This document shows, in pieces, positions 1 through 64,000 of a stretch of 64,000 bases of DNA. A program made the position numbers and the translations under genes. Every line of letters starts with the position of its first letter. Position 1 is the stretch's first letter. Below the pieces are notes generated by a model. It saw only the letters and a list, made by a program, of their open reading frames with translations. It did no database searches and was not told the DNA's origin. The DNA is from Laspinema sp. D2d (lineage in GTDB: Bacteria > Cyanobacteriota > Cyanobacteriia > Cyanobacteriales > Laspinemataceae), in NCBI RefSeq assembly GCF_025370755.1, contig NZ_JAMXFC010000001.1, forward strand, positions 124,001 to 188,000, written 5' to 3'.

Positions 1-894
1 CGCATTTAAGCGCGGATTTTGACTCTCAGTGGCAGGCAGACGTTGAGGTTCCTCCCCATTAAGTCCTGGAATCAAAGTTGGTTTTTGGGTGGAGGTGGCA
101 ACGAGTAACCCATTGCGTTCGAGGATAAATGCCTCTCCAGTTTTGCCAATTTTGAGCGTTTCTAAAAACTGGTTGATTCCCGAGAGGGGGACATCCCATA
201 AGAGCACCCCCAGGAAACGGCGATCGCGGTCATACACAGGATACACCGCAGAAACATCCAGCCGTTGCCCGATCGCACTCGGTTCAATTCCTGTCCAAAT
301 TGGCCTCCCCTCCTGCACCGCCTGTTGATACCAACCGCGAGTTCGGGAATCATAGTTAGGGCGTTCCCGAAGCAATTCCCCCGGTTTCCCATCATCCCCC
401 CGAGCATAGCGCCGCAAACTCCTCCCGGTTTGCTCAGTAGACAACACGAGATAATGTTCTAAAGGGTTGACCCCTACCAACTCCCCCCGTTCATTGGCAT
501 AGGCGATCGTCCCCAGGTCCAAAAATTCACGACTTTGTTCCCAAAAATACTCCAGTAGCACGTCCGGGTCCTCTCGGTCAATTCCATTTTGGCGAAACAC
601 TTGGGCATTTAGGTGATGCACCAAATGAGGTCGATCTAAATAACGCTGCACCTCTTCTTGCACGCGCTGGGCAATTTCTCCGCGCAGTTGACTGGCAAGT
701 TCATTCACCGTTCGCTGTCCACTGCGAAAGGACAGCCACCCCACCAGTCCCGTTGAGAGTAAGACGGGAATAATAAACGGAACCACCAAAACCGTGCGAA
801 GGCGAAATTTTCCTAGGGATTGGAACCAAGGGCGACTCAAGGGAATCGGGTTCATGGATGGCGGGATGGGGGCTGGAGAGGACTCGGTAAGCAT
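1..894 (-). CDS. dCache-domain membrane sensor, N-terminal part (runs off left edge)
   Basis: An open frame from ATG at 894 continues to base 1 without a stop, giving 298 codons of a longer protein. A short proline-rich cytoplasmic tail is followed by one hydrophobic segment at about residues 36-56, then an extracytoplasmic region with the double-Cache pattern: an amphipathic entry helix, a YDSRTRGWYQQA motif near residue 175 and a repeated beta-rich ligand pocket. Cyanobacterial proteins of this type usually continue with a second membrane helix, HAMP and a histidine kinase, diguanylate cyclase or adenylate cyclase output. That output lies outside the window and cannot be known here. The ligand is unknown; dCache domains commonly bind small organic molecules such as amino acids. 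Confidence 0.8.
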   Translation of the reverse strand, partial: MLTESSPAPIPPSMNPIPLSRPWFQSLGKFRLRTVLVVPFIIPVLLSTGLVGWLSFRSGQRTVNELASQLRGEIAQRVQEEVQRYLDRPHLVHHLNAQVFRQNGIDREDPDVLLEYFWEQSREFLDLGTIAYANERGELVGVNPLEHYLVLSTEQTGRSLRRYARGDDGKPGELLRERPNYDSRTRGWYQQAVQEGRPIWTGIEPSAIGQRLDVSAVYPVYDRDRRFLGVLLWDVPLSGINQFLETLKIGKTGEAFILERNGLLVATSTQKPTLIPGLNGEEPQRLPATESQNPRLNA

Positions 895-1005
895 GGGGCG
901 GATTTTAAATGTAAAGTGTTTGACATTTCAAGCCGATCACCCTGTGGTTTTAACTCAGTTCTAACCCAAACCAACTGTAGTGGATATTTAGCGCGGACAT
1001 CGGAT

Positions 1006-1084
1006 AACGACTGAAGTCGTTACTACGAACGAAAGAAACGACTTTAGTCGTTATCTGAGGTTTGTAGTAACGACTTCAGTCGTT
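1006..1084. repeat. Inverted repeat, dispersed palindromic family (AACGACT...AGTCGTT)
   Basis: Bases 1006-1026 and 1064-1084 are perfect 21-bp inverted copies. Each arm itself contains the palindrome AACGACTGAAGTCGTT or its variant, and a further related palindrome (AACGACTTTAGTCGTT) sits between them. A diverged copy is present at 17939-17959. The element fills the space between the sensor and the Ycf23 gene and could form a cruciform or a transcript hairpin. It looks like a short non-autonomous dispersed repeat. Confidence 0.75.
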
Positions 1085-1124
1085 TCTTTAGGAGTTATCG
1101 TAACTAACCCAACTCAATCCAGAA

Positions 1125-1874
1125 TTAGGCGTGGATGGTGGAACGACTAACGGTGGATAAGGCTTCAACGAGACTCTTGACCCCAGCGATCGCCGCGAGT
1201 TCGTTATCCAGGCGGTTAATCGCGGAACCAACGCCCACTCCAGCGGCCCCAGCGGCGATCGCCATCGGTGCCGTGATGGTGGAAATCCCCGAGGCGCACA
1301 GAACCGGCACAGAAACTGCCCGGGAAATGGCGGAGGCAGCCGCCAACGTGGGTGCTGCTTTTTCGATCGCCCCTAAGATACCAGCGTGTACGGGATTGCT
1401 GCTGGTCCCGCCTTCGGTTTGGATAATATCTGCACCCGCTTTCACCAATTCCTCGGCTAAATCCACTTGCTGATCCAGTTCCAAAATATGGGGAACAGTG
1501 ACGGAAAGCACGATATTCGGCAGTAAGGCGCGGGTTTCCCGCGTCAGTTGCAGCACTTCAGCGGCTTCAAAACGCCGACCCATTGCATAGAAGGCATCAA
1601 AGTTACCAATTTCGATTAAATCTGCACCCGCTTCTACACAGGCTACAAATTTTTCCGGTTCAACGGCAGACACACAAATCGGTAAATCGGTCAACTGTTT
1701 GGCTAATTTGACTAAAGCCGGATCGGCAGCAATATCGATAAAGGTTGCGCCCCCGCGATCGGCGGCCCGAACCACGGTAGCAACGCGATCGGCGTCAAAG
1801 TTGGTCAATCCGGTGATAATTTTTAAGGCACGTCCTTGTTGAAAGGCACGGTCTAAAGCAGGAATCATGGTCAT
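1125..1874 (-). CDS. Ycf23/DUF561 family TIM-barrel-like protein
   Basis: 249 aa with repeated glycine-rich beta-strand/loop motifs typical of a phosphate-binding TIM barrel: GADLIEIGNFDAF around residue 83, AGADIIQTEGGT around 146 and an AAGAAGVGVGSAINRL loop near 208. The pattern matches the DUF561/Ycf23 family, conserved in cyanobacteria and encoded in some algal plastids. Its reaction is not established. The length is normal for the family. The ATG lies just 3' of a weakly purine-rich stretch, and the gene stands alone, with the rhodanese gene on the same strand about 75 bp downstream of its mRNA start. Confidence 0.85.
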   Translation of the reverse strand: MTMIPALDRAFQQGRALKIITGLTNFDADRVATVVRAADRGGATFIDIAADPALVKLAKQLTDLPICVSAVEPEKFVACVEAGADLIEIGNFDAFYAMGRRFEAAEVLQLTRETRALLPNIVLSVTVPHILELDQQVDLAEELVKAGADIIQTEGGTSSNPVHAGILGAIEKAAPTLAAASAISRAVSVPVLCASGISTITAPMAIAAGAAGVGVGSAINRLDNELAAIAGVKSLVEALSTVSRSTIHA

Positions 1875-1950
1875 AATTCAGTTCAGTTTTGAGGCTAATT
1901 TAGCTTTATTTTGACATTCCCTGGTGCAAGACACCAGAGGCAGGGGAGGT

Positions 1951-2796
1951 TTACGGGTTGGGGGATGAGTCTTCAACCTGATAGGAACACCAATCACTCC
2001 AACTCCCGGCGTAGAGTTTGGCGTTGGAGATTCCTGCCATTTCCAGGGAGAGGAGATTCACGCAGGCGGTGACCCCGGACCCGCAATAGACGATAATTTC
2101 ATCGGACCCGGCAATATCCGCCCAGCGTTGCACTTGGTCGCTGTGGGGTCTAACTAGGGCATTCTCGTCGGTGACTTCTTGCCAGGGATAGTTGAGTGCA
2201 CCGGGAATGTGTCCCGCGATCGGGTCGATGGGTTCATGGTTCCCGAGGTAGCGATCGCGTTCTCGGGAGTCGATGAGGGCGACTTCAGGCAAGGGGGACC
2301 GGGTTTTGACTGTTTCGATATCTACCAGGCGATCGGCCCGGATTTGGGGGATAAAGGTGCCTTCGCTGGGTCTGGGAATGGCATCGGTGAGGGGATATCC
2401 GGCAGCTTGCCACCCTTTAAATCCGCCTTCTAAAATGGCAACGCGATCGTGTCCCAGATAGCGCATTAACCACCAGAGTCGGGAGGCAAAGGCAAATCGG
2501 GAATCATCATAAACCACGAGTAACACCTCTGGAGAGGTGACACCGACGGCCCCTAATTTTTGGGCGAATAGTTCGGGATCTGGGAGGGGATGTCGTCCGC
2601 CATGTCGTTGGACTGGAGAGGATAAATCGCGATTGAGGTGCAGATAGTGAGCACCGGGAATATGGTTATGGAGGTACTGTTGTTGTCCCAGTTCAGGATC
2701 AGCGAGGGAAAAGCGACAATCGGCGATCGCAATTTGTGGATCGTCTAGGTGTTGAAATAGCCATTCGGCAGAAACAATCGGATTCGTTTGAGTCAT
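1951..2796 (-). CDS. Thiosulfate/3-mercaptopyruvate sulfurtransferase (tandem rhodanese)
   Basis: 281 aa from ATG 2796. The open frame extends upstream to 2877, but those 27 codons read into low-complexity, repeat-bordering sequence, so the inner ATG is preferred. There are two rhodanese domains. The first (about residues 1-130) lacks a catalytic cysteine. The second (about 165-281) carries the active-site loop CGSGVTAC with the nucleophile at C238. The CG(S/T)GVT type of loop is usual for 3-mercaptopyruvate sulfurtransferases, which transfer sulfane sulfur from mercaptopyruvate or thiosulfate to a thiophilic acceptor. Which donor is used here cannot be read from sequence alone. Confidence 0.9.
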   Translation of the reverse strand: MTQTNPIVSAEWLFQHLDDPQIAIADCRFSLADPELGQQQYLHNHIPGAHYLHLNRDLSSPVQRHGGRHPLPDPELFAQKLGAVGVTSPEVLLVVYDDSRFAFASRLWWLMRYLGHDRVAILEGGFKGWQAAGYPLTDAIPRPSEGTFIPQIRADRLVDIETVKTRSPLPEVALIDSRERDRYLGNHEPIDPIAGHIPGALNYPWQEVTDENALVRPHSDQVQRWADIAGSDEIIVYCGSGVTACVNLLSLEMAGISNAKLYAGSWSDWCSYQVEDSSPNP

Positions 2797-2893
2797 GATC
2801 CGGTTTGAGGGTTGAGTCAAGTATCTAGGGTAAACGCGATCGGTTTTGATTGGATGGGGGGTGGGGGTTACTTCCAAAAGTAGGTTTTTACGT

Positions 2894-3100
2894 CCGGTCC
2901 CCTCCCCTTAGCAAGGGGAGGGTTAGGGTGGGGTCCTCAAGAGGTGCGATCGCACCTCTTGAGGAATGAGTGGGTGGAGAGTTCTCGTACAGGCGCGATC
3001 GCCTCATTATGAGTGACGCCCAAGAAGAACCCCACCCTAATGAGTGACGCCCAAGAAGAACCCCACCCTAACCCTCCCCTTGCCAAGGGGAGGGGACCGG
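2894..3100. repeat. Composite palindromic repeat element, copy 1
   Basis: A 41-bp arm at 2894-2934, starting CCGGTCCCCTCCCC, is repeated in inverted orientation at 3060-3100 with one mismatch. Between the arms lie a perfect 30-bp palindrome centred on HIP1 (2935-2964) and a 31-bp exact tandem duplication (3010-3040 and 3041-3071). A second complete copy with a different centre is at 40300-40503, and a solitary arm is at 25793-25833. This element fills most of the 432-bp gap before the phosphatidyltransferase gene. No transposase is encoded. Confidence 0.85.
3010..3071. repeat. 31-bp exact tandem duplication
   Basis: The unit beginning TGAGTGACGCCCAAGAAGAA occurs twice head to tail with no mismatch. 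The second unit runs into the right arm of the composite palindromic element, so the duplication involves its inner boundary. Exact identity suggests a recent replication-slippage event. Confidence 0.85.
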
Positions 3101-3228
3101 ACGTGATCTTAAGCGTAAAAAACTTACCCTTGCAACGGGTGTTGATTTATCCGTCCTCATTTTCGCCGGAATTTCGTCGGGAAGGTTAACATAACTAAAT
3201 CAAAATTCAGTCTAAAGGGTAAGTAGTT

Positions 3229-3837
3229 GTGGAGACTTGGGCGCGCGATCGCACGAAATTTATCGTTGAACCCATTGCCAAGGGGATTGCCAAACTGGGC
3301 ATTTCTGCCAATACGATTACGCTGTTGAGTTTGTTGTTAAATATTTTGGCGGCAGGGGTAATCGCCAATGATCAACCGTTGTGGGGGGGATTGTTAATGG
3401 GATTGATCGCGATGCCCCTAGATGCGATCGATGGGGCCGTTGCCCGATTACTCAATCAACAGAATGCGTTTGGGGCGTTTTTTGATTCGGTCTTAGACCG
3501 ATTTTCTGAAGGGGCCATTTTAATTGGCATTACGATTTTATTGATTCACCGTCAAGAGTATCCCTCAATTCCGATTTGTTTGTTAGCCCTGCTGGGGTCA
3601 CAGATGGTCAGTTATACCCGGGCCCGGGCGGAAGGATTGAAAATTGAGTGCAAGGTGGGGTGGTTTCCGCGACTGCCTCGGGTGATTATAATGGCAGTGG
3701 GGTTAATTGTGGATCAGTTGCCTGTCGCGTTGTCGGTCCTGGCGATCGCTAGTTTATTGACCAGTTTACAGCGGATTATTCATGTTTATCGGGTCACCCA
3801 TCCCGTAGAGGACTCCTCAGAAATGCCGATTTCGTAG
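3229..3837 (+). CDS. CDP-alcohol phosphatidyltransferase family protein
   Basis: 202 aa from GTG. The family signature D-x2-D-G-x2-A-R-x8-G-x3-D-x3-D is complete: D65, D68, G69, A72, R73, G82, D86, D90. Several hydrophobic segments give the expected multi-pass membrane enzyme. Members condense a CDP-activated lipid with an alcohol such as glycerol-3-phosphate, serine, inositol or inositol phosphate to make phospholipids. The small size resembles PgsA and PI(P) synthases. It converges on a sugar kinase gene, with an inositol-phosphate synthase gene beyond, so an inositol-containing acceptor is a possibility. That acceptor is inferred from neighbours only. Cyanobacteria normally make phosphatidylglycerol with a separate PgsA. 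Confidence 0.85.
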   Translation: METWARDRTKFIVEPIAKGIAKLGISANTITLLSLLLNILAAGVIANDQPLWGGLLMGLIAMPLDAIDGAVARLLNQQNAFGAFFDSVLDRFSEGAILIGITILLIHRQEYPSIPICLLALLGSQMVSYTRARAEGLKIECKVGWFPRLPRVIIMAVGLIVDQLPVALSVLAIASLLTSLQRIIHVYRVTHPVEDSSEMPIS

Positions 3838-3839
3838 GA

Positions 3840-3881
3840 ATTAATAAACCGACAGATCAGCCGATCTGTCGGTTTATTAAT
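3840..3881. terminator. Bidirectional hairpin terminator between convergent genes
   Basis: A perfect inverted repeat with 19-bp arms (3840-3858 and 3863-3881) and a 4-nt AGCC loop lies between the stops of the convergent phosphatidyltransferase and PfkB genes. The AT-rich stem base (TTAATAAACC) supplies a short T-rich tail in either direction. Confidence 0.8.
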
Positions 3882-3891
3882 CCCCCAACTA

Positions 3892-4767
3892 TTATGAACT
3901 CGGGATTGATTGGGGAGTTTGCCACTCCCGCAGGGGACCGAACTGTTCGAGTTTGCGAGTGGCAACTTGGGCGGCAAATCGGGCAGCAAGATGACAAGGT
4001 TCTCCGGTTAATCGAGAATATAAATAACCGGCGATGTAGGTATCTCCGCAGCCAGTTGGATCAACGGAGGTAGTCGGTGCAAAGGCCGGAATTTGCTCCA
4101 GAGTACCGGATTGATAAACCCAAGATCCTCGACTTCCAGCGGTGATTAAAACTTCTCGAACTCCCCATTGATTCAGGGCGATCGCCGCTGCTTCTAGGTC
4201 TGTTTTTCCCGATAGCAGTTGTGCTTCTTCGATATCCACTTTCAAAATATGAACCCCAGCGAGTCCAGAGACTTTTTCGGCCCAGTCCATTGCCTGGACC
4301 TTTTGATGAATGACTTGCCGTAAAAATCCTTGTCCATCTAAAGAAATTAAAGCTTGGGTTGCAAAAACTGCTTGCAGAAATTCCAGGGACATCTCCTGAT
4401 TAGTGAGTGCGCCTAAATGAAAGAGGCGGGCTGGAATTTGGCCTAAGTCTGGGGGAGTGAAGGGGGAAGCAATAGCCTGGACTCGTTGTTGCCGACTATC
4501 CAGGCGATCGCGCTGATAACTATTTTCAAACTGGGTAGTTTCGGGGCTTTCAAGCCAAAAAACAGCAATGCCCCGATTTTTTAATTCTTCTAACAGAGGA
4601 CTCCGGTCTGAAGCAGAGGTTTTGGTTAATACTGCCACATTTAACCCCAAAGTTTTTAAGGCGATGGCCGTATAAATCGCTGTTCCTCCCGCCATTTCTT
4701 GGACAATTTTTCCATCAATTTTAATCCGGTCCTGGGTCACATGACCGATGACACAAACATCAAACAT
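3892..4767 (-). CDS. PfkB-family carbohydrate (possibly inositol) kinase
   Basis: 291 aa. The N-terminal GHVTQD and GGTAIYTA motifs and the C-terminal DPTGCGDTYIAGYL signature (anion hole and catalytic aspartate, here GCGD rather than GAGD) place it in the ribokinase/PfkB family of ATP-dependent sugar kinases. The substrate is not determined. Plant and archaeal myo-inositol kinases belong to this family, and the neighbouring gene on the same strand encodes inositol-phosphate synthase, so inositol or an inositol phosphate is a reasonable candidate. An adenosine, ribose or other sugar kinase role is not excluded. It lies 117 bp downstream of the synthase gene, so co-transcription is possible. 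Confidence 0.8.
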   Translation of the reverse strand: MFDVCVIGHVTQDRIKIDGKIVQEMAGGTAIYTAIALKTLGLNVAVLTKTSASDRSPLLEELKNRGIAVFWLESPETTQFENSYQRDRLDSRQQRVQAIASPFTPPDLGQIPARLFHLGALTNQEMSLEFLQAVFATQALISLDGQGFLRQVIHQKVQAMDWAEKVSGLAGVHILKVDIEEAQLLSGKTDLEAAAIALNQWGVREVLITAGSRGSWVYQSGTLEQIPAFAPTTSVDPTGCGDTYIAGYLYSRLTGEPCHLAARFAAQVATRKLEQFGPLREWQTPQSIPSS

Positions 4768-4884
4768 TCGACAATTTAGACAAGATTGGGGTAAGACCGG
4801 GAAGTAAAAAATTTAGGCTTAAACTAGGGAATTTTTCCAAAAATTATCGCCTCACTCGTCAAGAATGAGGCGATGGGGAGTTGA

Positions 4885-5988
4885 TTAATACTCTCTAAAT
4901 CCGTTAATAAATTCCTCGGTCATCCGGTAGGCATCTCCATCGGGATATTGCTTGGGCGGATGCTTCATAAAGTAGGAAGAGGGAGAAAAGAGTACGCCGC
5001 CTTTACCGCGATCGAGGGCCAATTTACAGCAGCGAATCGCATCGATCGCCACCCCGGCGGAGTTGGGTGAATCCTCCACAGACAGGCGCATTTCAATGTT
5101 CATCGGCACATCCCCGAAGAGTTTGCCTTCCACGCGAATAAAACAAACTTTATTATCTTTCTGCCAGGGGACATAATCACTCGGTCCCACATGAATATCC
5201 TCATCCTCCAGTCTAGTTTCACAAACCGACTGAACCGCTTCCGTCTTCGATTCTTTTTTAGACTTTAAGCGGGTGCGATTTAACATATTCAAGAAATCCG
5301 TATTTCCTGCGGTATTGAGTTGATAAGTCCGTTCGATTTTGACCCCTCTTTTTTTCGCCAGGTCAGTAATCATCCGGTGAACAATTGTCGCCCCAAGCTG
5401 GGATTTAATATCATCACCGACGATGGGAATATTGCGCGACTCAAATTTATCCGCCCACAACTGATTACTAGCAATAAAGACCGGAATGCAATTGACAAAA
5501 GCAACCCCTGCTTCTAGGCAGCATTCAGCATAAAAACTCGTTGCTTCTTCCGACCCCACTGGGAGATAATTCACGAGGACCTGAGCGCGGGATTCTTTTA
5601 AAATAGCAATGACATCATCTCGGGTTGGTTCGGGGGCATCGCTCGGGATGAAGGTATATTTGTCTGCATAATTGACTAAATGTTCGGAGACCCCATCTAA
5701 GATTCTTCCCATGCTGACTTTCGTGCCAATTTCGGGAATGTCTTGGCAGAAAACTGTCGTACAATTGGGTTCAGCAAAGATCGCTTTAGAGATATCTTGG
5801 CCGACTTTTCGACGGTCGATATCGAAAGCTGCAACCACATCAATATCGTTCGGTTTATAACCGCCAATATCCCAGTGCATTAAGCCGATCGCTTCTTCAG
5901 AAGTCTTATCTTTATAAAAGTAAATTCCCTGTACCAAGGAGCTAGCACAGTTACCAACGCCTACGATCGCTAGTTTAATTTTTTCCAC
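4885..5988 (-). CDS. myo-inositol-1-phosphate synthase
   Basis: 367 aa from GTG 5988, which follows a GGGGA ribosome-binding sequence. The frame stays open to 6162, but the extra residues are not family-like and the Rossmann strand (KLAIVGVGNCASSLVQGI) begins just after the GTG. The body carries signatures of the compact bacterial/archaeal inositol-phosphate synthase family, for example NTAGNTDFLNML and VGDDIKSQLGATIVHR. The enzyme converts glucose-6-phosphate to inositol phosphate with internally recycled NAD. The length fits the short, non-eukaryotic class. With a downstream PfkB kinase and a convergent CDP-alcohol phosphotransferase, it suggests local inositol lipid or solute metabolism. 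Confidence 0.88.
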   Translation of the reverse strand: MEKIKLAIVGVGNCASSLVQGIYFYKDKTSEEAIGLMHWDIGGYKPNDIDVVAAFDIDRRKVGQDISKAIFAEPNCTTVFCQDIPEIGTKVSMGRILDGVSEHLVNYADKYTFIPSDAPEPTRDDVIAILKESRAQVLVNYLPVGSEEATSFYAECCLEAGVAFVNCIPVFIASNQLWADKFESRNIPIVGDDIKSQLGATIVHRMITDLAKKRGVKIERTYQLNTAGNTDFLNMLNRTRLKSKKESKTEAVQSVCETRLEDEDIHVGPSDYVPWQKDNKVCFIRVEGKLFGDVPMNIEMRLSVEDSPNSAGVAIDAIRCCKLALDRGKGGVLFSPSSYFMKHPPKQYPDGDAYRMTEEFINGFREY

Positions 5989-6462
5989 AATCAGTCCCCG
6001 TCTCGTGTACTTGCATTTGTCGAAATTGTCAACGTTAACAATAACATAACTAACGGAGGGAAAATCAGGGGGGTTAACCGGGCTGCCTCCGAAGTTGTTC
6101 TCTCCAACCAGCTTTGTCTTGATCAGGGTTAGCCCAGCCCCGGTTGGGTAGACCGGATCCATAACCCTCCATCCTCAGAGAATAGCCTTTTGCTATTTCC
6201 TGAACATTTTAGAGTATTTATGCAAGGATTGTGAACTGCGGAATGATTCCATACCCTTTCCCCTAACTGATTGATGCCCTGAAATATTAAAACAACCCAG
6301 ATAGGAGTTCCCCAATGGAGGCGATCGCCTCCACTGCCTGATCCAGACCCCAAAATACCCCTGATGCAAAAAAGCCTATTGCCCGAAGTAGACCCAAACA
6401 CCCATACTAAAGACAGTGGTGCTTGTCACCCAATTGCGGCTTTGTAATGGTTCTACAATTCT
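5989..6462. other. Intergenic, divergent promoter region of inositol-phosphate synthase and hisC
   Basis: 474 bp without a convincing gene. Near the synthase start it is AT-rich and includes the near-palindrome GTCAACGTTAAC. A perfect HIP1-centred palindrome, GGAGGCGATCGCCTCC, lies near 6316. Open frames across the region lack family features. Both flanking genes are transcribed outward, so their promoters should lie here, but I could not fix -10/-35 boxes with confidence. Confidence 0.5.
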
Positions 6463-7611
6463 ATGCTGAGTTTTATTCGCTCAGATTTGGCTCAACTGAT
6501 TGCTTATACTCCCCACCCGGGGGGCACTATCGATTCCCCTGGGGGGAAACCTGCCCAAATTGATCGGGTGGATACGAATGAAAGTCCCTACGACTTACCT
6601 GCGGCCCTTAAAGAAAAGCTGGCATGGACCTATCAACAGGAGATCGAAACCAATCGCTATCCTGACGGGAGTCATGCCTCCTTAAAGCAAGCGATCGCGG
6701 AATATGTGAACGAATCAGCCCAACTCCCTGATTCCCCTATCACCGCCAGCCATATTTCCCTCGGCAATGGTTCCGATGAACTGATTCGTTCTTTACTCAT
6801 TGCTACCTGTCTCGGTGGTGAAGGGTCGGTTTTGGTCGCCCATCCTACCTTTTCTATGTATGGGATTTTAGCCCAAACCCTGGGCATTCCTGTGGTGGAA
6901 GTCGGGCGCAACGAAACGAACTTTGAAATCGACATCCCCGCCGCACAGGCGGCAGTCGCCAATACCCAAAATCCCCCGATTCGGGTGGTGTTTGTGGTTC
7001 ATCCCAACTCCCCCACCGCCAATGCTTTAACTTCGGCTGAACTCGATTGGATCCGCAGTTTGCCCCCGAATATTTTGGTGGCGATCGATGAGGCGTATTT
7101 TGAATTTAGTCAAACCAGTGTGGTGAGTGAGTTACTCCAGCATCCGAATTGGGTGATTATGCGGACCTTTTCCAAAGCTTTTCGCTTGGCGGCCCTGCGG
7201 GTGGGCTATGCGATCGCCCATCCGGAACTCACCGCTACCCTGGAAAAAGTCCGCCTACCGTACAATCTCCCGGCGTTCTCCCAAATTGCCGCATCCCTGG
7301 CGATCGCCCATCGTCAGGAACTCCTCAGCACTATTCCCGAAATTTTAACCGAGCGCGATCGCTTCCTGGAACAATTGCAACCCTTACAAAAATTTCGCCT
7401 GTGGGGGAGTGCAGCTAACTTTATTTACCTGCGCCCGAATCTCCAGGACCCATCGGCGATCGGCCCTACCCTGACTCGCATCACGGAGGAACTCAAGGCC
7501 CAAGGGACCCTGATTCGTCACACGGGAGGCGGTTTAAGAATTACCCTCGGCACACCGGAGGAAAATCACCGCACCTTATCCCGCTTGCAGGAATTCAATT
7601 TTGGAGATTAG
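6463..7611 (+). CDS. hisC: Histidinol-phosphate aminotransferase
   Basis: 382 aa class-I/II PLP aminotransferase. Family features are the N-terminal [10 protein letters not shown] segment, RYPDGS, NGSDELI, the HPNSPT loop, AIDEAYFEF and the PLP-lysine motif [15 protein letters not shown], with the lysine at K238. It transfers the amino group of glutamate to imidazole-acetol phosphate in histidine synthesis. Some HisC homologues act on other aromatic substrates, and cyanobacteria often carry more than one, so the exact substrate is inferred. It is monocistronic here, followed by a small hairpin. Confidence 0.88.
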
Positions 7612-7647
7612 ATCCCAATCCGGTTGCTAAAAGTCGATTTTCTCTTG

Positions 7648-7665
7648 AGCCCGCGCAGGCGGGCT
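7648..7665 (+). terminator. Hairpin downstream of hisC
   Basis: Arms AGCCCGC (7648-7654) and GCGGGCT (7659-7665) form a GC-rich stem with a 4-nt loop 37 bp after the hisC stop. There is no strong T-run, so its terminator role is uncertain. Confidence 0.4.
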
Positions 7666-7750
7666 TAGTCCCTGTAGCCCCACCCTTTCCTTACGGAACG
7701 CTACGCGAACAGGGTGCGGGTTTTGGAGACTTTTACAAGCGGATTCCGTC

Positions 7751-8347
7751 TTAAACTGCCGCCACCTTAACCGGGGACTTCTTTTCTAAACGTCGGATGG
7801 TCCGCACAGTTTGAGGCAGGACCCCAACCAATCGGGCGATCGCCTCATCGGGGAGTCGGATCACGGTTTCGCGATCGAAATAATGCTGAAACTGAGTGAG
7901 CAGCATTTGGGTCCGGTGCAAGGATACCGGCTGGACTGTAAGCTGTTCCATTAATCGAATCCAATGGCGGCGAATGGCAAAGGCTTTTTGCCGTTCCTCG
8001 TAGCTTTCCGGATAGAGCAACACCAGATCCCCCACGGGAATCGTTTGCTGACACTCAATATCAAAAATGCCTCCAACGGCGGCCCCGGGACCCACGAATT
8101 CCGCATGAAAGCGCTTGTAGACAATCAATCCACAGCGTCGGCGACTGTCCACCACAAACAATTGACCGCTATTGAGTTGGGTCAAGATTTGAGCACTATG
8201 GGCATATTTAATCAAGGCACGAGAAGGATTGCCCGTCTCGCCCTTGGCTGTGGGGCGATCGGGACAGTCAGACGGAAGGGGACCCAAGGGATGATATCCT
8301 TGGGCCTCTCGATTTTGGTTCCGGTCCTCATGTTTGTGTTGAGTCAT
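7751..8347 (-). CDS. Conserved hypothetical protein with C-terminal HTH-like segment
   Basis: 198 aa that I do not recognise. The first 45 residues are polar and probably disordered. The middle (about 50-115) is beta-rich (SGQLFVVDSRRRCGLIVYKRF). The C-terminus (about 140-190) is helical, with a sequence resembling the recognition helices of Crp-type regulators: LPDEAIARLVGVLPQTVRTIRRL. The layout of a beta domain followed by an HTH recalls CRP/FNR proteins, but the cNMP-binding signature is absent. A DNA-binding regulator is a guess from shape only. Codon use and HIP1 content are like its neighbours, so it is probably a resident cyanobacterial gene. Confidence 0.65.
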   Translation of the reverse strand: MTQHKHEDRNQNREAQGYHPLGPLPSDCPDRPTAKGETGNPSRALIKYAHSAQILTQLNSGQLFVVDSRRRCGLIVYKRFHAEFVGPGAAVGGIFDIECQQTIPVGDLVLLYPESYEERQKAFAIRRHWIRLMEQLTVQPVSLHRTQMLLTQFQHYFDRETVIRLPDEAIARLVGVLPQTVRTIRRLEKKSPVKVAAV

Positions 8348-8969
8348 TTGAGGGTTCTCTTCTCATGCCGAAAATCACTACATCTAAACCGGGCAACTCC
8401 TGACTACAAGAGGGGGTTAGAAAACTCCCCAAATTTAAGGAATAAATTTTCCCCAAGTTTATTATTCCCGGGTGGCACAGATAAACGTGCTTTTCTATTC
8501 AAAAGTCAGTTTCAAGGCGTTCAAAATAGTGTTACCGATTGAAAAGCCTTAGTCTCCTTATTCAAAAACAGGCCGGGGAGCGCCGGAAAAACAAGATAAA
8601 CTCGCTCAGGTTGGAATTTTTTAAATGAGGGGATTAAAGTCTGCTTCCAGTTTACTCAAAATAGGAAAGGCATTGATTCACGAGGACTGGGGTAGAAAAT
8701 TCCTCCTCAATCAGGATGTCAAAGCCCAATTTTTTAATCAGCAAGGCGGAGTCATGACACCTTCAGTTTGCTCTGGATAGCCACACCCTTGAGTTGCCCT
8801 GAGTTTTTGCAAACCTAGCGGTACCCGATTTGCTATCACTCTCTAGGCGTAGAAACCGGGTTGTTTGTCCAGAATGGTTGCTAATCCTGATAGATTGTGG
8901 GCAAAAATCCAGTTGTCTTCCCACTTCTGATGGGTGATCTTTAATGAAGAATGAAGCGATCGCCTGCCC
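8348..8969. other. Long intergenic region, no gene seen
   Basis: About 620 bp upstream of the HTH-like gene and downstream of the acetyltransferase. Both strands are interrupted by stops, and short open frames lack ribosome-binding sites or family features. A small inverted AT-rich motif (AAATTTAAGGAATAAATTT) occurs around 8431-8449. I see no tRNA or repeat-family copy here. Confidence 0.4.
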
Positions 8970-9620
8970 TCAACTGCGATGGAGTGCCTTGTGCAACAGC
9001 ATTCGTTTGGGTTGCCCGAAACACCAAGGACCCCAACCTGACTCAATGGAATGAATGCGATAGCCTGCTTTGTAATAAAGTCGTCTTGCCGGTCGGTTAT
9101 TTTCCAGAACGTGCAGGTATAGGTCCTGAAAGCCCCAATCTAGGGCGATGCCTTCGCAAGCTTGTAGCAATTGACGGGCTCCCCCTTGGCGGCGATAAAG
9201 GTCACCGATGGCTAAATTGGACAAGTAAGGAAACTGAGTCATACCGAAGGTCCAAGGGTTGATACAGCGCAAGGCCATTTCTACCGTACCTACAATCACG
9301 CAATTCCCCTCTGGGGAGTCCAGGGCGGATTCATAGCAGGAAGGCGGTTCGGATTGGGAAACGACAGCCACCAAGCAGATAGAATGGGTCGAGTTTGATC
9401 GCAGTCGCACGCGCAAATCTTCATAAATGCCGAGGCGTACGATCGGGTACAGCCAAGCCCCGATTCCTTCGCGGGAATGAAAGCTATCGACTAAAATCTC
9501 GGCAAGGCTGCTGAGATCTTTGCCTTGGGCGGCCCGAATGGAAAAGCGAGATGCACCTCCCGAGGATGGCTCAGAGGCAGGGGTATCACGATGGGTTGGG
9601 GACGTGAAAGAGGAGTTCAC
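8970..9620 (-). CDS. GNAT-family N-acetyltransferase
   Basis: 216 aa from GTG 9620. After a 25-residue polar leader, the GNAT fold is recognisable: a first strand FSIRAAQGKDL, the acetyl-CoA pyrophosphate loop as LYRRQGGARQLL (a Q/R-x-x-G-x-G/A-like motif) near residue 145, and the C-terminal LHVLENNRPARRLYYKAGY strand-helix typical of RimI-like enzymes. The acceptor substrate is unknown; RimI-like proteins acetylate N-termini or small amines. It stands alone, transcribed away from the histidine kinase gene. Confidence 0.85.
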   Translation of the reverse strand: MNSSFTSPTHRDTPASEPSSGGASRFSIRAAQGKDLSSLAEILVDSFHSREGIGAWLYPIVRLGIYEDLRVRLRSNSTHSICLVAVVSQSEPPSCYESALDSPEGNCVIVGTVEMALRCINPWTFGMTQFPYLSNLAIGDLYRRQGGARQLLQACEGIALDWGFQDLYLHVLENNRPARRLYYKAGYRIHSIESGWGPWCFGQPKRMLLHKALHRS

Positions 9621-9792
9621 GAGGGATTCACATTAAGAGGGTTTGAAACGGATGGGTTTTGACATGAAGGGAACCCTCTCTTCTTATAACATAACCTGAT
9701 GAGGGGGCTCAAATATAAAATAAATATAAAGTGGACAAAAAGCAGCACAACATAAATAATCATTATCAATGATAGCATGAGGTAAAATCCTG

Positions 9793-12321
9793 ATGAATGC
9801 AGATATTTTTCCATTTGACCCCCATGAGCTCGGTTCTCCGAACCGAACATCGCGACGAGTGGCGATCGCCGAACTCCTGGGGCGACAAACTGAGTTGCAC
9901 CGAGGGGATAACGAGGCTGAAAATGCCGCATGGACTGCCGGTTGGCTGGATTGTTTAGAGTTTTTGGGCCAAATCGACCGAGGGACAGTTGCTAGAGTCA
10001 AGCAACTTTGTTATGAAAAAAGACAATCCCGCTGGGAGGAGATTTCTACCTCTGGATCTCTCCATAAAAATACAGGGGGTGAAAGGAAGAGTAAACTAGA
10101 AAATTTTCCATTCCTAAAAGCAATTTCTGAAAAAATAAAATCCCCACAAGCGCCTCGAAATCTTGCTGAAAAAAATTGCGATCGCCCTGAAGAATTTGCC
10201 GGGGAGGGCGAACAGGTGCTCTCGCCACAGGGTTTAAATGCGATCGCCAAGGTTATTCATCAGTCCTTGAATGAAACGGAGATTTATGAGGCGATCGTCC
10301 AGCAATTGTGTGATGTCTTTCAGGCAGACTGTGCCGGGTTAATTTTCCATGATCTCCAGGGACAAACTTTGATAGAAAGAGTGGTTTATCATCCCTTGGA
10401 GGCATCTTCAGCGTCACCGCTTCACCCTCGGGCGATGGGTGTGCCTTTGCGAGTGGAGGGATTAAAAGAGTGGAATACGTTGCGATCGCAAAAAAGTCCT
10501 TGGGTGGTAGGGGATATAGAAACAGCAGTAATGCCCGAGGTAGAACGCTTGCTGTTGTTGGATGCCGGATTACAATCTACCTTAATGGTGCCCCTTCTCT
10601 ACCACAATGAAGCGATCGCGACGGTTTATTTGAGTTATACCGGGGTTTGTCATTTGTGGACCTCGGTAGAAATGAAATTTGCGGAAATGGTGGCCCAACA
10701 GGGTGCAGTCGCCCTAGGAAATATCAGGCATTATATCCAAGCCCAAAAACACGCCCAACGGGAACAAATTCTTAACCGAATTGCGGGAAGAATTCGCACT
10801 TCTTTAAATCTGGATCGCACGATTGAAACGGCATTATTGGAGTTATTAACTCTCACCCAAGCGGATTTAATCTTATTTTCCATCCCGACTTCTTTAATAG
10901 AAAGTATCCATCACCTTTGCCGATCGCTGCGCATTACTCACCGAGTCTGTCGCCCCAGTCAATCCAGTTTCTTAGATGAACATCCTCTCGGTGTGGGGAT
11001 AGAAATTAAGCTTTTTCAGTTTGAATCTGGGTTGATTCAAAGTTTATTGGGACAAGAAGTAACGGCTATTTCTAATACTCAAAATTCTGATTTTGGAGAA
11101 CGCGATCGCACCCTATTTCAACAATTACAAGTGGGGAGCTTATTAAGTGTTCCGATTTGGCATCGTGAAAGCTTATTAGGTCATGTTTCGGCTATCAAAC
11201 CTCAACCTTATGATTGGAATGAAGATGAAATTTCCGCAATGGAATCGATTTCGTTACACCTAGGAATCGCGATTACTCAGGCGCAGTTATATCAACGTAC
11301 CCAGGACCAAGCGCGCCAAGCGCGATCGCAAGCTAAACAACTCAAAAAAGCCCTGGATGAAAAAACTAAATTAATTGCTTCGCTTCATGACACTCAATTT
11401 CAATTGGTTCAAAGCGAAAAAATGTCTAGTTTAGGTCAATTGGTTGCTGGGGTTGCCCATGAAATTAATAATCCGATTAATTTCATTTATGGCAATCTTC
11501 CTCACATTGCCAACTATAGCTATGAGCTTTTAGAACTCCTAGAGCGCTATCGGGAACAGTTAAACCCGGTTCCCCAATCCATTGCTGCATTTGAAGCGGA
11601 AATTGATATAAATTTTATTCAGACCGATTTAACAAAAATCCTTCATTCTATGAAAGAAGGGGCGGAACGGGTGCGGCAAATTGTGGTGACTTTACGCAAC
11701 TTTTCTCGCTTGGACGAAGCTGAATTAAAATGGGTGGATCTTCATGAAGGGATTGATAGTAGCCTGATTTTATTAGCCCATCGTCTCCATGATATCGAGG
11801 TGATTAAATCCTATGGCAATCTTCCTAGATTCTGTTGCTATCCGGGACAACTCAATCAGGTGTTTATGAATTTGTTTTCCAATGCGATCGATGCCATTGA
11901 ACCGCCGGATGGAGGGGTTATTGGGGCAAATTTCCCGGTGAATCATTTGGGCGATCGGCAAATTACCATCACCACTAAAGTGATTGCTCAAGCTCATTTC
12001 CCCTTGGATACCCCCCTCCCCCCTCAAACCCCTAACCTATCTCCCGGAGAGTGGGTGCAAATTCGGATTCGAGATACGGGATGTGGCATTCTCTCCCAAC
12101 ATCAAACTAAAATTTTTGACCCGTTTTTTACCACGAAACCTGTGGGGACTGGCAAAGGATTAGGGTTAGCGATCGCCTATAAAATTATCGTAGACCGACA
12201 TCATGGCCGCTTGAGTTTTGAAAATCTACCGGAAGGGGGATGCGAATTTATTATTGAGTTACCTGTTATTTCTAAAGACCCAATCCACCCGAGATCCGCT
12301 CAACCTTCCCTGACCCGTTAA
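9793..12321 (+). CDS. GAF-domain sensor histidine kinase
   Basis: 842 aa, soluble, with no membrane helix. An approximately 130-residue N-terminal region of unknown fold is followed by two GAF domains (about 150-310 and 325-500), a coiled coil (about 505-545) and a HisKA/HATPase core. The phosphorylated histidine is H556 in VAGVAHEINNPINF. The N box is NLFSNAIDAI, the G1 box is RDTGCGI and the G2 box is GTGKGLGLAIAYK. A GAGG sequence lies upstream of the ATG. Signals sensed by the GAF domains cannot be read; the conserved chromophore-binding Cys-His pair of phytochromes is not evident. The next gene downstream encodes a REC/HK/cyclase hybrid and is a possible partner, though about 490 bp separate them. 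Confidence 0.9.
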   Translation: MNADIFPFDPHELGSPNRTSRRVAIAELLGRQTELHRGDNEAENAAWTAGWLDCLEFLGQIDRGTVARVKQLCYEKRQSRWEEISTSGSLHKNTGGERKSKLENFPFLKAISEKIKSPQAPRNLAEKNCDRPEEFAGEGEQVLSPQGLNAIAKVIHQSLNETEIYEAIVQQLCDVFQADCAGLIFHDLQGQTLIERVVYHPLEASSASPLHPRAMGVPLRVEGLKEWNTLRSQKSPWVVGDIETAVMPEVERLLLLDAGLQSTLMVPLLYHNEAIATVYLSYTGVCHLWTSVEMKFAEMVAQQGAVALGNIRHYIQAQKHAQREQILNRIAGRIRTSLNLDRTIETALLELLTLTQADLILFSIPTSLIESIHHLCRSLRITHRVCRPSQSSFLDEHPLGVGIEIKLFQFESGLIQSLLGQEVTAISNTQNSDFGERDRTLFQQLQVGSLLSVPIWHRESLLGHVSAIKPQPYDWNEDEISAMESISLHLGIAITQAQLYQRTQDQARQARSQAKQLKKALDEKTKLIASLHDTQFQLVQSEKMSSLGQLVAGVAHEINNPINFIYGNLPHIANYSYELLELLERYREQLNPVPQSIAAFEAEIDINFIQTDLTKILHSMKEGAERVRQIVVTLRNFSRLDEAELKWVDLHEGIDSSLILLAHRLHDIEVIKSYGNLPRFCCYPGQLNQVFMNLFSNAIDAIEPPDGGVIGANFPVNHLGDRQITITTKVIAQAHFPLDTPLPPQTPNLSPGEWVQIRIRDTGCGILSQHQTKIFDPFFTTKPVGTGKGLGLAIAYKIIVDRHHGRLSFENLPEGGCEFIIELPVISKDPIHPRSAQPSLTR

Positions 12322-12807
12322 TAACAATCAGAAGCCAATTCTGGAGGGGAAAACCCGAAGCAGGCTCTTTTTGGACCCCCAATATCTGTTAAAACAGGAC
12401 CTTTGAACAAGGAAAATTTCCATCCCAGGAAACCCTGACTGAAACCAGAACGAAGGACCGCGATTCTGAATCGGTGAAATTTCTCATGCAGGATCCGACG
12501 GTTGCCAGTAGAATATCGTCATTATTCCCAATAATTCCGACCCCTTCGACGGGCGATCGCCCTCAGCAATTTTTACATCAGGATGCAAATTAAGGGGCGA
12601 GTCTGCTAGGGTTCATGAGGCGCGTGATATTCATCCCTGACCCCTAACCCATCGGGATTATGTTAAGTAGTGTACATTCAGAATAACCCCTACTCACGAA
12701 CCTGGGGAGGGGTTAAGTCTGCCTCGTTGGTTCGGTCACCCTAAAAACCAGTCGCAAGAATCATAAGAAATTGGATATAACTCCCCCTGATTGTAGGAGC
12801 GCGGTGC
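12322..12807. other. Intergenic region between histidine kinase and cyclase genes
   Basis: 486 bp with no convincing gene. It contains a HIP1 site and an inverted repeat AACCCCT...AGGGGTT (about 12686-12715). The latter may be a transcript hairpin in the leader of the cyclase gene. The cyclase promoter is expected here, but no clear boxes were fixed. Confidence 0.4.
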
Positions 12808-15800
12808 ATGAGTATCGAAACATATAGTAAGCCGAAACTTCTGGTCGTTGACGACGAACCAGATAACCTCGACTTGCTCTATCGCACTTTTTATCGGGAC
12901 TATAACGTGCTGACGGCAGAAAATGCCTCGCAAGCGTTAGAGCTTCTGGCAAAGGAGGGGGATGTGGCGGTGATTATCTCCGATCAGCGGATGCCCAAAA
13001 TGAGTGGGACTGAGTTACTCAGTCTGACGGCGACTCAGTACCCCGATGCGATCCGGATTATCTTGACGGCTTACACCGATGTCGAGGACCTGGTGGATGC
13101 TATCAATGCAGGGAAGGTTTTTAAATATGTCACCAAACCCTGGGATGCCGATGAACTCAAGGCATTGGTCGCACAAGCATTAGATACCCACAATGTTTTG
13201 AAGGCGCGGACAAGGGAACTGTGCCGCACCCTGCGTCAGGAATCGTTGCTTAATGCCATTACGAATACCATTCGATCGCGCACGACTGAGGCGCAGATTT
13301 TGCAGACCATTGTCGATACCCTCGGCCAAATGTTTGAAGTGAGTTATTGCATTCTCCGTCCCTATCAGGATGGCCGCTTTATTGATGAATGGTTTATGTA
13401 TCAAAAGCGGGAACTGGGCACGATCAAGTCCAATGGTCAAGGGCCAAAACTGCCTGTTGCTCCCTCGGGTCCGATTTCCGAACCCCTAGGGTTGGCCCAA
13501 ACGGTTTGGGAAACCCATGATATTGAGGTGATCCATGATGTGGAAACCGATGAACGGTTACAGGGAAAGACGCCTCAACTCCAGCAACGGCGACAGATGT
13601 TAAAAGCGGCAGATATTCAGTCGAGTTTAGTGGTTCCCCTGATGTTTCGCTTGGAACTCATGGCCGTTTTGGCCTTACACCAATGTGGATCCGGGCGGGA
13701 GTGGCAGGATGATGAGGTGCAACTGGTGTTTATGGTGGCGGATCAGGCGGTGTTGTCCCTGTCCCAGGCCCGCGCGTATGAACAAATGCAGGCCCTCGCC
13801 AAGCGTGAGGCCCTGGTGAATACGATTACTACGGCGATTCGGTCGAGTCTGAATCCGAAAGATATTTTTGCAGCGATCGCCCAACAACTCGGCCAAGCGT
13901 TACAGGCGGACGGTTGTGCCCTGTCGTTATGGACTGAGGAAGATGAGTATGTTCAGTGTGTTGGATTGTATGATGCCGCCTTACAAGCGGTGGAAGCTTC
14001 GGAGGGAGAACAACTGCAGGATGAAGACTCTCAACCGGGGGGAATGTCTTCTCCCCATCCCTTCCTGGAAGTCAAAGGGGAACCTCGCTTGAATTCCGGG
14101 GAATTGCCGCGATCGGTGGTGCCGATCGCCGGGAATCCGGTGTTGCAAGAACTCCTCACCACTCGGGCTCCGGTGGTGGTGGATGACTTGGAACAGCAGC
14201 CGGAATGGAATGTCATGGATTTACCCCTGCGATCGCCTGCGCGGGCTTTATTACTCGTGCCTTTAATCTCCGATGGCGAAATTATCGGCAGCATTACCCT
14301 GCGCCAAGTCCGATCCCCCCGCCGCTGGCACCCCTCGGAAATTGATCTCGCCCAAGCGGTGGCGGCACAAGGGGCGATCGCCGTTCATCAATCTCGTCTT
14401 TACCAAAAAACTCGGCAGCAGGCGGAACGACTCTTGGAACTTAACCGCCTGAAAACGGAATTTTTCCAAAATATTTCCCACGAGTTCCGCACGCCCTTAA
14501 CCCTGATGATGGGTCCTTTGGAATCGGCGGTGGAACATCACCAAGATTTACCCTTGGAACAAGCGGCGATCGCCCTGCGCAATACCCGCCGCCTCCTGCG
14601 ATTGGTCAATCAACTCTTGGACTTGCAACGCCTCGATGCTGGTCGGATGCAGCCCACCTTTCGTCCCTGCGATTTACTCGCCTTTGTCTCCCAAACTGTA
14701 GAAATTTTTCGCCCCTATTGCGAGAAAAAAGGTATAGAAATCACCACGGATTTGCAAGCTTGTCCTTCCCTTTATTTGGACTTGGAAAAGTTTGATAAAG
14801 TCCTCTACAATCTCCTGTCCAATGCCATGAAATTTACCGCTTCTGGCGGTAAAATTATGGTTTCCTTGGAACAGGCGGGGGATTATTCTTTACTCCAAGT
14901 TAAAGATACCGGAATTGGCATTCGCACGGATCAAATTCCCCACTTATTTGAGCGCTTTCGTCAAGCCGAAGGGTCTGCGAATCGCTCGTATGAAGGCAGT
15001 GGGTTAGGGTTAGCCTTAGCCAAAGAATTGGTCGAACTACATGGGGGAACCATCGCCGTTGAGTCGAATTATGGGGAAGGTTCGGTTTTTATGGTCTGGT
15101 TACCCCTGGGCAATTCTCACTTACCCCCGGACCAAATTATTGAAGTACCCACCGGGGTAGAACCGGCCCGGGCTTCGGTAGAATTGGCCGATGTGCAGAT
15201 GGAAGAGGATGGGGTCGGGTTTATCGGTCCCGGAGGGTTGGTGCAACCAGCACAACCCTCAACCATTCACACCCTCCACCCGACAATTGTCGTGGTGGAT
15301 GACAATCCAGATTTACGAAATTATGTTTCCGGCATTCTCACAAAAGAAGGATATCGCGTCATTTTGGCCCGGAATGGGGCGGAAGGATTTGATGTGGTGA
15401 TTAACCATCGTCCCCAGTTAATTGTTACGGATTTGATGATGCCGTTAGTCTCGGGTTTGGATATGATCCAGATGATTCGAGAGGATGAGTCGTTACGGGG
15501 AACACCGATTATTTTGCTCACGGCAAAAGTGAATGAGGATACGCGCATTGAAGGCGCGGAAAAGGGCGCGGATGCCTATCTAGCGAAACCCTTTAACGAT
15601 CGCGAGTTATTAGCAGAAGTGAGAAATTTACTCGCCCTTAAGGAAAATGAGCGCCGGGTAGCCCAGTTGAATACTTACTTAACCGAATCAGTCCTCCGGC
15701 GCTTTTTACCCCCTGGGATGGTCCAAAAAGCGGCCTCTGGGGAGTTATCTCTGGATTTACGTCCGGAACCTCGGTTGATTACGATTTTGTTTAGCGATAT

Positions 15801-16353
15801 CGTTGGGTTTACTCAGTTGGCGAATACGTTGCGATCGCGCCGGGTGGCGGAAGTGTTGAATCAATATTTAACGGAAATGACTCAGGCGGTGTTTGACAAT
15901 GGCGGCACAGTAGATAAGTTTGTCGGGGATGCGATCGTGGCGATGTTTGGTGCACCAGAGGATTTGACCCCGAATGAACAAGTGAGACGGGCGATCGCCA
16001 CCGCCCGACAAATGTTACAAGCCCTAGATCGCTTAAATGAGAACTGGGAGGAACAAGGTTTACCTCGGGTCCAGTTCCGCTGCGGGATTCATCAAGGAAC
16101 CGCTGTGGTGGGGATGTTTGGCGGCAATTTGCGATCGGATTATACGGCGATCGGTCCTAGTGTAAATATTGCTTCCCGCTTGCAAGAAGCTGCGGACCCG
16201 GGTACAATTCTGGTGTCGGCAGCGGTGGCCGATTATCTTCATGATGATGAAATTGTTAAGTTCGGTTCCCTGCAATTAAAGGGCATTGATGAAACCGTTC
16301 TAACCTTTATGGTTCATCGTCCTTCTCGGGGGAGTAATGGGGAAGTTTCTTAG
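12808..16353 (+). CDS. cyaC: CyaC-type hybrid adenylate cyclase (REC-GAF-GAF-HisKA-HATPase-REC-cyclase)
   Basis: 1181 aa with seven modules. The first receiver (about 9-125) has phospho-acceptor D59, then come two GAF domains (about 150-315 and 345-540). HisKA carries H558 in NISHEFRTPL, and HATPase (about 660-780) has DTGIGI and GSGLGLALAK. The second receiver (about 830-945) has D875. The class III cyclase (about 985-1170) has metal aspartates D997 and D1041 and the adenine-selecting lysine K1037 in KFVGD. This order matches CyaC of Anabaena and Spirulina, where autophosphorylation at the histidine and transfer to the second receiver stimulate cAMP synthesis. Two GAF modules were assigned; the first is more diverged. 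ATP rather than GTP specificity is inferred from K1037. Confidence 0.92.
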   Translation: MSIETYSKPKLLVVDDEPDNLDLLYRTFYRDYNVLTAENASQALELLAKEGDVAVIISDQRMPKMSGTELLSLTATQYPDAIRIILTAYTDVEDLVDAINAGKVFKYVTKPWDADELKALVAQALDTHNVLKARTRELCRTLRQESLLNAITNTIRSRTTEAQILQTIVDTLGQMFEVSYCILRPYQDGRFIDEWFMYQKRELGTIKSNGQGPKLPVAPSGPISEPLGLAQTVWETHDIEVIHDVETDERLQGKTPQLQQRRQMLKAADIQSSLVVPLMFRLELMAVLALHQCGSGREWQDDEVQLVFMVADQAVLSLSQARAYEQMQALAKREALVNTITTAIRSSLNPKDIFAAIAQQLGQALQADGCALSLWTEEDEYVQCVGLYDAALQAVEASEGEQLQDEDSQPGGMSSPHPFLEVKGEPRLNSGELPRSVVPIAGNPVLQELLTTRAPVVVDDLEQQPEWNVMDLPLRSPARALLLVPLISDGEIIGSITLRQVRSPRRWHPSEIDLAQAVAAQGAIAVHQSRLYQKTRQQAERLLELNRLKTEFFQNISHEFRTPLTLMMGPLESAVEHHQDLPLEQAAIALRNTRRLLRLVNQLLDLQRLDAGRMQPTFRPCDLLAFVSQTVEIFRPYCEKKGIEITTDLQACPSLYLDLEKFDKVLYNLLSNAMKFTASGGKIMVSLEQAGDYSLLQVKDTGIGIRTDQIPHLFERFRQAEGSANRSYEGSGLGLALAKELVELHGGTIAVESNYGEGSVFMVWLPLGNSHLPPDQIIEVPTGVEPARASVELADVQMEEDGVGFIGPGGLVQPAQPSTIHTLHPTIVVVDDNPDLRNYVSGILTKEGYRVILARNGAEGFDVVINHRPQLIVTDLMMPLVSGLDMIQMIREDESLRGTPIILLTAKVNEDTRIEGAEKGADAYLAKPFNDRELLAEVRNLLALKENERRVAQLNTYLTESVLRRFLPPGMVQKAASGELSLDLRPEPRLITILFSDIVGFTQLANTLRSRRVAEVLNQYLTEMTQAVFDNGGTVDKFVGDAIVAMFGAPEDLTPNEQVRRAIATARQMLQALDRLNENWEEQGLPRVQFRCGIHQGTAVVGMFGGNLRSDYTAIGPSVNIASRLQEAADPGTILVSAAVADYLHDDEIVKFGSLQLKGIDETVLTFMVHRPSRGSNGEVS

Positions 16354-16592
16354 GGAGACGGGTCAAATTTATACTGAATCCCTGATTAACAATAGGAGAT
16401 TTAATTCTTAGTAATTTAGACTCCTTCGTCCTCATCCAAAACTGTGTTTAAAATCACTGCCACCGATGAGGGCGATCGCCTCTGGGTCAGAAATCTATCA
16501 CCATCCGTTCAGCTTGATATCACCCCCATTTATCCTGAACCGAGAGATAATGGGAGTATAAGAAAAGAAGAAGCAAATCGGAGGACAAAATC

Positions 16593-16724
16593 ATGTTACC
16601 TCGCTATCGGACCCACACCGCGCAATTCGTCAAAATGGTTTACTCGAAAGTGCAAGTCAACGGAAAATTAGAATTAGTACCAATGGAATTATACTCCGAT
16701 GGTTCCCTCAAACGTAGCGCTTAA
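16593..16724 (+). CDS. Small conserved-looking protein of 43 aa
   Basis: An ATG at 16593 lies 7 nt after a strong GGAGGA ribosome-binding site and opens 43 codons ending TAA at 16724. The product starts MLPRYRTHTAQFVKMVY and has a beta-like, basic N-terminal half and a VQVNGKLELVPMELY segment. No membrane helix or signal peptide is present. A strong intrinsic terminator follows about 100 bp downstream, giving a complete stand-alone transcription unit. I do not recognise the family. The ribosome-binding site, reading frame and terminator together make it a likely real gene that a length cut-off would miss. Confidence 0.65.
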   Translation: MLPRYRTHTAQFVKMVYSKVQVNGKLELVPMELYSDGSLKRSA

Positions 16725-16827
16725 TCGTTTCAATTCGCTTCATACACGGGTTAAATCTAGTAAGCCAGGGAAAAGCTTAAATGCAGCAAAAATTAATAAA
16801 TCTGACAACTGAATATTACTCAGTAAC

Positions 16828-16862
16828 AAAGGGGGTGTCTTATCCAGACACCCCCTTTTGAT
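16828..16862. terminator. Strong intrinsic terminator, usable from both sides
   Basis: Arms AAAGGGGGTGTCT (16828-16840) and AGACACCCCCTTT (16846-16858) form a perfect 13-bp stem with a 5-nt loop and a T-rich tail. It follows the 43-aa gene on the plus strand and also lies downstream of the convergent NmrA-like gene. Confidence 0.85.
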
Positions 16863-16933
16863 TTATAGAGATTCCTGGACTTATGAGGTATGAATAGCTG
16901 TGGGAACCGCTATAATTTTGGGAAACCCTTTAC

Positions 16934-17815
16934 TCACGCACTCACATACCGGCGAATAAAACTTTCTAAAGACTCCATTTTCATCCCAAAGGTTGACTCT
17001 AAGGTTTCTATCTCTTGCACAGTGCAGAAAAACTCATTAGAAACCAAGACTCGCACAGTTCCTAGAGATTTCTGTAAACTGGGATTCACCAATCCCAACG
17101 CATTACGGACCCCATCAAAGACCATCATCGGGGGGTTGATAATCAGAGGTTCTCGATTAAAAATGCGGCCAAAAATCTGGGGAATCTCTACGCGGGAGAG
17201 AATTTCTGGACCTCCCACCGGGAAAATTTGATTCGCTGCACCGGAGACTAAAACCGAATCTGCTGCGATTTTAGCTAAGTCATCGGTACTCACCGGGGAG
17301 GTGCGATTTTTCAAGTCTCCAAGACTTAAATAAATCCCCGTTTCTTTGAATCGTTGTGCAAAAGGAATTAAAGCCGAATCAAAAGCAGAAGGACGTAAAA
17401 TGGTGTAAGTCAAACCACTTTTTTCTAAATATTTTTCGACTTCGCGTTTAGCTTTAAACACTGGGGAATCCACATAACCGCGATCGCAACCCAGGACAGA
17501 AATCAAGACAAAATGCTCGACTCTTGCTGCTTTCCCGTAATCAATCAAGTCAATATTCGCCCGATAGTCGATCGCCTGTGCACCTCCAGTTTCCTTCCCG
17601 CCATGAGTGCTGATGATATACTTAACCCCTTCACAGGCTTTTTGTATATCACGCTCCCGTTTCAAGTCGCCAATGAATATCTCTGCACCTCGATTTTCTA
17701 ACTCGCTGTAGTCTGAACTCAACCGCACAAAAGCCCTTACAGGTGCTTGTCTCGCAGTCAAAACCCGCACCACACGCCGTCCTAAACTTCCCGTTGCTCC
17801 AGTGACTAAGAACAT
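16934..17815 (-). CDS. NmrA/SDR-a5-like NAD(P)-binding protein
   Basis: 293 aa atypical short-chain dehydrogenase. The N-terminal dinucleotide-binding motif is GATGSLGRRVVRVL. The catalytic tyrosine of classical SDRs is not in a YxxxK context, but a DSPVFKAKREVEKYL segment plus LTYTILRPSAF is typical of the Ycf39/NmrA-like branch. Ycf39-type proteins in cyanobacteria assist photosystem II or chlorophyll-protein assembly. This one is a paralogue-level match, so its role is open. A convergent terminator lies beyond its stop. Confidence 0.8.
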   Translation of the reverse strand: MFLVTGATGSLGRRVVRVLTARQAPVRAFVRLSSDYSELENRGAEIFIGDLKRERDIQKACEGVKYIISTHGGKETGGAQAIDYRANIDLIDYGKAARVEHFVLISVLGCDRGYVDSPVFKAKREVEKYLEKSGLTYTILRPSAFDSALIPFAQRFKETGIYLSLGDLKNRTSPVSTDDLAKIAADSVLVSGAANQIFPVGGPEILSRVEIPQIFGRIFNREPLIINPPMMVFDGVRNALGLVNPSLQKSLGTVRVLVSNEFFCTVQEIETLESTFGMKMESLESFIRRYVSA

Positions 17816-18189
17816 CTTTATTTATGGGTAAATGAATCAGTCTCTCTGCAATTTTAGCTTGTTCTCCCGAAAAGGGAGGGACGGAAAACCCTCCCCATCC
17901 CTAAAATCCACCTTCAACCTAAGTTATTATCCAAGTTTGTAGTAATGACTACAGTCATTTCGAGTTTCATTTTCTACTTATTTTGTAGCAAGGAGTTCAG
18001 TCGTTTATGCCTCCATTATTAGGCGAAAATTTAAAACCACTGAACTTCTAGCTACGAGCCAAAGAGAAAAACAACATCTAAATTGGGCAGTAATTTAACC
18101 CAAACTGTTGTTAGTGCGAGTTTCTAGTCCGCTAATGTAACTGAATTCAATCCTCAACAGGTTGCCAACCCTACAACCTGATAATCAGT
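17816..18189. other. Intergenic with diverged dispersed repeat
   Basis: 374 bp without a gene. It holds a diverged copy of the AGTCGTT palindromic family (17939-17959) and a hairpin-like stretch with AACAACA...TGTTGTT and TTGGG...CCCAA arms between about 18071 and 18114. It leads directly into the decayed xthA copy. Confidence 0.5.
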
Positions 18190-18511
18190 CTAATTCTAAA
18201 ATAACTGGAGTGTGATCACTGGGTTTGGGTAACTTCCTCGGTTCCGTGTCGATGGTACAGGCGATCGCCCGTTCTTTCAGCTTCGGTGTGACATAACGAT
18301 GATCGATGCGTCAGCCGCGATTTCGGGCGAAGCCACCGGCGCGATAATCCCACCAGCTAAACTGTCCCGCTTCTTGATTAAAGAGGCGGAAGGCATCGGT
18401 TAATCCCAGTTCTAAAATGTTGGTTAAGGCGGCCCGTTCTGCGGGGGAGGCCATGATATCGTTCGGGGTAATTTTTTGATGAATATCTATCGCTTCTAAG
18501 GCGATATTAAA
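18190..18511 (-). pseudogene. Decayed 3' duplicate of exodeoxyribonuclease III gene
   Basis: These 322 bp align without gaps to bases 19348-19669, covering codons for about residues 153-258 of the intact xthA gene. Scattered substitutions separate the copies. One converts the tryptophan codon in RGWRIDHH to TGA, and the adjacent histidine becomes arginine. The 5' two thirds are absent and the homology stops abruptly at 18511. At the other end the copy reads into a different terminal sequence (LELD stop). It is therefore a non-functional remnant. Two small genes lie between it and the intact gene, in the same orientation. Confidence 0.92.
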
Positions 18512-18544
18512 CTATTGTCGGGGGTAGGGTCCCCCTATTTTCTG

Positions 18545-18733
18545 CTATTTAATCCCCAGGGTTTGCATTTTTTCGGCCACTCTAATTTCAGCTAAACGTT
18601 TTTCATATTTTTGGTCTATCTCCAAAGTTAAATCAGCTAACTCTTTCATCTGTTGTTCTGTAATTTTAGCCAATTCGAGCAGTTCTGTCATTTTGGCTAA
18701 TTCGTCGTCACTCATAGAGGGGTGTTGTACCAC
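18545..18733 (-). CDS. Small helical/coiled-coil protein, second gene of a two-gene cassette
   Basis: 62 aa, almost entirely helical and charged, with heptad-like LLELAKITEQQMKELADLTLEI. I do not recognise the family. The start lies 2 bp beyond the stop of the upstream 113-aa gene, so the pair is surely co-transcribed and probably translationally coupled. Two short cognate-looking genes next to a duplicated gene end suggest a small accessory module such as a toxin-antitoxin pair, but no toxin fold or DNA-binding motif is visible, so that is speculation. An alternative start is the internal methionine 7. Confidence 0.7.
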   Translation of the reverse strand: MVQHPSMSDDELAKMTELLELAKITEQQMKELADLTLEIDQKYEKRLAEIRVAEKMQTLGIK

Positions 18734-18735
18734 GG

Positions 18736-19077
18736 TTAGTCCTCCAAACGATTTTTAAGTTGACCCGCATTCATTTTAGCTTCTAATACCCTTCCCAAAA
18801 TAAATCCTAAATCTTCACCAGCTTCTTGAATAATTTGAGCAGGTACATTATCCGGTGCAAGTCTATCAATAATATTGTGAATTCGACTTCGGGTAATCTC
18901 CACGAAAAAAAGAAGATTGCTCAATGCACCGAAAAACTGCATCAATATTTCGTTTTCCGGAAAAAGATCTAACCTTTGGCTAACTAAGTTCAGTCCATAA
19001 AGTGCATCTTGTTCAGTCTCCTCTAACTCTTGGTTGAGTCTGGCAATTAGGGCTTGAATTTCTGACGGGATGGGCAT
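18736..19077 (-). CDS. Hypothetical all-helical protein, first gene of a two-gene cassette
   Basis: 113 aa, predicted all-helical, with the segments IQALIARLNQELEETEQDA, LMQFFGALSNLLFFVEITRSRI and a C-terminal GEDLGFILGRVLEAKMNAGQL. No signal peptide or membrane anchor is evident; the central hydrophobic stretch is amphipathic. I do not recognise a named domain. It is immediately followed by the 62-aa gene. The pair sits between the decayed and intact xthA 3' ends, so it may have arrived with, or been bracketed by, the duplication. Confidence 0.72.
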   Translation of the reverse strand: MPIPSEIQALIARLNQELEETEQDALYGLNLVSQRLDLFPENEILMQFFGALSNLLFFVEITRSRIHNIIDRLAPDNVPAQIIQEAGEDLGFILGRVLEAKMNAGQLKNRLED

Positions 19078-19300
19078 TTACGCTTACTTTTTAGTTAAAT
19101 AGCTTCCGCTTCAAGTTTTATAATTCTATCACTCTAAATGCTCTTTCGACCGGATTCTGGAATGGGCAAACCCGCAGGAATTAGCCCTCCACAAATTAGA
19201 CATTGGGCACAAATCGATTCAATAATGGCGTCCCACCTCTTGTCCATTCTCTAGTTAGGATGATTCCTAAACAGGCATTTCTTAGAACACTCTTCAATTT
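19078..19300. other. Intergenic, possible gene remnant
   Basis: The 220 bp upstream of the two-gene cassette contain a stop-bounded plus-strand stretch whose translation (DRILEWANPQELALHKLDIG) looks protein-like but has no start or ribosome-binding site. It may be debris of an inserted or deleted gene. The cassette promoter should also lie here, but no clear boxes were assigned. Confidence 0.3.
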
Positions 19301-19334
19301 TATCATACCGTACCTAGGTTAGGCCGGTATGATA
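19301..19334 (-). terminator. Inverted repeat just 3' of xthA
   Basis: Perfect 9-bp arms TATCATACC (19301-19309) and GGTATGATA (19326-19334), with an inner CCTA/TAGG pairing, lie 8 bp beyond the xthA stop in the transcript direction. On the minus strand the stem is followed by AAAATT rather than T residues, so it may be a stabilising hairpin or an insertion scar instead of a classic terminator. Confidence 0.45.
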
Positions 19335-19342
19335 GCCTAAAT

Positions 19343-20125
19343 TTACCCTAATTCTAAAATAACTGGAGTGTGATCACTGGGTTTGGGCAACTTACGGGGT
19401 TCCGTGTCGATGGTACAGGCGATCGCCCGTTCTTTCAGCTTCGGGGTGACATAATGATGATCGATGCGCCAGCCGCGATTTCGAGCGAAGGCACCGGCGC
19501 GATAATCCCACCAGCTAAACTGTCCCGCTTCTTGATTAAAGAGGCGGAAGGCATCGGTTAAACCCAGTTCTAAAATGTTGGTTAAGGCGGCCCGTTCTGC
19601 GGGGGAGGCCATGATATCATTTGGGGTAGTTTTTCGATGAATATCTATCGCTTCTAAGGCGATATTAAAGTCACCGCAAATACATAATTTATCGGTTTTG
19701 TCAAGAATGATTTTAAGATAATTTTCTAGGGTTTTCAGCCAGGTTAGTTTATAACTAAATTTATCGCTGCCGACGGATGAACCATTAGGGACATAGAGAT
19801 TGAGGATGCGAATATCCCCGAAAACTCCGGTAATGACGCGCTTTTGTTCGTCTAATTCGGTCATTTCTGGACCCAGAATTGGGGTGAAACCGATGGTGAC
19901 GTCGGTTAGGGGAATTTTACTGAATAAAGCAACCCCGTTGTAGGATTTTTGGCCGGAGATATAAAGGTGATAGCCTAATGCTTCTAAGGGCGATCGCGGA
20001 AAATCTGCATCCACTACCTTTGTTTCTTGCAAGCACAATACATCAACGGGGTTGGTTTGTAACCAGTCGGTTACTTGTTCTAATCGAGTTCTAATCGAGT
20101 TAACGTTCCAGGTCGCTATCTTCAT
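19343..20125 (-). CDS. xthA: Exodeoxyribonuclease III (AP endonuclease)
   Basis: 260 aa, the full length of the family. Motifs in order are MKIATWNVNSIR at the N-terminus, CLQETKV with the metal-binding glutamate near residue 34, GDFNIALEAID near 152, and the C-terminal DHTPVILEL. The enzyme cleaves DNA 5' of abasic sites and has 3'-5' exonuclease and 3'-phosphatase activities in base-excision repair. The upstream context (the 2-oxoglutarate decarboxylase gene on the same strand) is functionally unrelated. Its 3' third is duplicated as a pseudogene 1.16 kb away. Confidence 0.93.
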   Translation of the reverse strand: MKIATWNVNSIRTRLEQVTDWLQTNPVDVLCLQETKVVDADFPRSPLEALGYHLYISGQKSYNGVALFSKIPLTDVTIGFTPILGPEMTELDEQKRVITGVFGDIRILNLYVPNGSSVGSDKFSYKLTWLKTLENYLKIILDKTDKLCICGDFNIALEAIDIHRKTTPNDIMASPAERAALTNILELGLTDAFRLFNQEAGQFSWWDYRAGAFARNRGWRIDHHYVTPKLKERAIACTIDTEPRKLPKPSDHTPVILELG

Positions 20126-20174
20126 GGGTTAGGAATTAAGGATGAGGGGTTAATTGTACCGCATTTTGCCTCAT

Positions 20175-20255
20175 TAGACCGCTTCCAAAATACTGGAGAG
20201 ATCCCCCCAACCCCCCTTTTTAAGGGGGGCTTTTCAGAAGTTTGCAAGAAGTCTA
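20175..20255. repeat. MITE-like element, short copy
   Basis: An 81-bp unit bounded by TAGACCGCTTCCAAAA and the roughly inverse TTTGCAAGAAGTCTA, with an internal CCCCCC...GGGGGG hairpin (AACCCCCC...AAGGGGGGCTTTT). It belongs to the same family as 48185-48305. It lies between xthA and the decarboxylase gene and may act as that gene's transcript terminator. Confidence 0.7.
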
Positions 20256-20281
20256 TTCCTTAACTCCTAACTCCTGCTAAT

Positions 20282-21928
20282 TTAGATAGTGCAGTTCAAT
20301 CCGCCTGATTTTTGACTAAAGCGGATATTTTCGCTGTAGTCGATGGGACAGTCAATCACTGCTGGAACATCTTGGGCGAGGGCTTCTTTTAGGGTGGGAA
20401 TTAAATCCGCTGCGGATGCGATCCGATAGCCTTTTAATCCCATACTTTCTGCAAATTTCACAAAGTCAGGATTGGTGAATTTGATGAAGGCAGATTCGCC
20501 ATAGTGGTTCTGTTGTTTCCACTCGATGAGTCCATATCCGCCATCGTTAAAGATAATCGTTACGAAGGCAGTTCCGACGCGCAAAGCGGTTTCTAATTCT
20601 TGGCAGTTCATCATGAATCCGCCGTCGCCAGTTACGGCCACAATTTTGCGATCAGGATAGACTAATTTAGCGGCTAATGCGCCGGGAATGGCGATTCCCA
20701 TTGCTGCAAATCCATTGGAAATCAAACAAGTATTGGGCCGATCGCAATGGTAGTGACGGGCAATCCACATCTTATGCGCACCCACATCGGAGATAACAAT
20801 ATCATCCGGTCCCATCACCTGCCGCAAATCATAAATCAGTTTTTGCGGTTTGATAGGAAATCCATCATCCGTAGCATACTGTTCATAATCGGCGCGAATA
20901 TCGGCGCGCAGTTCGCAAGCATGAGGGGTGGGTTTACTCTGGCGATCGGCGCGATGCAAAATTTCCATTAAGGAATCAGAAATATCCCCCACTACTTCGA
21001 CAATCGGGATATAACTACTATCAATTTCTGACGGAGTGGCATTAATATGAATGATGGGAATCTTTCCCTCTGGATTCCATTTTTTCGGGGAATATTCAAT
21101 CAAATCATAGCCAACAGCAATCACCAGATCCGTTTCCTCAAACGCACAGGTAATATAATCCCGCTGTTGCAATCCGGTGGTCCATAAAGCGAGAGGATGA
21201 GTATAGGGAATGACGCCTTTCCCCATAAAGGTATTGGTAACTGGAATATGCAGGCGAGTGGCAAATTCAGTTAACACAGACCCAGCATGAGCGCGAATTG
21301 CGCCATTTCCCACTAAAATGAGCGGATTATTCGCCCGAGAAATGGCGGCAGCGGCTTCATTTAATCCTTGATAAGATGCATAGCTTTTTTCTTGCTTATC
21401 TTTTCTCAAGGGTTCACCGACAACGGACATAGCGGCAATATTTTCCGGTAAATCGATATGAACCGCCCCAGGTTTTTCAGTTTGGGCCCGTTTAAACGCT
21501 TTCCGAACAATTTCCGGGGTGATGCTGGGACGGACAATTTGCGCGTTCCATTTTGTGACAGGTTCAAACATTGCCACTAAGTCTAAATATTGATGGGATT
21601 CAATATGCATCCGATCGGTCCCCACTTGTCCCGTAATGGCGACAAGGGGAGCACCATCTAAGTTGGCATCGGCAACCCCTGTCATTAAGTTGGTGGCACC
21701 GGGACCCAAGGTGGAGAGGCAGACTCCGGCTTTTCCAGTCAAGCGTCCATAAACATCGGCCATGAATGCCGCGCCTTGTTCGTGACGGGTGGTAATAAAT
21801 TGAATAGAAGAGTTACTCAGCGCTTTTAAAACGGCGAGGTTTTCTTCTCCAGGGAGTCCAAAAATGTATTGAACACCTTCATTTTCCAGACAACGAACTA
21901 ATAATTCAGCGGTGTTAAGTTCACCCAT
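20282..21928 (-). CDS. 2-oxoglutarate decarboxylase (acetolactate-synthase-like ThDP enzyme)
   Basis: 548 aa thiamine-diphosphate enzyme. The catalytic glutamate is E50 in TRHEQGAAFMADVYGR, and the ThDP motif runs from GDGGFMMNCQELE to FNDGGYGLIEW. By sequence alone it looks like a catabolic acetolactate synthase. However, in Synechococcus sp. PCC 7002 the homologous gene beside a succinic semialdehyde dehydrogenase was shown to be a 2-oxoglutarate decarboxylase. It forms succinic semialdehyde and closes the cyanobacterial TCA cycle. The same pairing here (dehydrogenase gene 124 bp upstream, same strand) makes that the preferred call. Acetolactate synthase remains the alternative. No ilvN-type small subunit is adjacent. 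Confidence 0.82.
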   Translation of the reverse strand: MGELNTAELLVRCLENEGVQYIFGLPGEENLAVLKALSNSSIQFITTRHEQGAAFMADVYGRLTGKAGVCLSTLGPGATNLMTGVADANLDGAPLVAITGQVGTDRMHIESHQYLDLVAMFEPVTKWNAQIVRPSITPEIVRKAFKRAQTEKPGAVHIDLPENIAAMSVVGEPLRKDKQEKSYASYQGLNEAAAAISRANNPLILVGNGAIRAHAGSVLTEFATRLHIPVTNTFMGKGVIPYTHPLALWTTGLQQRDYITCAFEETDLVIAVGYDLIEYSPKKWNPEGKIPIIHINATPSEIDSSYIPIVEVVGDISDSLMEILHRADRQSKPTPHACELRADIRADYEQYATDDGFPIKPQKLIYDLRQVMGPDDIVISDVGAHKMWIARHYHCDRPNTCLISNGFAAMGIAIPGALAAKLVYPDRKIVAVTGDGGFMMNCQELETALRVGTAFVTIIFNDGGYGLIEWKQQNHYGESAFIKFTNPDFVKFAESMGLKGYRIASAADLIPTLKEALAQDVPAVIDCPIDYSENIRFSQKSGGLNCTI

Positions 21929-22052
21929 AATCTTGTGTTACCTCAGAGAAATGCTGGGTTAATGATGGTCGGAAAAATGTGAACCTTTGAGGATTCCCGA
22001 AAGGTTCAATGAGTTTAGAACCGATGACAATCGGTCGGGGTAAGGTTAGGGT

Positions 22053-23420
22053 TTATTTGACCCAAACGGTTTTGATGTTGACGAATTCGTGAATGCCTTG
22101 AATACTTAATTCGCGTCCATATCCGGAGCGTTTGATACCACCAAAGGGCAGGCGCGGGTCGGATTTGACTAAGCCATTAATAAAGACAGCACCTGCTTCG
22201 AGTTCTTCAATAAAGCGATCGCGTTCTTGGGGTTCGTTTGTCCAAGCAGAAGCACCCAAACCAAAGGGAATATCGTTCGCCCGGGCGATCGCTTCGTCAA
22301 TATTGGCAACCCGAAATAACAAGGCAACGGGTCCAAAAAATTCTTCCCGTTCTGCCGGTATTCCGAGGGGAATATCGGTGATGAGCGTCGGAGGATAAAA
22401 GTTTCCCGGACGATCCATTAAAGGAATGCCCCCAGTCACTGCTTTGGCTCCACTTTCCACACAAGCTAACACTTGTTGGTGTAATTCCTCTAGGATTGAG
22501 CGGGTTGCCAGCGGTCCGATATCCGTTGCCGCATCCATTGGGTCTCCCACCCGTAATGCTTTGAAATGCTGAATCAAGCGTTGCTCAAACTCATCGGCGA
22601 TCGCTTCTTCAACAATAAAGCGTTTTGCGGCGATACAAGATTGTCCATTATTAATCATTCGCGCTGTGGTTGCCGTTGCTGCGGCAACTTCCAGATCCGC
22701 GCTCTTCATCACAATAAACGGATCACTCCCTCCTAATTCTAGGACAGTTTTCTTGATATATTTCCCGGCTTTTTCCGCTAAACTAGAACCTGCAAACTCC
22801 GATCCCGTTAAAGCTGCCGCTTGAACCCGATCATCGGCGATCACGTCCCCTACTTTGTCAGCACCTATTAACAAAGTTTGAAACACACCCTCGGGAAATC
22901 CCGCCTCGGTAAAAATCTCTTCAATGGCAAGGGCACATTGCGGTACATTGGAAGCGTGTTTGAGTAGACCCACATTTCCTGCCATCAGTGCCGGGGCCGC
23001 AAAGCGAAACACTTGCCAAAATGGAAAATTCCAGGGCATCACCGCCAAAACGGGGCCGATGGGTTGGTAGCGCACAAAGCTGGTACTGGCGTCGGTTTTT
23101 CCGGGAACATCTGCAAGGAATTGGGCGGCATTCTCTGCATAATACCGACAACCCACTGCACTTTTTTCCGCCTCTGCGATCGCCGAAGCAAGGGTTTTAC
23201 CCATTTCCAGGGTCATGATTTTCCCGTAGTGCGCTTTATTTTTTTCCAAAATATCCGCTGCAGCATTCATCCATACCGCCCGTTGGTCCAGGGGAATCCG
23301 CCGATATTTTTCAAAAGCCTGTTGCGATTTTTCCAGTTTAGCCTGAATTTCGGCATCGGTTAGGGCGGTAAAGGTTTGTATCGTTTCTCCCGTCAGCGGG
23401 TTGATACTGGCAATAGCCAC
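22053..23420 (-). CDS. Succinic semialdehyde dehydrogenase, NAD(P)-dependent
   Basis: 455 aa aldehyde dehydrogenase. Catalytic features include PWNFPFWQVFRF for cofactor binding, the glutamate in VLELGGSDPFIV and the nucleophilic cysteine in NNGQSCIAAKRFIV. The length matches the short Sad/GabD class. It oxidises succinic semialdehyde to succinate, the second step of the cyanobacterial TCA bypass. It precedes the decarboxylase gene and probably heads the operon. The cofactor preference is not decided from sequence. Confidence 0.88.
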   Translation of the reverse strand: MAIASINPLTGETIQTFTALTDAEIQAKLEKSQQAFEKYRRIPLDQRAVWMNAAADILEKNKAHYGKIMTLEMGKTLASAIAEAEKSAVGCRYYAENAAQFLADVPGKTDASTSFVRYQPIGPVLAVMPWNFPFWQVFRFAAPALMAGNVGLLKHASNVPQCALAIEEIFTEAGFPEGVFQTLLIGADKVGDVIADDRVQAAALTGSEFAGSSLAEKAGKYIKKTVLELGGSDPFIVMKSADLEVAAATATTARMINNGQSCIAAKRFIVEEAIADEFEQRLIQHFKALRVGDPMDAATDIGPLATRSILEELHQQVLACVESGAKAVTGGIPLMDRPGNFYPPTLITDIPLGIPAEREEFFGPVALLFRVANIDEAIARANDIPFGLGASAWTNEPQERDRFIEELEAGAVFINGLVKSDPRLPFGGIKRSGYGRELSIQGIHEFVNIKTVWVK

Positions 23421-23656
23421 GATCTCATCTCCAATTTACATAATGATTCTTGCCTAGACAACAACGTGTTCAGGCTAGATTGGTGGCATTGTTATTTTGT
23501 CAAATTTTGTGGGGTTCAAATGTTAAATTTCACGTCGATTTTTGTCTTCAATCTCAGGGGGAGCAAAAGTCGCCAATTGAGTATCCACCTGTTACAAAAC
23601 CCTGACATTTGAAGGCAACAACCGGCTCAGGTTTAAAACCCGCCGGTTATTGCGGC

Positions 23657-24616
23657 TTAAATCCCTTGCCTTTTTGCCTCCACCATCTGTCGAACTACCT
23701 CGGGCATTTTTGACCGTGCCTCCCATCCCAGCTTTGTTTTCGCCTTCCCTGGATTACCTCGACCGATCGCAATATCGGTGGGTCGATATAAACTGGTGTC
23801 AATATTGACCCACTCCTGCCAATCCAATCCCACACTAGAAAACGCGATCGCAACAAAATCCTCTAACCGATGGGTTTCCCCGGTGGCAATCACATAATCA
23901 TCCGGGTCTGGGTGCTGTAACATCAAATACATCGCCTCTACATATTCCGGCGCGTAACCCCAGTCCCGTTGCACAGAAATATTCCCGAGGTTTACTTTTT
24001 CGCGACTCCCCCCGGCAATCCGGCAGGCAGCCGCAATAATTTTTTGGGTGACAAACCGTTCGGGTCTTAGGGCAGACTCATGGTTATACAAAATTCCAGA
24101 ACAGGCAAATAATCCGTAAGCTTCCCGATAGTTGGCGACTTCCCAAAAGGCGGTAGCTTTGGCGACAGCGTAGGGACTGCGGGGCCGAAATGGGGTGGTT
24201 TCATCCGCCGCGCGATCGCCCGTATCCCCAAAACATTCGCTGGACCCCGCATTATAAAATCTAATCGTTTTTCCCGTAAATCGAATCGCTTCCAACAAGT
24301 TCAGTGTCCCGGTGGCAATACTTTCTAAAGTTTCCACAGGTTGATCGAAGGATAACCCCACAGAACTTTGTCCCGCTAGATTGTACACCTCATCGGGTTC
24401 AATTTTTGTCAAAATTTGTAACACACTGCGAAAGTCATTTAAAGACATAGATTCTAACTTGACTTGTTCGCGAATGCCTAAGCGGGTCAAATTGCGAAAG
24501 GATGACATTTGCGCGTCTCGGGAGGTGCCACAAACCGTATAGCCCTTGGAGAGGAGTAATTGGGCTAGATAGGCTCCATCTTGACCAGAAATTCCACAAA
24601 TGAGCGCTTTTTTCAT
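23657..24616 (-). CDS. gmd: GDP-mannose 4,6-dehydratase
   Basis: 319 aa extended SDR. The N-terminal motif is GISGQDGAYLAQLLLSKGY. The catalytic tyrosine lies in SPYAVAKA with preceding GSSECFGD, and LYNHESALRPERFVTQKI and RDWGYAPEYVEAM are diagnostic of Gmd. It makes GDP-4-keto-6-deoxymannose, the precursor of GDP-fucose, GDP-rhamnose or perosamine used in surface polysaccharides. The usual next enzyme (fucose synthase or reductase) is not adjacent, so the final sugar is unknown. A glycosyltransferase and wecB occur elsewhere in the window. Confidence 0.92.
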   Translation of the reverse strand: MKKALICGISGQDGAYLAQLLLSKGYTVCGTSRDAQMSSFRNLTRLGIREQVKLESMSLNDFRSVLQILTKIEPDEVYNLAGQSSVGLSFDQPVETLESIATGTLNLLEAIRFTGKTIRFYNAGSSECFGDTGDRAADETTPFRPRSPYAVAKATAFWEVANYREAYGLFACSGILYNHESALRPERFVTQKIIAAACRIAGGSREKVNLGNISVQRDWGYAPEYVEAMYLMLQHPDPDDYVIATGETHRLEDFVAIAFSSVGLDWQEWVNIDTSLYRPTDIAIGRGNPGKAKTKLGWEARSKMPEVVRQMVEAKRQGI

Positions 24617-24786
24617 AAATGAGTTCGCCGTCTATTGTTTAACATTTTAAGAGTTCGACTCTTTCAAAGATAGCTTAAATCAGCTAAGTCATGATTTCCA
24701 AGATGAGTTACCCTTCACTCGGGGTTAAATTCCTAGTACCCTGTAGATTTAACCTCCATAAAGAATAATCACCCCAAGTTAGCACG

Positions 24787-25716
24787 ATGCCCTATTTAAC
24801 GGATCCCACGGATATTAAAGATGCGATCGCCACCTGTACCCAAGTTCAACGCCTTTGGGTGGATACAGAAGTGGCAGATTATCGCACCAAAAATCCCCGA
24901 CTTTCTTTGATTCAGATTTTGCCGGACTTCACCGGCGATTTCCCGAACTCCCTGGACCTGTTAATGAACCGGGTTTATCTCTTAGATGTGCTGAATCTCC
25001 CCCAATTAACTGCCGAATTTATCAAAACTATCATGACTAACTCGGCCATTGAAAAAGTGTTTCACAATGCCAGTTATGATCTGAGGTTTTTAGGAAAAAG
25101 CCAAGCTAAAAATGTAACTTGTACCTTAGTTTTGGCGAAAAGCTTGCCCTTGTTTATGGTGGACACCTCCAATTTTCAACTGAAAACCTTAGCTTGTGAA
25201 TTGTGCGGTTTACCCCATCCGGATAGTTCAGAGCAACAAAGTGACTGGGGAATCCGCCCCCTAAGTGAGACTCAAATCCGATATGCCACCCTCGACCCGA
25301 TTTATTTAGCTTATGTGCATCGCCGTCTGATGGAGATTGAACGCATGACTCAGCGCGATCCCGCAACGGATAACGTCCAAGTCCTGGCGGCAGAATATAC
25401 CCGATTAAAGCACGAAGTAGCGTTACTGGAGTCGGAATTGAGTTATGTGGAACATCGCCTCAAATCGGCGATGCAAGCTCAACGGGTCAAGCAAATGGAT
25501 CGGGTTAAGTTCTCCAGCTATGAGCGATCAACGTATAAAACGCCGTTTTCAGAATTGGCGAAACTGGTGCAAGAGGAACAGCTAGATTTTGATTGTGTCC
25601 TCACTCTGACAAAGGAAATGCGAACTCAGTTGGATGCCGTCAGCGATCGCCTCCCCATGTCCGTTGAAACCTCGGAAACCGTGCAGTTAAAAATCCTTCC
25701 CCCGGAGGATGAATAA
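24787..25716 (+). CDS. Ribonuclease D-type 3'-5' exonuclease
   Basis: 309 aa. The DEDDy exonuclease core is complete: LWVDTEVADY (DxE, exo I), VFHNASYDLRFL (exo II) and YATLDPIYLAYVHRRL (Y-x3-D, exo III). The C-terminal 110 residues are a charged helical extension in place of the HRDC domains of E. coli RNase D. Such proteins trim the 3' ends of tRNA and other RNAs. The call is at family level. A 30-bp palindrome follows the stop. Confidence 0.87.
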   Translation: MPYLTDPTDIKDAIATCTQVQRLWVDTEVADYRTKNPRLSLIQILPDFTGDFPNSLDLLMNRVYLLDVLNLPQLTAEFIKTIMTNSAIEKVFHNASYDLRFLGKSQAKNVTCTLVLAKSLPLFMVDTSNFQLKTLACELCGLPHPDSSEQQSDWGIRPLSETQIRYATLDPIYLAYVHRRLMEIERMTQRDPATDNVQVLAAEYTRLKHEVALLESELSYVEHRLKSAMQAQRVKQMDRVKFSSYERSTYKTPFSELAKLVQEEQLDFDCVLTLTKEMRTQLDAVSDRLPMSVETSETVQLKILPPEDE

Positions 25717-25742
25717 TTCTAGCCCACCTGAGTCCTCCAAAC

Positions 25743-25772
25743 TGTAGGGTTGATTCGCGAATCAACCCTACA
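25743..25772. terminator. Perfect 30-bp palindrome after the RNase D gene
   Basis: TGTAGGGTTGATTCG is followed immediately by its exact reverse complement. It starts 27 bp after the stop codon and probably acts as an mRNA 3' hairpin. It may itself be a dispersed palindrome, as similar GTAGGGTTGATT sequences are common in cyanobacterial intergenic DNA. Confidence 0.55.
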
Positions 25773-25792
25773 TTTAGCAATTGACGGCATCT

Positions 25793-25833
25793 CCGGTCCC
25801 CTCCCCTTGCCAAGGGGAGGGTTAGGGTGGGGT
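25793..25833 (+). repeat. Solitary arm of the composite palindromic repeat
   Basis: A 41-bp sequence beginning CCGGTCCCCTCCCC and ending GGGTTAGGGTGGGGT matches the arms found at 2894-3100 and 40300-40503. No inverted partner is present here. Confidence 0.85.
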
Positions 25834-25955
25834 CCCCCTCTGCAAGCAACCCAGAAGGACCAAGGATGAACAACCAAGGACAAACAACAAAAAGCATTGC
25901 AGAATTCTGAGAAATACTGTAAACTTTTGTAAATACCACCCAGGAGAAAGCCAAA

Positions 25956-26396
25956 GTGACGACACAACAGGGATTTGGGAACGTGCAACCGCGCAAAAAA
26001 ACTGGCAAAGGCACCGCCAAGCGGGAAGAGGCAGCACAGAAGTATGAGAAAATGAAAGAAGGGGATATGCCCGAATTTCATATTTTTATGCGGATACAAG
26101 GCAAAAAAAACTGGTTTCCCGTGGGTTCCTTAATGGTGAATCGAACCAGTAAGATTAATCAAGCGATTTTTGATACAGAGGAAGACTTACGAGAAGGCGG
26201 ATTTCGCTTGTTCCCCATTCTGCGAAAAAATCAACAGAATTTGGAATATGGGTATCGCTTAAAAGGGAAAGAATATGCGGAAGATCCCATCGAATTAGCA
26301 GTCCGTCCTCCAGAAAAACAGCCGAATTTTATCCAAGGGGCGATCGCCAAGTTGAAAGAGAGTTTTTCCGGTGCTAAAGAGCGATCGGCAAATTGA
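25956..26396 (+). CDS. HHL1-like protein
   Basis: 146 aa from GTG, preceded by AGGAGA. A basic, disordered N-terminus (residues 1-40, many Lys and Gln) is followed by a compact domain with EFHIFMRIQGKKNWFPVGSL, GGFRLFPILRK and LEYGYRLKG. This resembles the plant HHL1 (hypersensitive to high light 1) domain, a thylakoid factor that helps protect and repair photosystem II. Cyanobacterial homologues lack the plant membrane region, as here. The assignment is by motif memory and is moderately sure. Confidence 0.7.
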   Translation: MTTQQGFGNVQPRKKTGKGTAKREEAAQKYEKMKEGDMPEFHIFMRIQGKKNWFPVGSLMVNRTSKINQAIFDTEEDLREGGFRLFPILRKNQQNLEYGYRLKGKEYAEDPIELAVRPPEKQPNFIQGAIAKLKESFSGAKERSAN

Positions 26397-26421
26397 AAAT
26401 AGTTAGCGCAATGATCATCGG

Positions 26422-26456
26422 GTGCGCGACAATCTACAGTAACGCACCCTTTTCAT
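26422..26456 (+). terminator. Intrinsic terminator after the HHL1-like gene
   Basis: Arms GGGTGCG (26422-26428) and CGCACCC (26445-26451) are followed by a TTTTC tract, 25 bp beyond the stop codon. It separates the HHL1-like gene from the ParA-fusion operon. Confidence 0.75.
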
Positions 26457-26571
26457 TCAGTGGCAATTGTTTTTTTTTGTTAAAAAATATTAAGATATTG
26501 TTCCAGTTTTACCTGGGGTCAGGTAAGATATAAAACGATTCCGTAAGGCACCGGATAATCCGGGTAAAACG

Positions 26572-28047
26572 TTGAGTTTCCATCCAGACCTTTGCCGAAA
26601 CGAAAGCGAAGTCGAAAGCAAACTAATCGTCAGTTACTTGTTGCCAGCATTAGGGTACACCCCAGACAGTTGGCATCAAGAAGTGGCCTTTAGTAGCATC
26701 CGTTTAGATTTCTTAGCCTTCGCCATCCAAGCCGTTCCCTTCGTCCTCGATGCCAATTCCCCCCTGAGTGTCGTGATGGAGGCAAAAAGTCCCAAACAAA
26801 ACCTAGACCGACACTTGAGAAAGTTTAAGCGATATTTAACGAAACTACAAGTTAAATATGGGGTCCTGACGAATGGTAAAGAAATGCGAATTTATGAACG
26901 AGTGGGGGAGGACATACAGCTAGTCTTTCAATGTTTAGGACAAGAAATTGAGACACAAATTGAAGAAATAAATGCCTTAATTGGCAAAGAAAGTAGTCAA
27001 CATAGACAAACCCTGGATTCAGCGGAGTTCGATTCTAATCTTCCTCAAATTAAGAAGGAGTCAATTCCTGAAACAGCAGAAGAAACAATCCCGTTATCTA
27101 TCGAGTTTCCCGAGGAACTATTCCCTCCTACGCCACCGCTTCCCGAACCTATTGTCAAACCAAATTCTAATACCGAGAGGAAATCTATAGTGAAAATCAT
27201 TTCAGTTTATCACAACAAAGGCGGTGTCGGAAAAACCACTACAGTAACCAATCTAGCCGCCGCTTTAAGAAAAAAAGGAAAACGCGTATTAGTGATTGAT
27301 TTAGATAGTCAAGCTAACACGACTTTTGCTCTAGGATTAGTAAAATTTGATGATGAAGAATTAGACGATATTAAAGATTGTAACATTCTGCAAGTGTTAC
27401 AATCGGAAGACTATTACTCAATTTCCGAAGTGGCTAGAAGTTCTGCTTATAATAGCCCAGAGGTCGATGTAGTTCCGGCTCATATTGATTTAATGCAATA
27501 TGAAACTGAACTAAATCAACTCGATTATAGTCGATTAATTTTAGTAGATAAACTTAATGCAGTAAAAAATCAATATGATATAGTTTTAATTGATACTCCT
27601 CCGGCTTTAAATTTTTATGCTCGTATCGCTTTAATTGCTTCGGATTATGTGTTAATCCCTTCCGACTTAAAACCTTTCGCCAATCAAGGATTAAATAATG
27701 TAAAAAATTTCATTAAAATTATTGATGGATTTCGGCGACAAATTAACAAAGTTCCTTTAGAAGTTCTCGGGGTATTGCCTTGTAAAATCTCCACCAATGC
27801 TCGATTTGTGCAATCCACTTTTAAAAAGCGAAAAAATTTAATTCCCAGTCGCTATGGGCTTCAGGTGATGAACAGTGTTATTTATGACAGAGACGATCTA
27901 GCAAAATGTGCCGAACAGATACAAATAGTCGGAGATATTGAAGTACCGGATCCTATGTCTGTCCTTGATTTTAAACCAGATTCATTAGCCGCACAAGAAT
28001 TTGAAGATTTGGCTTTAGAAGTTTTAAATCGGATTGGAATGAACTGA
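26572..28047 (+). CDS. Nuclease-like (HSDR_N) domain fused to a ParA-family ATPase
   Basis: 491 aa from TTG. Residues 1-140 resemble the N-terminal domain of type I restriction R subunits and related proteins: ESEVESKLIVSYLLPALGY, WHQEV, then D46 in RLDFL and E70-A-K72 in VVMEAKSPKQNL. That is a PD-(D/E)xK nuclease signature, followed by KYGVLTNGKEMRIYER. A proline-rich linker (about 160-205) leads to a ParA ATPase with deviant Walker A KGGVGKTT (216-223), VIDLDSQANTT and LIDTPPAL. The next gene, ParB-like, starts on the last base of this stop codon. The sequence is AT-rich, and I see no HIP1 site in the operon, unlike its surroundings, suggesting acquisition. The fused architecture is unusual; whether the nuclease domain is active is unknown. 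Confidence 0.85.
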   Translation: MSFHPDLCRNESEVESKLIVSYLLPALGYTPDSWHQEVAFSSIRLDFLAFAIQAVPFVLDANSPLSVVMEAKSPKQNLDRHLRKFKRYLTKLQVKYGVLTNGKEMRIYERVGEDIQLVFQCLGQEIETQIEEINALIGKESSQHRQTLDSAEFDSNLPQIKKESIPETAEETIPLSIEFPEELFPPTPPLPEPIVKPNSNTERKSIVKIISVYHNKGGVGKTTTVTNLAAALRKKGKRVLVIDLDSQANTTFALGLVKFDDEELDDIKDCNILQVLQSEDYYSISEVARSSAYNSPEVDVVPAHIDLMQYETELNQLDYSRLILVDKLNAVKNQYDIVLIDTPPALNFYARIALIASDYVLIPSDLKPFANQGLNNVKNFIKIIDGFRRQINKVPLEVLGVLPCKISTNARFVQSTFKKRKNLIPSRYGLQVMNSVIYDRDDLAKCAEQIQIVGDIEVPDPMSVLDFKPDSLAAQEFEDLALEVLNRIGMN

Positions 28048-28835
28048 TGAAAAAGTTATTACCTTCTCTAGTAGCAGTAAAAAAAATTACCTCTTCAGTT
28101 CCTCGCGAAAGTTTCTCAGAATTGAAGTTAGAACAGTTGGGGAAACTGAGTTTAGAGGCAAGTGGGTTAATTAATCCCATTGTGCTTCGTAGAACCAGTA
28201 TGCAATCCTATGAAGTTGTCGATGGACATTTTGAATATTATGCAGCAGTCAAAGCGAAAGAACTAGAACCGATGAAAGGAGAAATGATTCCAGCATTTCT
28301 TCTGGAACCGGAGAATGAGGAAGTCTTACTCGAACAAGTCAAACTATTGAGACAGGTAGGAAATCAGGCGGTGATTCCCCTGAATCCTCCCGCTGAACCT
28401 GCTGTAAATCCGATACCCGTCTTGTCAAAACCCGAAGGCGATCGGCAACCTATCGACCCTACCCTAGAACTTACCCCCTTAACGGAAGAAATTAAACAAC
28501 TTAAAAGTGTTATTCAGACGTTAGAAAGCAATTTAAACAGTCGGGTAGATGGTTTAACCCGGAAAATTGAACGATTGCAAGAAAAAGATCCGATACTTGC
28601 CATTGAAGCGCTATTGCAGCAGCAATTTAAAGGACTTCAGCAAGAGTTAAAGATTGGGAAAGCTAAGACAAGCGCTAAACGTTCAGTATCTGAAAATACG
28701 AAAAATAGCGGACCCACTGTAAAACAGCTAAGGGACATAGCAAAAAATATGGGGTTGAAAGGTATCACAAAAATGAACAAAGGTGAACTCATAAATATCA
28801 TTGAACAGGCAAAAACTCAATCAAGTCATCCATAG
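28047..28835 (+). CDS. ParB-like protein with C-terminal Rho_N/SAP-like domain
   Basis: 262 aa. The N-terminal 90 residues resemble a ParB/Srx-type domain: LEQLGKLSLEASGLINPIVLR and YEVVDGHFEYYAAVKAKE, the usual 'suggest alternatives, then dose-by-context' VVDGH/R strand. A proline-rich linker and a coiled coil (about 145-180) follow. The last 45 residues, TVKQLRDIAKNMGLKG plus MNKGELINIIEQ, match a Rho N-terminal/SAP nucleic-acid-binding motif. No canonical HTH of plasmid ParB is apparent. ATG overlaps the upstream TGA by one base (TGATG), so translation is coupled to the ParA fusion. Together they form a partition-like pair on the chromosome. Confidence 0.75.
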   Translation: MKKLLPSLVAVKKITSSVPRESFSELKLEQLGKLSLEASGLINPIVLRRTSMQSYEVVDGHFEYYAAVKAKELEPMKGEMIPAFLLEPENEEVLLEQVKLLRQVGNQAVIPLNPPAEPAVNPIPVLSKPEGDRQPIDPTLELTPLTEEIKQLKSVIQTLESNLNSRVDGLTRKIERLQEKDPILAIEALLQQQFKGLQQELKIGKAKTSAKRSVSENTKNSGPTVKQLRDIAKNMGLKGITKMNKGELINIIEQAKTQSSHP

Positions 28836-28902
28836 TAAATTCTCTAACTAAAAACTCCGGTCATAATTAGCCTGCACAGGGGTGAAATTTTCTTGTAAAA
28901 AA

Positions 28903-30954
28903 CTAAAGTTTAGCCTTCTTGCCAAAAGCTTCTAACACACAAACTAACTGGGCAGATTCGGGTACTGTTTCATCTAAAATAAATAGTTTATTTTCCGTGC
29001 AAAGCTGAAAGAGTAACTCTTTAACTTGATACTCTTGGACATCATTAAACTGGTCTAAGGTATTCTGAATTAACACAGTTCGGCCCATGATTTGTTGAGT
29101 ACGAACTAAGGCGAGTAAATACTCTTTGGCTTGCTTTAAGGCTTTGCTGCGATCGCCTGCGGGTCCGAGTTGTTTGGGTTTATTATCGCTGACTCCGATG
29201 ATGCGGGTATATCCGGCAAATACTCCCAAAGTTTGTAATACTGGACAGTCTTCTAAAATTTGGGCATGACGAATCATTTCTTGTAATTCTTTTAAATTAG
29301 GGGTGAGACTTCCCACGACTAATTCACCAGCACAAGCGGCGTTGACTAAGCTATGATAGGTTACTAAATAATGTACGGATACCATATCCGGTAAAATGTG
29401 GCGATGGGGATGTCCTGTAAAAATTTCGGAGTAGAGTTTATTGCCCAGGTTTTTGCGCGTTCCTAAGCGTTCGCCGCGAATTAAATAGAGGGTTTTACAG
29501 CGTTGCATGGTTAGGGCTTTTTCACAGGCTTTCATGATATGATAAAAGCTGACTAGATTGGGGTCTTCTGTCCAGACAATCCCAATTCTTCCCAGTTGTG
29601 CAGGCAGGTGATAGCTGAGAGAATAACTGGCATAGGTGGCACTGGGTAAGAGTTTTTGTTGAATCCCACTCACATTTAATGCTTCCAGGGCTTCTCGGAC
29701 CATTTGCATCAATTCTGGGGCAGAAAATTGGCGCAGGCGGGTAATTTTATCCTGGGTTTTATTAAATTCTTTCACCCAAACGAGGTGAAAGGCAGCAGTG
29801 ACTTCGTTGGGGGAAGGTGAGATGACTGTTTCGGTTCTTGTTCCCTCCTGCTGTTTCGCCTCTTGGAACAGTTGTCTACCGAGGAGGAGTGTAAACCGAG
29901 GTAAGGTTTTTCCCCCGGGGAATTTCGCCTCTAAATCTTGTTCGGTGATGGGATAGATGGGGGATAGGGGTGGAGTTTGGGAGAGTTGGTGTAAGGGATA
30001 CAATCGCATTGCCAATAATCCAGCAGCTTGATGGAGGTCGATCGCACTCAGGCGAATTTTTGTATCAATTCGGGCTAAATCTGCCGGTTGAATGCGTTTA
30101 TAGTTTTGCTGCCATGTGTTGGTGATGATACTAATAATAATAACAAAGTTTTTCAGTTTTTGGTTATGAATAATAGAATTAACGTTAAATAATGCCTGTA
30201 AATTAATTAATCCATCGATGCCTCGGTCAATATTATCTAAATTATCAAAGCATAAAACCATCGGCTGAGTGGCCGAGGCAATTTTACCAAAATTAGATAA
30301 AATTTGCTGGGCAGCATTTTCGGAATCAATGGACCGTTTGACCCGCAATAGTTTTAAACTGGATTCGTCCAAATCATCCCCTTTCAGCCATTCACAAGCG
30401 AGGGGATATAATTTGGGATTGGTTAAGTCATAGAGAACGCCAAAGAACTCATTCGCATTATAGATTCCAGCGGGATAGGTTCCTTTTAATTTATGAATAA
30501 ACAGTTGCCGTTCCCCAAATACCCGTTTCATGAGACTTTTATCTTGAAAAGCGGCTAATTCTTTTAACCAGAGTAACAGTTGAGATTCGGTTTGACCCTG
30601 GGGAATATACATCAAACTATCGACGGTATTGCGGAGGGTATGCCGCCAAATAAATTCGCTTTCCGGCCAAGGTCCGATATAGGCAAAAAATCCTTTAGAA
30701 TTCAGGGTACTTTTAATCCGTCCTAAGAGATAACTTTTCCCCGAACCCGAATCTCCGGAAAGGAGAATTGTGCGAGTTCGATGGTCTTGGGTAACCTGTT
30801 CAACAACAGAGGTAATTTCAGTTAAGACTTCTTGATGAATGGAATCGACGGTAAAGGCGGAATTTTGGTCTTCTTGCCAAAAATTGCCCGGTCTAAAGGT
30901 GGTGGAATCGAAGGGGTTAACGGATTCTTGAATCAAGCGGTCAATAGATGCCAC
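28903..30954 (-). CDS. P-loop ATPase, paralogue 2 of a tandem pair
   Basis: 683 aa from GTG 30954, chosen because a GAGGAG ribosome-binding site precedes it and because the product then aligns with the start of the neighbouring paralogue; the frame is open to 30999. Walker A GDSGSGKS is at about 67-74, and a Walker B-like strand MVLCFDNLDNI lies near 232-242. Between them is a helical region containing ANEFFGVLYDLTNPK and EWLKGDDLDE. The C-terminal half (about 420-683) has no recognised domain but includes a conserved SYSLSYHLPAQ and LVTYHSLVNAAC region. The layout suggests a STAND/AAA-type switch ATPase rather than a transporter or helicase. Its function is unknown. Confidence 0.75.
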   Translation of the reverse strand: MASIDRLIQESVNPFDSTTFRPGNFWQEDQNSAFTVDSIHQEVLTEITSVVEQVTQDHRTRTILLSGDSGSGKSYLLGRIKSTLNSKGFFAYIGPWPESEFIWRHTLRNTVDSLMYIPQGQTESQLLLWLKELAAFQDKSLMKRVFGERQLFIHKLKGTYPAGIYNANEFFGVLYDLTNPKLYPLACEWLKGDDLDESSLKLLRVKRSIDSENAAQQILSNFGKIASATQPMVLCFDNLDNIDRGIDGLINLQALFNVNSIIHNQKLKNFVIIISIITNTWQQNYKRIQPADLARIDTKIRLSAIDLHQAAGLLAMRLYPLHQLSQTPPLSPIYPITEQDLEAKFPGGKTLPRFTLLLGRQLFQEAKQQEGTRTETVISPSPNEVTAAFHLVWVKEFNKTQDKITRLRQFSAPELMQMVREALEALNVSGIQQKLLPSATYASYSLSYHLPAQLGRIGIVWTEDPNLVSFYHIMKACEKALTMQRCKTLYLIRGERLGTRKNLGNKLYSEIFTGHPHRHILPDMVSVHYLVTYHSLVNAACAGELVVGSLTPNLKELQEMIRHAQILEDCPVLQTLGVFAGYTRIIGVSDNKPKQLGPAGDRSKALKQAKEYLLALVRTQQIMGRTVLIQNTLDQFNDVQEYQVKELLFQLCTENKLFILDETVPESAQLVCVLEAFGKKAKL

Positions 30955-31045
30955 GGCGGACTCCTCAGTGAGAGAATACAGGGGGTAATAGGGTTGCAAT
31001 TTCGTCCAGAGGCGATCGCAATTTTCTAGGCGATCGCAAGTGGAG

Positions 31046-33136
31046 TTATCGCTTGGTGTTCACCAAATAGACTAACTGATCTTCCAGTTTTGCATCAGGA
31101 TTCAGGATGGCAACTTCAGGATAATTTTCACAAAGATGTTCAATTAAATGATGAACTTGGGATTCGTTAATATGGGAAAATTGCAAAATGGCTTCTTGGG
31201 ATAACCGTTGGCGGGCCATACATTGTTGACTGATGGCCCGATTTAACAAAAAATCCTCCACGGGTTGCCACAATTCCCGCGTTGCTTCGCCGATGGGAAG
31301 ACTCGGGACCAGTTCTAATTCTTGCAACAAGGGACAGTATTGTAAAATTTTAGATTCCCGAATCAGGGTTTGCAGTTCGGTTAAATTGGGGGTAGCATTG
31401 CCGACAATTAAATCTCCGCCACAGGCATCATTGACTAAACTATGATAAGTGACTAAATAATGAATAGATATCAAGTCCGGTTTGAGATGCTGATGACGAG
31501 AATTTCGGTAAATATCGTTATAGATTCGGTATCCGGTATTATTGGGATTACCGATACTTTCTTCGCGAATCAGATGCAACCTGTGACAGTGTTTCGCCGC
31601 GATCGCCTCTTGGCAAACTTTCATAAAATTGCAGAATTTCGTCAGGTTTGCATCTTCACTCCATGCCACTGCTACGGTTTCGGAAGTTCCGGGGAATTGA
31701 TAGCTTAGGGAATAACTGCTATAAGTCCGACTATCCAAAAAGCGAAGCTGAACCTCGGGGACGGATAATGCTTCTAATGCTTCCCCTAACATGGCGATTA
31801 ATTCCGGGGAAGAAAACTGTCGAATTCGGGAAATTCTCTCCTGAGTTTGCGTAAATTTCCGCAACCATAACAACTTGAACGCCGCCAATAAATCTGCTTT
31901 GGGTTCAGCAGTTGAGGGTAAAGTTGGCACTTCTGAGACATTGATCGCAGGTTCAGGAGAATGGGAGGATTGTTGATCCAGCACTTGGGTATATGCTACA
32001 TCAATATAGTCCTGGCGATCGCGCATTAATTCTAATTTATGGTCCTGAAATAACTGTCTTCCTAACATCAGGACATTCCGAGGACGAGTTTTTCCCCCAG
32101 GAAACTTATCTTCTAACTTTTCTCGGGTAAGGGGATACAAATTAGAAGGGGGTTGGGTGGCAGATTGCCGATGCAAAATAGACAAACGACTCGCCCAAAG
32201 TGCTTCCCCTTGATACAAACTAATTTGTTTGAGTTGAACGATCGCATCAAGTCTGTCTCTATCTGTTGCTTGGATGCGAAACGCATTTTGTTTCCAAGTA
32301 TCAGTAATGATGCTAATCATCACCAGAAAGTTTTTTAATTTTTGGGTATGAATAACGGAGTTTACCCCAAATAAACTGGGTAAATCAATCGAACCATCGG
32401 CTAATCGGGCAATATTATCTAATTGGTCAAAACACAGAACAATCGGGAGAGTTTCAGCGGAAATTCGGCCAAAGTTAGCGAGGATTTTTTGGGCGGCATC
32501 TTCGCTATCGATGGAATGTTGCACTCGGAGGAGTTTGAGACTTTCTTCATCTAAATCATCCCCGCGTAACCACTCGCAGGCAAGACTAGAAAATTTAGGA
32601 TTGGTCAAGTCATAGAGGACGCCAAAAAACTCATTAGCGTTATAGATTCCCGTGGGATAGTTATCTCTAAGATTCCGGATAAACACCTGGCGATCGCCAC
32701 GAATCATATCCATGATACTGCGATGTTCAAACTCCGATAACCCTTTCAGCCACAAAATCAATTGAGAATCTTGTTCGCCCTCGGGAACTTCCAGCAAACT
32801 ATCTACCGTGTACCGAAGAATATGCCGCCAAATATAGTCACTGGCGGTAAAGGGTTCGATATACACAAAAAAAGCTTTACGATTAAGAATTCGCTTGATT
32901 CTGCCTAATAAATAGGACTTGCCGGATCCAGTTTCTCCTTCTAATAAAACAGTCCGCGTGCGATGGTCTTCCGCCACCTGATTGAGTAAGGTTTCGATTT
33001 GGGAAATGGCCTCTTGGTGAATGGAATCAACGGTAAAAGACGGATTTTGTTTTTCCTGCCAAAAGTTGCCAGACCAAAAAGTTTCGGCATCAAAAGGATT
33101 CGGTTCACGCTGAATAATTTGTTCGAGTGTTGCCAT
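31046..33136 (-). CDS. P-loop ATPase, paralogue 1 of a tandem pair
   Basis: 696 aa. It is clearly homologous to the next gene over its whole length: shared NPFD...FWQE...FTVDSIHQE N-terminus, Walker A GETGSGKS, the NANEFFGVLYDLTNPK block, Walker B-like IVLCFDQLDNI, and the C-terminal YSLSYQFPG and YLVTYHSLVNDACGG regions. A region of about 30 residues near 390-420 is proline/serine-rich and absent from the partner. GAGG precedes the ATG. The two copies likely arose by tandem duplication and may form a hetero-oligomer. The upstream gene on this strand encodes a winged-helix-like protein 51 bp away, so the three form one operon. Confidence 0.75.
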   Translation of the reverse strand: MATLEQIIQREPNPFDAETFWSGNFWQEKQNPSFTVDSIHQEAISQIETLLNQVAEDHRTRTVLLEGETGSGKSYLLGRIKRILNRKAFFVYIEPFTASDYIWRHILRYTVDSLLEVPEGEQDSQLILWLKGLSEFEHRSIMDMIRGDRQVFIRNLRDNYPTGIYNANEFFGVLYDLTNPKFSSLACEWLRGDDLDEESLKLLRVQHSIDSEDAAQKILANFGRISAETLPIVLCFDQLDNIARLADGSIDLPSLFGVNSVIHTQKLKNFLVMISIITDTWKQNAFRIQATDRDRLDAIVQLKQISLYQGEALWASRLSILHRQSATQPPSNLYPLTREKLEDKFPGGKTRPRNVLMLGRQLFQDHKLELMRDRQDYIDVAYTQVLDQQSSHSPEPAINVSEVPTLPSTAEPKADLLAAFKLLWLRKFTQTQERISRIRQFSSPELIAMLGEALEALSVPEVQLRFLDSRTYSSYSLSYQFPGTSETVAVAWSEDANLTKFCNFMKVCQEAIAAKHCHRLHLIREESIGNPNNTGYRIYNDIYRNSRHQHLKPDLISIHYLVTYHSLVNDACGGDLIVGNATPNLTELQTLIRESKILQYCPLLQELELVPSLPIGEATRELWQPVEDFLLNRAISQQCMARQRLSQEAILQFSHINESQVHHLIEHLCENYPEVAILNPDAKLEDQLVYLVNTKR

Positions 33137-33187
33137 AAGAGTTCCTCAATAGAAAAATGAAGGATGAAAAATGGGTTTGTTTTCGGG

Positions 33188-34039
33188 TTATTGAGTTACA
33201 ATAATAAAAAACAAAGGACCGCCAATATCTTGGGGAATGCCCAATTCTATTTGGTCCGGACTGTAAGAAATGGCCTCTTGTAAAGAACTTAACTCAATGC
33301 GATCGTTGCGTTGTAAGCGATAGAGTGTGCGGTCAAACTCTTCCCGGGACAAGGGCGGTTGTAACTTTTGCCGGAGATGAAAAATCGGCAAATAGTTATC
33401 GGTTGCTAATTCTCGATCTAACTGCTGAATTAGACGCACAATTTCATCATCGGATAAGGGTTGAGATACCATAACTTCCGAGGATGACGGAGGGGGTATT
33501 GTGGGGGAAGAATGGGGGGGTACAGACTCTTCAGGCGATCGCAACGATTTCCGCAAAAAGCGCAAATAATTCGTTAGCATATCCAAACTAACAACAGGTA
33601 ACGTTCCACTGGGATTGTACTCTTCCCGGAGATATTCCTGCCCTCGGGAGGTCAACCAGACCTCGGTAATTTGGGTTTTTTCCGCCTTAATTAACCCCTT
33701 TTCTGCTAACCCTTGAATCACAGATTGCCCAGTTGGTGCTAGGTTGGTTTGTGCCGGAGTGATGGTAGACTCAGCACAAGCCCTTAAGATAGCCACTTCC
33801 GTCTCGGCGATCGGCAATCGGGTGGGATCGAGTTGCAGCAGCGACTTTCCTGCCGGAGAAATTGCAAAGGTCAAAATCTCCTCCGCATATCCGACTAACT
33901 CGCGATCGGCGAGTGTACGACAGATGCTATCGCGTTCCGCCGCCTTGGTTTTCGGATTCGGTTTAATCTGGGTGATGGCTGCCCGATAATCGGGAAACCC
34001 TAGTAAATCTAGCAGAAACTTGAGCTCCTGCACTTCCAT
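33188..34039 (-). CDS. Winged-helix-like protein, first gene of the ATPase operon
   Basis: 283 aa that I do not recognise as a named family. The N-terminal 150 residues contain two segments resembling winged helices (for example ERDSICRTLADRELVGY and VIQGLAEKGLIKAEKTQIT, followed by VWLTSRGQEYL). A proline/serine-rich linker occupies about 170-200. The C-terminal 85 residues (YLPIFHLRQKLQ, SREEFDRTLYRLQRNDRIEL, GGPLFFIIV) look like a third winged helix found in several conflict-system and regulatory proteins. With the two ATPase genes immediately downstream, it could recruit them to DNA or sense a ligand. That role is inferred. Confidence 0.68.
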   Translation of the reverse strand: MEVQELKFLLDLLGFPDYRAAITQIKPNPKTKAAERDSICRTLADRELVGYAEEILTFAISPAGKSLLQLDPTRLPIAETEVAILRACAESTITPAQTNLAPTGQSVIQGLAEKGLIKAEKTQITEVWLTSRGQEYLREEYNPSGTLPVVSLDMLTNYLRFLRKSLRSPEESVPPHSSPTIPPPSSSEVMVSQPLSDDEIVRLIQQLDRELATDNYLPIFHLRQKLQPPLSREEFDRTLYRLQRNDRIELSSLQEAISYSPDQIELGIPQDIGGPLFFIIVTQ

Positions 34040-34311
34040 GTGCTCCCCCTAACTGGATTGGCAACGACAATAAAGGACAAAACGTCTAATACCAGTTTAA
34101 ATTGCAGGGAGACCCAGAAAACTGCGAGAATGGTCTTGGCGATCGCCTCCCAGGGGAAATAACCGCCTGGAACCCTTACCCATCTATCATCCCATCCAAA
34201 CTGGTGATAATTTCAAACCCGACTCCAAGAGGGCGATCGCCCCACGGGTCGCATTTTTCAGCATTTACACTAAAATACCAGTAAGAGCAGCTTATTTTAA
34301 GGGTTTTATTC

Positions 34312-35181
34312 ATGAATATGGACTTTAATTTCCTAGATTTTATTTGGATATTTGTCTTACTCGCTTCCTTGCAACCTCTCTGGCAAAAACGTCAGATTGA
34401 AACCCGCCGCTATCAAGCCATATCCGAATTTGAACGGCAACGAAATAGCCGGGTCATTCTCCTAATTCACCGCCAAGAATCCATTAGTTTGTTAGGAATT
34501 CCGTTGTCACGCTATATCAGCATTGAAGACTCCGAACAAATTTTGAGGGCGATTCGCATGACTCCCCCCAATGTTCCCATCGATTTAATCTTACATACTC
34601 CAGGGGGACTGGTTTTAGCCACCGAACAAATTGCCCGGGCTTTAATACGGCATCAGGGAAAAGTTAGCGTATTTGTTCCTCATTATGCCATGAGTGGGGG
34701 GACTATGCTGGCCCTGGCATCCGATGAAATTGTTATGGATGAAAATGCCGTCCTCGGTCCCGTTGATCCACAATTGGGAACCTCACCAGCGGCCAGTATT
34801 CTCAAAGTTTTAGAAGAAAAACCCATATCAGAAATTGATGACCAAACCCTGATTATGGCCGATATTGCCCGCAAGGCGATCGCCCAAGTCCAGCGGTTTG
34901 TTCGCACCCTTTTAGAAGATAATATTCCCGTCCAAAAAATCAACCCAGAAGATATTGATACCATCATTGAGAAACTCACCACAGGTCAAGTGACGCATGA
35001 TTATCCCATTACCGTAGAAGAAGCAACAGAAATGGGTTTACCCATAACTGTTGGTTTACCTTATTCTATTTATGAGTTAATGGATTTATATCCCCAAGCT
35101 AAAGTAGCCCGTCCCACGGTTCAGTATATTCCAATGCCCTATCAAAATCGTCCGATGTTCCCGGAAGGGAAGGGGAAATGA
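34312..35181 (+). CDS. SDH-family membrane serine protease (ClpP/SppA-like fold)
   Basis: 289 aa. One N-terminal hydrophobic segment (about 8-22, FIWIFVLLASL) is followed by a crotonase-like protease domain. Oxyanion-hole region HTPGGLVLATEQIARAL and nucleophile region HYAMSGGTMLALASDEIVMD match the SDH (serine dehydrogenase-like, DUF114) peptidase family. In that family a serine of the SGG motif works with a lysine or aspartate. It probably acts at the membrane in quality control. An ATG two codons downstream is an equally good start. It is divergent from the winged-helix/ATPase operon, which may be coincidence. Confidence 0.82.
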   Translation: MNMDFNFLDFIWIFVLLASLQPLWQKRQIETRRYQAISEFERQRNSRVILLIHRQESISLLGIPLSRYISIEDSEQILRAIRMTPPNVPIDLILHTPGGLVLATEQIARALIRHQGKVSVFVPHYAMSGGTMLALASDEIVMDENAVLGPVDPQLGTSPAASILKVLEEKPISEIDDQTLIMADIARKAIAQVQRFVRTLLEDNIPVQKINPEDIDTIIEKLTTGQVTHDYPITVEEATEMGLPITVGLPYSIYELMDLYPQAKVARPTVQYIPMPYQNRPMFPEGKGK

Positions 35182-35182
35182 T

Positions 35183-35229
35183 GATGGGGGAGATGGGGAG
35201 GATGGGGGAGATGGGGAGGATGGGGAGAT
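35183..35229. repeat. 18-bp minisatellite, about 2.6 copies
   Basis: The unit GATGGGGGAGATGGGGAG occurs at 35183-35200 and 35201-35218, then partially to 35229. It lies between the protease stop and the SDR ribosome-binding site. It is purine-only, so it could form unusual DNA structure and vary in copy number. Confidence 0.8.
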
Positions 35230-35251
35230 GATAAACAAGGAGGAAGGAGAG

Positions 35252-36055
35252 ATGACAAATCGTGGAAATAGCGGTAGAGTGGCGGACAAAGTGGCTTGGG
35301 TTACGGGCGGGGGTTCGGGAATTGGACGGGCAACAGCGATCGCCTTGGGACAAGAAGGTGCAAGGGTTGCTGTCACCGATATTGAGGGAGAAAAAGCAGC
35401 CGAAACCGCAACAGAAATGAGGGAAAAAGGATATTCAACCCTGTCATTTAAACTGGATGTTACCGATGAAAATCAGTGGCAACAGGGCTTAGATTTAATT
35501 CTAACAGAATGGGGTCAATTAGATGTTTTAGTAAATAATGCTGGGATATCTGTTGCCCAATCTATTACTGACATGAACTTAGCCCGATGGCGGCAAGTGA
35601 TGTCTGTCAATTTAGATGGCATCTTTTTGGGGACAAAATATGGGATAATCGCCATGAAGCAGGGCAAGGGGGGCAGTATTATCAACGTTTCATCCGCCTC
35701 GGGACTGAAAGCGACCCCCGGTGCGTCAGCCTATTCTACCAGTAAGGCCGGAGTCCGGTTATTTTCCAAATGTGCCGCCTTAGAAGCGGCGCAAACTGAA
35801 CCCCGGATTCGGGTAAATACCGTGCTACCCGGGGGCGTCATGACACCCCTTTGGTCGAGTATGGAAGGGTGGGAAAGCTTTAAAGAACAAGCGGGAGGAG
35901 AAGCCGAATTATGGGAAAAATTAGCCGCTGATACCCCCTTAAAACGGTTTGCAAAGCCCGAGGAAATTGCTTTAGCCATTGTGTATTTAGCCTCGGATGA
36001 ATCGCAATTTGTAACCGGAGCAGAATTAGTGATTGATGGAGGATTTACTGCTTAA
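35252..36055 (+). CDS. Short-chain dehydrogenase/reductase
   Basis: 267 aa from ATG 35252, which has AAGGAGGAAGGAGAG directly upstream; an earlier in-frame ATG at 35228 lacks a ribosome-binding site. Classical SDR motifs are TGGGSGIGRATAIALG (cofactor), VNNAGIS, the catalytic serine in INVSSASG and Y-x3-K in YSTSKAGV. An acidic residue after the second strand (TDIEGE) suggests NAD(H). The C-terminal FVTGAELVIDGGFTA is typical. The substrate is unknown; FabG-like, cyclic alcohol and steroid-type SDRs share this pattern. It is probably co-transcribed with the protease gene 70 bp upstream. Confidence 0.88.
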   Translation: MTNRGNSGRVADKVAWVTGGGSGIGRATAIALGQEGARVAVTDIEGEKAAETATEMREKGYSTLSFKLDVTDENQWQQGLDLILTEWGQLDVLVNNAGISVAQSITDMNLARWRQVMSVNLDGIFLGTKYGIIAMKQGKGGSIINVSSASGLKATPGASAYSTSKAGVRLFSKCAALEAAQTEPRIRVNTVLPGGVMTPLWSSMEGWESFKEQAGGEAELWEKLAADTPLKRFAKPEEIALAIVYLASDESQFVTGAELVIDGGFTA

Positions 36056-36493
36056 TTGAGGGCAAAATTTTCCAGCTTGTAGAGAAGGTTGCCTGGGTAA
36101 ATGGAGGTGTACAGTAGTATTCCATAAAAGGGAGAAAAAACTGGGGTGCGATCCTAGATTTATAGATAGTTAGGGAGGATTTCTACAGGGTTTGTCAACA
36201 AACTGGACTGTCTTCCCCATGAAGTACCTCCGGACTAGGATAACGAGGCTCAATCAGTGGGATAATTCGGGAACAGTCTTTTTAGGGAGAATATTAAGGG
36301 TCATTTGGAAAGTTTACTAACCGGAAGGATTGAGACTCGCTATAATCAACCAATCGGTTTAATGCCGATACCCTTACCTTAGCTGCATGGAGAGCCGAAT
36401 TTCAGAATAAACCCAAGCAAAGGAAGATTGAGAATAACCCATGTTATCGTTTGATTATTATAGTAGTTTACCGGATTAAGGGTTCATGATGGT
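36056..36493. other. Intergenic region, no gene seen
   Basis: 438 bp between the SDR and glycosyltransferase genes. Stops interrupt all frames, and I see no hairpin with a T-run or known repeat copy. An AT-rich stretch around 36450-36470 (GATTATTATAGTAG) is a plausible -10 area for the glycosyltransferase gene. Confidence 0.35.
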
Positions 36494-37741
36494 ATGAAAA
36501 TTTTAATGATATCTTGCACCTTTCCCTATCCACCCACACTCGGGGGAACCCATGTGAGGACCTTTAACTTAATGAAATATTTAAGTCAGCACCATCATGT
36601 CATCTTAGTGACCCAGCGATCGCCCGATGTCACCGATGCCGAGGTGGAACGGTTGCGCGAGTGGGTGCAAGATGTGGCGATTTTTCCCTCTCCCGGTTCA
36701 ACTGGAGGACAGGGAAAGTTAGGAAAAGTGAAGCGCTTTGCTAAATTTCTGGGCCAAGGAACCCCCCCGAACGTCCTGTCCCGGTATTCGGCCAAAATGC
36801 AGCATTGGGTCGATCATTACGTCGAATCGGTGATGGCTAAAGGTCAGAATTCAGAATTTGCCATTACCTGCGAGCATAGTGTAAACGAGATTTATGTCCG
36901 TCCGGAGTGGTCCGAGGCGATCGCCAGTGTGGTAGATATCCATAGTTCCGTTTACGGGACCTGTCGGCAGTTGCTGGAAACCAATACCTCAGAAAATACC
37001 TTGCGCGATCGCCTGCAATTGCCTCTTTTGCAAAAGTATGAACAACGCTATTGTTCTAAATTCTCTGGGGTTGTTGTCACCACCGAAGATGACCAACAGC
37101 AAATCCAAGAATTAACTCCCGATGCCAACATTTCTGTTATCCCCAATGGCGTGGATTTAGAAATGTTTCCGGTTCGCGAGATCGATCCCGGGGGACATCG
37201 CCTCGTCTTTGTGGGGGCAATGGATATATTAGCTAATATTGATGCGGTCAGATTTTTAGCCTTAGAGGTCTTTCCCTTAGTCCGCCTCCGGTATCCTGAT
37301 GCCACCCTGGCCCTCGTGGGGTCCCGACCTGTACCCGAAGTCCAAGAACTCGCAAATCAGCCCGGAGTAACCGTCACAGGTCAAGTCCCTTCCGTTGCCG
37401 AATATTTGCACCAAGCGACTGTCTGCGTGATTCCAATGCGAACGGGATATGGGATTAAAAATAAAACCCTAGAGGCAATGGCCGCAGGAACCCCAGTGGT
37501 TGCCAGCGATCGCGGATTAGAAGGATTAACCGTAGAGGGACCCAATGTCCCCTTACGCGCATTACGGGCCAACGAAGTCACCGAATATGTGGCGGAAATT
37601 GGTCGTTTATTTGAAGATCGACGTCTGCGAGACCAATTATCGATAAATGCCCGACGACTCGTAGAACGGGACTATACCTGGGACGTGGCCGGAAGTCGCT
37701 ACTCCAGCTTATTGAGCGAGTTATCCGCCAGCAAATCCTGA
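36494..37741 (+). CDS. Glycosyltransferase (GT4-like, GT-B fold)
   Basis: 415 aa. N-terminal domain features are FPYPPTLGGTHVRTFNLMKYL and a long helix-rich acceptor domain. The C-terminal donor domain has SVIPNGVDLEMFPV, LVFVGAMD and GYGIKNKTLEAMAAGTPVVAS with the E-x7-E-like segment of retaining GT-B enzymes. This pattern occurs in enzymes building exopolysaccharide or lipopolysaccharide. Neither donor nor acceptor can be deduced. It is not in a polysaccharide cluster. Confidence 0.86.
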   Translation: MKILMISCTFPYPPTLGGTHVRTFNLMKYLSQHHHVILVTQRSPDVTDAEVERLREWVQDVAIFPSPGSTGGQGKLGKVKRFAKFLGQGTPPNVLSRYSAKMQHWVDHYVESVMAKGQNSEFAITCEHSVNEIYVRPEWSEAIASVVDIHSSVYGTCRQLLETNTSENTLRDRLQLPLLQKYEQRYCSKFSGVVVTTEDDQQQIQELTPDANISVIPNGVDLEMFPVREIDPGGHRLVFVGAMDILANIDAVRFLALEVFPLVRLRYPDATLALVGSRPVPEVQELANQPGVTVTGQVPSVAEYLHQATVCVIPMRTGYGIKNKTLEAMAAGTPVVASDRGLEGLTVEGPNVPLRALRANEVTEYVAEIGRLFEDRRLRDQLSINARRLVERDYTWDVAGSRYSSLLSELSASKS

Positions 37742-37820
37742 TAGGATAGCAACACCTTCAATTCAGATTGGGTCTATCCAGCGTCCTAGAAACCTATCCC
37801 CCTTACCTTTGAGATCTCGG

Positions 37821-40286
37821 ATGAACAACCCTATTCGCAAGCGAGCACCTTTGAGTCCGGCCACCGCGAACCGGCCAACGCGCAAACCAGTGCCTGTAGC
37901 GCCTGCTGGGAAATCGCGAACGCGACCCAATGGCAGCGATCGGGTGTCGCCGCCTCAGCAACCGCCCCAAGTCTCTCGATCGCAGAAGCGCGATCGCCCC
38001 CCGGAACCCAAACCCGGGAATGGATTGAGTGCGATCGCCGCTATCACCGGCAGTACAACCTTATTCTTCTGCGGGGCCTGGTTGAGCATTCGCCTCATTG
38101 TTGATCCGGCCTCCATCAACTGGGTGCAATCCTGGTTACCTGCCGCCTCCCAAGTCCCGATCGCCAACAAAGAAGCGCCTCAAACCCTCCAAGCAATCAC
38201 CGATCAAATTCGAGAAGCTGGACTGATTCCCGCAGCCACCCTCTCCCTGGATCCCCCACCCCAGACCTTAAGTCTGACCCCTTCCAAAACCCAACAACAA
38301 CTGCTGATGCCGGTGATGATGGAAATCCCCTGTCCTGGGACTCCAGAAGCCAATGCCGCCCCTTGTCAAGCGGTGGCCGAACTCCGGGTGTATCGCCCCG
38401 TCTTTAATCCCGACAATCCCAGTGACCCCCAGCCTTACTATCAACTCCTCAACAAGCTGGAAGTCAGCGGACCCGACCCCTCGGCGATCGTTCCCACCTT
38501 AACCGACAGTGAAGCCGCCACCTTCAGCGTGGGTCCCCAACCCCTGACCCGATTAGACGCCTTTGAAAAGTCGCCAGAACTGGGAAATTGGTTTAATTTA
38601 CATAGCGATCGCACCGTTGGCAAGCGCAAAATCGCTTATGGGAAAATCATTCACTACAACCCCGAAACCTTTCACCTCAGCGAAATGACCGAATGGGTCA
38701 GTCCCGAAGGTCATTTCCCCTCCTGGGAGGACATCAGCGCAGATGAGGAACCCGAACTGGTCATCGATCGCACCATCGGCATGGAACCCCAGTTCCAAAT
38801 CTATCAAATCAAACCTGTCCAATTTTTCCTCAACCCCATCCGCCTAGAGGAAATCTCCCTGATTGAACCTGTCCTCTCGTCTCGCGCCTACCGAGACGCC
38901 CTCCTCCTAGCCAGAAGTGGCTTATGGTCTGCCGCCTGGGAATTAATGGCTTCCCTCAAACAAGACAGTTCCGGTTCAAGCTGGCCCCAAGCCGCCCAAG
39001 CCCAACTGGATGTAATCCGATATCATGCCCAAATCACCCAACACCAAGCCAACGCCACCGGGATGGAACCCCCCCAGCAAATCCTCACCGCCTTGATGGA
39101 TGGCAACTGGAAAAAAGCCCTTGAGGTATATGAGTTACAGCTTAAAATGGGGGATGAAATGGCAAGCTTGCTCACCGATGAGAAAGTTATCTTGTGGAAT
39201 CGCATCGAAACCGCCGTTCAAGTCAACCCCGGCCAAGCTGACGCTAAAGCCTGGGGGGCATTGGTCTTAGCCGCCCGCTACAATGACAGCGAAGCCGTTG
39301 CCTGGTTTGAAGAACAAGCCCAAAATACGGCCCAACTGCGCGATCGCATTTATAATTTGCTCGATGCCCGCGCCAATGCCAGTACCTACGCCGCAAAACT
39401 CAAAACCCATAAAAGTCAAATCATCGGGACTGCCTCCATGCTGTCCCAAGTCAATCCCCAGGACTGGATTCTCCCCCAAGCCAGCCCACCCTTAGAACTG
39501 CAATCGGGACAAGTGTGGTATCAAGTGCAAGTCAGTGGGTTTAACGACTCCCGTCGCTGGCGACAAGCCCCGTTCAAAGATATTAATCTCCCCAAATCCG
39601 CCCTGGGAAATCATCTGTGGAAAGAGTTGGGATTACACAACGACCCTCAGATTCAAATCGGCGTTTGGATGCCGAATGGCGAGCAAAAAACCACCGTAGG
39701 GACCGTCAAGGGATTGCGGTTAGTCGGGGGAAACTTACTCCTGCTGACCACCAGCGATGCGATTCCCACCCCAGAAATTGGGTCAGGGGTGTCTAAACCC
39801 TTGAGTTTGACAGCGGCTGCTTTACAATGGCGATCGCCTGCACCCCAAACCCTCAAACAATTGCACCAGGATGATCCGGAATGGGTCGAGATGCTACTGC
39901 CTTCCTTGTGGCAGGAGTTGCAAACTACTGGACAGGTCCCCCAGGGTGTCGTTCCCTCCACGGCACAAATGCTGACCCAACTGGGCGGATGGTTCGTCCA
40001 ATCCACGGACCTCACCGGAAATAACTGGCCCGATGCTGTGATTACCCTGCGCAGTGATGCTTTAGTGCCCTCCCCCGGATTTTCCCATGCCGCCTACCGG
40101 ACCCGTACTTTAATTTTTGATGACCAAGGGGCGCTGATTTACAGTGAACTCTCCACCGCAGACAGCCAAGCAATTACCGGCATTGCCGATCTACCCACTG
40201 GCGGACTCCCCGTCTTAGTGGTAGAAGGGAGCAATGGGTACAACTTGCAACGTTGGTCCAGCGATCGCCAGCGGTTTGAGTTTTAA
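37821..40286 (+). CDS. Large membrane-anchored hypothetical protein
   Basis: 821 aa from ATG 37821; a TTG four codons upstream is also open but less likely. Residues 1-70 are basic and proline-rich and probably cytoplasmic. One transmembrane helix (about 75-98, IAAITGSTTLFFCGAWLSI) is followed by a large soluble region of about 720 residues. It includes a helical, TPR-like stretch near residues 370-530 (LMASLKQDSSGSSWPQAAQA, YAAKLKTHKS) and beta-rich ends. I do not recognise a named family. The C-terminal DLPTGGLPVLVVEGSNGYNL resembles a beta-propeller/VCBS-like repeat. It is monocistronic, followed by a palindromic repeat element. Confidence 0.7.
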   Translation: MNNPIRKRAPLSPATANRPTRKPVPVAPAGKSRTRPNGSDRVSPPQQPPQVSRSQKRDRPPEPKPGNGLSAIAAITGSTTLFFCGAWLSIRLIVDPASINWVQSWLPAASQVPIANKEAPQTLQAITDQIREAGLIPAATLSLDPPPQTLSLTPSKTQQQLLMPVMMEIPCPGTPEANAAPCQAVAELRVYRPVFNPDNPSDPQPYYQLLNKLEVSGPDPSAIVPTLTDSEAATFSVGPQPLTRLDAFEKSPELGNWFNLHSDRTVGKRKIAYGKIIHYNPETFHLSEMTEWVSPEGHFPSWEDISADEEPELVIDRTIGMEPQFQIYQIKPVQFFLNPIRLEEISLIEPVLSSRAYRDALLLARSGLWSAAWELMASLKQDSSGSSWPQAAQAQLDVIRYHAQITQHQANATGMEPPQQILTALMDGNWKKALEVYELQLKMGDEMASLLTDEKVILWNRIETAVQVNPGQADAKAWGALVLAARYNDSEAVAWFEEQAQNTAQLRDRIYNLLDARANASTYAAKLKTHKSQIIGTASMLSQVNPQDWILPQASPPLELQSGQVWYQVQVSGFNDSRRWRQAPFKDINLPKSALGNHLWKELGLHNDPQIQIGVWMPNGEQKTTVGTVKGLRLVGGNLLLLTTSDAIPTPEIGSGVSKPLSLTAAALQWRSPAPQTLKQLHQDDPEWVEMLLPSLWQELQTTGQVPQGVVPSTAQMLTQLGGWFVQSTDLTGNNWPDAVITLRSDALVPSPGFSHAAYRTRTLIFDDQGALIYSELSTADSQAITGIADLPTGGLPVLVVEGSNGYNLQRWSSDRQRFEF

Positions 40287-40299
40287 CGCCCCCCTACTT

Positions 40300-40503
40300 C
40301 CGGTCCCCTGCCCTTGGCAAGGGGAGGGTTAGGGTGGGGTTCTTCTAACGTGGCGATCGCCACGTCACGAAGAAAGAGGTTTCTCCAGCCTCCATACAGG
40401 CGCGGTAAGCGGCGCTATCCCGTAGGGAAGTGCGTGAGGTGGCGTAAGCCAACTCACCGGAGACCCCACCCTAACCCTCCCCTTGCCAAGGGCAGGGGAC
40501 CGG
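40300..40503. repeat. Composite palindromic repeat element, copy 2
   Basis: The 41-bp arms at 40300-40340 and 40463-40503 are exact inverted copies. Relative to copy 1 both arms carry the same changes (CCCCTGCCC instead of CCCCTCCCC), so the arms resemble each other more than they resemble the other locus. The centre contains an 18-bp HIP1 palindrome (ACGTGGCGATCGCCACGT). It occupies the gap between the large hypothetical gene and the ABC permease, and its right arm overlaps an open reading extension upstream of the permease start. Confidence 0.88.
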
Positions 40504-40575
40504 AGATACATACGGTTAAGCGTAAAAAATACAACCCCTTACAGTCCCCCTTCCGTTACCCATCCACTCTCATTC

Positions 40576-41457
40576 ATGACAACCCAGAAACTTCGACTGC
40601 CTCGATTCATGCAATCGTCCCACGGTCCCAACTTATCCATGAAAATGATGGGAGTGGGATTAGGGATTACCTTGATGTTCGTCTTAATTGCCCTATTCTC
40701 TCCCCTGTTGATCTCCTGGGGATGGCTAACAGACCCCACAGAATTTCTCAGCCATCCCATGCATGATGCCCCCTCCTGGGACCATTGGTTTGGCACCAAT
40801 CGCCTTGGATATGATGTGTTCAGTCGGACCTTGATGGGGTCTCGCGTCGCTTGGCAAGTCGTGATTTTAGCCACCGCTTTGAGTATGGCGATCGGGGTTC
40901 CCCTGGGATTAGTCAGTGGCTATTTAGGGGGTAAATTAGACCGGACCCTCTTATTCTTAATGGACACAATCTACACCTTGCCGGGATTGTTGCTGTCAAT
41001 TACCTTAGCTTTTGTTGTTGGCAGAGGCATCTTTAATGCGGCGATCGCCCTGAGTATTGCCTATGTTCCCCAGTATTATCGCGTCGTCCGCAATCACACC
41101 GTCAGCGTTAAAACCGAACTGTTTATCGAAGCCGCCCAAGCAATGGGGGCCTCAACCTGGCGCGTCCTCTCCCGCTACCTGTTTTTAAACGTGATTCAAA
41201 GCGTCCCCGTCCTCTTTACCCTCAATGCCGCTGATGCCATCTTGATCCTGGGCGGATTAGGCTTCCTGGGATTAGGACTACCTGAACAAGTGCCCGAATG
41301 GGGAAATGACCTCCGTCAAGCCCTTGATGCCTTACCAACAGGCATTTGGTGGACTGCCTTTTTCCCCGGTTGTACCATGACCTTAATGGTGGTGGGATTG
41401 TCCCTCTTGGGAGAAGGATTAAACGAATTTGTGAATCCAAAAATGCGGAAGGAATAG
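40576..41457 (+). CDS. ABC transporter permease, DppC/OppC family
   Basis: 293 aa from ATG 40576; the frame is open from 40483, but that part reads through the repeat arm. Six hydrophobic segments follow a short N-terminal tail. The first is LGITLMFVLIALFSPLLISW. The EAA loop is recognisable as EAAQAMGASTWRVLSRYLFLNV, the site of contact with the ATPase. FGTNRLGYDVFSRTLMGSR is typical of dipeptide/oligopeptide/nickel permeases of the DppC type. Neighbouring genes encode no other transporter subunit, so its partners lie elsewhere. Substrate unknown. Confidence 0.88.
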   Translation: MTTQKLRLPRFMQSSHGPNLSMKMMGVGLGITLMFVLIALFSPLLISWGWLTDPTEFLSHPMHDAPSWDHWFGTNRLGYDVFSRTLMGSRVAWQVVILATALSMAIGVPLGLVSGYLGGKLDRTLLFLMDTIYTLPGLLLSITLAFVVGRGIFNAAIALSIAYVPQYYRVVRNHTVSVKTELFIEAAQAMGASTWRVLSRYLFLNVIQSVPVLFTLNAADAILILGGLGFLGLGLPEQVPEWGNDLRQALDALPTGIWWTAFFPGCTMTLMVVGLSLLGEGLNEFVNPKMRKE

Positions 41458-41504
41458 CCCGATTTTTCGGCGAACCAGAATAAATGACCAAGGATACAGA
41501 ACAA

Positions 41505-42413
41505 ATGACCAATGACAATAATCCCTTCGTCATCGGGATTGATTTAGGTGGGACGGCGATTAAATTAGGACGATTTGAAGCGGATGGGACCTGTAATGAA
41601 TCTTGGTCTGTAGACACCCCAAAACCGGCGACCCCCGAGGCAGTTTTACAAGTGCTTCTGGAGGCGATCGCTCAAGTGGACCCAGAGAATCAATGTCGGG
41701 CAGTCGGGGTGGGGACACCGGGTCCGGTGGATGCTACGGGTCAAATTGCCAAAGTTGCCATTAATTTGGATGGATGGCAGGATGTCCCTCTGGGTTCATG
41801 GTTATCCCAAAAAACCGGGAAACCTGTGATTCTCGCCAATGATGCCAATTGCGCTGGATTGGGAGAAGCGTGGTTAGGGTCCGGGCGTCAGTTTCGCAAT
41901 CTGATTTTGCTCACCCTAGGGACCGGGGTTGGCGGTGCTATTATCCTGGATGGTAAGTTGTTTACCGGCCATACCGGGGCCGCCGGGGAGTTAGGATTAA
42001 TTACGATTAATTTGTATGGTCCTGACTGTAATAGTGGCAATAAAGGCTCGTTAGAGCAGTATGCTTCAGTGCAAGCGATTCAACGGGCGACTCGGACGAC
42101 TCCAGAAGAAATTGGTCATGCGGCGCGATCGGGCAACCGGCAGGCGTTGGAGTTTTGGGAAGGGTATGGACATCACCTGGGGGCGGGATTAGCCAGTTTA
42201 ATTTATGTGCTGACCCCAGAGGCGATTATTATTGGCGGCGGAATTAGTGCGAGTGCGGAATTTTTTATTCCAGCGGCGATCGCAGAAATTGAACGTCGCG
42301 TCCTGCCGGTTTGTCGTCCCAATTTGCAAGTTTTAGTCGCTGAATTAGGCAACAAAGCCGGTATGGTAGGGGCAGCTAAATTAGCATGGCAAACCCTAGA
42401 GGATAACCTTTAA
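41505..42413 (+). CDS. ROK-family sugar kinase, glucokinase-like
   Basis: 302 aa from ATG 41505, 10 nt after AAGGA; an in-frame ATG at 41484 has no such site. Phosphate motif IGIDLGGTAIKLGRF, catalytic region ILANDANCAGLGEAWLGSG and ATP-binding LTLGTGVGGAIILDGKL identify a ROK kinase. The usual zinc motif CxCGxxGCxE is replaced by CNSGNKGSLE, keeping only the first cysteine, so zinc binding is probably lost. Glucose is the likely substrate by similarity to cyanobacterial glucokinases. N-acyl-mannosamine or other hexoses are alternatives. Confidence 0.85.
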   Translation: MTNDNNPFVIGIDLGGTAIKLGRFEADGTCNESWSVDTPKPATPEAVLQVLLEAIAQVDPENQCRAVGVGTPGPVDATGQIAKVAINLDGWQDVPLGSWLSQKTGKPVILANDANCAGLGEAWLGSGRQFRNLILLTLGTGVGGAIILDGKLFTGHTGAAGELGLITINLYGPDCNSGNKGSLEQYASVQAIQRATRTTPEEIGHAARSGNRQALEFWEGYGHHLGAGLASLIYVLTPEAIIIGGGISASAEFFIPAAIAEIERRVLPVCRPNLQVLVAELGNKAGMVGAAKLAWQTLEDNL

Positions 42414-42438
42414 AACTTTAGGCTTTGAGGATTGCTCT

Positions 42439-42482
42439 CGTGACGAAAGCTGAATCATCTACTTGGCAAAGGTTTCGTCACG
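42439..42482. terminator. Inverted repeat between convergent ROK and duplicated-domain genes
   Basis: Perfect 10-bp arms CGTGACGAAA (42439-42448) and TTTCGTCACG (42473-42482), separated by 24 nt, lie between the two convergent stops. There is no clear T-run, so it may be a stabilising hairpin. Confidence 0.45.
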
Positions 42483-42495
42483 GGGAACAGCCTTT

Positions 42496-42921
42496 CTATC
42501 CGTTTAAATCATGACCTGTGGTTTGTTCAATGTAGTCTACTACCTTCTGATAATCATCCGGATTACTTTGAGGATGGATGATAATTCTCATCCCACTATC
42601 CGGTAAGAAAAATGAAATTTTTCCATTACCGGGAGCGCAACAAAACGAACTAATTCGATTCAAATCGATATCGTATTCTTCGCGCTCGTAATGAATTTTA
42701 ACCCAATGAGAGCCGAGAGAGTATTGTACGGTTTTGTTGATGAAATTGACCACAGTTTGATAAGCCTCGGTATTACTCTGAGGATGAATAACAACAGGAG
42801 TGCGACTTTGAGGCAACCAAAAGGCAATCTTTCCGTTTGGCGATCGACAAAAAGCCCCGATCCGCGCTAAATCGACGACGTATGTCTCTCTGTCATAAAT
42901 GAATTTGACCCAATACGCCAC
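42496..42921 (-). CDS. Small protein made of two tandem 66-aa repeats
   Basis: 141 aa. The two halves align almost end to end: each begins (Y/H)WVK(F/I)xY(D/E)RExYxxDLxRI, continues with xFC...NGKI(A/S)F(W/F)LP and ends with (V/I)IHPQSNxxxYQxVVxxI. Each repeat holds one FC motif and one HPQSN motif. No signal peptide is present. The repeats look like a compact alpha/beta fold, and the duplication would give a pseudo-dimer. I do not recognise the family. It sits downstream of pyrG on the same strand's opposite end, 50 bp beyond the pyrG stop side. Confidence 0.75.
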   Translation of the reverse strand: MAYWVKFIYDRETYVVDLARIGAFCRSPNGKIAFWLPQSRTPVVIHPQSNTEAYQTVVNFINKTVQYSLGSHWVKIHYEREEYDIDLNRISSFCCAPGNGKISFFLPDSGMRIIIHPQSNPDDYQKVVDYIEQTTGHDLNG

Positions 42922-42970
42922 AAAACCTCCTCACTCGGCAATTCAATCCCCTTTACAGCCCAGTTACCCG

Positions 42971-45086
<2,116 letters not shown>

Positions 45087-46184
45087 GTGAACATTATTGA
45101 TGGGTATGAGCAAATAGAACAGTACATGGAAAAGTCTAGCAATCGACCGAAACTCTTACCCCTGGTCATTATTGGATCTCTGACGGTGTTTCCCACATTT
45201 GGGACCCTTGGGGGGACTGTAACTGGGGGTACAACGCCTAAAACCCTGTTGACTTTTATTCCCCAGGTTGCTGAGGTCCCGATCGCCCAGGAGACTCAGG
45301 AACCTCGGGAATTACCCCTGATTGATCCCAATGCGGATGACCCGATTGAGGGTCAACTCCAGGACCCGGTTGATTCTGTATCCGAGGACCTGAAGTTTGA
45401 ACAAATCATGCAAGGGGCCCGTTCCAAAAATTTGAGCCGTCGCCCTCTAAGTGAGATTATCTCCGTGGTAGCGGAACAATTTATCGGCACTCCTTACGTT
45501 GCTGGTTTATTAGATCAATCCTCCGATGAAACCCTGGTGATTTCCCTCGCTGGCTTTGACTGTGTATTATTTATAGAAACTGTCCTGGCGATCGCCCGAG
45601 GAATTGCGGTGCAGGATTACACCTACCAGGGATTAGAAAAGCGCGTTGAAGAACAACGCTATCGTGATGGCAAACTCACCGACTACTGTAGTCGTCTCCA
45701 CTATTTCTCAGACTGGATTTATGATAATAGCAAACGCGGCCTCGTTGAAAATATCACCCAATCCCTCGGCGGAATTCCGCTGAATCAAACCTTAAACTTT
45801 ATGACGGAAAATCGTCAAAGTTATCCCCAACTCGCCGATGATGAGAATTACAACTGCATTCGGCAAGTGGAAGCCAAGCTCAAGGACGTATCTCTCACCT
45901 ATATTCCCCAAGACCAAATTTCTACCGTTTACGATCGCCTGCAACCGGGCGACATCATCGCCACCGCTACGGATATCGAAGGACTCGATGTCACCCATAC
46001 GGGATTGGTTTATCAATCGAAAGATGGGAAAATGGGATTTATTCATGCTTCTCCCAGTGGACAAGTCACCGTTTCTCCGGATTTACAATCCTATGTCCAA
46101 GCGGTGGACGGTCAAATTGGCATTATTGTCGCCCGTCCCCTAGATACCCGGCCTGCACGCCCGGATACCTTACCTTCTTTGTAA
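45087..46184 (+). CDS. DUF1460 family exported protein (NlpC/P60-like amidase)
   Basis: 365 aa from GTG 45087, which has GGAG ten bases upstream; ATG 45126 is an alternative. A hydrophobic N-terminal stretch (about 25-45) suggests a signal anchor or cleaved signal. The domain from about 125 on has the DUF1460 pattern: IGTPYVAGLLDQ, the probable catalytic cysteine in LAGFDCVLFIET, YCSRLHYFSDWI and histidine in DVTHTGLVY. Members are linked to N-acetylmuramoyl-L-alanine amidase activity and peptidoglycan recycling. The next gene, 87 bp downstream on the same strand, is a murein amidase, which supports a cell-wall role. Confidence 0.82.
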   Translation: MNIIDGYEQIEQYMEKSSNRPKLLPLVIIGSLTVFPTFGTLGGTVTGGTTPKTLLTFIPQVAEVPIAQETQEPRELPLIDPNADDPIEGQLQDPVDSVSEDLKFEQIMQGARSKNLSRRPLSEIISVVAEQFIGTPYVAGLLDQSSDETLVISLAGFDCVLFIETVLAIARGIAVQDYTYQGLEKRVEEQRYRDGKLTDYCSRLHYFSDWIYDNSKRGLVENITQSLGGIPLNQTLNFMTENRQSYPQLADDENYNCIRQVEAKLKDVSLTYIPQDQISTVYDRLQPGDIIATATDIEGLDVTHTGLVYQSKDGKMGFIHASPSGQVTVSPDLQSYVQAVDGQIGIIVARPLDTRPARPDTLPSL

Positions 46185-46271
46185 AGGATTACAAGGGAAA
46201 TTGACTAAATTTATCCGGTCAATTTCCTTTGGAATTCTGGAAGAATTTCGAGTTAGATTCGACTTAAACCC

Positions 46272-48032
46272 ATGCGAAACATTTTTCTGTCCACGGCCCT
46301 TGCATCTATTATGGTCACCACTCCTGCCGCTGCCGAACAACAGCTTTTTGTTGCTTATCCACCCCCAGAACACAAAACGACCTCGGACCGCATTTTCTTA
46401 ATTGGAACCTCTGCACCGAATGGGGAAGTTTTAGTCAATGGTGAACGAATTGACCGCAGTCCTGCTGGACATTTTGCGCCAAGTTTTCCGTTAGAATTAG
46501 GGGAAAATGTTTTTACCTTAACCCATCAAAACCAACAACTCCAAATCAAGGTTACCCGAGAGTCTAGCTTGCCTCCGGTTCCTGAAGGGATGGCCTTTGT
46601 GGAGAGTTCTCTAACGCCGACGGTTGATATTGCTAGAATGCCCGGAGAGTTGATTTGTTTTGGAGCAATTGCGCCACCGAATGCAACCGTTTCTGTGCAA
46701 GTTGGCGATCGCACGATTCCGTTGATGCTCAATCGAGAATCGGTGTCTTTACCTTCTAATTTAGCAGTTTTAACCGGAACTACCGAGCCGAATGTTTCTC
46801 GGGAAGCGGGTAATTTTGAAGGCTGTACTACTGCACCGCAAAATCCAGCCAATTGGGGTCAACCGCGTTATCAATTGTCCCTGAATGGACAAACAACAAC
46901 CCAAATGGCAGCGGGTAAGATTGAGATTGTTTCCCCCAGTCAAATTACAGTGGCTGAGGTGACTGCCGAGGCCGCGACAGCCCGCACCGGACCCAGTACC
47001 AACCATTCCCGTCTCACACCGTTACCCAAGGGGACTCGCGCCACCGTAACGGGACGAGAGGGCGAATGGATTCGGTTAGATTACGGGGCTTGGATTAAAG
47101 CCGAGGAAGCCCAAATTTTATCAGCCGGGATTCCTCCGCGATCGGCGATTCGCGGTGTGCGATCGCAACAGATTCCCGGCTGGACCGAAGTGCGATTTCC
47201 CCTACAAACCGCTGTACCCGTTACCGTTACCCAGGGCGATCGCAACCTCGTTCTCACATTGCATAATACTACCGCTCAAACCGATACCATCGCTTTCAAT
47301 GACGATCGCCTAGTAGAACGCATGGACTGGCAACCCTTGGGCAGCGATCGGGTAGAATATACATTTCACTTCAAACCCTCACATCAATGGGGATATAAAT
47401 TGCGCTATGAAGGCACAACCCTCATTCTCTCCCTGCGTCATCCCCCCACCGTCACCGGCAGTCGCAATCAACCCTTAGCAGGGATGAGAATTCTCCTAGA
47501 CGCAGGACATGGCAGCAGCGAGGACCTTGGTGCTCGCGGACCCAACGGGTATCCCGAAAAAGATGTTACCTTAATTGTCTCCAAACTCCTGCGAGAGGAG
47601 CTACAACAGCGCGGCGCTACAGTGTTAATGACCCGAGAAGGAGATGAAGATTTATGGCCGCACGATCGCGTGGAACAAATCGAAGAAAACGAACCCCACC
47701 TCGCCCTCAGCGTCCATTATAATGCCTTACCTGACTTCGGTGATGCCATCAATACCGCTGGAATTGGGATGTTTTGGTATCATCCCCAAGCGCATGATTT
47801 ATCGGTGTTTTTGCATAACTATTTAGTGCAGAAATTAGACCGCCCCTCCTATGGCGTGTTTTGGAATAATTTAGCCTTAACTCGTCCCACGATTGCTCCA
47901 TCTATTTTACTAGAACTCGGGTTTATGATTAATCCTGTTGAGTTTGAGTGGATTGTAGATGAACAGGAACAAAAAAAATTAGCCAAAACCCTTGCTGATG
48001 GAATTGTTGATTGGTACGCAACGACTCGGTAA
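46272..48032 (+). CDS. N-acetylmuramoyl-L-alanine amidase (AmiC-like, Amidase_3)
   Basis: 586 aa. Cleavable signal peptide (MRNIFLSTALASIMVTTPAAA). A beta-rich region (about 25-215), a bacterial SH3 domain (about 225-285) and an AMIN-like region (about 290-390) precede the Amidase_3 catalytic domain (405-586). Zinc ligands are visible as H in DAGHGS, E in YPEKDVTL and H in SVHYNAL, with the catalytic glutamate in LLELGF. The enzyme cleaves the stem peptide from murein, for cell separation or septal-junction processing. It is probably co-transcribed with the DUF1460 gene. Confidence 0.92.
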   Translation: MRNIFLSTALASIMVTTPAAAEQQLFVAYPPPEHKTTSDRIFLIGTSAPNGEVLVNGERIDRSPAGHFAPSFPLELGENVFTLTHQNQQLQIKVTRESSLPPVPEGMAFVESSLTPTVDIARMPGELICFGAIAPPNATVSVQVGDRTIPLMLNRESVSLPSNLAVLTGTTEPNVSREAGNFEGCTTAPQNPANWGQPRYQLSLNGQTTTQMAAGKIEIVSPSQITVAEVTAEAATARTGPSTNHSRLTPLPKGTRATVTGREGEWIRLDYGAWIKAEEAQILSAGIPPRSAIRGVRSQQIPGWTEVRFPLQTAVPVTVTQGDRNLVLTLHNTTAQTDTIAFNDDRLVERMDWQPLGSDRVEYTFHFKPSHQWGYKLRYEGTTLILSLRHPPTVTGSRNQPLAGMRILLDAGHGSSEDLGARGPNGYPEKDVTLIVSKLLREELQQRGATVLMTREGDEDLWPHDRVEQIEENEPHLALSVHYNALPDFGDAINTAGIGMFWYHPQAHDLSVFLHNYLVQKLDRPSYGVFWNNLALTRPTIAPSILLELGFMINPVEFEWIVDEQEQKKLAKTLADGIVDWYATTR

Positions 48033-48184
48033 AATTTCATCCCCCTACCCCAAACCCAGAAACCTGGTTTCTGCGACCCTTGTTCTTCCATTGCTTAATA
48101 CCAATTGCATTAATAGACTTCTTGCAGAATTGTCTTAAGTCCCCCGATCAATAGACATTCATTCCTCTGGATTCCCCCGTTAAA

Positions 48185-48305
48185 TAGACCTCTTGCAAAA
48201 AAAAGGATTGATCCCCCCAAGCCCCTTATTAAGGGGGGCTTTAAGGATTGATCCCCCCAACCCCTCTTATTAAGGGGGGCTTTAAAGAATTTTGCAAGAG
48301 GTCTA
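48185..48305. mobile_element. MITE-like element with 16-bp terminal inverted repeats
   Basis: Perfect terminal repeats TAGACCTCTTGCAAAA (48185-48200) and TTTTGCAAGAGGTCTA (48290-48305) enclose two near-identical 40-bp units (about 48205-48285), each a CCCCCC...GGGGGG hairpin. Related half-elements flank it: GACTTCTTGCAGAATTGTC near 48117 and TTGACAAGAGGTCTA near 48403-48417. A shorter relative is at 20175-20255. There is no coding capacity, so any movement would need a transposase from elsewhere. Confidence 0.75.
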
Positions 48306-48515
48306 ATAAACATTGATTTCTTTGGCTTCCCCCAACAAGTCAGCATTGATTCCTCTGGCCTCCCCCTTTTTAAGGGGGACGGGAGGGGGATCAATCCGGA
48401 ATTTGACAAGAGGTCTAAATATTGGCTAGAGATTTGGTATTAGGTTTAGCTTAAGTCTGGATGTTTCATCTTGATAATTAAGATTAAATAGACATTTCAG
48501 CATTCTCAATCGGTC

Positions 48516-49571
48516 ATGGAGGTGGCCTCTTGTATGCACTTTGTAGAGACTAAACGAGCCAAAGAATTGAGCGATCGCGCTGTAGAGTTGGCGATCGCCA
48601 ATCGTCACAGTGAAGCGAGTGCAGTTTTTGTCGAGGCAACTGCAGCGACTCGCGCTATTCGTAAAATGTCCAGTCGAGCCATTGCGTTGTGCGAGTTAGG
48701 CGCAGCATTTCACCGAGCCAACCGTCATGATGAAGCACAGGCTCTGTTTGCCGAAGTCCCCCACATTGTTCAGTCCCTTTGGCCTGCTTCTAGTCAAGAA
48801 AATGTTCTGAGTGAGCTAGTGGCAGCGTTGGCGCAAACAGGACAGTTTAGTGAAGCTGGCTCTATTGCTGCTTCTTTGAAAGGGGAACAAGCGTCCATCA
48901 AGGCGCTGCGGACTTTGGCAACGGCCTTGACTCAAGCAGGACACTTTGAGGAAGCAGCAAATGTGATTCGTTCGATTACCAAAGGTAGTCAGCGAGTCAG
49001 TGCGTTTTTAGAGTTGGCCGTAGCATTGGAGAGTGGCGATCGCCTCGATGAAGCCAGCGCTATATTCGCCGAAGCCGCCTCTGTGGCTCGTTCTTTGAAC
49101 TTTTTGCAGGTTTATTCTCTACTTGATGTGGTGACAACGCTGGAGCAAGTAAACCGACCCAAGGAAGCCGATGCCGTTTTGACTGAAGCAAAAACGATCG
49201 CCTATTCTCTTGGCGATGAGGTGCAGCGAGAGAATAGTTTCAAGTACCTGGCACCGGCACTCACACAACGGGGACGTTTTTCTGAGGCCATAGAAACCGC
49301 GCGCTCCATGCGCTATGGGGGTTGGCAGGAAAAGGCCCTCTGTGAAATTGTGGCAGCGCAGGCTCGTTGTGGACAGTTATCTGAGGCCACGGCATTGGCC
49401 TACTCCATCCGTGGTGATGGTTATCGAGGGGAAGCGCTGAATCATGTGGGTACAGCACTCAAGTTAGCCAAGCGGGATGCGGAAGCGAGTGCCATTCTCT
49501 CGGAGGCGGAAGAAGCTCTGAAAGCCGCACGAAAAGCCGAAGCAGAGGCGCTGGCTGAGGAGTTGGATTAA
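48516..49571 (+). CDS. TPR-like helical repeat protein
   Basis: 351 aa built of about eight 35-40-residue helical pairs with the recurrent pattern A-L-x-x-x-G-(R/Q)-x-x-E-A (for example ALTQAGHFEEAANVIRSI and ALAQTGQFSEAGSIAASL), matching tetratricopeptide-type repeats. No signal peptide or membrane helix is present. Such proteins are binding scaffolds; no partner can be named. A start at the second methionine (residue 7) is possible. Repeat-rich intergenic DNA precedes it, and a strong hairpin follows. Confidence 0.78.
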   Translation: MEVASCMHFVETKRAKELSDRAVELAIANRHSEASAVFVEATAATRAIRKMSSRAIALCELGAAFHRANRHDEAQALFAEVPHIVQSLWPASSQENVLSELVAALAQTGQFSEAGSIAASLKGEQASIKALRTLATALTQAGHFEEAANVIRSITKGSQRVSAFLELAVALESGDRLDEASAIFAEAASVARSLNFLQVYSLLDVVTTLEQVNRPKEADAVLTEAKTIAYSLGDEVQRENSFKYLAPALTQRGRFSEAIETARSMRYGGWQEKALCEIVAAQARCGQLSEATALAYSIRGDGYRGEALNHVGTALKLAKRDAEASAILSEAEEALKAARKAEAEALAEELD

Positions 49572-49706
49572 ATGTGAGCGCGAGTATCCTCTCCTCAATT
49601 GTGCGATCGCGATCGTTGTGACATCTTACCCCGTACCCTCATTTCTGCAACAATTGTTGTTTCATTGCCTAAATGGATCAAAGAAACCGGGTTTCTTACC
49701 CCCCGA

Positions 49707-49744
49707 AAAAATATCGCAGAAACCTGGTTTCTGCGATATTTTTT
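49707..49744 (+). terminator. Long hairpin terminator containing the AGAAACC/GGTTTCT repeat
   Basis: Near-perfect arms AAAAATATCGCAGAAACC and GGTTTCTGCGATATTTTT with a one-to-five-nt loop and a T-run. It follows the helical-repeat gene and precedes the NHLRC2-like gene. The core AGAAACCTGGTTTCTGCGA recurs at about 48058-48076. Confidence 0.75.
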
Positions 49745-49793
49745 GCCCCAACGCCTACTAAAATAATTTAGTAAATTTCTTAAAGTGAATCTT

Positions 49794-51332
49794 ATGAATC
49801 TTCCTCGGGTGAGAGCGCCAGAATTTCCTTCCCATCAACCTTGGTTAAATTGCGATCGCCCCTTATCCCTCCGCCAATTAAGAGGCCGAATTGTTTTACT
49901 AGACTTTTGGACCTATTGCTGTATTAACTGCCTGCATATTTTACCGGATTTAAAATACTTAGAGCAAAAATATCCTGAACATCTCACTGTAATCGGTGTT
50001 CATTCCGCTAAATTCGAGAACGAAAAGGAAACAGAAAATATTCGACAAGCGATTCTCCGGTACGATATTGAACACCCAGTGATTGTGGATCAGGAGTTTG
50101 AAATTTGGCAACACTATGCGGTGCGTGCATGGCCGACTTTAATTTTAATTGACCCTCTTGGATATGTAGTGCGAATGGTTTCAGGAGAAGGGAAACGGGG
50201 GGAATTAGATCAGGCGATCGCTCAATTAATCGCCCAGCAGCAAGCTCAAGGCTCAGTCTCAATTCCCCATCTCAACCCGGTCCTAGAAAAACAGAAAAAT
50301 CCTTTACTGACCCCCTTAGCCTTTCCTGGAAAAGTCCTCGCGGATGCCGCCAGCAGTCGCCTATTTATTGCCGACTCGGGACATCATCGCATCATTGTCA
50401 CCACCCTCGATGGCATCGTACAATCCATCATCGGCAATGGCACCCCAGGATTCACCGATGGGGCTTTTTCTGAAGTCCAATTTTTTGGACCTCAAGGCAT
50501 GACTTGGAATGCTCAGAGTCAGTGTCTCTATGTAGCGGATACCGAAAACCATGCCATTCGGCAAATCGATTTCACCACGGAACAGGTGCAAACCCTCGCC
50601 GGAACGGGTGAACAAAATCGCACCTTGGGTCCTCAAGGAGGTCATGGGTTAGAGACGCCCTTAAATTCCCCTTGGGATTTAGAACTGATTGGTGGGGAAG
50701 TGTTATTCATTGCAATGGCCGGGTCCCACCAAATTTGGGCGCTGGATTTGATGGATAGTACAGTGGGGACCTACAGTGGCATCGGTGCAGAAGCTGGCAT
50801 GGATGGAGAACTCGACGAGGCAGCATTTGCGCAACCTAGCGGCATGACCACCGATGATGAGGAACTGTTCGTGGCCGATAGTGAAATTAGTTCGATTCGG
50901 GGAATTGGGTTAGGGGATGAACCCCGGGTCCGCACCCTCTGCGGCAGTGGGGATTTGTTTGGATTTGGCGATCGCGATGGGACGGCAGAAGAGGCCCTAT
51001 TTCAACATTGTCTCGGGATTGATTATGGTGAGGGAGTGCTGTGGGTGGCAGATACCTACAACCATAAAATTAAAACGGTCAATCCTCAAACGGGAGCGTG
51101 CAAAACGGTTCTAGGAGATGGAACCCCAGGATTATTAGACGGGAAAAATACCGCTACCCGGTTTTTTGAACCCGGGGGTTTAAGTATTAATGCAGGTATC
51201 CTTTATATTGCTGATACCAATAACCATCGCATCCGACGGGTCACTTTAGATACTTTAACTGTCACCACCCTAGAGTTGACTGGATTATGTGCCCCGGGGT
51301 TGTGTATTCCTGAGAATTCAGCTAAAGATTAA
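49794..51332 (+). CDS. Thioredoxin-like/NHL-repeat protein (NHLRC2-like)
   Basis: 512 aa from ATG 49794; a GTG three codons upstream is the alternative. Residues 1-150 are a thioredoxin fold with the active-site variant CCINC in FWTYCCINCLHILPDLKYL and cis-proline region AWPTLILIDP. Residues 175-505 form NHL/beta-propeller repeats with repeated (V/I)ADTxNHxI(R/K) motifs, e.g. YVADTENHAIRQI, WVADTYNHKIKTV and YIADTNNHRIRRV. The domain order matches the NHLRC2 family found from bacteria to animals. A redox or scaffold role is inferred; no substrate is known. Confidence 0.88.
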   Translation: MNLPRVRAPEFPSHQPWLNCDRPLSLRQLRGRIVLLDFWTYCCINCLHILPDLKYLEQKYPEHLTVIGVHSAKFENEKETENIRQAILRYDIEHPVIVDQEFEIWQHYAVRAWPTLILIDPLGYVVRMVSGEGKRGELDQAIAQLIAQQQAQGSVSIPHLNPVLEKQKNPLLTPLAFPGKVLADAASSRLFIADSGHHRIIVTTLDGIVQSIIGNGTPGFTDGAFSEVQFFGPQGMTWNAQSQCLYVADTENHAIRQIDFTTEQVQTLAGTGEQNRTLGPQGGHGLETPLNSPWDLELIGGEVLFIAMAGSHQIWALDLMDSTVGTYSGIGAEAGMDGELDEAAFAQPSGMTTDDEELFVADSEISSIRGIGLGDEPRVRTLCGSGDLFGFGDRDGTAEEALFQHCLGIDYGEGVLWVADTYNHKIKTVNPQTGACKTVLGDGTPGLLDGKNTATRFFEPGGLSINAGILYIADTNNHRIRRVTLDTLTVTTLELTGLCAPGLCIPENSAKD

Positions 51333-51755
51333 CTACTATAGCACAAGGCTCAGATTGCTTCAAAAAAAGGGACAGGCGGTCTGAAGCCCAGTCAATAAAA
51401 CCCCGAAATAACCTCCCCAAAAGGGGATTTTATTTTTTATCCCGACACCCAGAGAATTAAAAAAATTTTTTGAGGGCAGAACTAGACAGGACTGCCCAGA
51501 TAACGTTAGAATTTGGCCCGGGACGTCTAAATTGAAATTCACTTTCGCATTTGATATAAAGAGTCAACAGTTATAGGTTTGAGTCAACTTTTTTCTTAAA
51601 GGTTCAAACCCAGTTGGCTACCCCTCAAGAGAAGTGGACAAAACGCACCCACCTCCTCTGATTCCAAACGGTTGGAATGGGGGAGCATTCAACCAGTCCA
51701 GTTGGCTTACAGTGGATCACCACACCGTTTACCGTGCGGGAGACGTCAATCGAAA
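51333..51755. other. Intergenic with a terminator and nucleoside-transporter leader
   Basis: 423 bp. A short TCCCC-AAAA-GGGGA hairpin followed by TTTTATTTTTT (51414-51438) is a likely terminator for the NHLRC2-like gene. Downstream open frames read into the NupC start in the same frame but lack family similarity before 51756. Confidence 0.55.
51414..51440 (+). terminator. Intrinsic terminator after the NHLRC2-like gene
   Basis: Arms TCCCC (51414-51418) and GGGGA (51423-51427) with an AAAA loop, followed by a T-rich tract, 82 bp beyond the stop codon. The stem is short. Confidence 0.5.
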
Positions 51756-53192
51756 ATGAACCCGATATTAAATTTACTCTCATTACTCGGAATCGTGGGG
51801 CTATGCTTTATTGCATGGCTGGGTTCCGAAGATCGTCGCATTATTCCTTGGAAGGTTATCTTTTGGGGAATTGGCCTACAAATGGTTGTGGGATTAATTG
51901 TGTTTGGCTTGGGGAGCAATCTCGTTGAAGGACTGAGTGACTTGCTCAATGTGGTCTTGGATGCCTCGGAAGCTGGGGCGCAATTCCTCTTTGGAGGACC
52001 GGCTTCGATGTTGGTAGCAGACCCCAATTTTGCCGCAGGTCCAGGGCCAGCGGGTCGCTGGATTGCTCGAACTGTAGGCAATCCCTTCGTTGCGGTGGCG
52101 GGCGATCGCCTCAGTCCAGATAACCTCAATCCCGGTTTTGCTTATATTCTGGCCTTTCGCGCCTTGCCGCAAGTTATTTTCTTTTCGGGTTTGGTCAGTC
52201 TCATGTATCGTCTGAATATTATTCAGCCGGTGGTGAAGTGGTTTGCGGTCATTTTCCAAAAAACCATGAGAATCAGTGGGGCTGAAGCGGTGGCAGGGGC
52301 CGCTAATATTTTTGTAGGGATTGAATCGGCGATCGCCATCAAACCCTTTTTGTTAGATATGACCCGAAGCGAACTTTGCGCGGTTTTAACCAGTTGCTTT
52401 GGCTCGATCGCTTCTTCAGTCTTGGCCCTGTATGCCGGTTTATTGCGCCCAACTTTTCCCTCCATTGCCGGTCACTTGGTCTCCGCTTCGATTATGACCA
52501 TTCCCGCTTGTTTCGTGATTTCTAAACTGTTAATCCCCGAAACCGGCGAACCGAAAACCCTCGGTCACATTCCTGACGACAAAACCGGTGACTCCTCTAA
52601 ACGTGCCAACCCAATGGATAGTTTAATTGGCGGGGCCTTGGATGGGGTGAAAATGGCCGTGGGAATTGCTGCTGCAATTATTGCCATTCTGGGAATGGTT
52701 GCCCTAATTAATGCGGTTTTTAGTGGAATCTCCACTCTCGTACTGGGAGCCTCTCCAGCGGGTGACACTTCTTTGGTGACCGAGTTCTTTGCTAATCCTC
52801 TCGCCAATCTCCTGGGAATGTTATTTTTACCCCTGACCTTTTTAACCGGGGTCTCCCTCGATTGGCAGGAATTGTGGACTTGTTCTCTGTTGATTGGCCG
52901 CAGGCTGTTTGAAACCAATATTCCCCCCTATCAAGCCCTCGGGGTGTTTTCCCAGACTGGGGAAATCAGCGATCGCGCCCTGTTAATCGTCAGCTATGTG
53001 CTTTGTGGGTTTACCCATTTTGCCTCCTACGGCATTTTTATAGGAGGGTTATCCGGGTTGATCCCTGAACGTCGCAATGAAGTCGCCTCCTTGGGCTTTA
53101 AAGCGCTTTGGGCAGGTACTTTAGCTACATTAATGACCGGATGTATGGCGGGGTTATTTGATATCGGTAACGCTGCTGTTTTAGGCCGCTAG
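51756..53192 (+). CDS. NupC-family concentrative nucleoside transporter
   Basis: 478 aa from ATG 51756; the frame is open from 51672, but the extra codons are not hydrophobic or family-like. About ten membrane segments are visible. CNT signatures include GIESAIAIKPFLLDMTRSEL, FGSIASSVLALYAGLL and the C-terminal GFTHFASYGIFIGGLSGLIPERR. These transporters import nucleosides with Na+ or H+. A long hydrophilic loop near 270-290 is a minor difference. It is a single gene without a nucleoside catabolic neighbour. Confidence 0.92.
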   Translation: MNPILNLLSLLGIVGLCFIAWLGSEDRRIIPWKVIFWGIGLQMVVGLIVFGLGSNLVEGLSDLLNVVLDASEAGAQFLFGGPASMLVADPNFAAGPGPAGRWIARTVGNPFVAVAGDRLSPDNLNPGFAYILAFRALPQVIFFSGLVSLMYRLNIIQPVVKWFAVIFQKTMRISGAEAVAGAANIFVGIESAIAIKPFLLDMTRSELCAVLTSCFGSIASSVLALYAGLLRPTFPSIAGHLVSASIMTIPACFVISKLLIPETGEPKTLGHIPDDKTGDSSKRANPMDSLIGGALDGVKMAVGIAAAIIAILGMVALINAVFSGISTLVLGASPAGDTSLVTEFFANPLANLLGMLFLPLTFLTGVSLDWQELWTCSLLIGRRLFETNIPPYQALGVFSQTGEISDRALLIVSYVLCGFTHFASYGIFIGGLSGLIPERRNEVASLGFKALWAGTLATLMTGCMAGLFDIGNAAVLGR

Positions 53193-53216
53193 AAGGTGGG
53201 TATCGTCACGGGGATA

Positions 53217-53286
53217 AGAAACTGGGTTGGCTCGCTCTTGCGGGGGGATTGATTAACTCCTATTGTTTTGCAAAAACCCAGTTTCT
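53217..53286. repeat. Inverted repeat AGAAACTGGGTT/AACCCAGTTTCT
   Basis: Perfect 12-bp arms (53217-53228 and 53275-53286) are separated by 46 nt just after the NupC stop. The arms are related to the AGAAACC/GGTTTCT hairpins at 48058 and 49682-49744, a family frequent in these intergenic regions. Confidence 0.7.
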
Positions 53287-53365
53287 AACCCATCGGGTAT
53301 CGATACCCTGGGCGATCGCCTATTTCCTGGATAATCACTCTCATATCAAAACGAGGATGCTCAAC

Positions 53366-54166
53366 ATGAAACGAAAGCGGCTTTGGCTGCTCGGTTTGGG
53401 GCTGTTAACGGCCCTAACCCTGATGATGGCCGACGATCGGGCCATTCCCCTACAGTCCCAAGTGGGTCTCTCGAATTTACAGTTGAATGCTCGCGCAGCA
53501 GAGGCTCCTTTGAAGGGGATTCAAGTTGCTCAAAGAAGCGCTCAAACCCCCCCCTCTCGACAATCTTCCCCCGCTTCCCCCTCTCGCCAATCGGCCCCCA
53601 CTCCGACTGCGGCCCCGAGTCTCTCTGAGGAAGAACGAGAGGCGAGTCCGGTCCAGTTGAGTGAAGAACCCTATAAAGACCCCGGGGGACGGTTTACGGT
53701 GGGACTGCTGGCAGAATATTTACCAGCGGACAATGAAGAAGAGGAAACGGCGGAAAGAGGACCTTTGCAACCCTATAAAATCGGGTCTTCAGCGGGGATT
53801 CCGTTAATCGAATCTCCTGATGGAAATTTAGCCTATACGGTGATTGTTCAACCCCTGGCGACAGCCCGAACTTTGAGTAATGAGGAGTTGGCAGAAATTG
53901 CCATTGAGGAATTTAAGCGCGGGGAAGGATTTAGCCCCGATGAGTTTAGACCGATCGCCTCGGGAGAGGTGCTCGTCCCTTGGACCGGGATTTTCAATAA
54001 TAAGACGCCGATGCAGGGGACAATTTTGGTCCGTCAGCGCGATCGCAGTGTCTATGTGTTGCTCATTTCCGCAACGGATGTGGCTGCTTCTAAGCTTGAA
54101 CCGGCGATCGCCTTATTATTCGAGACCCTCGAACCCCTCACCCCCAACCCCTCACCCAACCCTTAG
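53366..54166 (+). CDS. Exported hypothetical protein with proline/serine-rich linker
   Basis: 266 aa from ATG 53366, nine bases after GAGG; earlier in-frame starts lie in repeat sequence. The N-terminus is a clear signal or anchor (KRKRLWLLGLGLLTALTLMMA). Residues 55-95 are proline/serine/glutamine-rich, then a compact domain of about 150 residues (RFTVGLLAEYLPA, GNLAYTVIVQPL, EELAEIAIEEFKRGEGF, ILVRQRDRSVYVLLIS) ends near the C-terminus. I do not recognise the domain. It resembles cyanobacterial periplasmic proteins of unknown function. An intrinsic terminator follows. Confidence 0.72.
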   Translation: MKRKRLWLLGLGLLTALTLMMADDRAIPLQSQVGLSNLQLNARAAEAPLKGIQVAQRSAQTPPSRQSSPASPSRQSAPTPTAAPSLSEEEREASPVQLSEEPYKDPGGRFTVGLLAEYLPADNEEEETAERGPLQPYKIGSSAGIPLIESPDGNLAYTVIVQPLATARTLSNEELAEIAIEEFKRGEGFSPDEFRPIASGEVLVPWTGIFNNKTPMQGTILVRQRDRSVYVLLISATDVAASKLEPAIALLFETLEPLTPNPSPNP

Positions 54167-54174
54167 CAAAACAA

Positions 54175-54201
54175 GGGGGCGCACAGGGTGCGCCCTTTTT
54201 A
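54175..54201 (+). terminator. Intrinsic terminator
   Basis: Arms GGGCGCAC (54177-54184) and GTGCGCCC (54188-54195) with an AGG loop and five T residues, directly after the exported-protein gene. Confidence 0.85.
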
Positions 54202-54268
54202 ATCACTCACCCGGGATGAAGCGAGGTTAAAATTTCCCTCACTCATCCCTAATTTTTATCGGATCAAC

Positions 54269-55045
54269 TTAAGATTTCAGACAGCCCAGTAGATTCAGAA
54301 TTTTATCTTGATCTTCTAAATTTCCGACAATGCGGCGCACGGGCAAGGGCCACATTTTGACCAGGGTAGGTGTAGCGGAAACATGAGCCTGTTCTGCCTG
54401 TTCTGGATGTTTAGAAACATCAATCACTTTCAAGGTATAGGGATAGCCTAAAGACTCTTCCAAAAGCTGGTGCAAGGTCTTAAGGGTTCTCTCCGTTGCT
54501 CCTGTATGACCCGAAACAAATAACCGGAGCACATATCCTTGAGTCGGGGTTTGTTCGGACAAAGTAAACCTCAACTTCGGGGATAAATTCGGGGGGTGAA
54601 CGCTGCCCTCGTCTGCGGTTGATTCCAAGCGGACAATCAGCTCATGATTTTCCCAAAGTTGGGGAAACTGCTGACGATAGGTGGCTAACACCATTGGATG
54701 ACATAACTCTTCGGACCAAGGCGCGATCGCCCAAGTCACGTCTTCCATTTCAAAGATAGCATTCAGCAAGGCTTGATAGCGCAGGACTGAAGCCGAGGCG
54801 ATCGCGGAGGTTTGGACTTGTCCAGTATAGGGATCAAGCCAGCGGTCCACCGTTGCGGTATAACAAGGAACTAGGAAATGGGGGGGTTCAATTAGCCCCA
54901 GCCATTCTTGGAGGACCGCACATAAATTCAGATGCCACCGATTTTTTTTGCTCGGGTCAATACAGTAAATTAGATCTCCACCAGGAGTAAACAGAGCAAT
55001 CCCTTTAAATAAGGGAGGAAGAGAAGAGGATGGGTTTTTCAACAA
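54269..55045 (-). CDS. Protein with C-terminal KaiB-like domain
   Basis: 258 aa. Residues 171-256 match the KaiB/SasA sensor fold: YVLRLFVSGHTGATERTLKTL, YPYTLKVIDVSKHPEQAEQ and VSATPTLVKMWPLPVRRIVGNL. The conserved TPTLVK and LPVRRIVG segments are present. The N-terminal 160 residues are a separate domain of unknown function (FTPGGDLIYCIDPSKKNRWH, ATVDRWLDPYTGQVQ). No histidine kinase domain follows, so it is not SasA. Whether it meets KaiC or works outside the clock is unknown. The architecture is known in other cyanobacteria as an uncharacterised KaiB-domain family. Confidence 0.82.
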   Translation of the reverse strand: MLKNPSSSLPPLFKGIALFTPGGDLIYCIDPSKKNRWHLNLCAVLQEWLGLIEPPHFLVPCYTATVDRWLDPYTGQVQTSAIASASVLRYQALLNAIFEMEDVTWAIAPWSEELCHPMVLATYRQQFPQLWENHELIVRLESTADEGSVHPPNLSPKLRFTLSEQTPTQGYVLRLFVSGHTGATERTLKTLHQLLEESLGYPYTLKVIDVSKHPEQAEQAHVSATPTLVKMWPLPVRRIVGNLEDQDKILNLLGCLKS

Positions 55046-55398
55046 ATCGCGATCGATTGGATATTAGAGGGGGAATATAGCAGTCCTAAATCTTGTGTAA
55101 CAAACCAAGGGAGCAAGATGCTTGTCCTACTGTAACAAACCAAGTGAGCCAGATGTGATGCTCCCACGGCAGGAAAAAGCATTAAGCAAATCGATGGCTT
55201 AGGTTTGACAGGCTACAAGGCTTTTAACTTTGGCTCCATGACACCACTCATTGAGGGTTGCTATAGGCGATTGAGAAACCGTACAGGACGAAACCCACCG
55301 TGGGAAACCCCAGTTATGAAGGGTAAGCAATCGCCCAGTTTGGACCCCTTAACATTCATAACTGTTCGCATCACATCAAAACCTGAGTATCTGAACCT
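55046..55398. other. Intergenic with 25-bp direct repeat
   Basis: 353 bp upstream of the KaiB-tailed gene and downstream of the PilT gene. Two 25-bp direct copies of TGTAACAAACCAAG(G/T)GAGC(A/C)AGATG lie at 55096-55120 and 55131-55155 (two mismatches, 35-bp period). The rest shows no supported gene; a 65-codon frame at 55205 lacks a ribosome-binding site. Confidence 0.55.
55096..55155. repeat. Imperfect 25-bp direct repeat, 35-bp spacing
   Basis: Copies at 55096-55120 and 55131-55155 differ at two positions. They lie about 60-110 bp upstream of the KaiB-tailed gene start, so they are well placed to be regulatory, but could be remnant repeats. Confidence 0.6.
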
Positions 55399-56670
55399 TT
55401 AAATGCGACCTCGGAGCATTTGAGCCATTTCGTTCGGAGTTGGCGACTGTTCTAAGGCAATCTCTTCCGTAATTCGCCCTTCTTGATACAACTCATAGAG
55501 CGATCGGTTCATCGTTGTCATCCCCTCATAAGTATCTTTCAGCATGATTTGTTGAATCTCTTCATACTGTTCTTTGAGGATATATTCCTTGATGACGTCC
55601 GTATTAATCATAATATCATGGAACGCCGCTCGTTTTCCATCGGTTGTTTTACACAACAACTGAGCAATAATCGAAACCAAAATTTCTGAGAGCGAAACCC
55701 GAATTGAAATTTGTTCTTCGGCTGAGAACATATCCAGAATCCGAGTTAGGGTTTTAACAGCACTATTCGTGTGCAAAGTTCCCATAACTAAGTGACCCGT
55801 CGAGGCCGCTTTAATGGCAATCCCGACCGTCTCCTTGTCCCGAATTTCTCCCACCAACATCATATCCGGGTCTTGCCGCAATGCTCCTTTGAGCGCATTG
55901 AAAAACTTCAGGGTGTGCCGACCCACTTCCCGGTGTTTAATCAGGGATTTCTTACTTTCATGAACGAATTCCACCGGATCCTCAATGGTGATCATGTGAT
56001 AGGCGAAATTCTTATTCATGTAGTCAATCATCGCCGCCATTGTGGTAGACTTACCCGAACCCGTCGGTCCCGTCACCAACACCAAACCCTTGTGATAATG
56101 GCAGACTTTTTTAAATACTTCGGGTAAACCCAATTGCTCCATTGTCAAGATTTTGGCCGCAATCAGTCGCAACACCATTGCTGGACCCGCCAAAGAGTCA
56201 AACGCACTGATCCGGACCCGCACAAAGCCAAAATCAAACGCCCCGTCAAAGTCTAGGTTTTCCTGAAACTGCTGGATTTCTTCGGTGCTCATGCACTCCC
56301 GCAACCAGCTCATAAACGTATTCAGATCCGTAACGGGATAGCCCGCTTCGGTAATATCCCCCCGCTTGCGGAAGCGCGGCAGTTCATTCACGCCCAGATG
56401 AATATCGGAAATCCCTTCTTCATTGGCTTGCACCACGAGGTCCCGCAAGGTCGGATGTCCAGGACTCGGGCCAGGACCTTTGGGGGCTGCGGGGGCCGCC
56501 GGAGTTGCCGGTTGGGCGGCAGGGGCTGCACCCGCCGGGGGACCTGGAGGCCGACCTGGTGGCGGGGGCGGTGGTGGCATCGGAGGACTTCCAGGGGCGC
56601 GGGCTGCTGGGGGCCGACCCGGTGGCGGTGGGGGCGGTGGTGGAATAGGTGGACGCTGAGATTGGGTCAT
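55399..56670 (-). CDS. PilT-family ATPase with proline-rich N-terminal tail
   Basis: 423 aa. Residues 1-70 are almost entirely proline, glycine and alanine (repeats of PPPPPPPGRPP). The rest is a PilT-type retraction ATPase: TLRDLVVQANEEGISDIHLGV, Walker A VTGPTGSGKSTTMAAM, the Asp box ITIEDPVEFVH, Walker B DPDMMLVGEIRD and the His box TGHLVMGTLHTNSAVKT. Cyanobacterial genomes often carry several PilT genes; this is a PilT2-like paralogue by its tail and not necessarily the main retraction motor. It drives or modulates type IV pilus retraction, twitching or DNA uptake. It is monocistronic here. Confidence 0.88.
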   Translation of the reverse strand: MTQSQRPPIPPPPPPPPGRPPAARAPGSPPMPPPPPPPGRPPGPPAGAAPAAQPATPAAPAAPKGPGPSPGHPTLRDLVVQANEEGISDIHLGVNELPRFRKRGDITEAGYPVTDLNTFMSWLRECMSTEEIQQFQENLDFDGAFDFGFVRVRISAFDSLAGPAMVLRLIAAKILTMEQLGLPEVFKKVCHYHKGLVLVTGPTGSGKSTTMAAMIDYMNKNFAYHMITIEDPVEFVHESKKSLIKHREVGRHTLKFFNALKGALRQDPDMMLVGEIRDKETVGIAIKAASTGHLVMGTLHTNSAVKTLTRILDMFSAEEQISIRVSLSEILVSIIAQLLCKTTDGKRAAFHDIMINTDVIKEYILKEQYEEIQQIMLKDTYEGMTTMNRSLYELYQEGRITEEIALEQSPTPNEMAQMLRGRI

Positions 56671-56889
56671 GACTCTCTCTCTTTAACGAACAGGGATTAA
56701 AAATTGCGCAGTTGGGTCAGTCTAGGGAATGGGGAATCCAGGCGATCGCGCAGGTCTATCTATCGTGGATGTATTCTAATAAGATAGATCTAACTCACCC
56801 CTATCTTTGTCAGAGTTTTCCCAAAACTTGACATCTTTTAACAGAATGGGTGGGTTCCGCCTGTTGTTCACCTGCTGATAAAGCGCCCC

Positions 56890-58002
56890 ATGCTAAACGC
56901 TCCCCTGAAAATTTTGATTGCCCTGGGAACCCGTCCTGAAGCGATTAAACTGGCCCCGGTGATCCAGGCATTCCGGCGATCGCCCGATTTCACGACCCAA
57001 GTTATTTTAACCGGCCAACATCGGGAGATGGTCGAGCAAGTTATGCATCTGTTCGACTTGCAAGCCGACTGCGACCTGGGTATTATGAAACATCAGCAAA
57101 CCCTTACGGATATCACCTGTGGGAGTTTACAGGGACTTGAAGGGTTTTTGCAAGAGACGACCCCGAATTTGTTGATCGTCCAAGGGGATACTACCACCGC
57201 CTTTGCTGGCGCTTTAGCTGCGTTTTATCAAAAAATTGCGATCGGTCACGTTGAAGCCGGTTTAAGGACCGATGAGCTATTCAATCCCTATCCCGAAGAA
57301 GCCAATCGCCGGTTAATTTCCCAACTGGCGCAACTGCATTTTGCCCCCACCACAAAAGCGGTAGAAAATTTAGAGCGATCGGGCGTCACCGGAGAGATTC
57401 ACCTCACCGGAAACACTGTCATCGATGCCTTACTCTCCGTTGCCTCGCGCCATCCTGACTGTCCCATCCCCGGATTAGATTGGCAACAATATCGCGTGCT
57501 CCTCGCCACAGTTCACCGCCGCGAAAATTGGGGAGAACTCCTAACCGGAATTGCCCAAGGATTTCTCAAAACCTTGGATGAATTTCCCGATACTGCCTTG
57601 CTGTTACCCCTGCATAAAAATCCCACCGTGCGGGAACCATTACAAGCCATGTTAGGCAATCATCCCCGAGTGTTTTTAACCGAACCATTAGACTATGCGG
57701 AATTAGTCGGGGCGATGCAACGATGCTATTTGTTACTAACGGATTCCGGCGGATTGCAAGAAGAAGCACCGGCATTAGGGAAACCTGTTTTGGTGTTAAG
57801 AGAAACCACAGAACGTCCCGAGGCGATCGACGCCGGAACAGCCAAATTAGTCGGCACCGACTCCCTGGAGATTTTTACAGCCGCCAGTGCCTTGTTAAAA
57901 GACAAGGATTCCTATCAAAAAATGGCAACTGCCGTCAATCCCTTTGGCGATGGTCATGCGTCAGAAAAAATCGTAGAAATTGTGCGGAAGTATTTAGACT
58001 AG
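56890..58002 (+). CDS. wecB: UDP-N-acetylglucosamine 2-epimerase
   Basis: 370 aa, the full family length. Motifs include LGTRPEAIKLAPVI, TGQHREMVEQV, VQGDTTTAFAGALAAFY, GHVEAGLRT, NPYPEEANRRLI, VHRRENWG and LLTDSGGLQEEAPALGKPVLVLR. It interconverts UDP-GlcNAc and UDP-ManNAc, a precursor for surface polysaccharides. No ManNAc dehydrogenase (wecC) gene is adjacent, so the product may feed a distant pathway. Confidence 0.93.
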   Translation: MLNAPLKILIALGTRPEAIKLAPVIQAFRRSPDFTTQVILTGQHREMVEQVMHLFDLQADCDLGIMKHQQTLTDITCGSLQGLEGFLQETTPNLLIVQGDTTTAFAGALAAFYQKIAIGHVEAGLRTDELFNPYPEEANRRLISQLAQLHFAPTTKAVENLERSGVTGEIHLTGNTVIDALLSVASRHPDCPIPGLDWQQYRVLLATVHRRENWGELLTGIAQGFLKTLDEFPDTALLLPLHKNPTVREPLQAMLGNHPRVFLTEPLDYAELVGAMQRCYLLLTDSGGLQEEAPALGKPVLVLRETTERPEAIDAGTAKLVGTDSLEIFTAASALLKDKDSYQKMATAVNPFGDGHASEKIVEIVRKYLD

Positions 58003-58078
58003 GCGCGCCCATTTTATCTAATAGACTCAGGAAGCGAATTTACCTAGGTATTTATCGAAGATGAGGCGAAAATTAAAT

Positions 58079-58309
58079 TCATAACTCTTCTAACTCTGTC
58101 ATGAATTCGTCAACGGTTAGCCGTCGAGCCTTGCCCGCTTTGTATTCCGCTGTGGCCTCCACAATATTGGCCGCAATTTCCTCTCGGCGTTTTTGCGCTA
58201 GACGTTTTTTAACCAGGTCAATTAACACTTCTTGGTCTGAGGTGGATAAAGTTTCTACTACCTCCAAAACTTCATCAAAACCTAATTGTTTTGCGAAGGG
58301 CTGGCTCAT
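58079..58309 (-). CDS. Small antitoxin-like protein, apparently without toxin
   Basis: 76 aa, helical and charged, with a recognisable pattern of cyanobacterial antitoxin-like proteins: GFDEVLEVVETLSTSDQEVLIDLVKKRLAQKRREEI, then a degron-like charged tail ending EFMTELEEL. Homologues usually precede a RelE-type or similar toxin. Here the gene downstream on this strand is absent, as wecB lies convergent beyond its stop. It is therefore an orphan or has lost its partner. Name not assigned. Confidence 0.6.
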   Translation of the reverse strand: MSQPFAKQLGFDEVLEVVETLSTSDQEVLIDLVKKRLAQKRREEIAANIVEATAEYKAGKARRLTVDEFMTELEEL

Positions 58310-58605
58310 TGGAATGGCTCCTTATTCAAGGATTTACTCATGGTATTTTTTAGGCTAATCCCTAGTTTAAATCATTTTTATCCTGGTGTCTAGTTGGAGG
58401 CTGTAAATTAGGAAGGGTTTGGAGTAGTTGGCTGTTGGAGGGGTGAAGCGGGGAGGCGATCGCAATTCACTGATTCAGCATGGAGTCCAGGTACTCTCTA
58501 CAAGGCAGGAATCTTCTTCCTGGAAAAGGCGATCGCCCAGTTCCTCTGGCAGATATTGCGGTGTCCCCATATCCCCAGCTCTGCTATCCTAGCCTTTATG
58601 TCATA

Positions 58606-58812
58606 ATGGAGGAAACTGCGATTAACCCAACAAACGAGCAAGCCCAAGCCTGTCTGAGAGTTTGCCAAATGTTATCGAATGGATTTAGGGATATCCATTT
58701 ATTTCGATATAACCCGCAAAAGGGATATGTGTACATTTTGGTCGGGAATAATTTAGAAGTGATTGTTACCAACAGTGGAGAATGGAGGTTTATTTATGAA
58801 CCCGAAATTTGA
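58606..58812 (+). CDS. DUF6888 family small protein
   Basis: 68 aa from ATG 58606; the frame is open from 58480, but the family begins around this methionine. The sequence EQAQACLRVCQMLSNGFRDIHLFRY, then YVYILVGNNLEVIV and GEWRFIYE fits DUF6888, a cyanobacterial family of about 65 residues. It overlaps the next gene by 17 bp. DUF6888 and DUF6887 occur as adjacent pairs in many cyanobacteria. Their role is unknown, though the pairing and size suggest a toxin-antitoxin-like or two-part regulatory unit. Confidence 0.78.
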   Translation: MEETAINPTNEQAQACLRVCQMLSNGFRDIHLFRYNPQKGYVYILVGNNLEVIVTNSGEWRFIYEPEI

Positions 58813-59023
58813 CCTAATGTCCCGCGAGGAATTAAAAGCCTACCTCTTAGCTCATCGAGATGATTTAGAAGCATTAGATGCTTTAGTGAATCGTCGCAGT
58901 TCTGATTCGGAGGCCACCTGGTATCCGGCACCTTTAACTGAAGAAACCATCCGCATTTCTGAGGAGGCAATTCAGCGGCGGATTGCATTAGAAGATCGCC
59001 CTTCTCAAAATTTTTCCAGTTAG
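58796..59023 (+). CDS. DUF6887 family small protein
   Basis: 75 aa from ATG 58796, preceded by GGAGG. Features are MSREELKAYLLAHRDDLEALDALVNRR and a conserved WYPAPLTEE...IRISEEAIQRRI tail. It overlaps the end of the DUF6888 gene, indicating coupled translation. The combination of a helical N-terminus with a short proline-containing tail is typical of the family and recalls antitoxins. No biochemical function is known. Confidence 0.78.
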   Translation: MNPKFDLMSREELKAYLLAHRDDLEALDALVNRRSSDSEATWYPAPLTEETIRISEEAIQRRIALEDRPSQNFSS

Positions 59024-59033
59024 TCGTTCTTGA

Positions 59034-59074
59034 GTTAGGATATTAATATTATTTCGGGCCCTACCGATGCCGGT
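59034..59074 (-). pseudogene. 41-bp fragment copied from a TIGR00725-family gene
   Basis: Bases 59034-59074 match 62602-62642 of the TIGR00725 gene with two mismatches, in the same orientation, and still encode TGIGRARNNINILT on the minus strand. The match stops abruptly on both sides. It is either debris of a second gene copy or a short template-switch duplication. Confidence 0.85.
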
Positions 59075-59235
59075 GATGTTGACTGAGACCCGGAAGGGTC
59101 TGGCTCCATGAACGTAGAGGTCCCAGCCGCTTCGGTGCAGAGTAGCCCGCCCAGGGAGGCTAGGTATGGGAAAATGGGTATAGGCCCTCGGGACTCTAGC
59201 AAGTGATGAGGGGCGGATCAAGAAATTTTGCAAAA
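59075..59235. ncRNA. Structured non-coding segment of unknown identity
   Basis: This GC-rich stretch between the pseudogene fragment and the promoter has several possible stems: AGACCC-GGAA-GGGTCT (a perfect 6-bp stem with a GNRA loop, about 59086-59101), GGCTCC...AGCC pairing, CCCTC...GAGGGG pairing and a final palindrome AATTTTGCAAAATT. It has no protein-coding signature; the 93-codon minus frame across it looks artefactual. It could be a fragment of a catalytic or mobile RNA such as a group II intron, but I cannot name it without a covariance-model search. Confidence 0.35.
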
Positions 59236-59239
59236 TTCC

Positions 59240-59269
59240 TTGACAAAAACCCCAAGGCTGTGGTATCAA
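59240..59269 (+). promoter_or_regulatory. Sigma-70-type promoter upstream of the NYN leader
   Basis: TTGACA (59240-59245), an 18-bp spacer and TATCAA (59264-59269), preceded by the extended -10 dinucleotide TG (59261-59262). Transcription would begin near 59276, giving a leader of about 380 nt before the NYN gene. The assignment is by consensus only. Confidence 0.55.
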
Positions 59270-59287
59270 TGAATGTTAAGCAGCTCA

Positions 59288-59541
59288 GAGAACAACGCAA
59301 GCACTACGCTTGGGTTCTCGTCTTATGAGCAGCACCCCTGTACATTGACTCATCATCAAGTTATTACCTTGGTCTGGTATCAAATTTAGCCAGCCTTTCA
59401 GGTAAGAGATACGAAGTGATGAATACCTGATTTAAAGGCATTCATTTCAACTCCTGTTCATCTCTTCACGCTGAGTGTCTGGCTAAGTTTGATACGAGAG
59501 CAATGTAATAACTTTATAATGATTCAACGTACAAGGGTCCT
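59288..59541 (+). ncRNA. Leader RNA with a stem-loop and a 208-nt imperfect hairpin
   Basis: First hairpin: GAGAAC/GTTCTC with inner CAAGC/GCTTG (59288-59319). Second: 59334-59395 pairs with 59479-59541. GTACATTGACTCATCATCAAGTTATTAC aligns with the reverse complement of the other arm in 24 of 28 positions, and CTGGTATCAAATTTAGCCAG pairs with a one-mismatch partner. Inner arms also pair (AGGTA/TACCT, AAGAGAT/ATCTCTT). The whole folds back as a rod of about 208 nt. A non-coding RNA, a dsRNA-like RNase III target in the leader, or a MITE are the alternatives. The next genes are a NYN RNase and RNase III. Confidence 0.6.
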
Positions 59542-59630
59542 GTGATATTAAGACGACAACCGACCGAATAGAGCTAACAGTTCCAGAATGTATCTGTAGT
59601 TTTACTGTACAGATATATCTCATAAAGCTG

Positions 59631-59649
59631 CCTCAAGTAACAACTGAGG
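59631..59649 (+). promoter_or_regulatory. Hairpin masking the NYN ribosome-binding site
   Basis: CCTCA (59631-59635) is complementary to TGAGG (59645-59649), the only ribosome-binding site before ATG 59656. Pairing would hide it with a 9-nt loop. The stem is short, so it may act together with the upstream hairpin. Confidence 0.5.
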
Positions 59650-59655
59650 TAAAAA

Positions 59656-60129
59656 ATGTCTAGTCAAGTGTCTCTTGGTAAAGTAGCGATTTTTTGTGAT
59701 ACTCAGAATGTACCCTTTCAGTCCGAACAGCAAGTTGGAGCTTTATTGCAATTTGCTACAGAATTTGGAAACCCGTCCTATGTAAAGGCATACGCTGGGT
59801 TCAGAGAACTGAAAAAATCGGCTATTATTCTGGACAAATTTGGTATTGAATGTCGTTGGGTTCAAGAGTCTCGATTTCATAAAAATGATGCAGACAAGAA
59901 AATCAACGCTGACTGCGAGCAATATATTCTCCCTGACCCCGATACATCTACAGTAGTTTTGGTTTCAGGAGACGGGGATTTTATTCCCTTGGTCCGAAAG
60001 CTAAAAGTGCGAGGCATCCAAGTAATGTTGATAAGTCGTTCCGAGAAAAATACCAGTGTGAGGCTACAAAAAATAGTCGATAAAGTTTACTTTTTAGATT
60101 ACATTGAGCGAGAATTTGGAAGCTCATAA
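59656..60129 (+). CDS. NYN-domain (PIN-like) ribonuclease, LabA/DUF88-like
   Basis: 157 aa. The NYN fold is recognisable: AIFCDTQNV with D15 and the conserved asparagine, a middle DKKINADC segment with D86, and VVLVSGDGDFIPLVRKLKVRG with D106 and D108, which together form the metal site of this nuclease superfamily. No extra domain is attached. LabA in cyanobacteria, a related protein, affects clock-controlled expression; other NYN proteins process RNA. Specificity is unknown. A terminator lies 55 bp downstream, so the gene is its own unit with a long structured leader. Confidence 0.85.
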   Translation: MSSQVSLGKVAIFCDTQNVPFQSEQQVGALLQFATEFGNPSYVKAYAGFRELKKSAIILDKFGIECRWVQESRFHKNDADKKINADCEQYILPDPDTSTVVLVSGDGDFIPLVRKLKVRGIQVMLISRSEKNTSVRLQKIVDKVYFLDYIEREFGSS

Positions 60130-60184
60130 TTTGAAATTTAATAGCTTCATTAATTCATAGCTAAAAGTTATGTAATCAATTTGT

Positions 60185-60218
60185 AAAAGGCGAAAATTAA
60201 TTCGCCTTTTTCTTTTTT
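60185..60218 (+). terminator. Strong intrinsic terminator between NYN and RNase III genes
   Basis: Perfect 10-bp arms AAAAGGCGAA (60185-60194) and TTCGCCTTTT (60201-60210), a 6-nt loop and a long T-run. It separates the transcription units. Confidence 0.88.
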
Positions 60219-60232
60219 CACAGGCATAAAAA

Positions 60233-60241
60233 TGCTATAAT
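60233..60241 (+). promoter_or_regulatory. Extended -10 promoter for RNase III
   Basis: TGCTATAAT (60233-60241) is an exact extended -10 element (TGN-TATAAT), 35 bp before the RNase III ATG. The -35 region (TTTTCA near 60213-60220) is poor, as is usual for extended -10 promoters. Transcription should start close to 60248. Confidence 0.65.
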
Positions 60242-60276
60242 ATTGGCCCGTAAAAATAATTTAGAGACTCAGACAA

Positions 60277-60960
60277 ATGGACCATAAGTTATTGAAATTC
60301 ACCAATGAAAAGCTCTTGCTACAGGCATTGACTCATCGTTCTTATGCTAATGAAAATTCGGGCGAATTGCATAATGAACGCCTAGAGTTTTTAGGGGATG
60401 CTATCCTGACCTTTATTAGTGGCGAATACCTGTACTGTCGGCATCCGGAAATGGCAGAAGATGAAATGACTCGACGGCGATCGGCTTTAGTGGATGAAAA
60501 GCAACTTGCCAAATTTGCCACTGAAGTGGGGTTAACCTTTCGGATGCGTCTGGGTCAAGGGATGATTCGGAATGGGGGTTATCAAAGTCCTAATTTATTG
60601 AGTAGTACCTTTGAAGCGGTGGTTGGAGCCTATTATTTAGACTGCGATCGCAAGATGGAGGTACTTCGTCCCATTATCGAGGAGTTATTTGTTTCGGTAT
60701 CTCCCACAATTGTTGAACTTCGCTCTAACATTGATTCCAAAAATAGGCTGCAAGAGTATGTCCAAACAACTTTTGGCTCAATATTGCCCAAATACACCAC
60801 AAAACGGATCGGAGGTCCCGATCATGCACCGGAATATCAATCTATAGTGTCGGTCAATGATGAACCCTATGGAAAAGGCAAAGCTTGTGGCAAGAAAGAG
60901 GCTGAAAAGCAAGCGGCTGAAAATGCCTTGTCTGAGCTTAAAAAGCAGGGTAAGATTTAA
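60277..60960 (+). CDS. rnc: Ribonuclease III
   Basis: 227 aa. The RIII signature NERLEFLGDAIL carries the catalytic E34, E37 and D41, and E113 lies in TFEAVVGAYYLD. The dsRNA-binding domain (about 150-224) has NRLQEYVQTTFG and the C-terminal GKKEAEKQAAENALSELKKQG. Length and motifs are complete, so the enzyme should cleave long double-stranded RNA such as rRNA precursors and structured leaders. Cyanobacteria often encode two or three RNase III homologues; this may be an additional one rather than the sole enzyme. Confidence 0.94.
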   Translation: MDHKLLKFTNEKLLLQALTHRSYANENSGELHNERLEFLGDAILTFISGEYLYCRHPEMAEDEMTRRRSALVDEKQLAKFATEVGLTFRMRLGQGMIRNGGYQSPNLLSSTFEAVVGAYYLDCDRKMEVLRPIIEELFVSVSPTIVELRSNIDSKNRLQEYVQTTFGSILPKYTTKRIGGPDHAPEYQSIVSVNDEPYGKGKACGKKEAEKQAAENALSELKKQGKI

Positions 60961-61359
60961 TCATGCATTTTTTTTTGATTAGTTTATAGCCTTTCCTGGG
61001 CGGATGGTAGCGCTATTTTGCTGGGTTAAATCTGATGCCGCGTGACCCTTAGCAACAGAAGACGACAGGGCAAATTGCAGAATTTGTGCCGATGTTTGGG
61101 TTGAGTTTGCATGGGTTACAGTTAGGGCGATCGCAGTTTTGCAGGGGCGATCGCCCTAACTGCAACTTTCTCCGAGGCGTTCCTTCTGAGCGATCGCTTT
61201 TGGCAACCCTGGGGGATAAAATGGAGGAAAGTCAGGCCAAACCGTTGGCAGCATTGGGCGATCGCAGGGAAGAGAGGGCTAAACCTAGAGCGATTGCGAT
61301 CGGTAGTTCGGGTTCCCAAACCCGAGGAAAATATCACGCAAACTTTCTGGGGTAGAACA
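60961..61359. other. Intergenic with HIP1-rich hairpin
   Basis: About 400 bp. The main structure is an inverted repeat of 16 bp (61119-61134 and 61147-61162, CAGTTAGGGCGATCGC and its complement) with a 12-nt loop. Several further HIP1-like sites (GGCGATCGC...) cluster to 61300. An 89-codon open frame across this region has no family features and is probably not a gene. Confidence 0.5.
61119..61162. repeat. HIP1-containing inverted repeat
   Basis: Perfect 16-bp arms CAGTTAGGGCGATCGC (61119-61134) and GCGATCGCCCTAACTG (61147-61162). Two HIP1 sites in inverted positions form the stem. It is a potential cruciform or transcript hairpin downstream of RNase III. Confidence 0.8.
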
Positions 61360-61464
61360 ATGAACATTAGTTACAATCCCGAAACAGATGTGTTGAATAT
61401 CTATTTCCAAGAAAGTCCGGTAGAATGGCGAGAATTTCAAGGGGATGACATCATTGAATACTAA
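61360..61464 (+). pseudogene. Truncated DUF2283 family gene
   Basis: ATG 61360 opens only 34 codons: MNISYNPETDVLNIYF...EWREFQGDDIIEY. This matches the first half of DUF2283 proteins, which are usually 60-75 residues and continue with a GxVxGIEILxAS strand. Here a stop follows immediately and no continuation is seen in any frame in the next 60 bp. The gene is therefore probably truncated. DUF2283 genes often sit in accessory or toxin-antitoxin neighbourhoods. Confidence 0.65.
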
Positions 61465-61528
61465 TTCTCCCCTTAGTCAATTAGTATGAGTTATAATCAA
61501 AATCAACACAAATTTATGAAAAAATATT

Positions 61529-62332
61529 ATGACTGAGACAGTAACCAAAACCGATTTACCACCCTTTTTCCCAGACCACACCCAATTACCCGAATCTGAT
61601 GGTACGTTTGTGAAGAATTTTCAAGAACATCCCCAAAGTCTGCTGCTCACGGACTCCCTAACTTCCACCCTCCAACGCCTGCATCCCGATGGATATTATT
61701 GCATTGGTCAAGATTGCGGGATTTATTGGCGTGAAACCGAACCCCCGGAAAAGGGTGCCGAGGCTCCCGATTGGTTTTACGTGGGCAATGTTCCCCCAAA
61801 ATTACAGGGACAGTATCGGCGTTCTTATGTGATTTGGCGAGAACATATTGCGCCGAGAATCGTGTTAGAATTTGCGTCCGGAGATGGCAGTGAGGAACGC
61901 GATCGCACCCCATTATATCGGAGTGACGAGGGAGCGGTGACAAAACCCGGTAAGTTTTGGGTGTACGAGCAGATTATTCGGGCACCTTATTATGGGATTT
62001 TTTCGATCCGAGATAGCAGTTTGGAGGTGTATCACCACGTTGATGGATTCTATCAGCAGATGACACCAAACGAGCGCGGCCATTATCCTATTCCGCCGAT
62101 GCAAGTAGAGTTAGGAGTTTGGGAAGGAAGCTATCAAAATCAAACCCCAAAATGGTTGCGCTGGTGGGATTTAGAGGGGAATTTGTTGCTTATCGGTCAG
62201 GAAGAAGCGCAGAAAGAACGACAAGAAAAGGAATTGGAACGGCGAAAGCGGCAAGAGTTGCAAGAGAAACTGCGATCGCTCTCTACGGAACAACTGGCGG
62301 CGTTGGGGATTGATTTGGATGCGATCGGTTAG
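61529..62332 (+). CDS. Uma2/DUF820-family nuclease-like protein with coiled-coil tail
   Basis: 267 aa. The Uma2 (DUF820) core from about 40 to 200 carries the family markers: APDWFYVGNVP (aspartate after the beta strand), APRIVLEFASGDG and a KFWVYEQIIRAPYYGIF segment. These resemble a PD-(D/E)xK fold with D in PDW and E in VLEF. The C-terminal 60 residues are a charged coiled coil (EEAQKERQEKELERRKRQEL). Uma2 proteins are very abundant in cyanobacteria, and their activity and role remain unclear. Confidence 0.88.
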   Translation: MTETVTKTDLPPFFPDHTQLPESDGTFVKNFQEHPQSLLLTDSLTSTLQRLHPDGYYCIGQDCGIYWRETEPPEKGAEAPDWFYVGNVPPKLQGQYRRSYVIWREHIAPRIVLEFASGDGSEERDRTPLYRSDEGAVTKPGKFWVYEQIIRAPYYGIFSIRDSSLEVYHHVDGFYQQMTPNERGHYPIPPMQVELGVWEGSYQNQTPKWLRWWDLEGNLLLIGQEEAQKERQEKELERRKRQELQEKLRSLSTEQLAALGIDLDAIG

Positions 62333-62387
62333 ATCGCCCTCTATTACTTCATAGTGTGTAATGGCAGTTGCTAAATTTTTCTCTAGT

Positions 62388-62888
62388 TTAGCAGTCCTGA
62401 CGCGATACAATTTCCCTAACTCGGGATATAGCCTCCTCTGGACTCTGCACAATTATCACTTGTTCCGGCTCTAAATAGCTGAAAAATTGATGACTTTCTC
62501 GGCTATCATTTAATAAGATAACTGGTTTACCCGCCTTCAATGCTAGGGCAATTTCTGAAGCCGTTCCGGTTCCTATTCCGCAGGCAATGACGACATCGCT
62601 CGTTAGGACATTAATATTATTTCGGGCGCTACCGATGCCGGTTAGAATAGCAATATCAATGGCATCAGATATGCCGGTTTTATCTTCTCCCGGGAGGATG
62701 CCAAGGGTTAATCCCTTGGCGGATTTTGCTCCTTGACTGGCGGCATCCATGACTCCGGCTTTTCTACCGCCAGTTAATAGAATCCACCCCTGTTCGGCAA
62801 TGAGTTTTCCGAGTTGATAGGCATGGTTTAGGTCGGCTTCTGTCGCATGAGAACCGGGACCCATGATGCCGATGATGGGTTTTCTCAT
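62388..62888 (-). CDS. TIGR00725/LOG-like SLOG-domain protein
   Basis: 166 aa. MRKPIIGIMGPGS, then the SLOG signature WILLTGGRKAGVMDAASQGAKSA and a GIGTGTASEIALALKAGKPVILL Rossmann-like segment place it in the TIGR00725/LOG superfamily. That superfamily includes the cytokinin-activating phosphoribohydrolases and molybdenum-cofactor carrier-like nucleotide-binding proteins. The usual PGGxGTxxE motif is represented by GIGTGTASE, so LOG-type lyase activity is uncertain. Function not assigned. Its 3' portion is partly copied at 59034. Confidence 0.82.
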   Translation of the reverse strand: MRKPIIGIMGPGSHATEADLNHAYQLGKLIAEQGWILLTGGRKAGVMDAASQGAKSAKGLTLGILPGEDKTGISDAIDIAILTGIGSARNNINVLTSDVVIACGIGTGTASEIALALKAGKPVILLNDSRESHQFFSYLEPEQVIIVQSPEEAISRVREIVSRQDC

Positions 62889-62922
62889 GGAATTTAGAGT
62901 TGGTTATCTAATCCCACTGATG

Positions 62923-64000
62923 TTAATTAGTGCTATGAATTAAATCATCTTTGGGGCTGACTAATTTTAGCAGCTTTTGTTTGATTTGAAGGTCAAAGAC
63001 TTCCCATTTCATGCGGGCAAAATCTTTGCTATCGTTGCTGCCGGACAGGAATCCCATTGGTATTTCAAATCCGCCTGCTTGCGATCGCCCTCCGCCAAAG
63101 AAGCGCCCTTGAGCATCTTTCCCAAAGGCTTCTTTGATAAATTCATCTGGATCTAACGTTAATTTATTGGTTCTTAAAGACCCGGTAACTAATTCAATAT
63201 CGTCGTCTTCATCATGAACGATGCCATAGACAACGGCGGTATGAACGTTTTCTTCGGTGACGAGAAAATCTGCCGCTTGGGGGATAGCATCCCGGTCATC
63301 GTAACGCAGGTATCCGACACCCGCAATACAGAAATTATTTTGAACGATTCTATTTTTCAGCGATCGCTCGATGACATCCATCACCCGTTTTGACCGAGAG
63401 GCTTGTAAGACTGAACTAATCAATTGACTATCATAAAATCGGCTTAAATAAGCCGCTGCCATGAAATCATCTTCCCGGGCTTGGCGCAGTTGATTCGTGT
63501 CCGATCGCAACCCATGCATCAACGCCGTGGCACATTTGACATGATCGCTGACGTTAATATCTAGGCGGAGCAATTCGGCCATCAAATATTGAGTAAAAAT
63601 GGTGGCCGTGGCTCGAATATGAGGGCGAATATCCAGAAATTTGGCGCTTAATTCATCCTGAATCGTATGATGGTCGATCGCCACAATCAAGGGAATATTT
63701 GCGGTTTTTAACAGGGAAAAGAGCTGAGAAGTCGTTCCCTGATTGTCAATCAACACGCAGCCGTTGTAGATAGACCAATCCTTGGTTTTAGCGATTTCTA
63801 AAGGCAGGCGCTGCACAGGCAATCCCGTGAGTTTCACCAAGGCAATATTTTCCTGGTGACTAAGCGCTCCGGCATAGACAATATCGCATTCTATATCATA
63901 CTGGGCAGCAATTAATTTGTAAGCCCAAGCACAAGACATAGCGTCGGGGTCCGGGAAGTCTTGGAGAACCACTAAGTGCCGATCGCCGCCATGCTGCTGC
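62923..64000 (-). CDS. DHH-family phosphoesterase (NrnA-like), runs off right edge
   Basis: At least 359 codons; the frame remains open to base 64000 (preceding residues QQHGGDRHLVVLQDFPDPDAM), so the true start lies outside. A GTG at 63972 is not the real start. Motif DPDAM and DHH in AIDHHTIQ form the metal site. GGGRSQAGGFEIPM is the DHHA1 signature, with R in place of H. Such proteins act as nanoRNase, PAP phosphatase or c-di-AMP phosphodiesterase. The exact substrate is not determined from sequence. The ribonuclease-rich neighbourhood is noted but may be chance. Confidence 0.88.
   Translation of the reverse strand, partial: QQHGGDRHLVVLQDFPDPDAMSCAWAYKLIAAQYDIECDIVYAGALSHQENIALVKLTGLPVQRLPLEIAKTKDWSIYNGCVLIDNQGTTSQLFSLLKTANIPLIVAIDHHTIQDELSAKFLDIRPHIRATATIFTQYLMAELLRLDINVSDHVKCATALMHGLRSDTNQLRQAREDDFMAAAYLSRFYDSQLISSVLQASRSKRVMDVIERSLKNRIVQNNFCIAGVGYLRYDDRDAIPQAADFLVTEENVHTAVVYGIVHDEDDDIELVTGSLRTNKLTLDPDEFIKEAFGKDAQGRFFGGGRSQAGGFEIPMGFLSGSNDSKDFARMKWEVFDLQIKQKLLKLVSPKDDLIHSTN

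Follow-up and report, generated by a model that had tools for sequence, protein, structure and literature searches.

RNase III cuts long double-stranded RNA, and in type III toxin-antitoxin systems a structured RNA, the antitoxin made of tandem repeats, stands before an endoribonuclease gene. According to excerpts of two reports (PMC3386247, PMC5371410), RNase III also controls its own mRNA, via the leader in Escherichia coli and via the coding region in Staphylococcus aureus and Streptomyces. The enzyme is essential in Bacillus subtilis because it silences toxin mRNAs (txpA, yonT) (PMC3531473, in excerpt), and an RNase III cut in the 5'-UTR of cspA raises translation in S. aureus (PMC3386247, in excerpt). 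For cyanobacteria, 'two-headed' RNases of the HEPN-RNase III-dsRBD type are described in the accessible part of PMC3710099, and a 2022 review of cyanobacterial RNA decay (PMC10989914) discusses multiple RNase III genes, NYN being absent from its main text as far as that is accessible. In mostly open-access literature, partly in excerpt, on NYN or HNH with RNase III and on RNase III hairpins or small RNA in cyanobacteria, we did not find the arrangement described below.

The locus lies at positions 59240-60960 of a 64,000-nt stretch of DNA (the window, whose forward strand all coordinates refer to unless stated otherwise) from a cyanobacterial genome of 6.6 Mb, and comprises, in this order, a promoter, a leader, a NYN gene, a terminator, a promoter and an RNase III gene. 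Like the autoregulated mRNAs of E. coli (rncO), S. aureus and Streptomyces, it links RNase III to an mRNA hairpin that is a plausible substrate of the enzyme; unlike in these, the hairpin heads a nuclease gene, extends over some 40-170 pairs, is free in sequence and is followed in the window by a terminator before RNase III. As in the silencing of txpA and yonT, in the excerpted account, RNase III would restrain a harmful gene through double-stranded RNA, but whereas txpA forms its duplex with an antisense RNA, the duplex here would be folded within the leader itself, and toxicity of the NYN and HNH proteins is putative. In placing a structured RNA ahead of an endoribonuclease gene, the locus resembles type III toxin-antitoxin systems, from which it differs by having no tandem repeats, no terminator found between the RNA and the nuclease, and an RNase III partner. 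The two-headed RNases likewise join RNase III with a second nuclease, and NYN-RNase III fusions occur in the genomes studied here, but no leader RNA is described for the former in the accessible part of PMC3710099.

Structure of the leader

The leader and the NYN gene are preceded by a putative promoter at 59240-59269 (TTGACA, 18 nt, TATCAA). Its TTGACA block (59240-59245) is kept in 7/7 aligned sequences (the window and six relatives), which favors the initial annotation of this site, but a strict consensus promoter scan made no call there and the -10 element TATCAA is poor. The leader closes on itself through a helix, P0, in which GCAGCT (59280-59285) pairs with AGCTGC (59626-59631), as seen in the minimum-energy fold, the listing of flanks and the letters of the 3' strand; the 5' strand reads GACAGC in most other lineages listed, and the 3' strand GCTGTC elsewhere. 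Inside P0, a small hairpin, P1 (CAAGC-actac-GCTTG, 59298-59312), is paired in all six sequences of alignment A2; a stem-loop had been annotated here at 59288-59319, and the hairpin is present but shorter. The most prominent element, a self-complementary rod annotated at 59334-59541 (208 nt), folds at -90.9 kcal/mol (z -11.7), with none of 200 shuffles as good, and turns out to be longer: together with its basal helix P2 it forms 101 unbranched pairs at 59313-59561, with CGTCTTA (starting at 59319) and TAAGACG (ending at 59555) as its anchor. The leader as a whole (59276-59680) reaches a z of -10.0, with 0/100 shuffles as good. Further downstream, a hairpin P3 (59577-59608) is supported by a consensus of six sequences with 63/66 cells paired; the single-sequence fold of the window prefers an overlapping alternative hairpin in this region, and we claim no covariation for P3, which RNAalifold misplaced in alignment A3. 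Finally, the letters of a start-codon-proximal hairpin (CCTCA/TGAGG, 59631-59649), initially thought to mask the ribosome-binding site, are indeed present, but this hairpin abuts P0, competes with it and is absent from the minimum-energy fold.

A second block, 5' of the promoter (59060-59215), is kept in G002, G003 and G004 and not in G007, G011 and G012; it has no Rfam match and might be another RNA. No reverse transcriptase was found among the seven neighboring proteins scanned, and the locus was rejected as a retron. We also found no tandem array at 59000-60300, where a lone direct-repeat pair lies outside the leader, and rejected a type III toxin-antitoxin system defined by tandem repeats.

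Two nuclease genes in two predicted transcription units

The first gene (59656-60129) encodes a NYN-domain ribonuclease of 157 aa (Pfam NYN, PF01936, E 6e-23). Its D, N, D, D and D columns are conserved at 86-99% across NYN loci and kept in the window, and we take these Asp and Asn positions to be typical of NYN catalysis. The second gene (60277-60960) encodes an RNase III of 227 aa with a dsRBD (PF00636/PF14622 with dsrm), an accessory copy, as the genome of the window carries two further RNase III genes. The profile matches and conserved acidic residues place the two proteins in these families and bear out the domains initially assigned. PADLOC matches of the NYN proteins, and of the HNH proteins introduced below (mainly to PtuB-type profiles), were at the level of domains and named no system. 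Searches with conserved peptides of the NYN protein confirmed no close relative in genome_contigs and viral_contigs, and three weak matches (<60% identity) were obtained in plasmids.

Between the two genes lies an intrinsic terminator (60185-60220, terminator scan) that the initial annotation had missed, followed by the extended -10 promoter that it had correctly proposed for RNase III (TGcTATAAT, 60233-60241). Judging by sequence, a terminator and a separate promoter thus isolate the leader of the window from RNase III. A terminator-like site is found in the NYN-RNase III gap of 36/74 NYN loci versus 1/74 with shuffled letters; the other 38/74 have no recognised terminator before RNase III, and co-transcription is therefore possible there.

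Distribution of the leader across cyanobacteria

RNase III genes of the same kind (E at most 1e-58) are present in 141/388 genomes of the order. We analyzed 150 loci, 130 from the order (including the window; 11 of the 141 genomes were left out) and 20 selected, largely by high rank, out of 60 genomes that lie outside the order; the E cut also lets in some RNase III genes of greater distance (e.g., L219, L220, L221). The slot upstream of RNase III is occupied by a NYN gene in 79 loci, by a gene for a small HNH protein in 24 (71-81 aa in the three tested; Pfam HNH and HNH_5) and by neither in 47. A rod, defined by a longest unbranched helix that counts 40 pairs or more within 560 nt upstream, precedes 76/78 usable NYN loci (exceptions L180 and L269) and 21/23 usable HNH loci (exceptions L224 and L316), but only 5/47 RNase III genes without a nuclease, or 5/44 without L219, L220 and L221. 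L262 and L321, with less than 250 nt upstream, were left out of these rod counts (L262 also out of that of the 130 order loci), and L181 (G057) out of all counts. Two of the five exceptional loci, L116 and L203, are alone among them in carrying the anchor described below, and thus an anchored rod directly before RNase III with no nuclease. Dinucleotide shuffles of the 130 order loci reach 40 pairs in 39/390 cases. Over the 97 rod-positive nuclease loci, the rod has a median of 79 pairs over 202 nt, the longest counting 169 pairs.

The association holds at several taxonomic levels, for which genus and family labels were assigned by hand (one genus being entered as unknown): by genus, a rod is found in 49/50 with a nuclease versus 3/37 without, and nuclease-linked rods are present in 19 families. 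Within the largest family, 34/36 loci with a nuclease have a rod versus 2/27 without, so shared ancestry at the family level does not explain the link. The 20 out-of-order loci served as a fresh set, in which the rod was found in 5/5 NYN loci and also in 5 of 15 NYN-less loci; it was the inspection of these five and of L325 that revealed the HNH genes. Before the HNH genes were recognised, the unbranched-pair count had given rods in 6/56 NYN-less order loci, and a first screen in 160-nt segments (dE below -18) had given 54/73 NYN loci versus 10/56, rods longer than the segment being missed.

NYN genes outside the pair were also informative. Two close relatives without RNase III in the locus have 98 (L020, where the anchor is present by eye) and 46 pairs (L013) upstream, and eight distant ones 16-35; L030 (rod of 44 pairs) was set aside, as the NYN domain placed there is not significant (domain E 39). 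Three of four NYN-RNase III fusions remain below 40 pairs (L018 20, L017 23, L019 28) and one has 42 (L014). The presence of rods at NYN genes lacking RNase III, and their scarcity at fusions, indicate that the leader tracks a separate nuclease gene. On comparison of the loci, then, the leader belongs to the nuclease and not to RNase III.

Other gene arrangements were seen as well. Four loci of the Laspinema group (L081, L083, L084 and L085, in G005, G003, G000 and G001) encode a NYN-RNase III fusion of ~386 aa, upstream of which lies a shorter conserved hairpin, GCTGTAGTTACA/TGTAACTACACC, with an inverted repeat inserted in G003. In L078 and L080 (genus g5), a long NYN protein (509-542 aa) adjoins a protein with a C-terminal RNase III domain and an N-terminal region without domain assignment. 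In L082 (G009), upstream of position 5688 on the minus strand, a small HNH protein of the same kind is apparently encoded, as judged by eye, this HNH-like DNA lying directly 5' of a NYN-RNase III fusion.

One family of leader RNAs

The leader is present in a single copy in its own genome. A DNA search of 59 genomes, including that of the window, gave strong matches in seven (the window's genome, four congeners and two genomes of genus g5), each of them with leader, NYN and RNase III in this order; two more genomes gave matches of 26-30 nt only (E 0.005-0.008). Leader DNA had no match in phage and plasmid collections, and the basal-helix pattern none in viral_contigs. Rfam returned no match at gathering score for the window and 20 related loci, and at E up to 0.1 one sub-threshold microRNA-like match that we take as chance.

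Most rods share an anchor, GTCTYA...TRAGAC, on which the rod stands: a matched anchor of this type is found in 64/76 NYN rods and 17/21 HNH rods, and the same rule finds it in 7/1020 shuffled sequences. In addition, a block before the NYN start codon, TAGATGTGTGATTTnTTGAnGCTGTCC, searched with up to 3 mismatches, occurs at 31 places in 30/388 genomes, and its reversed control matches nowhere in the 388; the pattern detects part of the family only, the window itself not being matched. All 31 matches adjoin a NYN gene, as expected if the hairpin is tied to this locus, 30 of them at a NYN and RNase III pair, and 29 lie upstream of such a pair within the 141-genome set; in G257, the NYN gene is followed by an RNase III outside the set defined by E 1e-58. 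In G364 (L292:1322-4862, reverse complement), the intact leader and NYN gene are followed, 3 kb downstream, by a duplicate that comprises part of the leader and a truncated NYN gene. Leaders of HNH loci match NYN leaders by blastn in 18/24 loci, up to 92% over 185 nt, showing that the two nuclease types share a leader.

A covariance model of the core without the rod, R1, also detected the RNA in further families, where the rods differ in length. Among its matches, the leader lies before NYN at a contig end in G353, and directly 5' of RNase III in G246. In L117 and L119 (genomes G297 and G277), where NYN has decayed to remnants recognised by eye, the basal core is kept but the rod has shrunk to a few bases. 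R1 and a second model, R2, match in 11/388 and 13/388 genomes, and find few relatives because the rod varies. One of the 13 matches of R2 is weak (G057, E 0.02), at a locus where no RNase III motif was found; applied to 32 loci it matched five at E up to 0.5, of which two are HNH leaders (L196, L317), most HNH leaders being missed. Upstream regions were compared locus by locus in place of a search with these models. The hairpin of the window belongs to a leader RNA that has no Rfam match and occurs widely among cyanobacteria.

Selection on the RNA

By sequence, the 74 NYN rods divide into 24 clusters. In two of them, aligned from the members with comparable rod boundaries (A4, 12 of 21; A5, 7 of 10), double changes that keep the pair affect 17/71 pairs (12 sequences) and 11/86 pairs (7 sequences), values reached by 0/500 shuffles and compared with at most 8 and 3 in slid controls; the structures come from the same alignments and are favored by this on the slide test, and the shuffle test ignores relatedness. 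The count of pair types gives a weaker signal, with 2 and 73 of 500 shuffles reaching the observed value.

A strand test, less exposed to both problems, compares G-U pairs with A-C mismatches. G-U exceeds A-C by 557 to 242 over 72 rods, by 189 to 68 with one rod per cluster, by 538 to 282 in 66 rods picked on the antisense fold and by 207 to 68 in 21 HNH rods; the rod of the window alone (3 G-U versus 5 A-C) offers too few to tell. Covariation support is weak in the window's own group, where RNAalifold gives an unfavorable covariation term (+3.1 kcal/mol, six sequences) and 5/99 pairs are double-changed. The covariation in two clusters and the G-U counts far above A-C indicate that selection acts on the sense-strand RNA, in support of the early suggestion of a selected, structured RNA linked to NYN and RNase III.

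Exchange of the nuclease

The NYN proteins diverge far more than their RNase III neighbors. In 5/6 congener pairs they are 36-55% identical, versus 98-99% for the RNase III of the same pairs; between the window and G002, G004 and G007, the values are 46-55% and 98-99%. G002 and G007 have in common a shortened rod with an identical breakpoint, and their NYN proteins are only 36% identical. G003, G004 and G007 have one NYN in common (95-96%), the RNase III of G003 being 90% identical to the other two. Among 40 pairs with RNase III identity from 95% to below 100%, NYN identity spans 27-99%, with a median of 45%. With one kind of leader in front, NYN alleles replace one another and HNH replaces NYN, a pattern that looks like an effector slot.

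A model for control of the nuclease

The comparison of loci shows a leader selected at the RNA level, its link to swappable nucleases and a terminator that separates the two genes in the window; the arrangement suggests that RNase III controls the nuclease through the hairpin. The reading that we prefer, and to which as a whole we give about an even chance, is a module of two units in which a dedicated RNase III holds the nuclease in check by cutting the rod in trans. The first unit would be the nuclease gene (NYN here, a small HNH elsewhere), its mRNA headed by the conserved leader with its closing helix, small hairpins and rod of ~40-170 pairs on a conserved base; the second would be the RNase III gene next door, with its own promoter in the window. 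The rod would serve as a built-in double-stranded substrate, and we infer that its cutting by the RNase III of the second unit would keep the nuclease mRNA low. Upon loss or inhibition of RNase III, or its titration by foreign dsRNA, the leader would survive and the presumably toxic nuclease would be made. Silencing in trans would explain the link of rod and nuclease, the free sequence of the rod, its loss upon NYN decay and the neighborhood of the two genes. The two other RNase III genes of the window's genome could also cut the rod.

The initial annotation had seen in the two RNases and the hairpin leader a self-regulating loop of RNA decay, or a standalone RNA processed by these enzymes; its observation is confirmed and its interpretation partly supported, since the link to NYN and RNase III stands but the leader goes with the nuclease gene rather than with RNase III. 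For the same reason, autoregulation of the rncO type, in which the rod would lie in RNase III's own mRNA and its cutting would lower RNase III synthesis, is not the best reading, and we hold it to be unlikely. E. coli, S. aureus and Streptomyces provide known cases of RNase III autoregulation (excerpts of PMC3386247, PMC5371410), in L116 and L203 the leader immediately precedes RNase III, and the gap without recognised terminator in 38/74 NYN loci would allow for it; yet the terminator and separate RNase III promoter of the window place the rod outside the RNase III mRNA, 42/47 nuclease-less RNase III genes have no 40-pair rod, and L020 and L013 bear rods with no RNase III in the locus. Unlikely, too, is that the rod is itself the product, diced by RNase III (with NYN or HNH) into small or rod RNAs with a role in trans, be it as a guide, a decoy or an RNA antitoxin against the nuclease; this would amount to a bacterial counterpart of hairpin-RNA silencing. 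Selection of long hairpins on the transcribed strand, a conserved base that might be a processing site and the RNase domains of NYN and RNase III would all suit such a product, but the rods form 24 sequence clusters, the leader of the window has no second match in its own genome, in phages or in plasmids, and a location just before the start codon fits a leader.

The sign of the control could also be the opposite of the repression that we favor, as the excerpted cspA precedent of S. aureus (PMC3386247) indicates: RNase III cleavage would then activate the nuclease mRNA, either by opening up its start region or by making it more stable. Hairpin-forming letters do adjoin the start codon in the window and its relatives, but the favored fold of the window lacks this hairpin, and we regard activation as improbable. 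That the rod is a MITE, as the initial annotation had allowed, or another chance inverted repeat has next to no probability. It is a long imperfect inverted repeat of variable sequence, but a MITE should occur in many copies at unrelated loci, and the single copy in the genome, the locus specificity of the 3' block in 388 genomes, the covariation and the G-U excess lead us to reject it.

Implications

Under the preferred reading of silencing in trans, a more specific possibility, which we put forward tentatively and consider clearly less probable than not, is a dsRNA-sensing module: the dedicated RNase III would continuously destroy the rod-bearing mRNA of a hypervariable, swappable nuclease, and dsRNA of phages or mobile elements, or an inhibitor of RNase III, would unleash the nuclease. 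The module would then act as a toxin-like defence, its sensor being the self-contained leader. The leader and its genes would represent a new RNA family and a new gene module, here in 19 cyanobacterial families, whose most diverged parts (rod sequence, nuclease allele and nuclease type) are flanked by conserved ones. They would offer a bacterial RNA hairpin selected for double-strandedness and not for sequence, and give a testable role to the extra RNase III genes of cyanobacteria.
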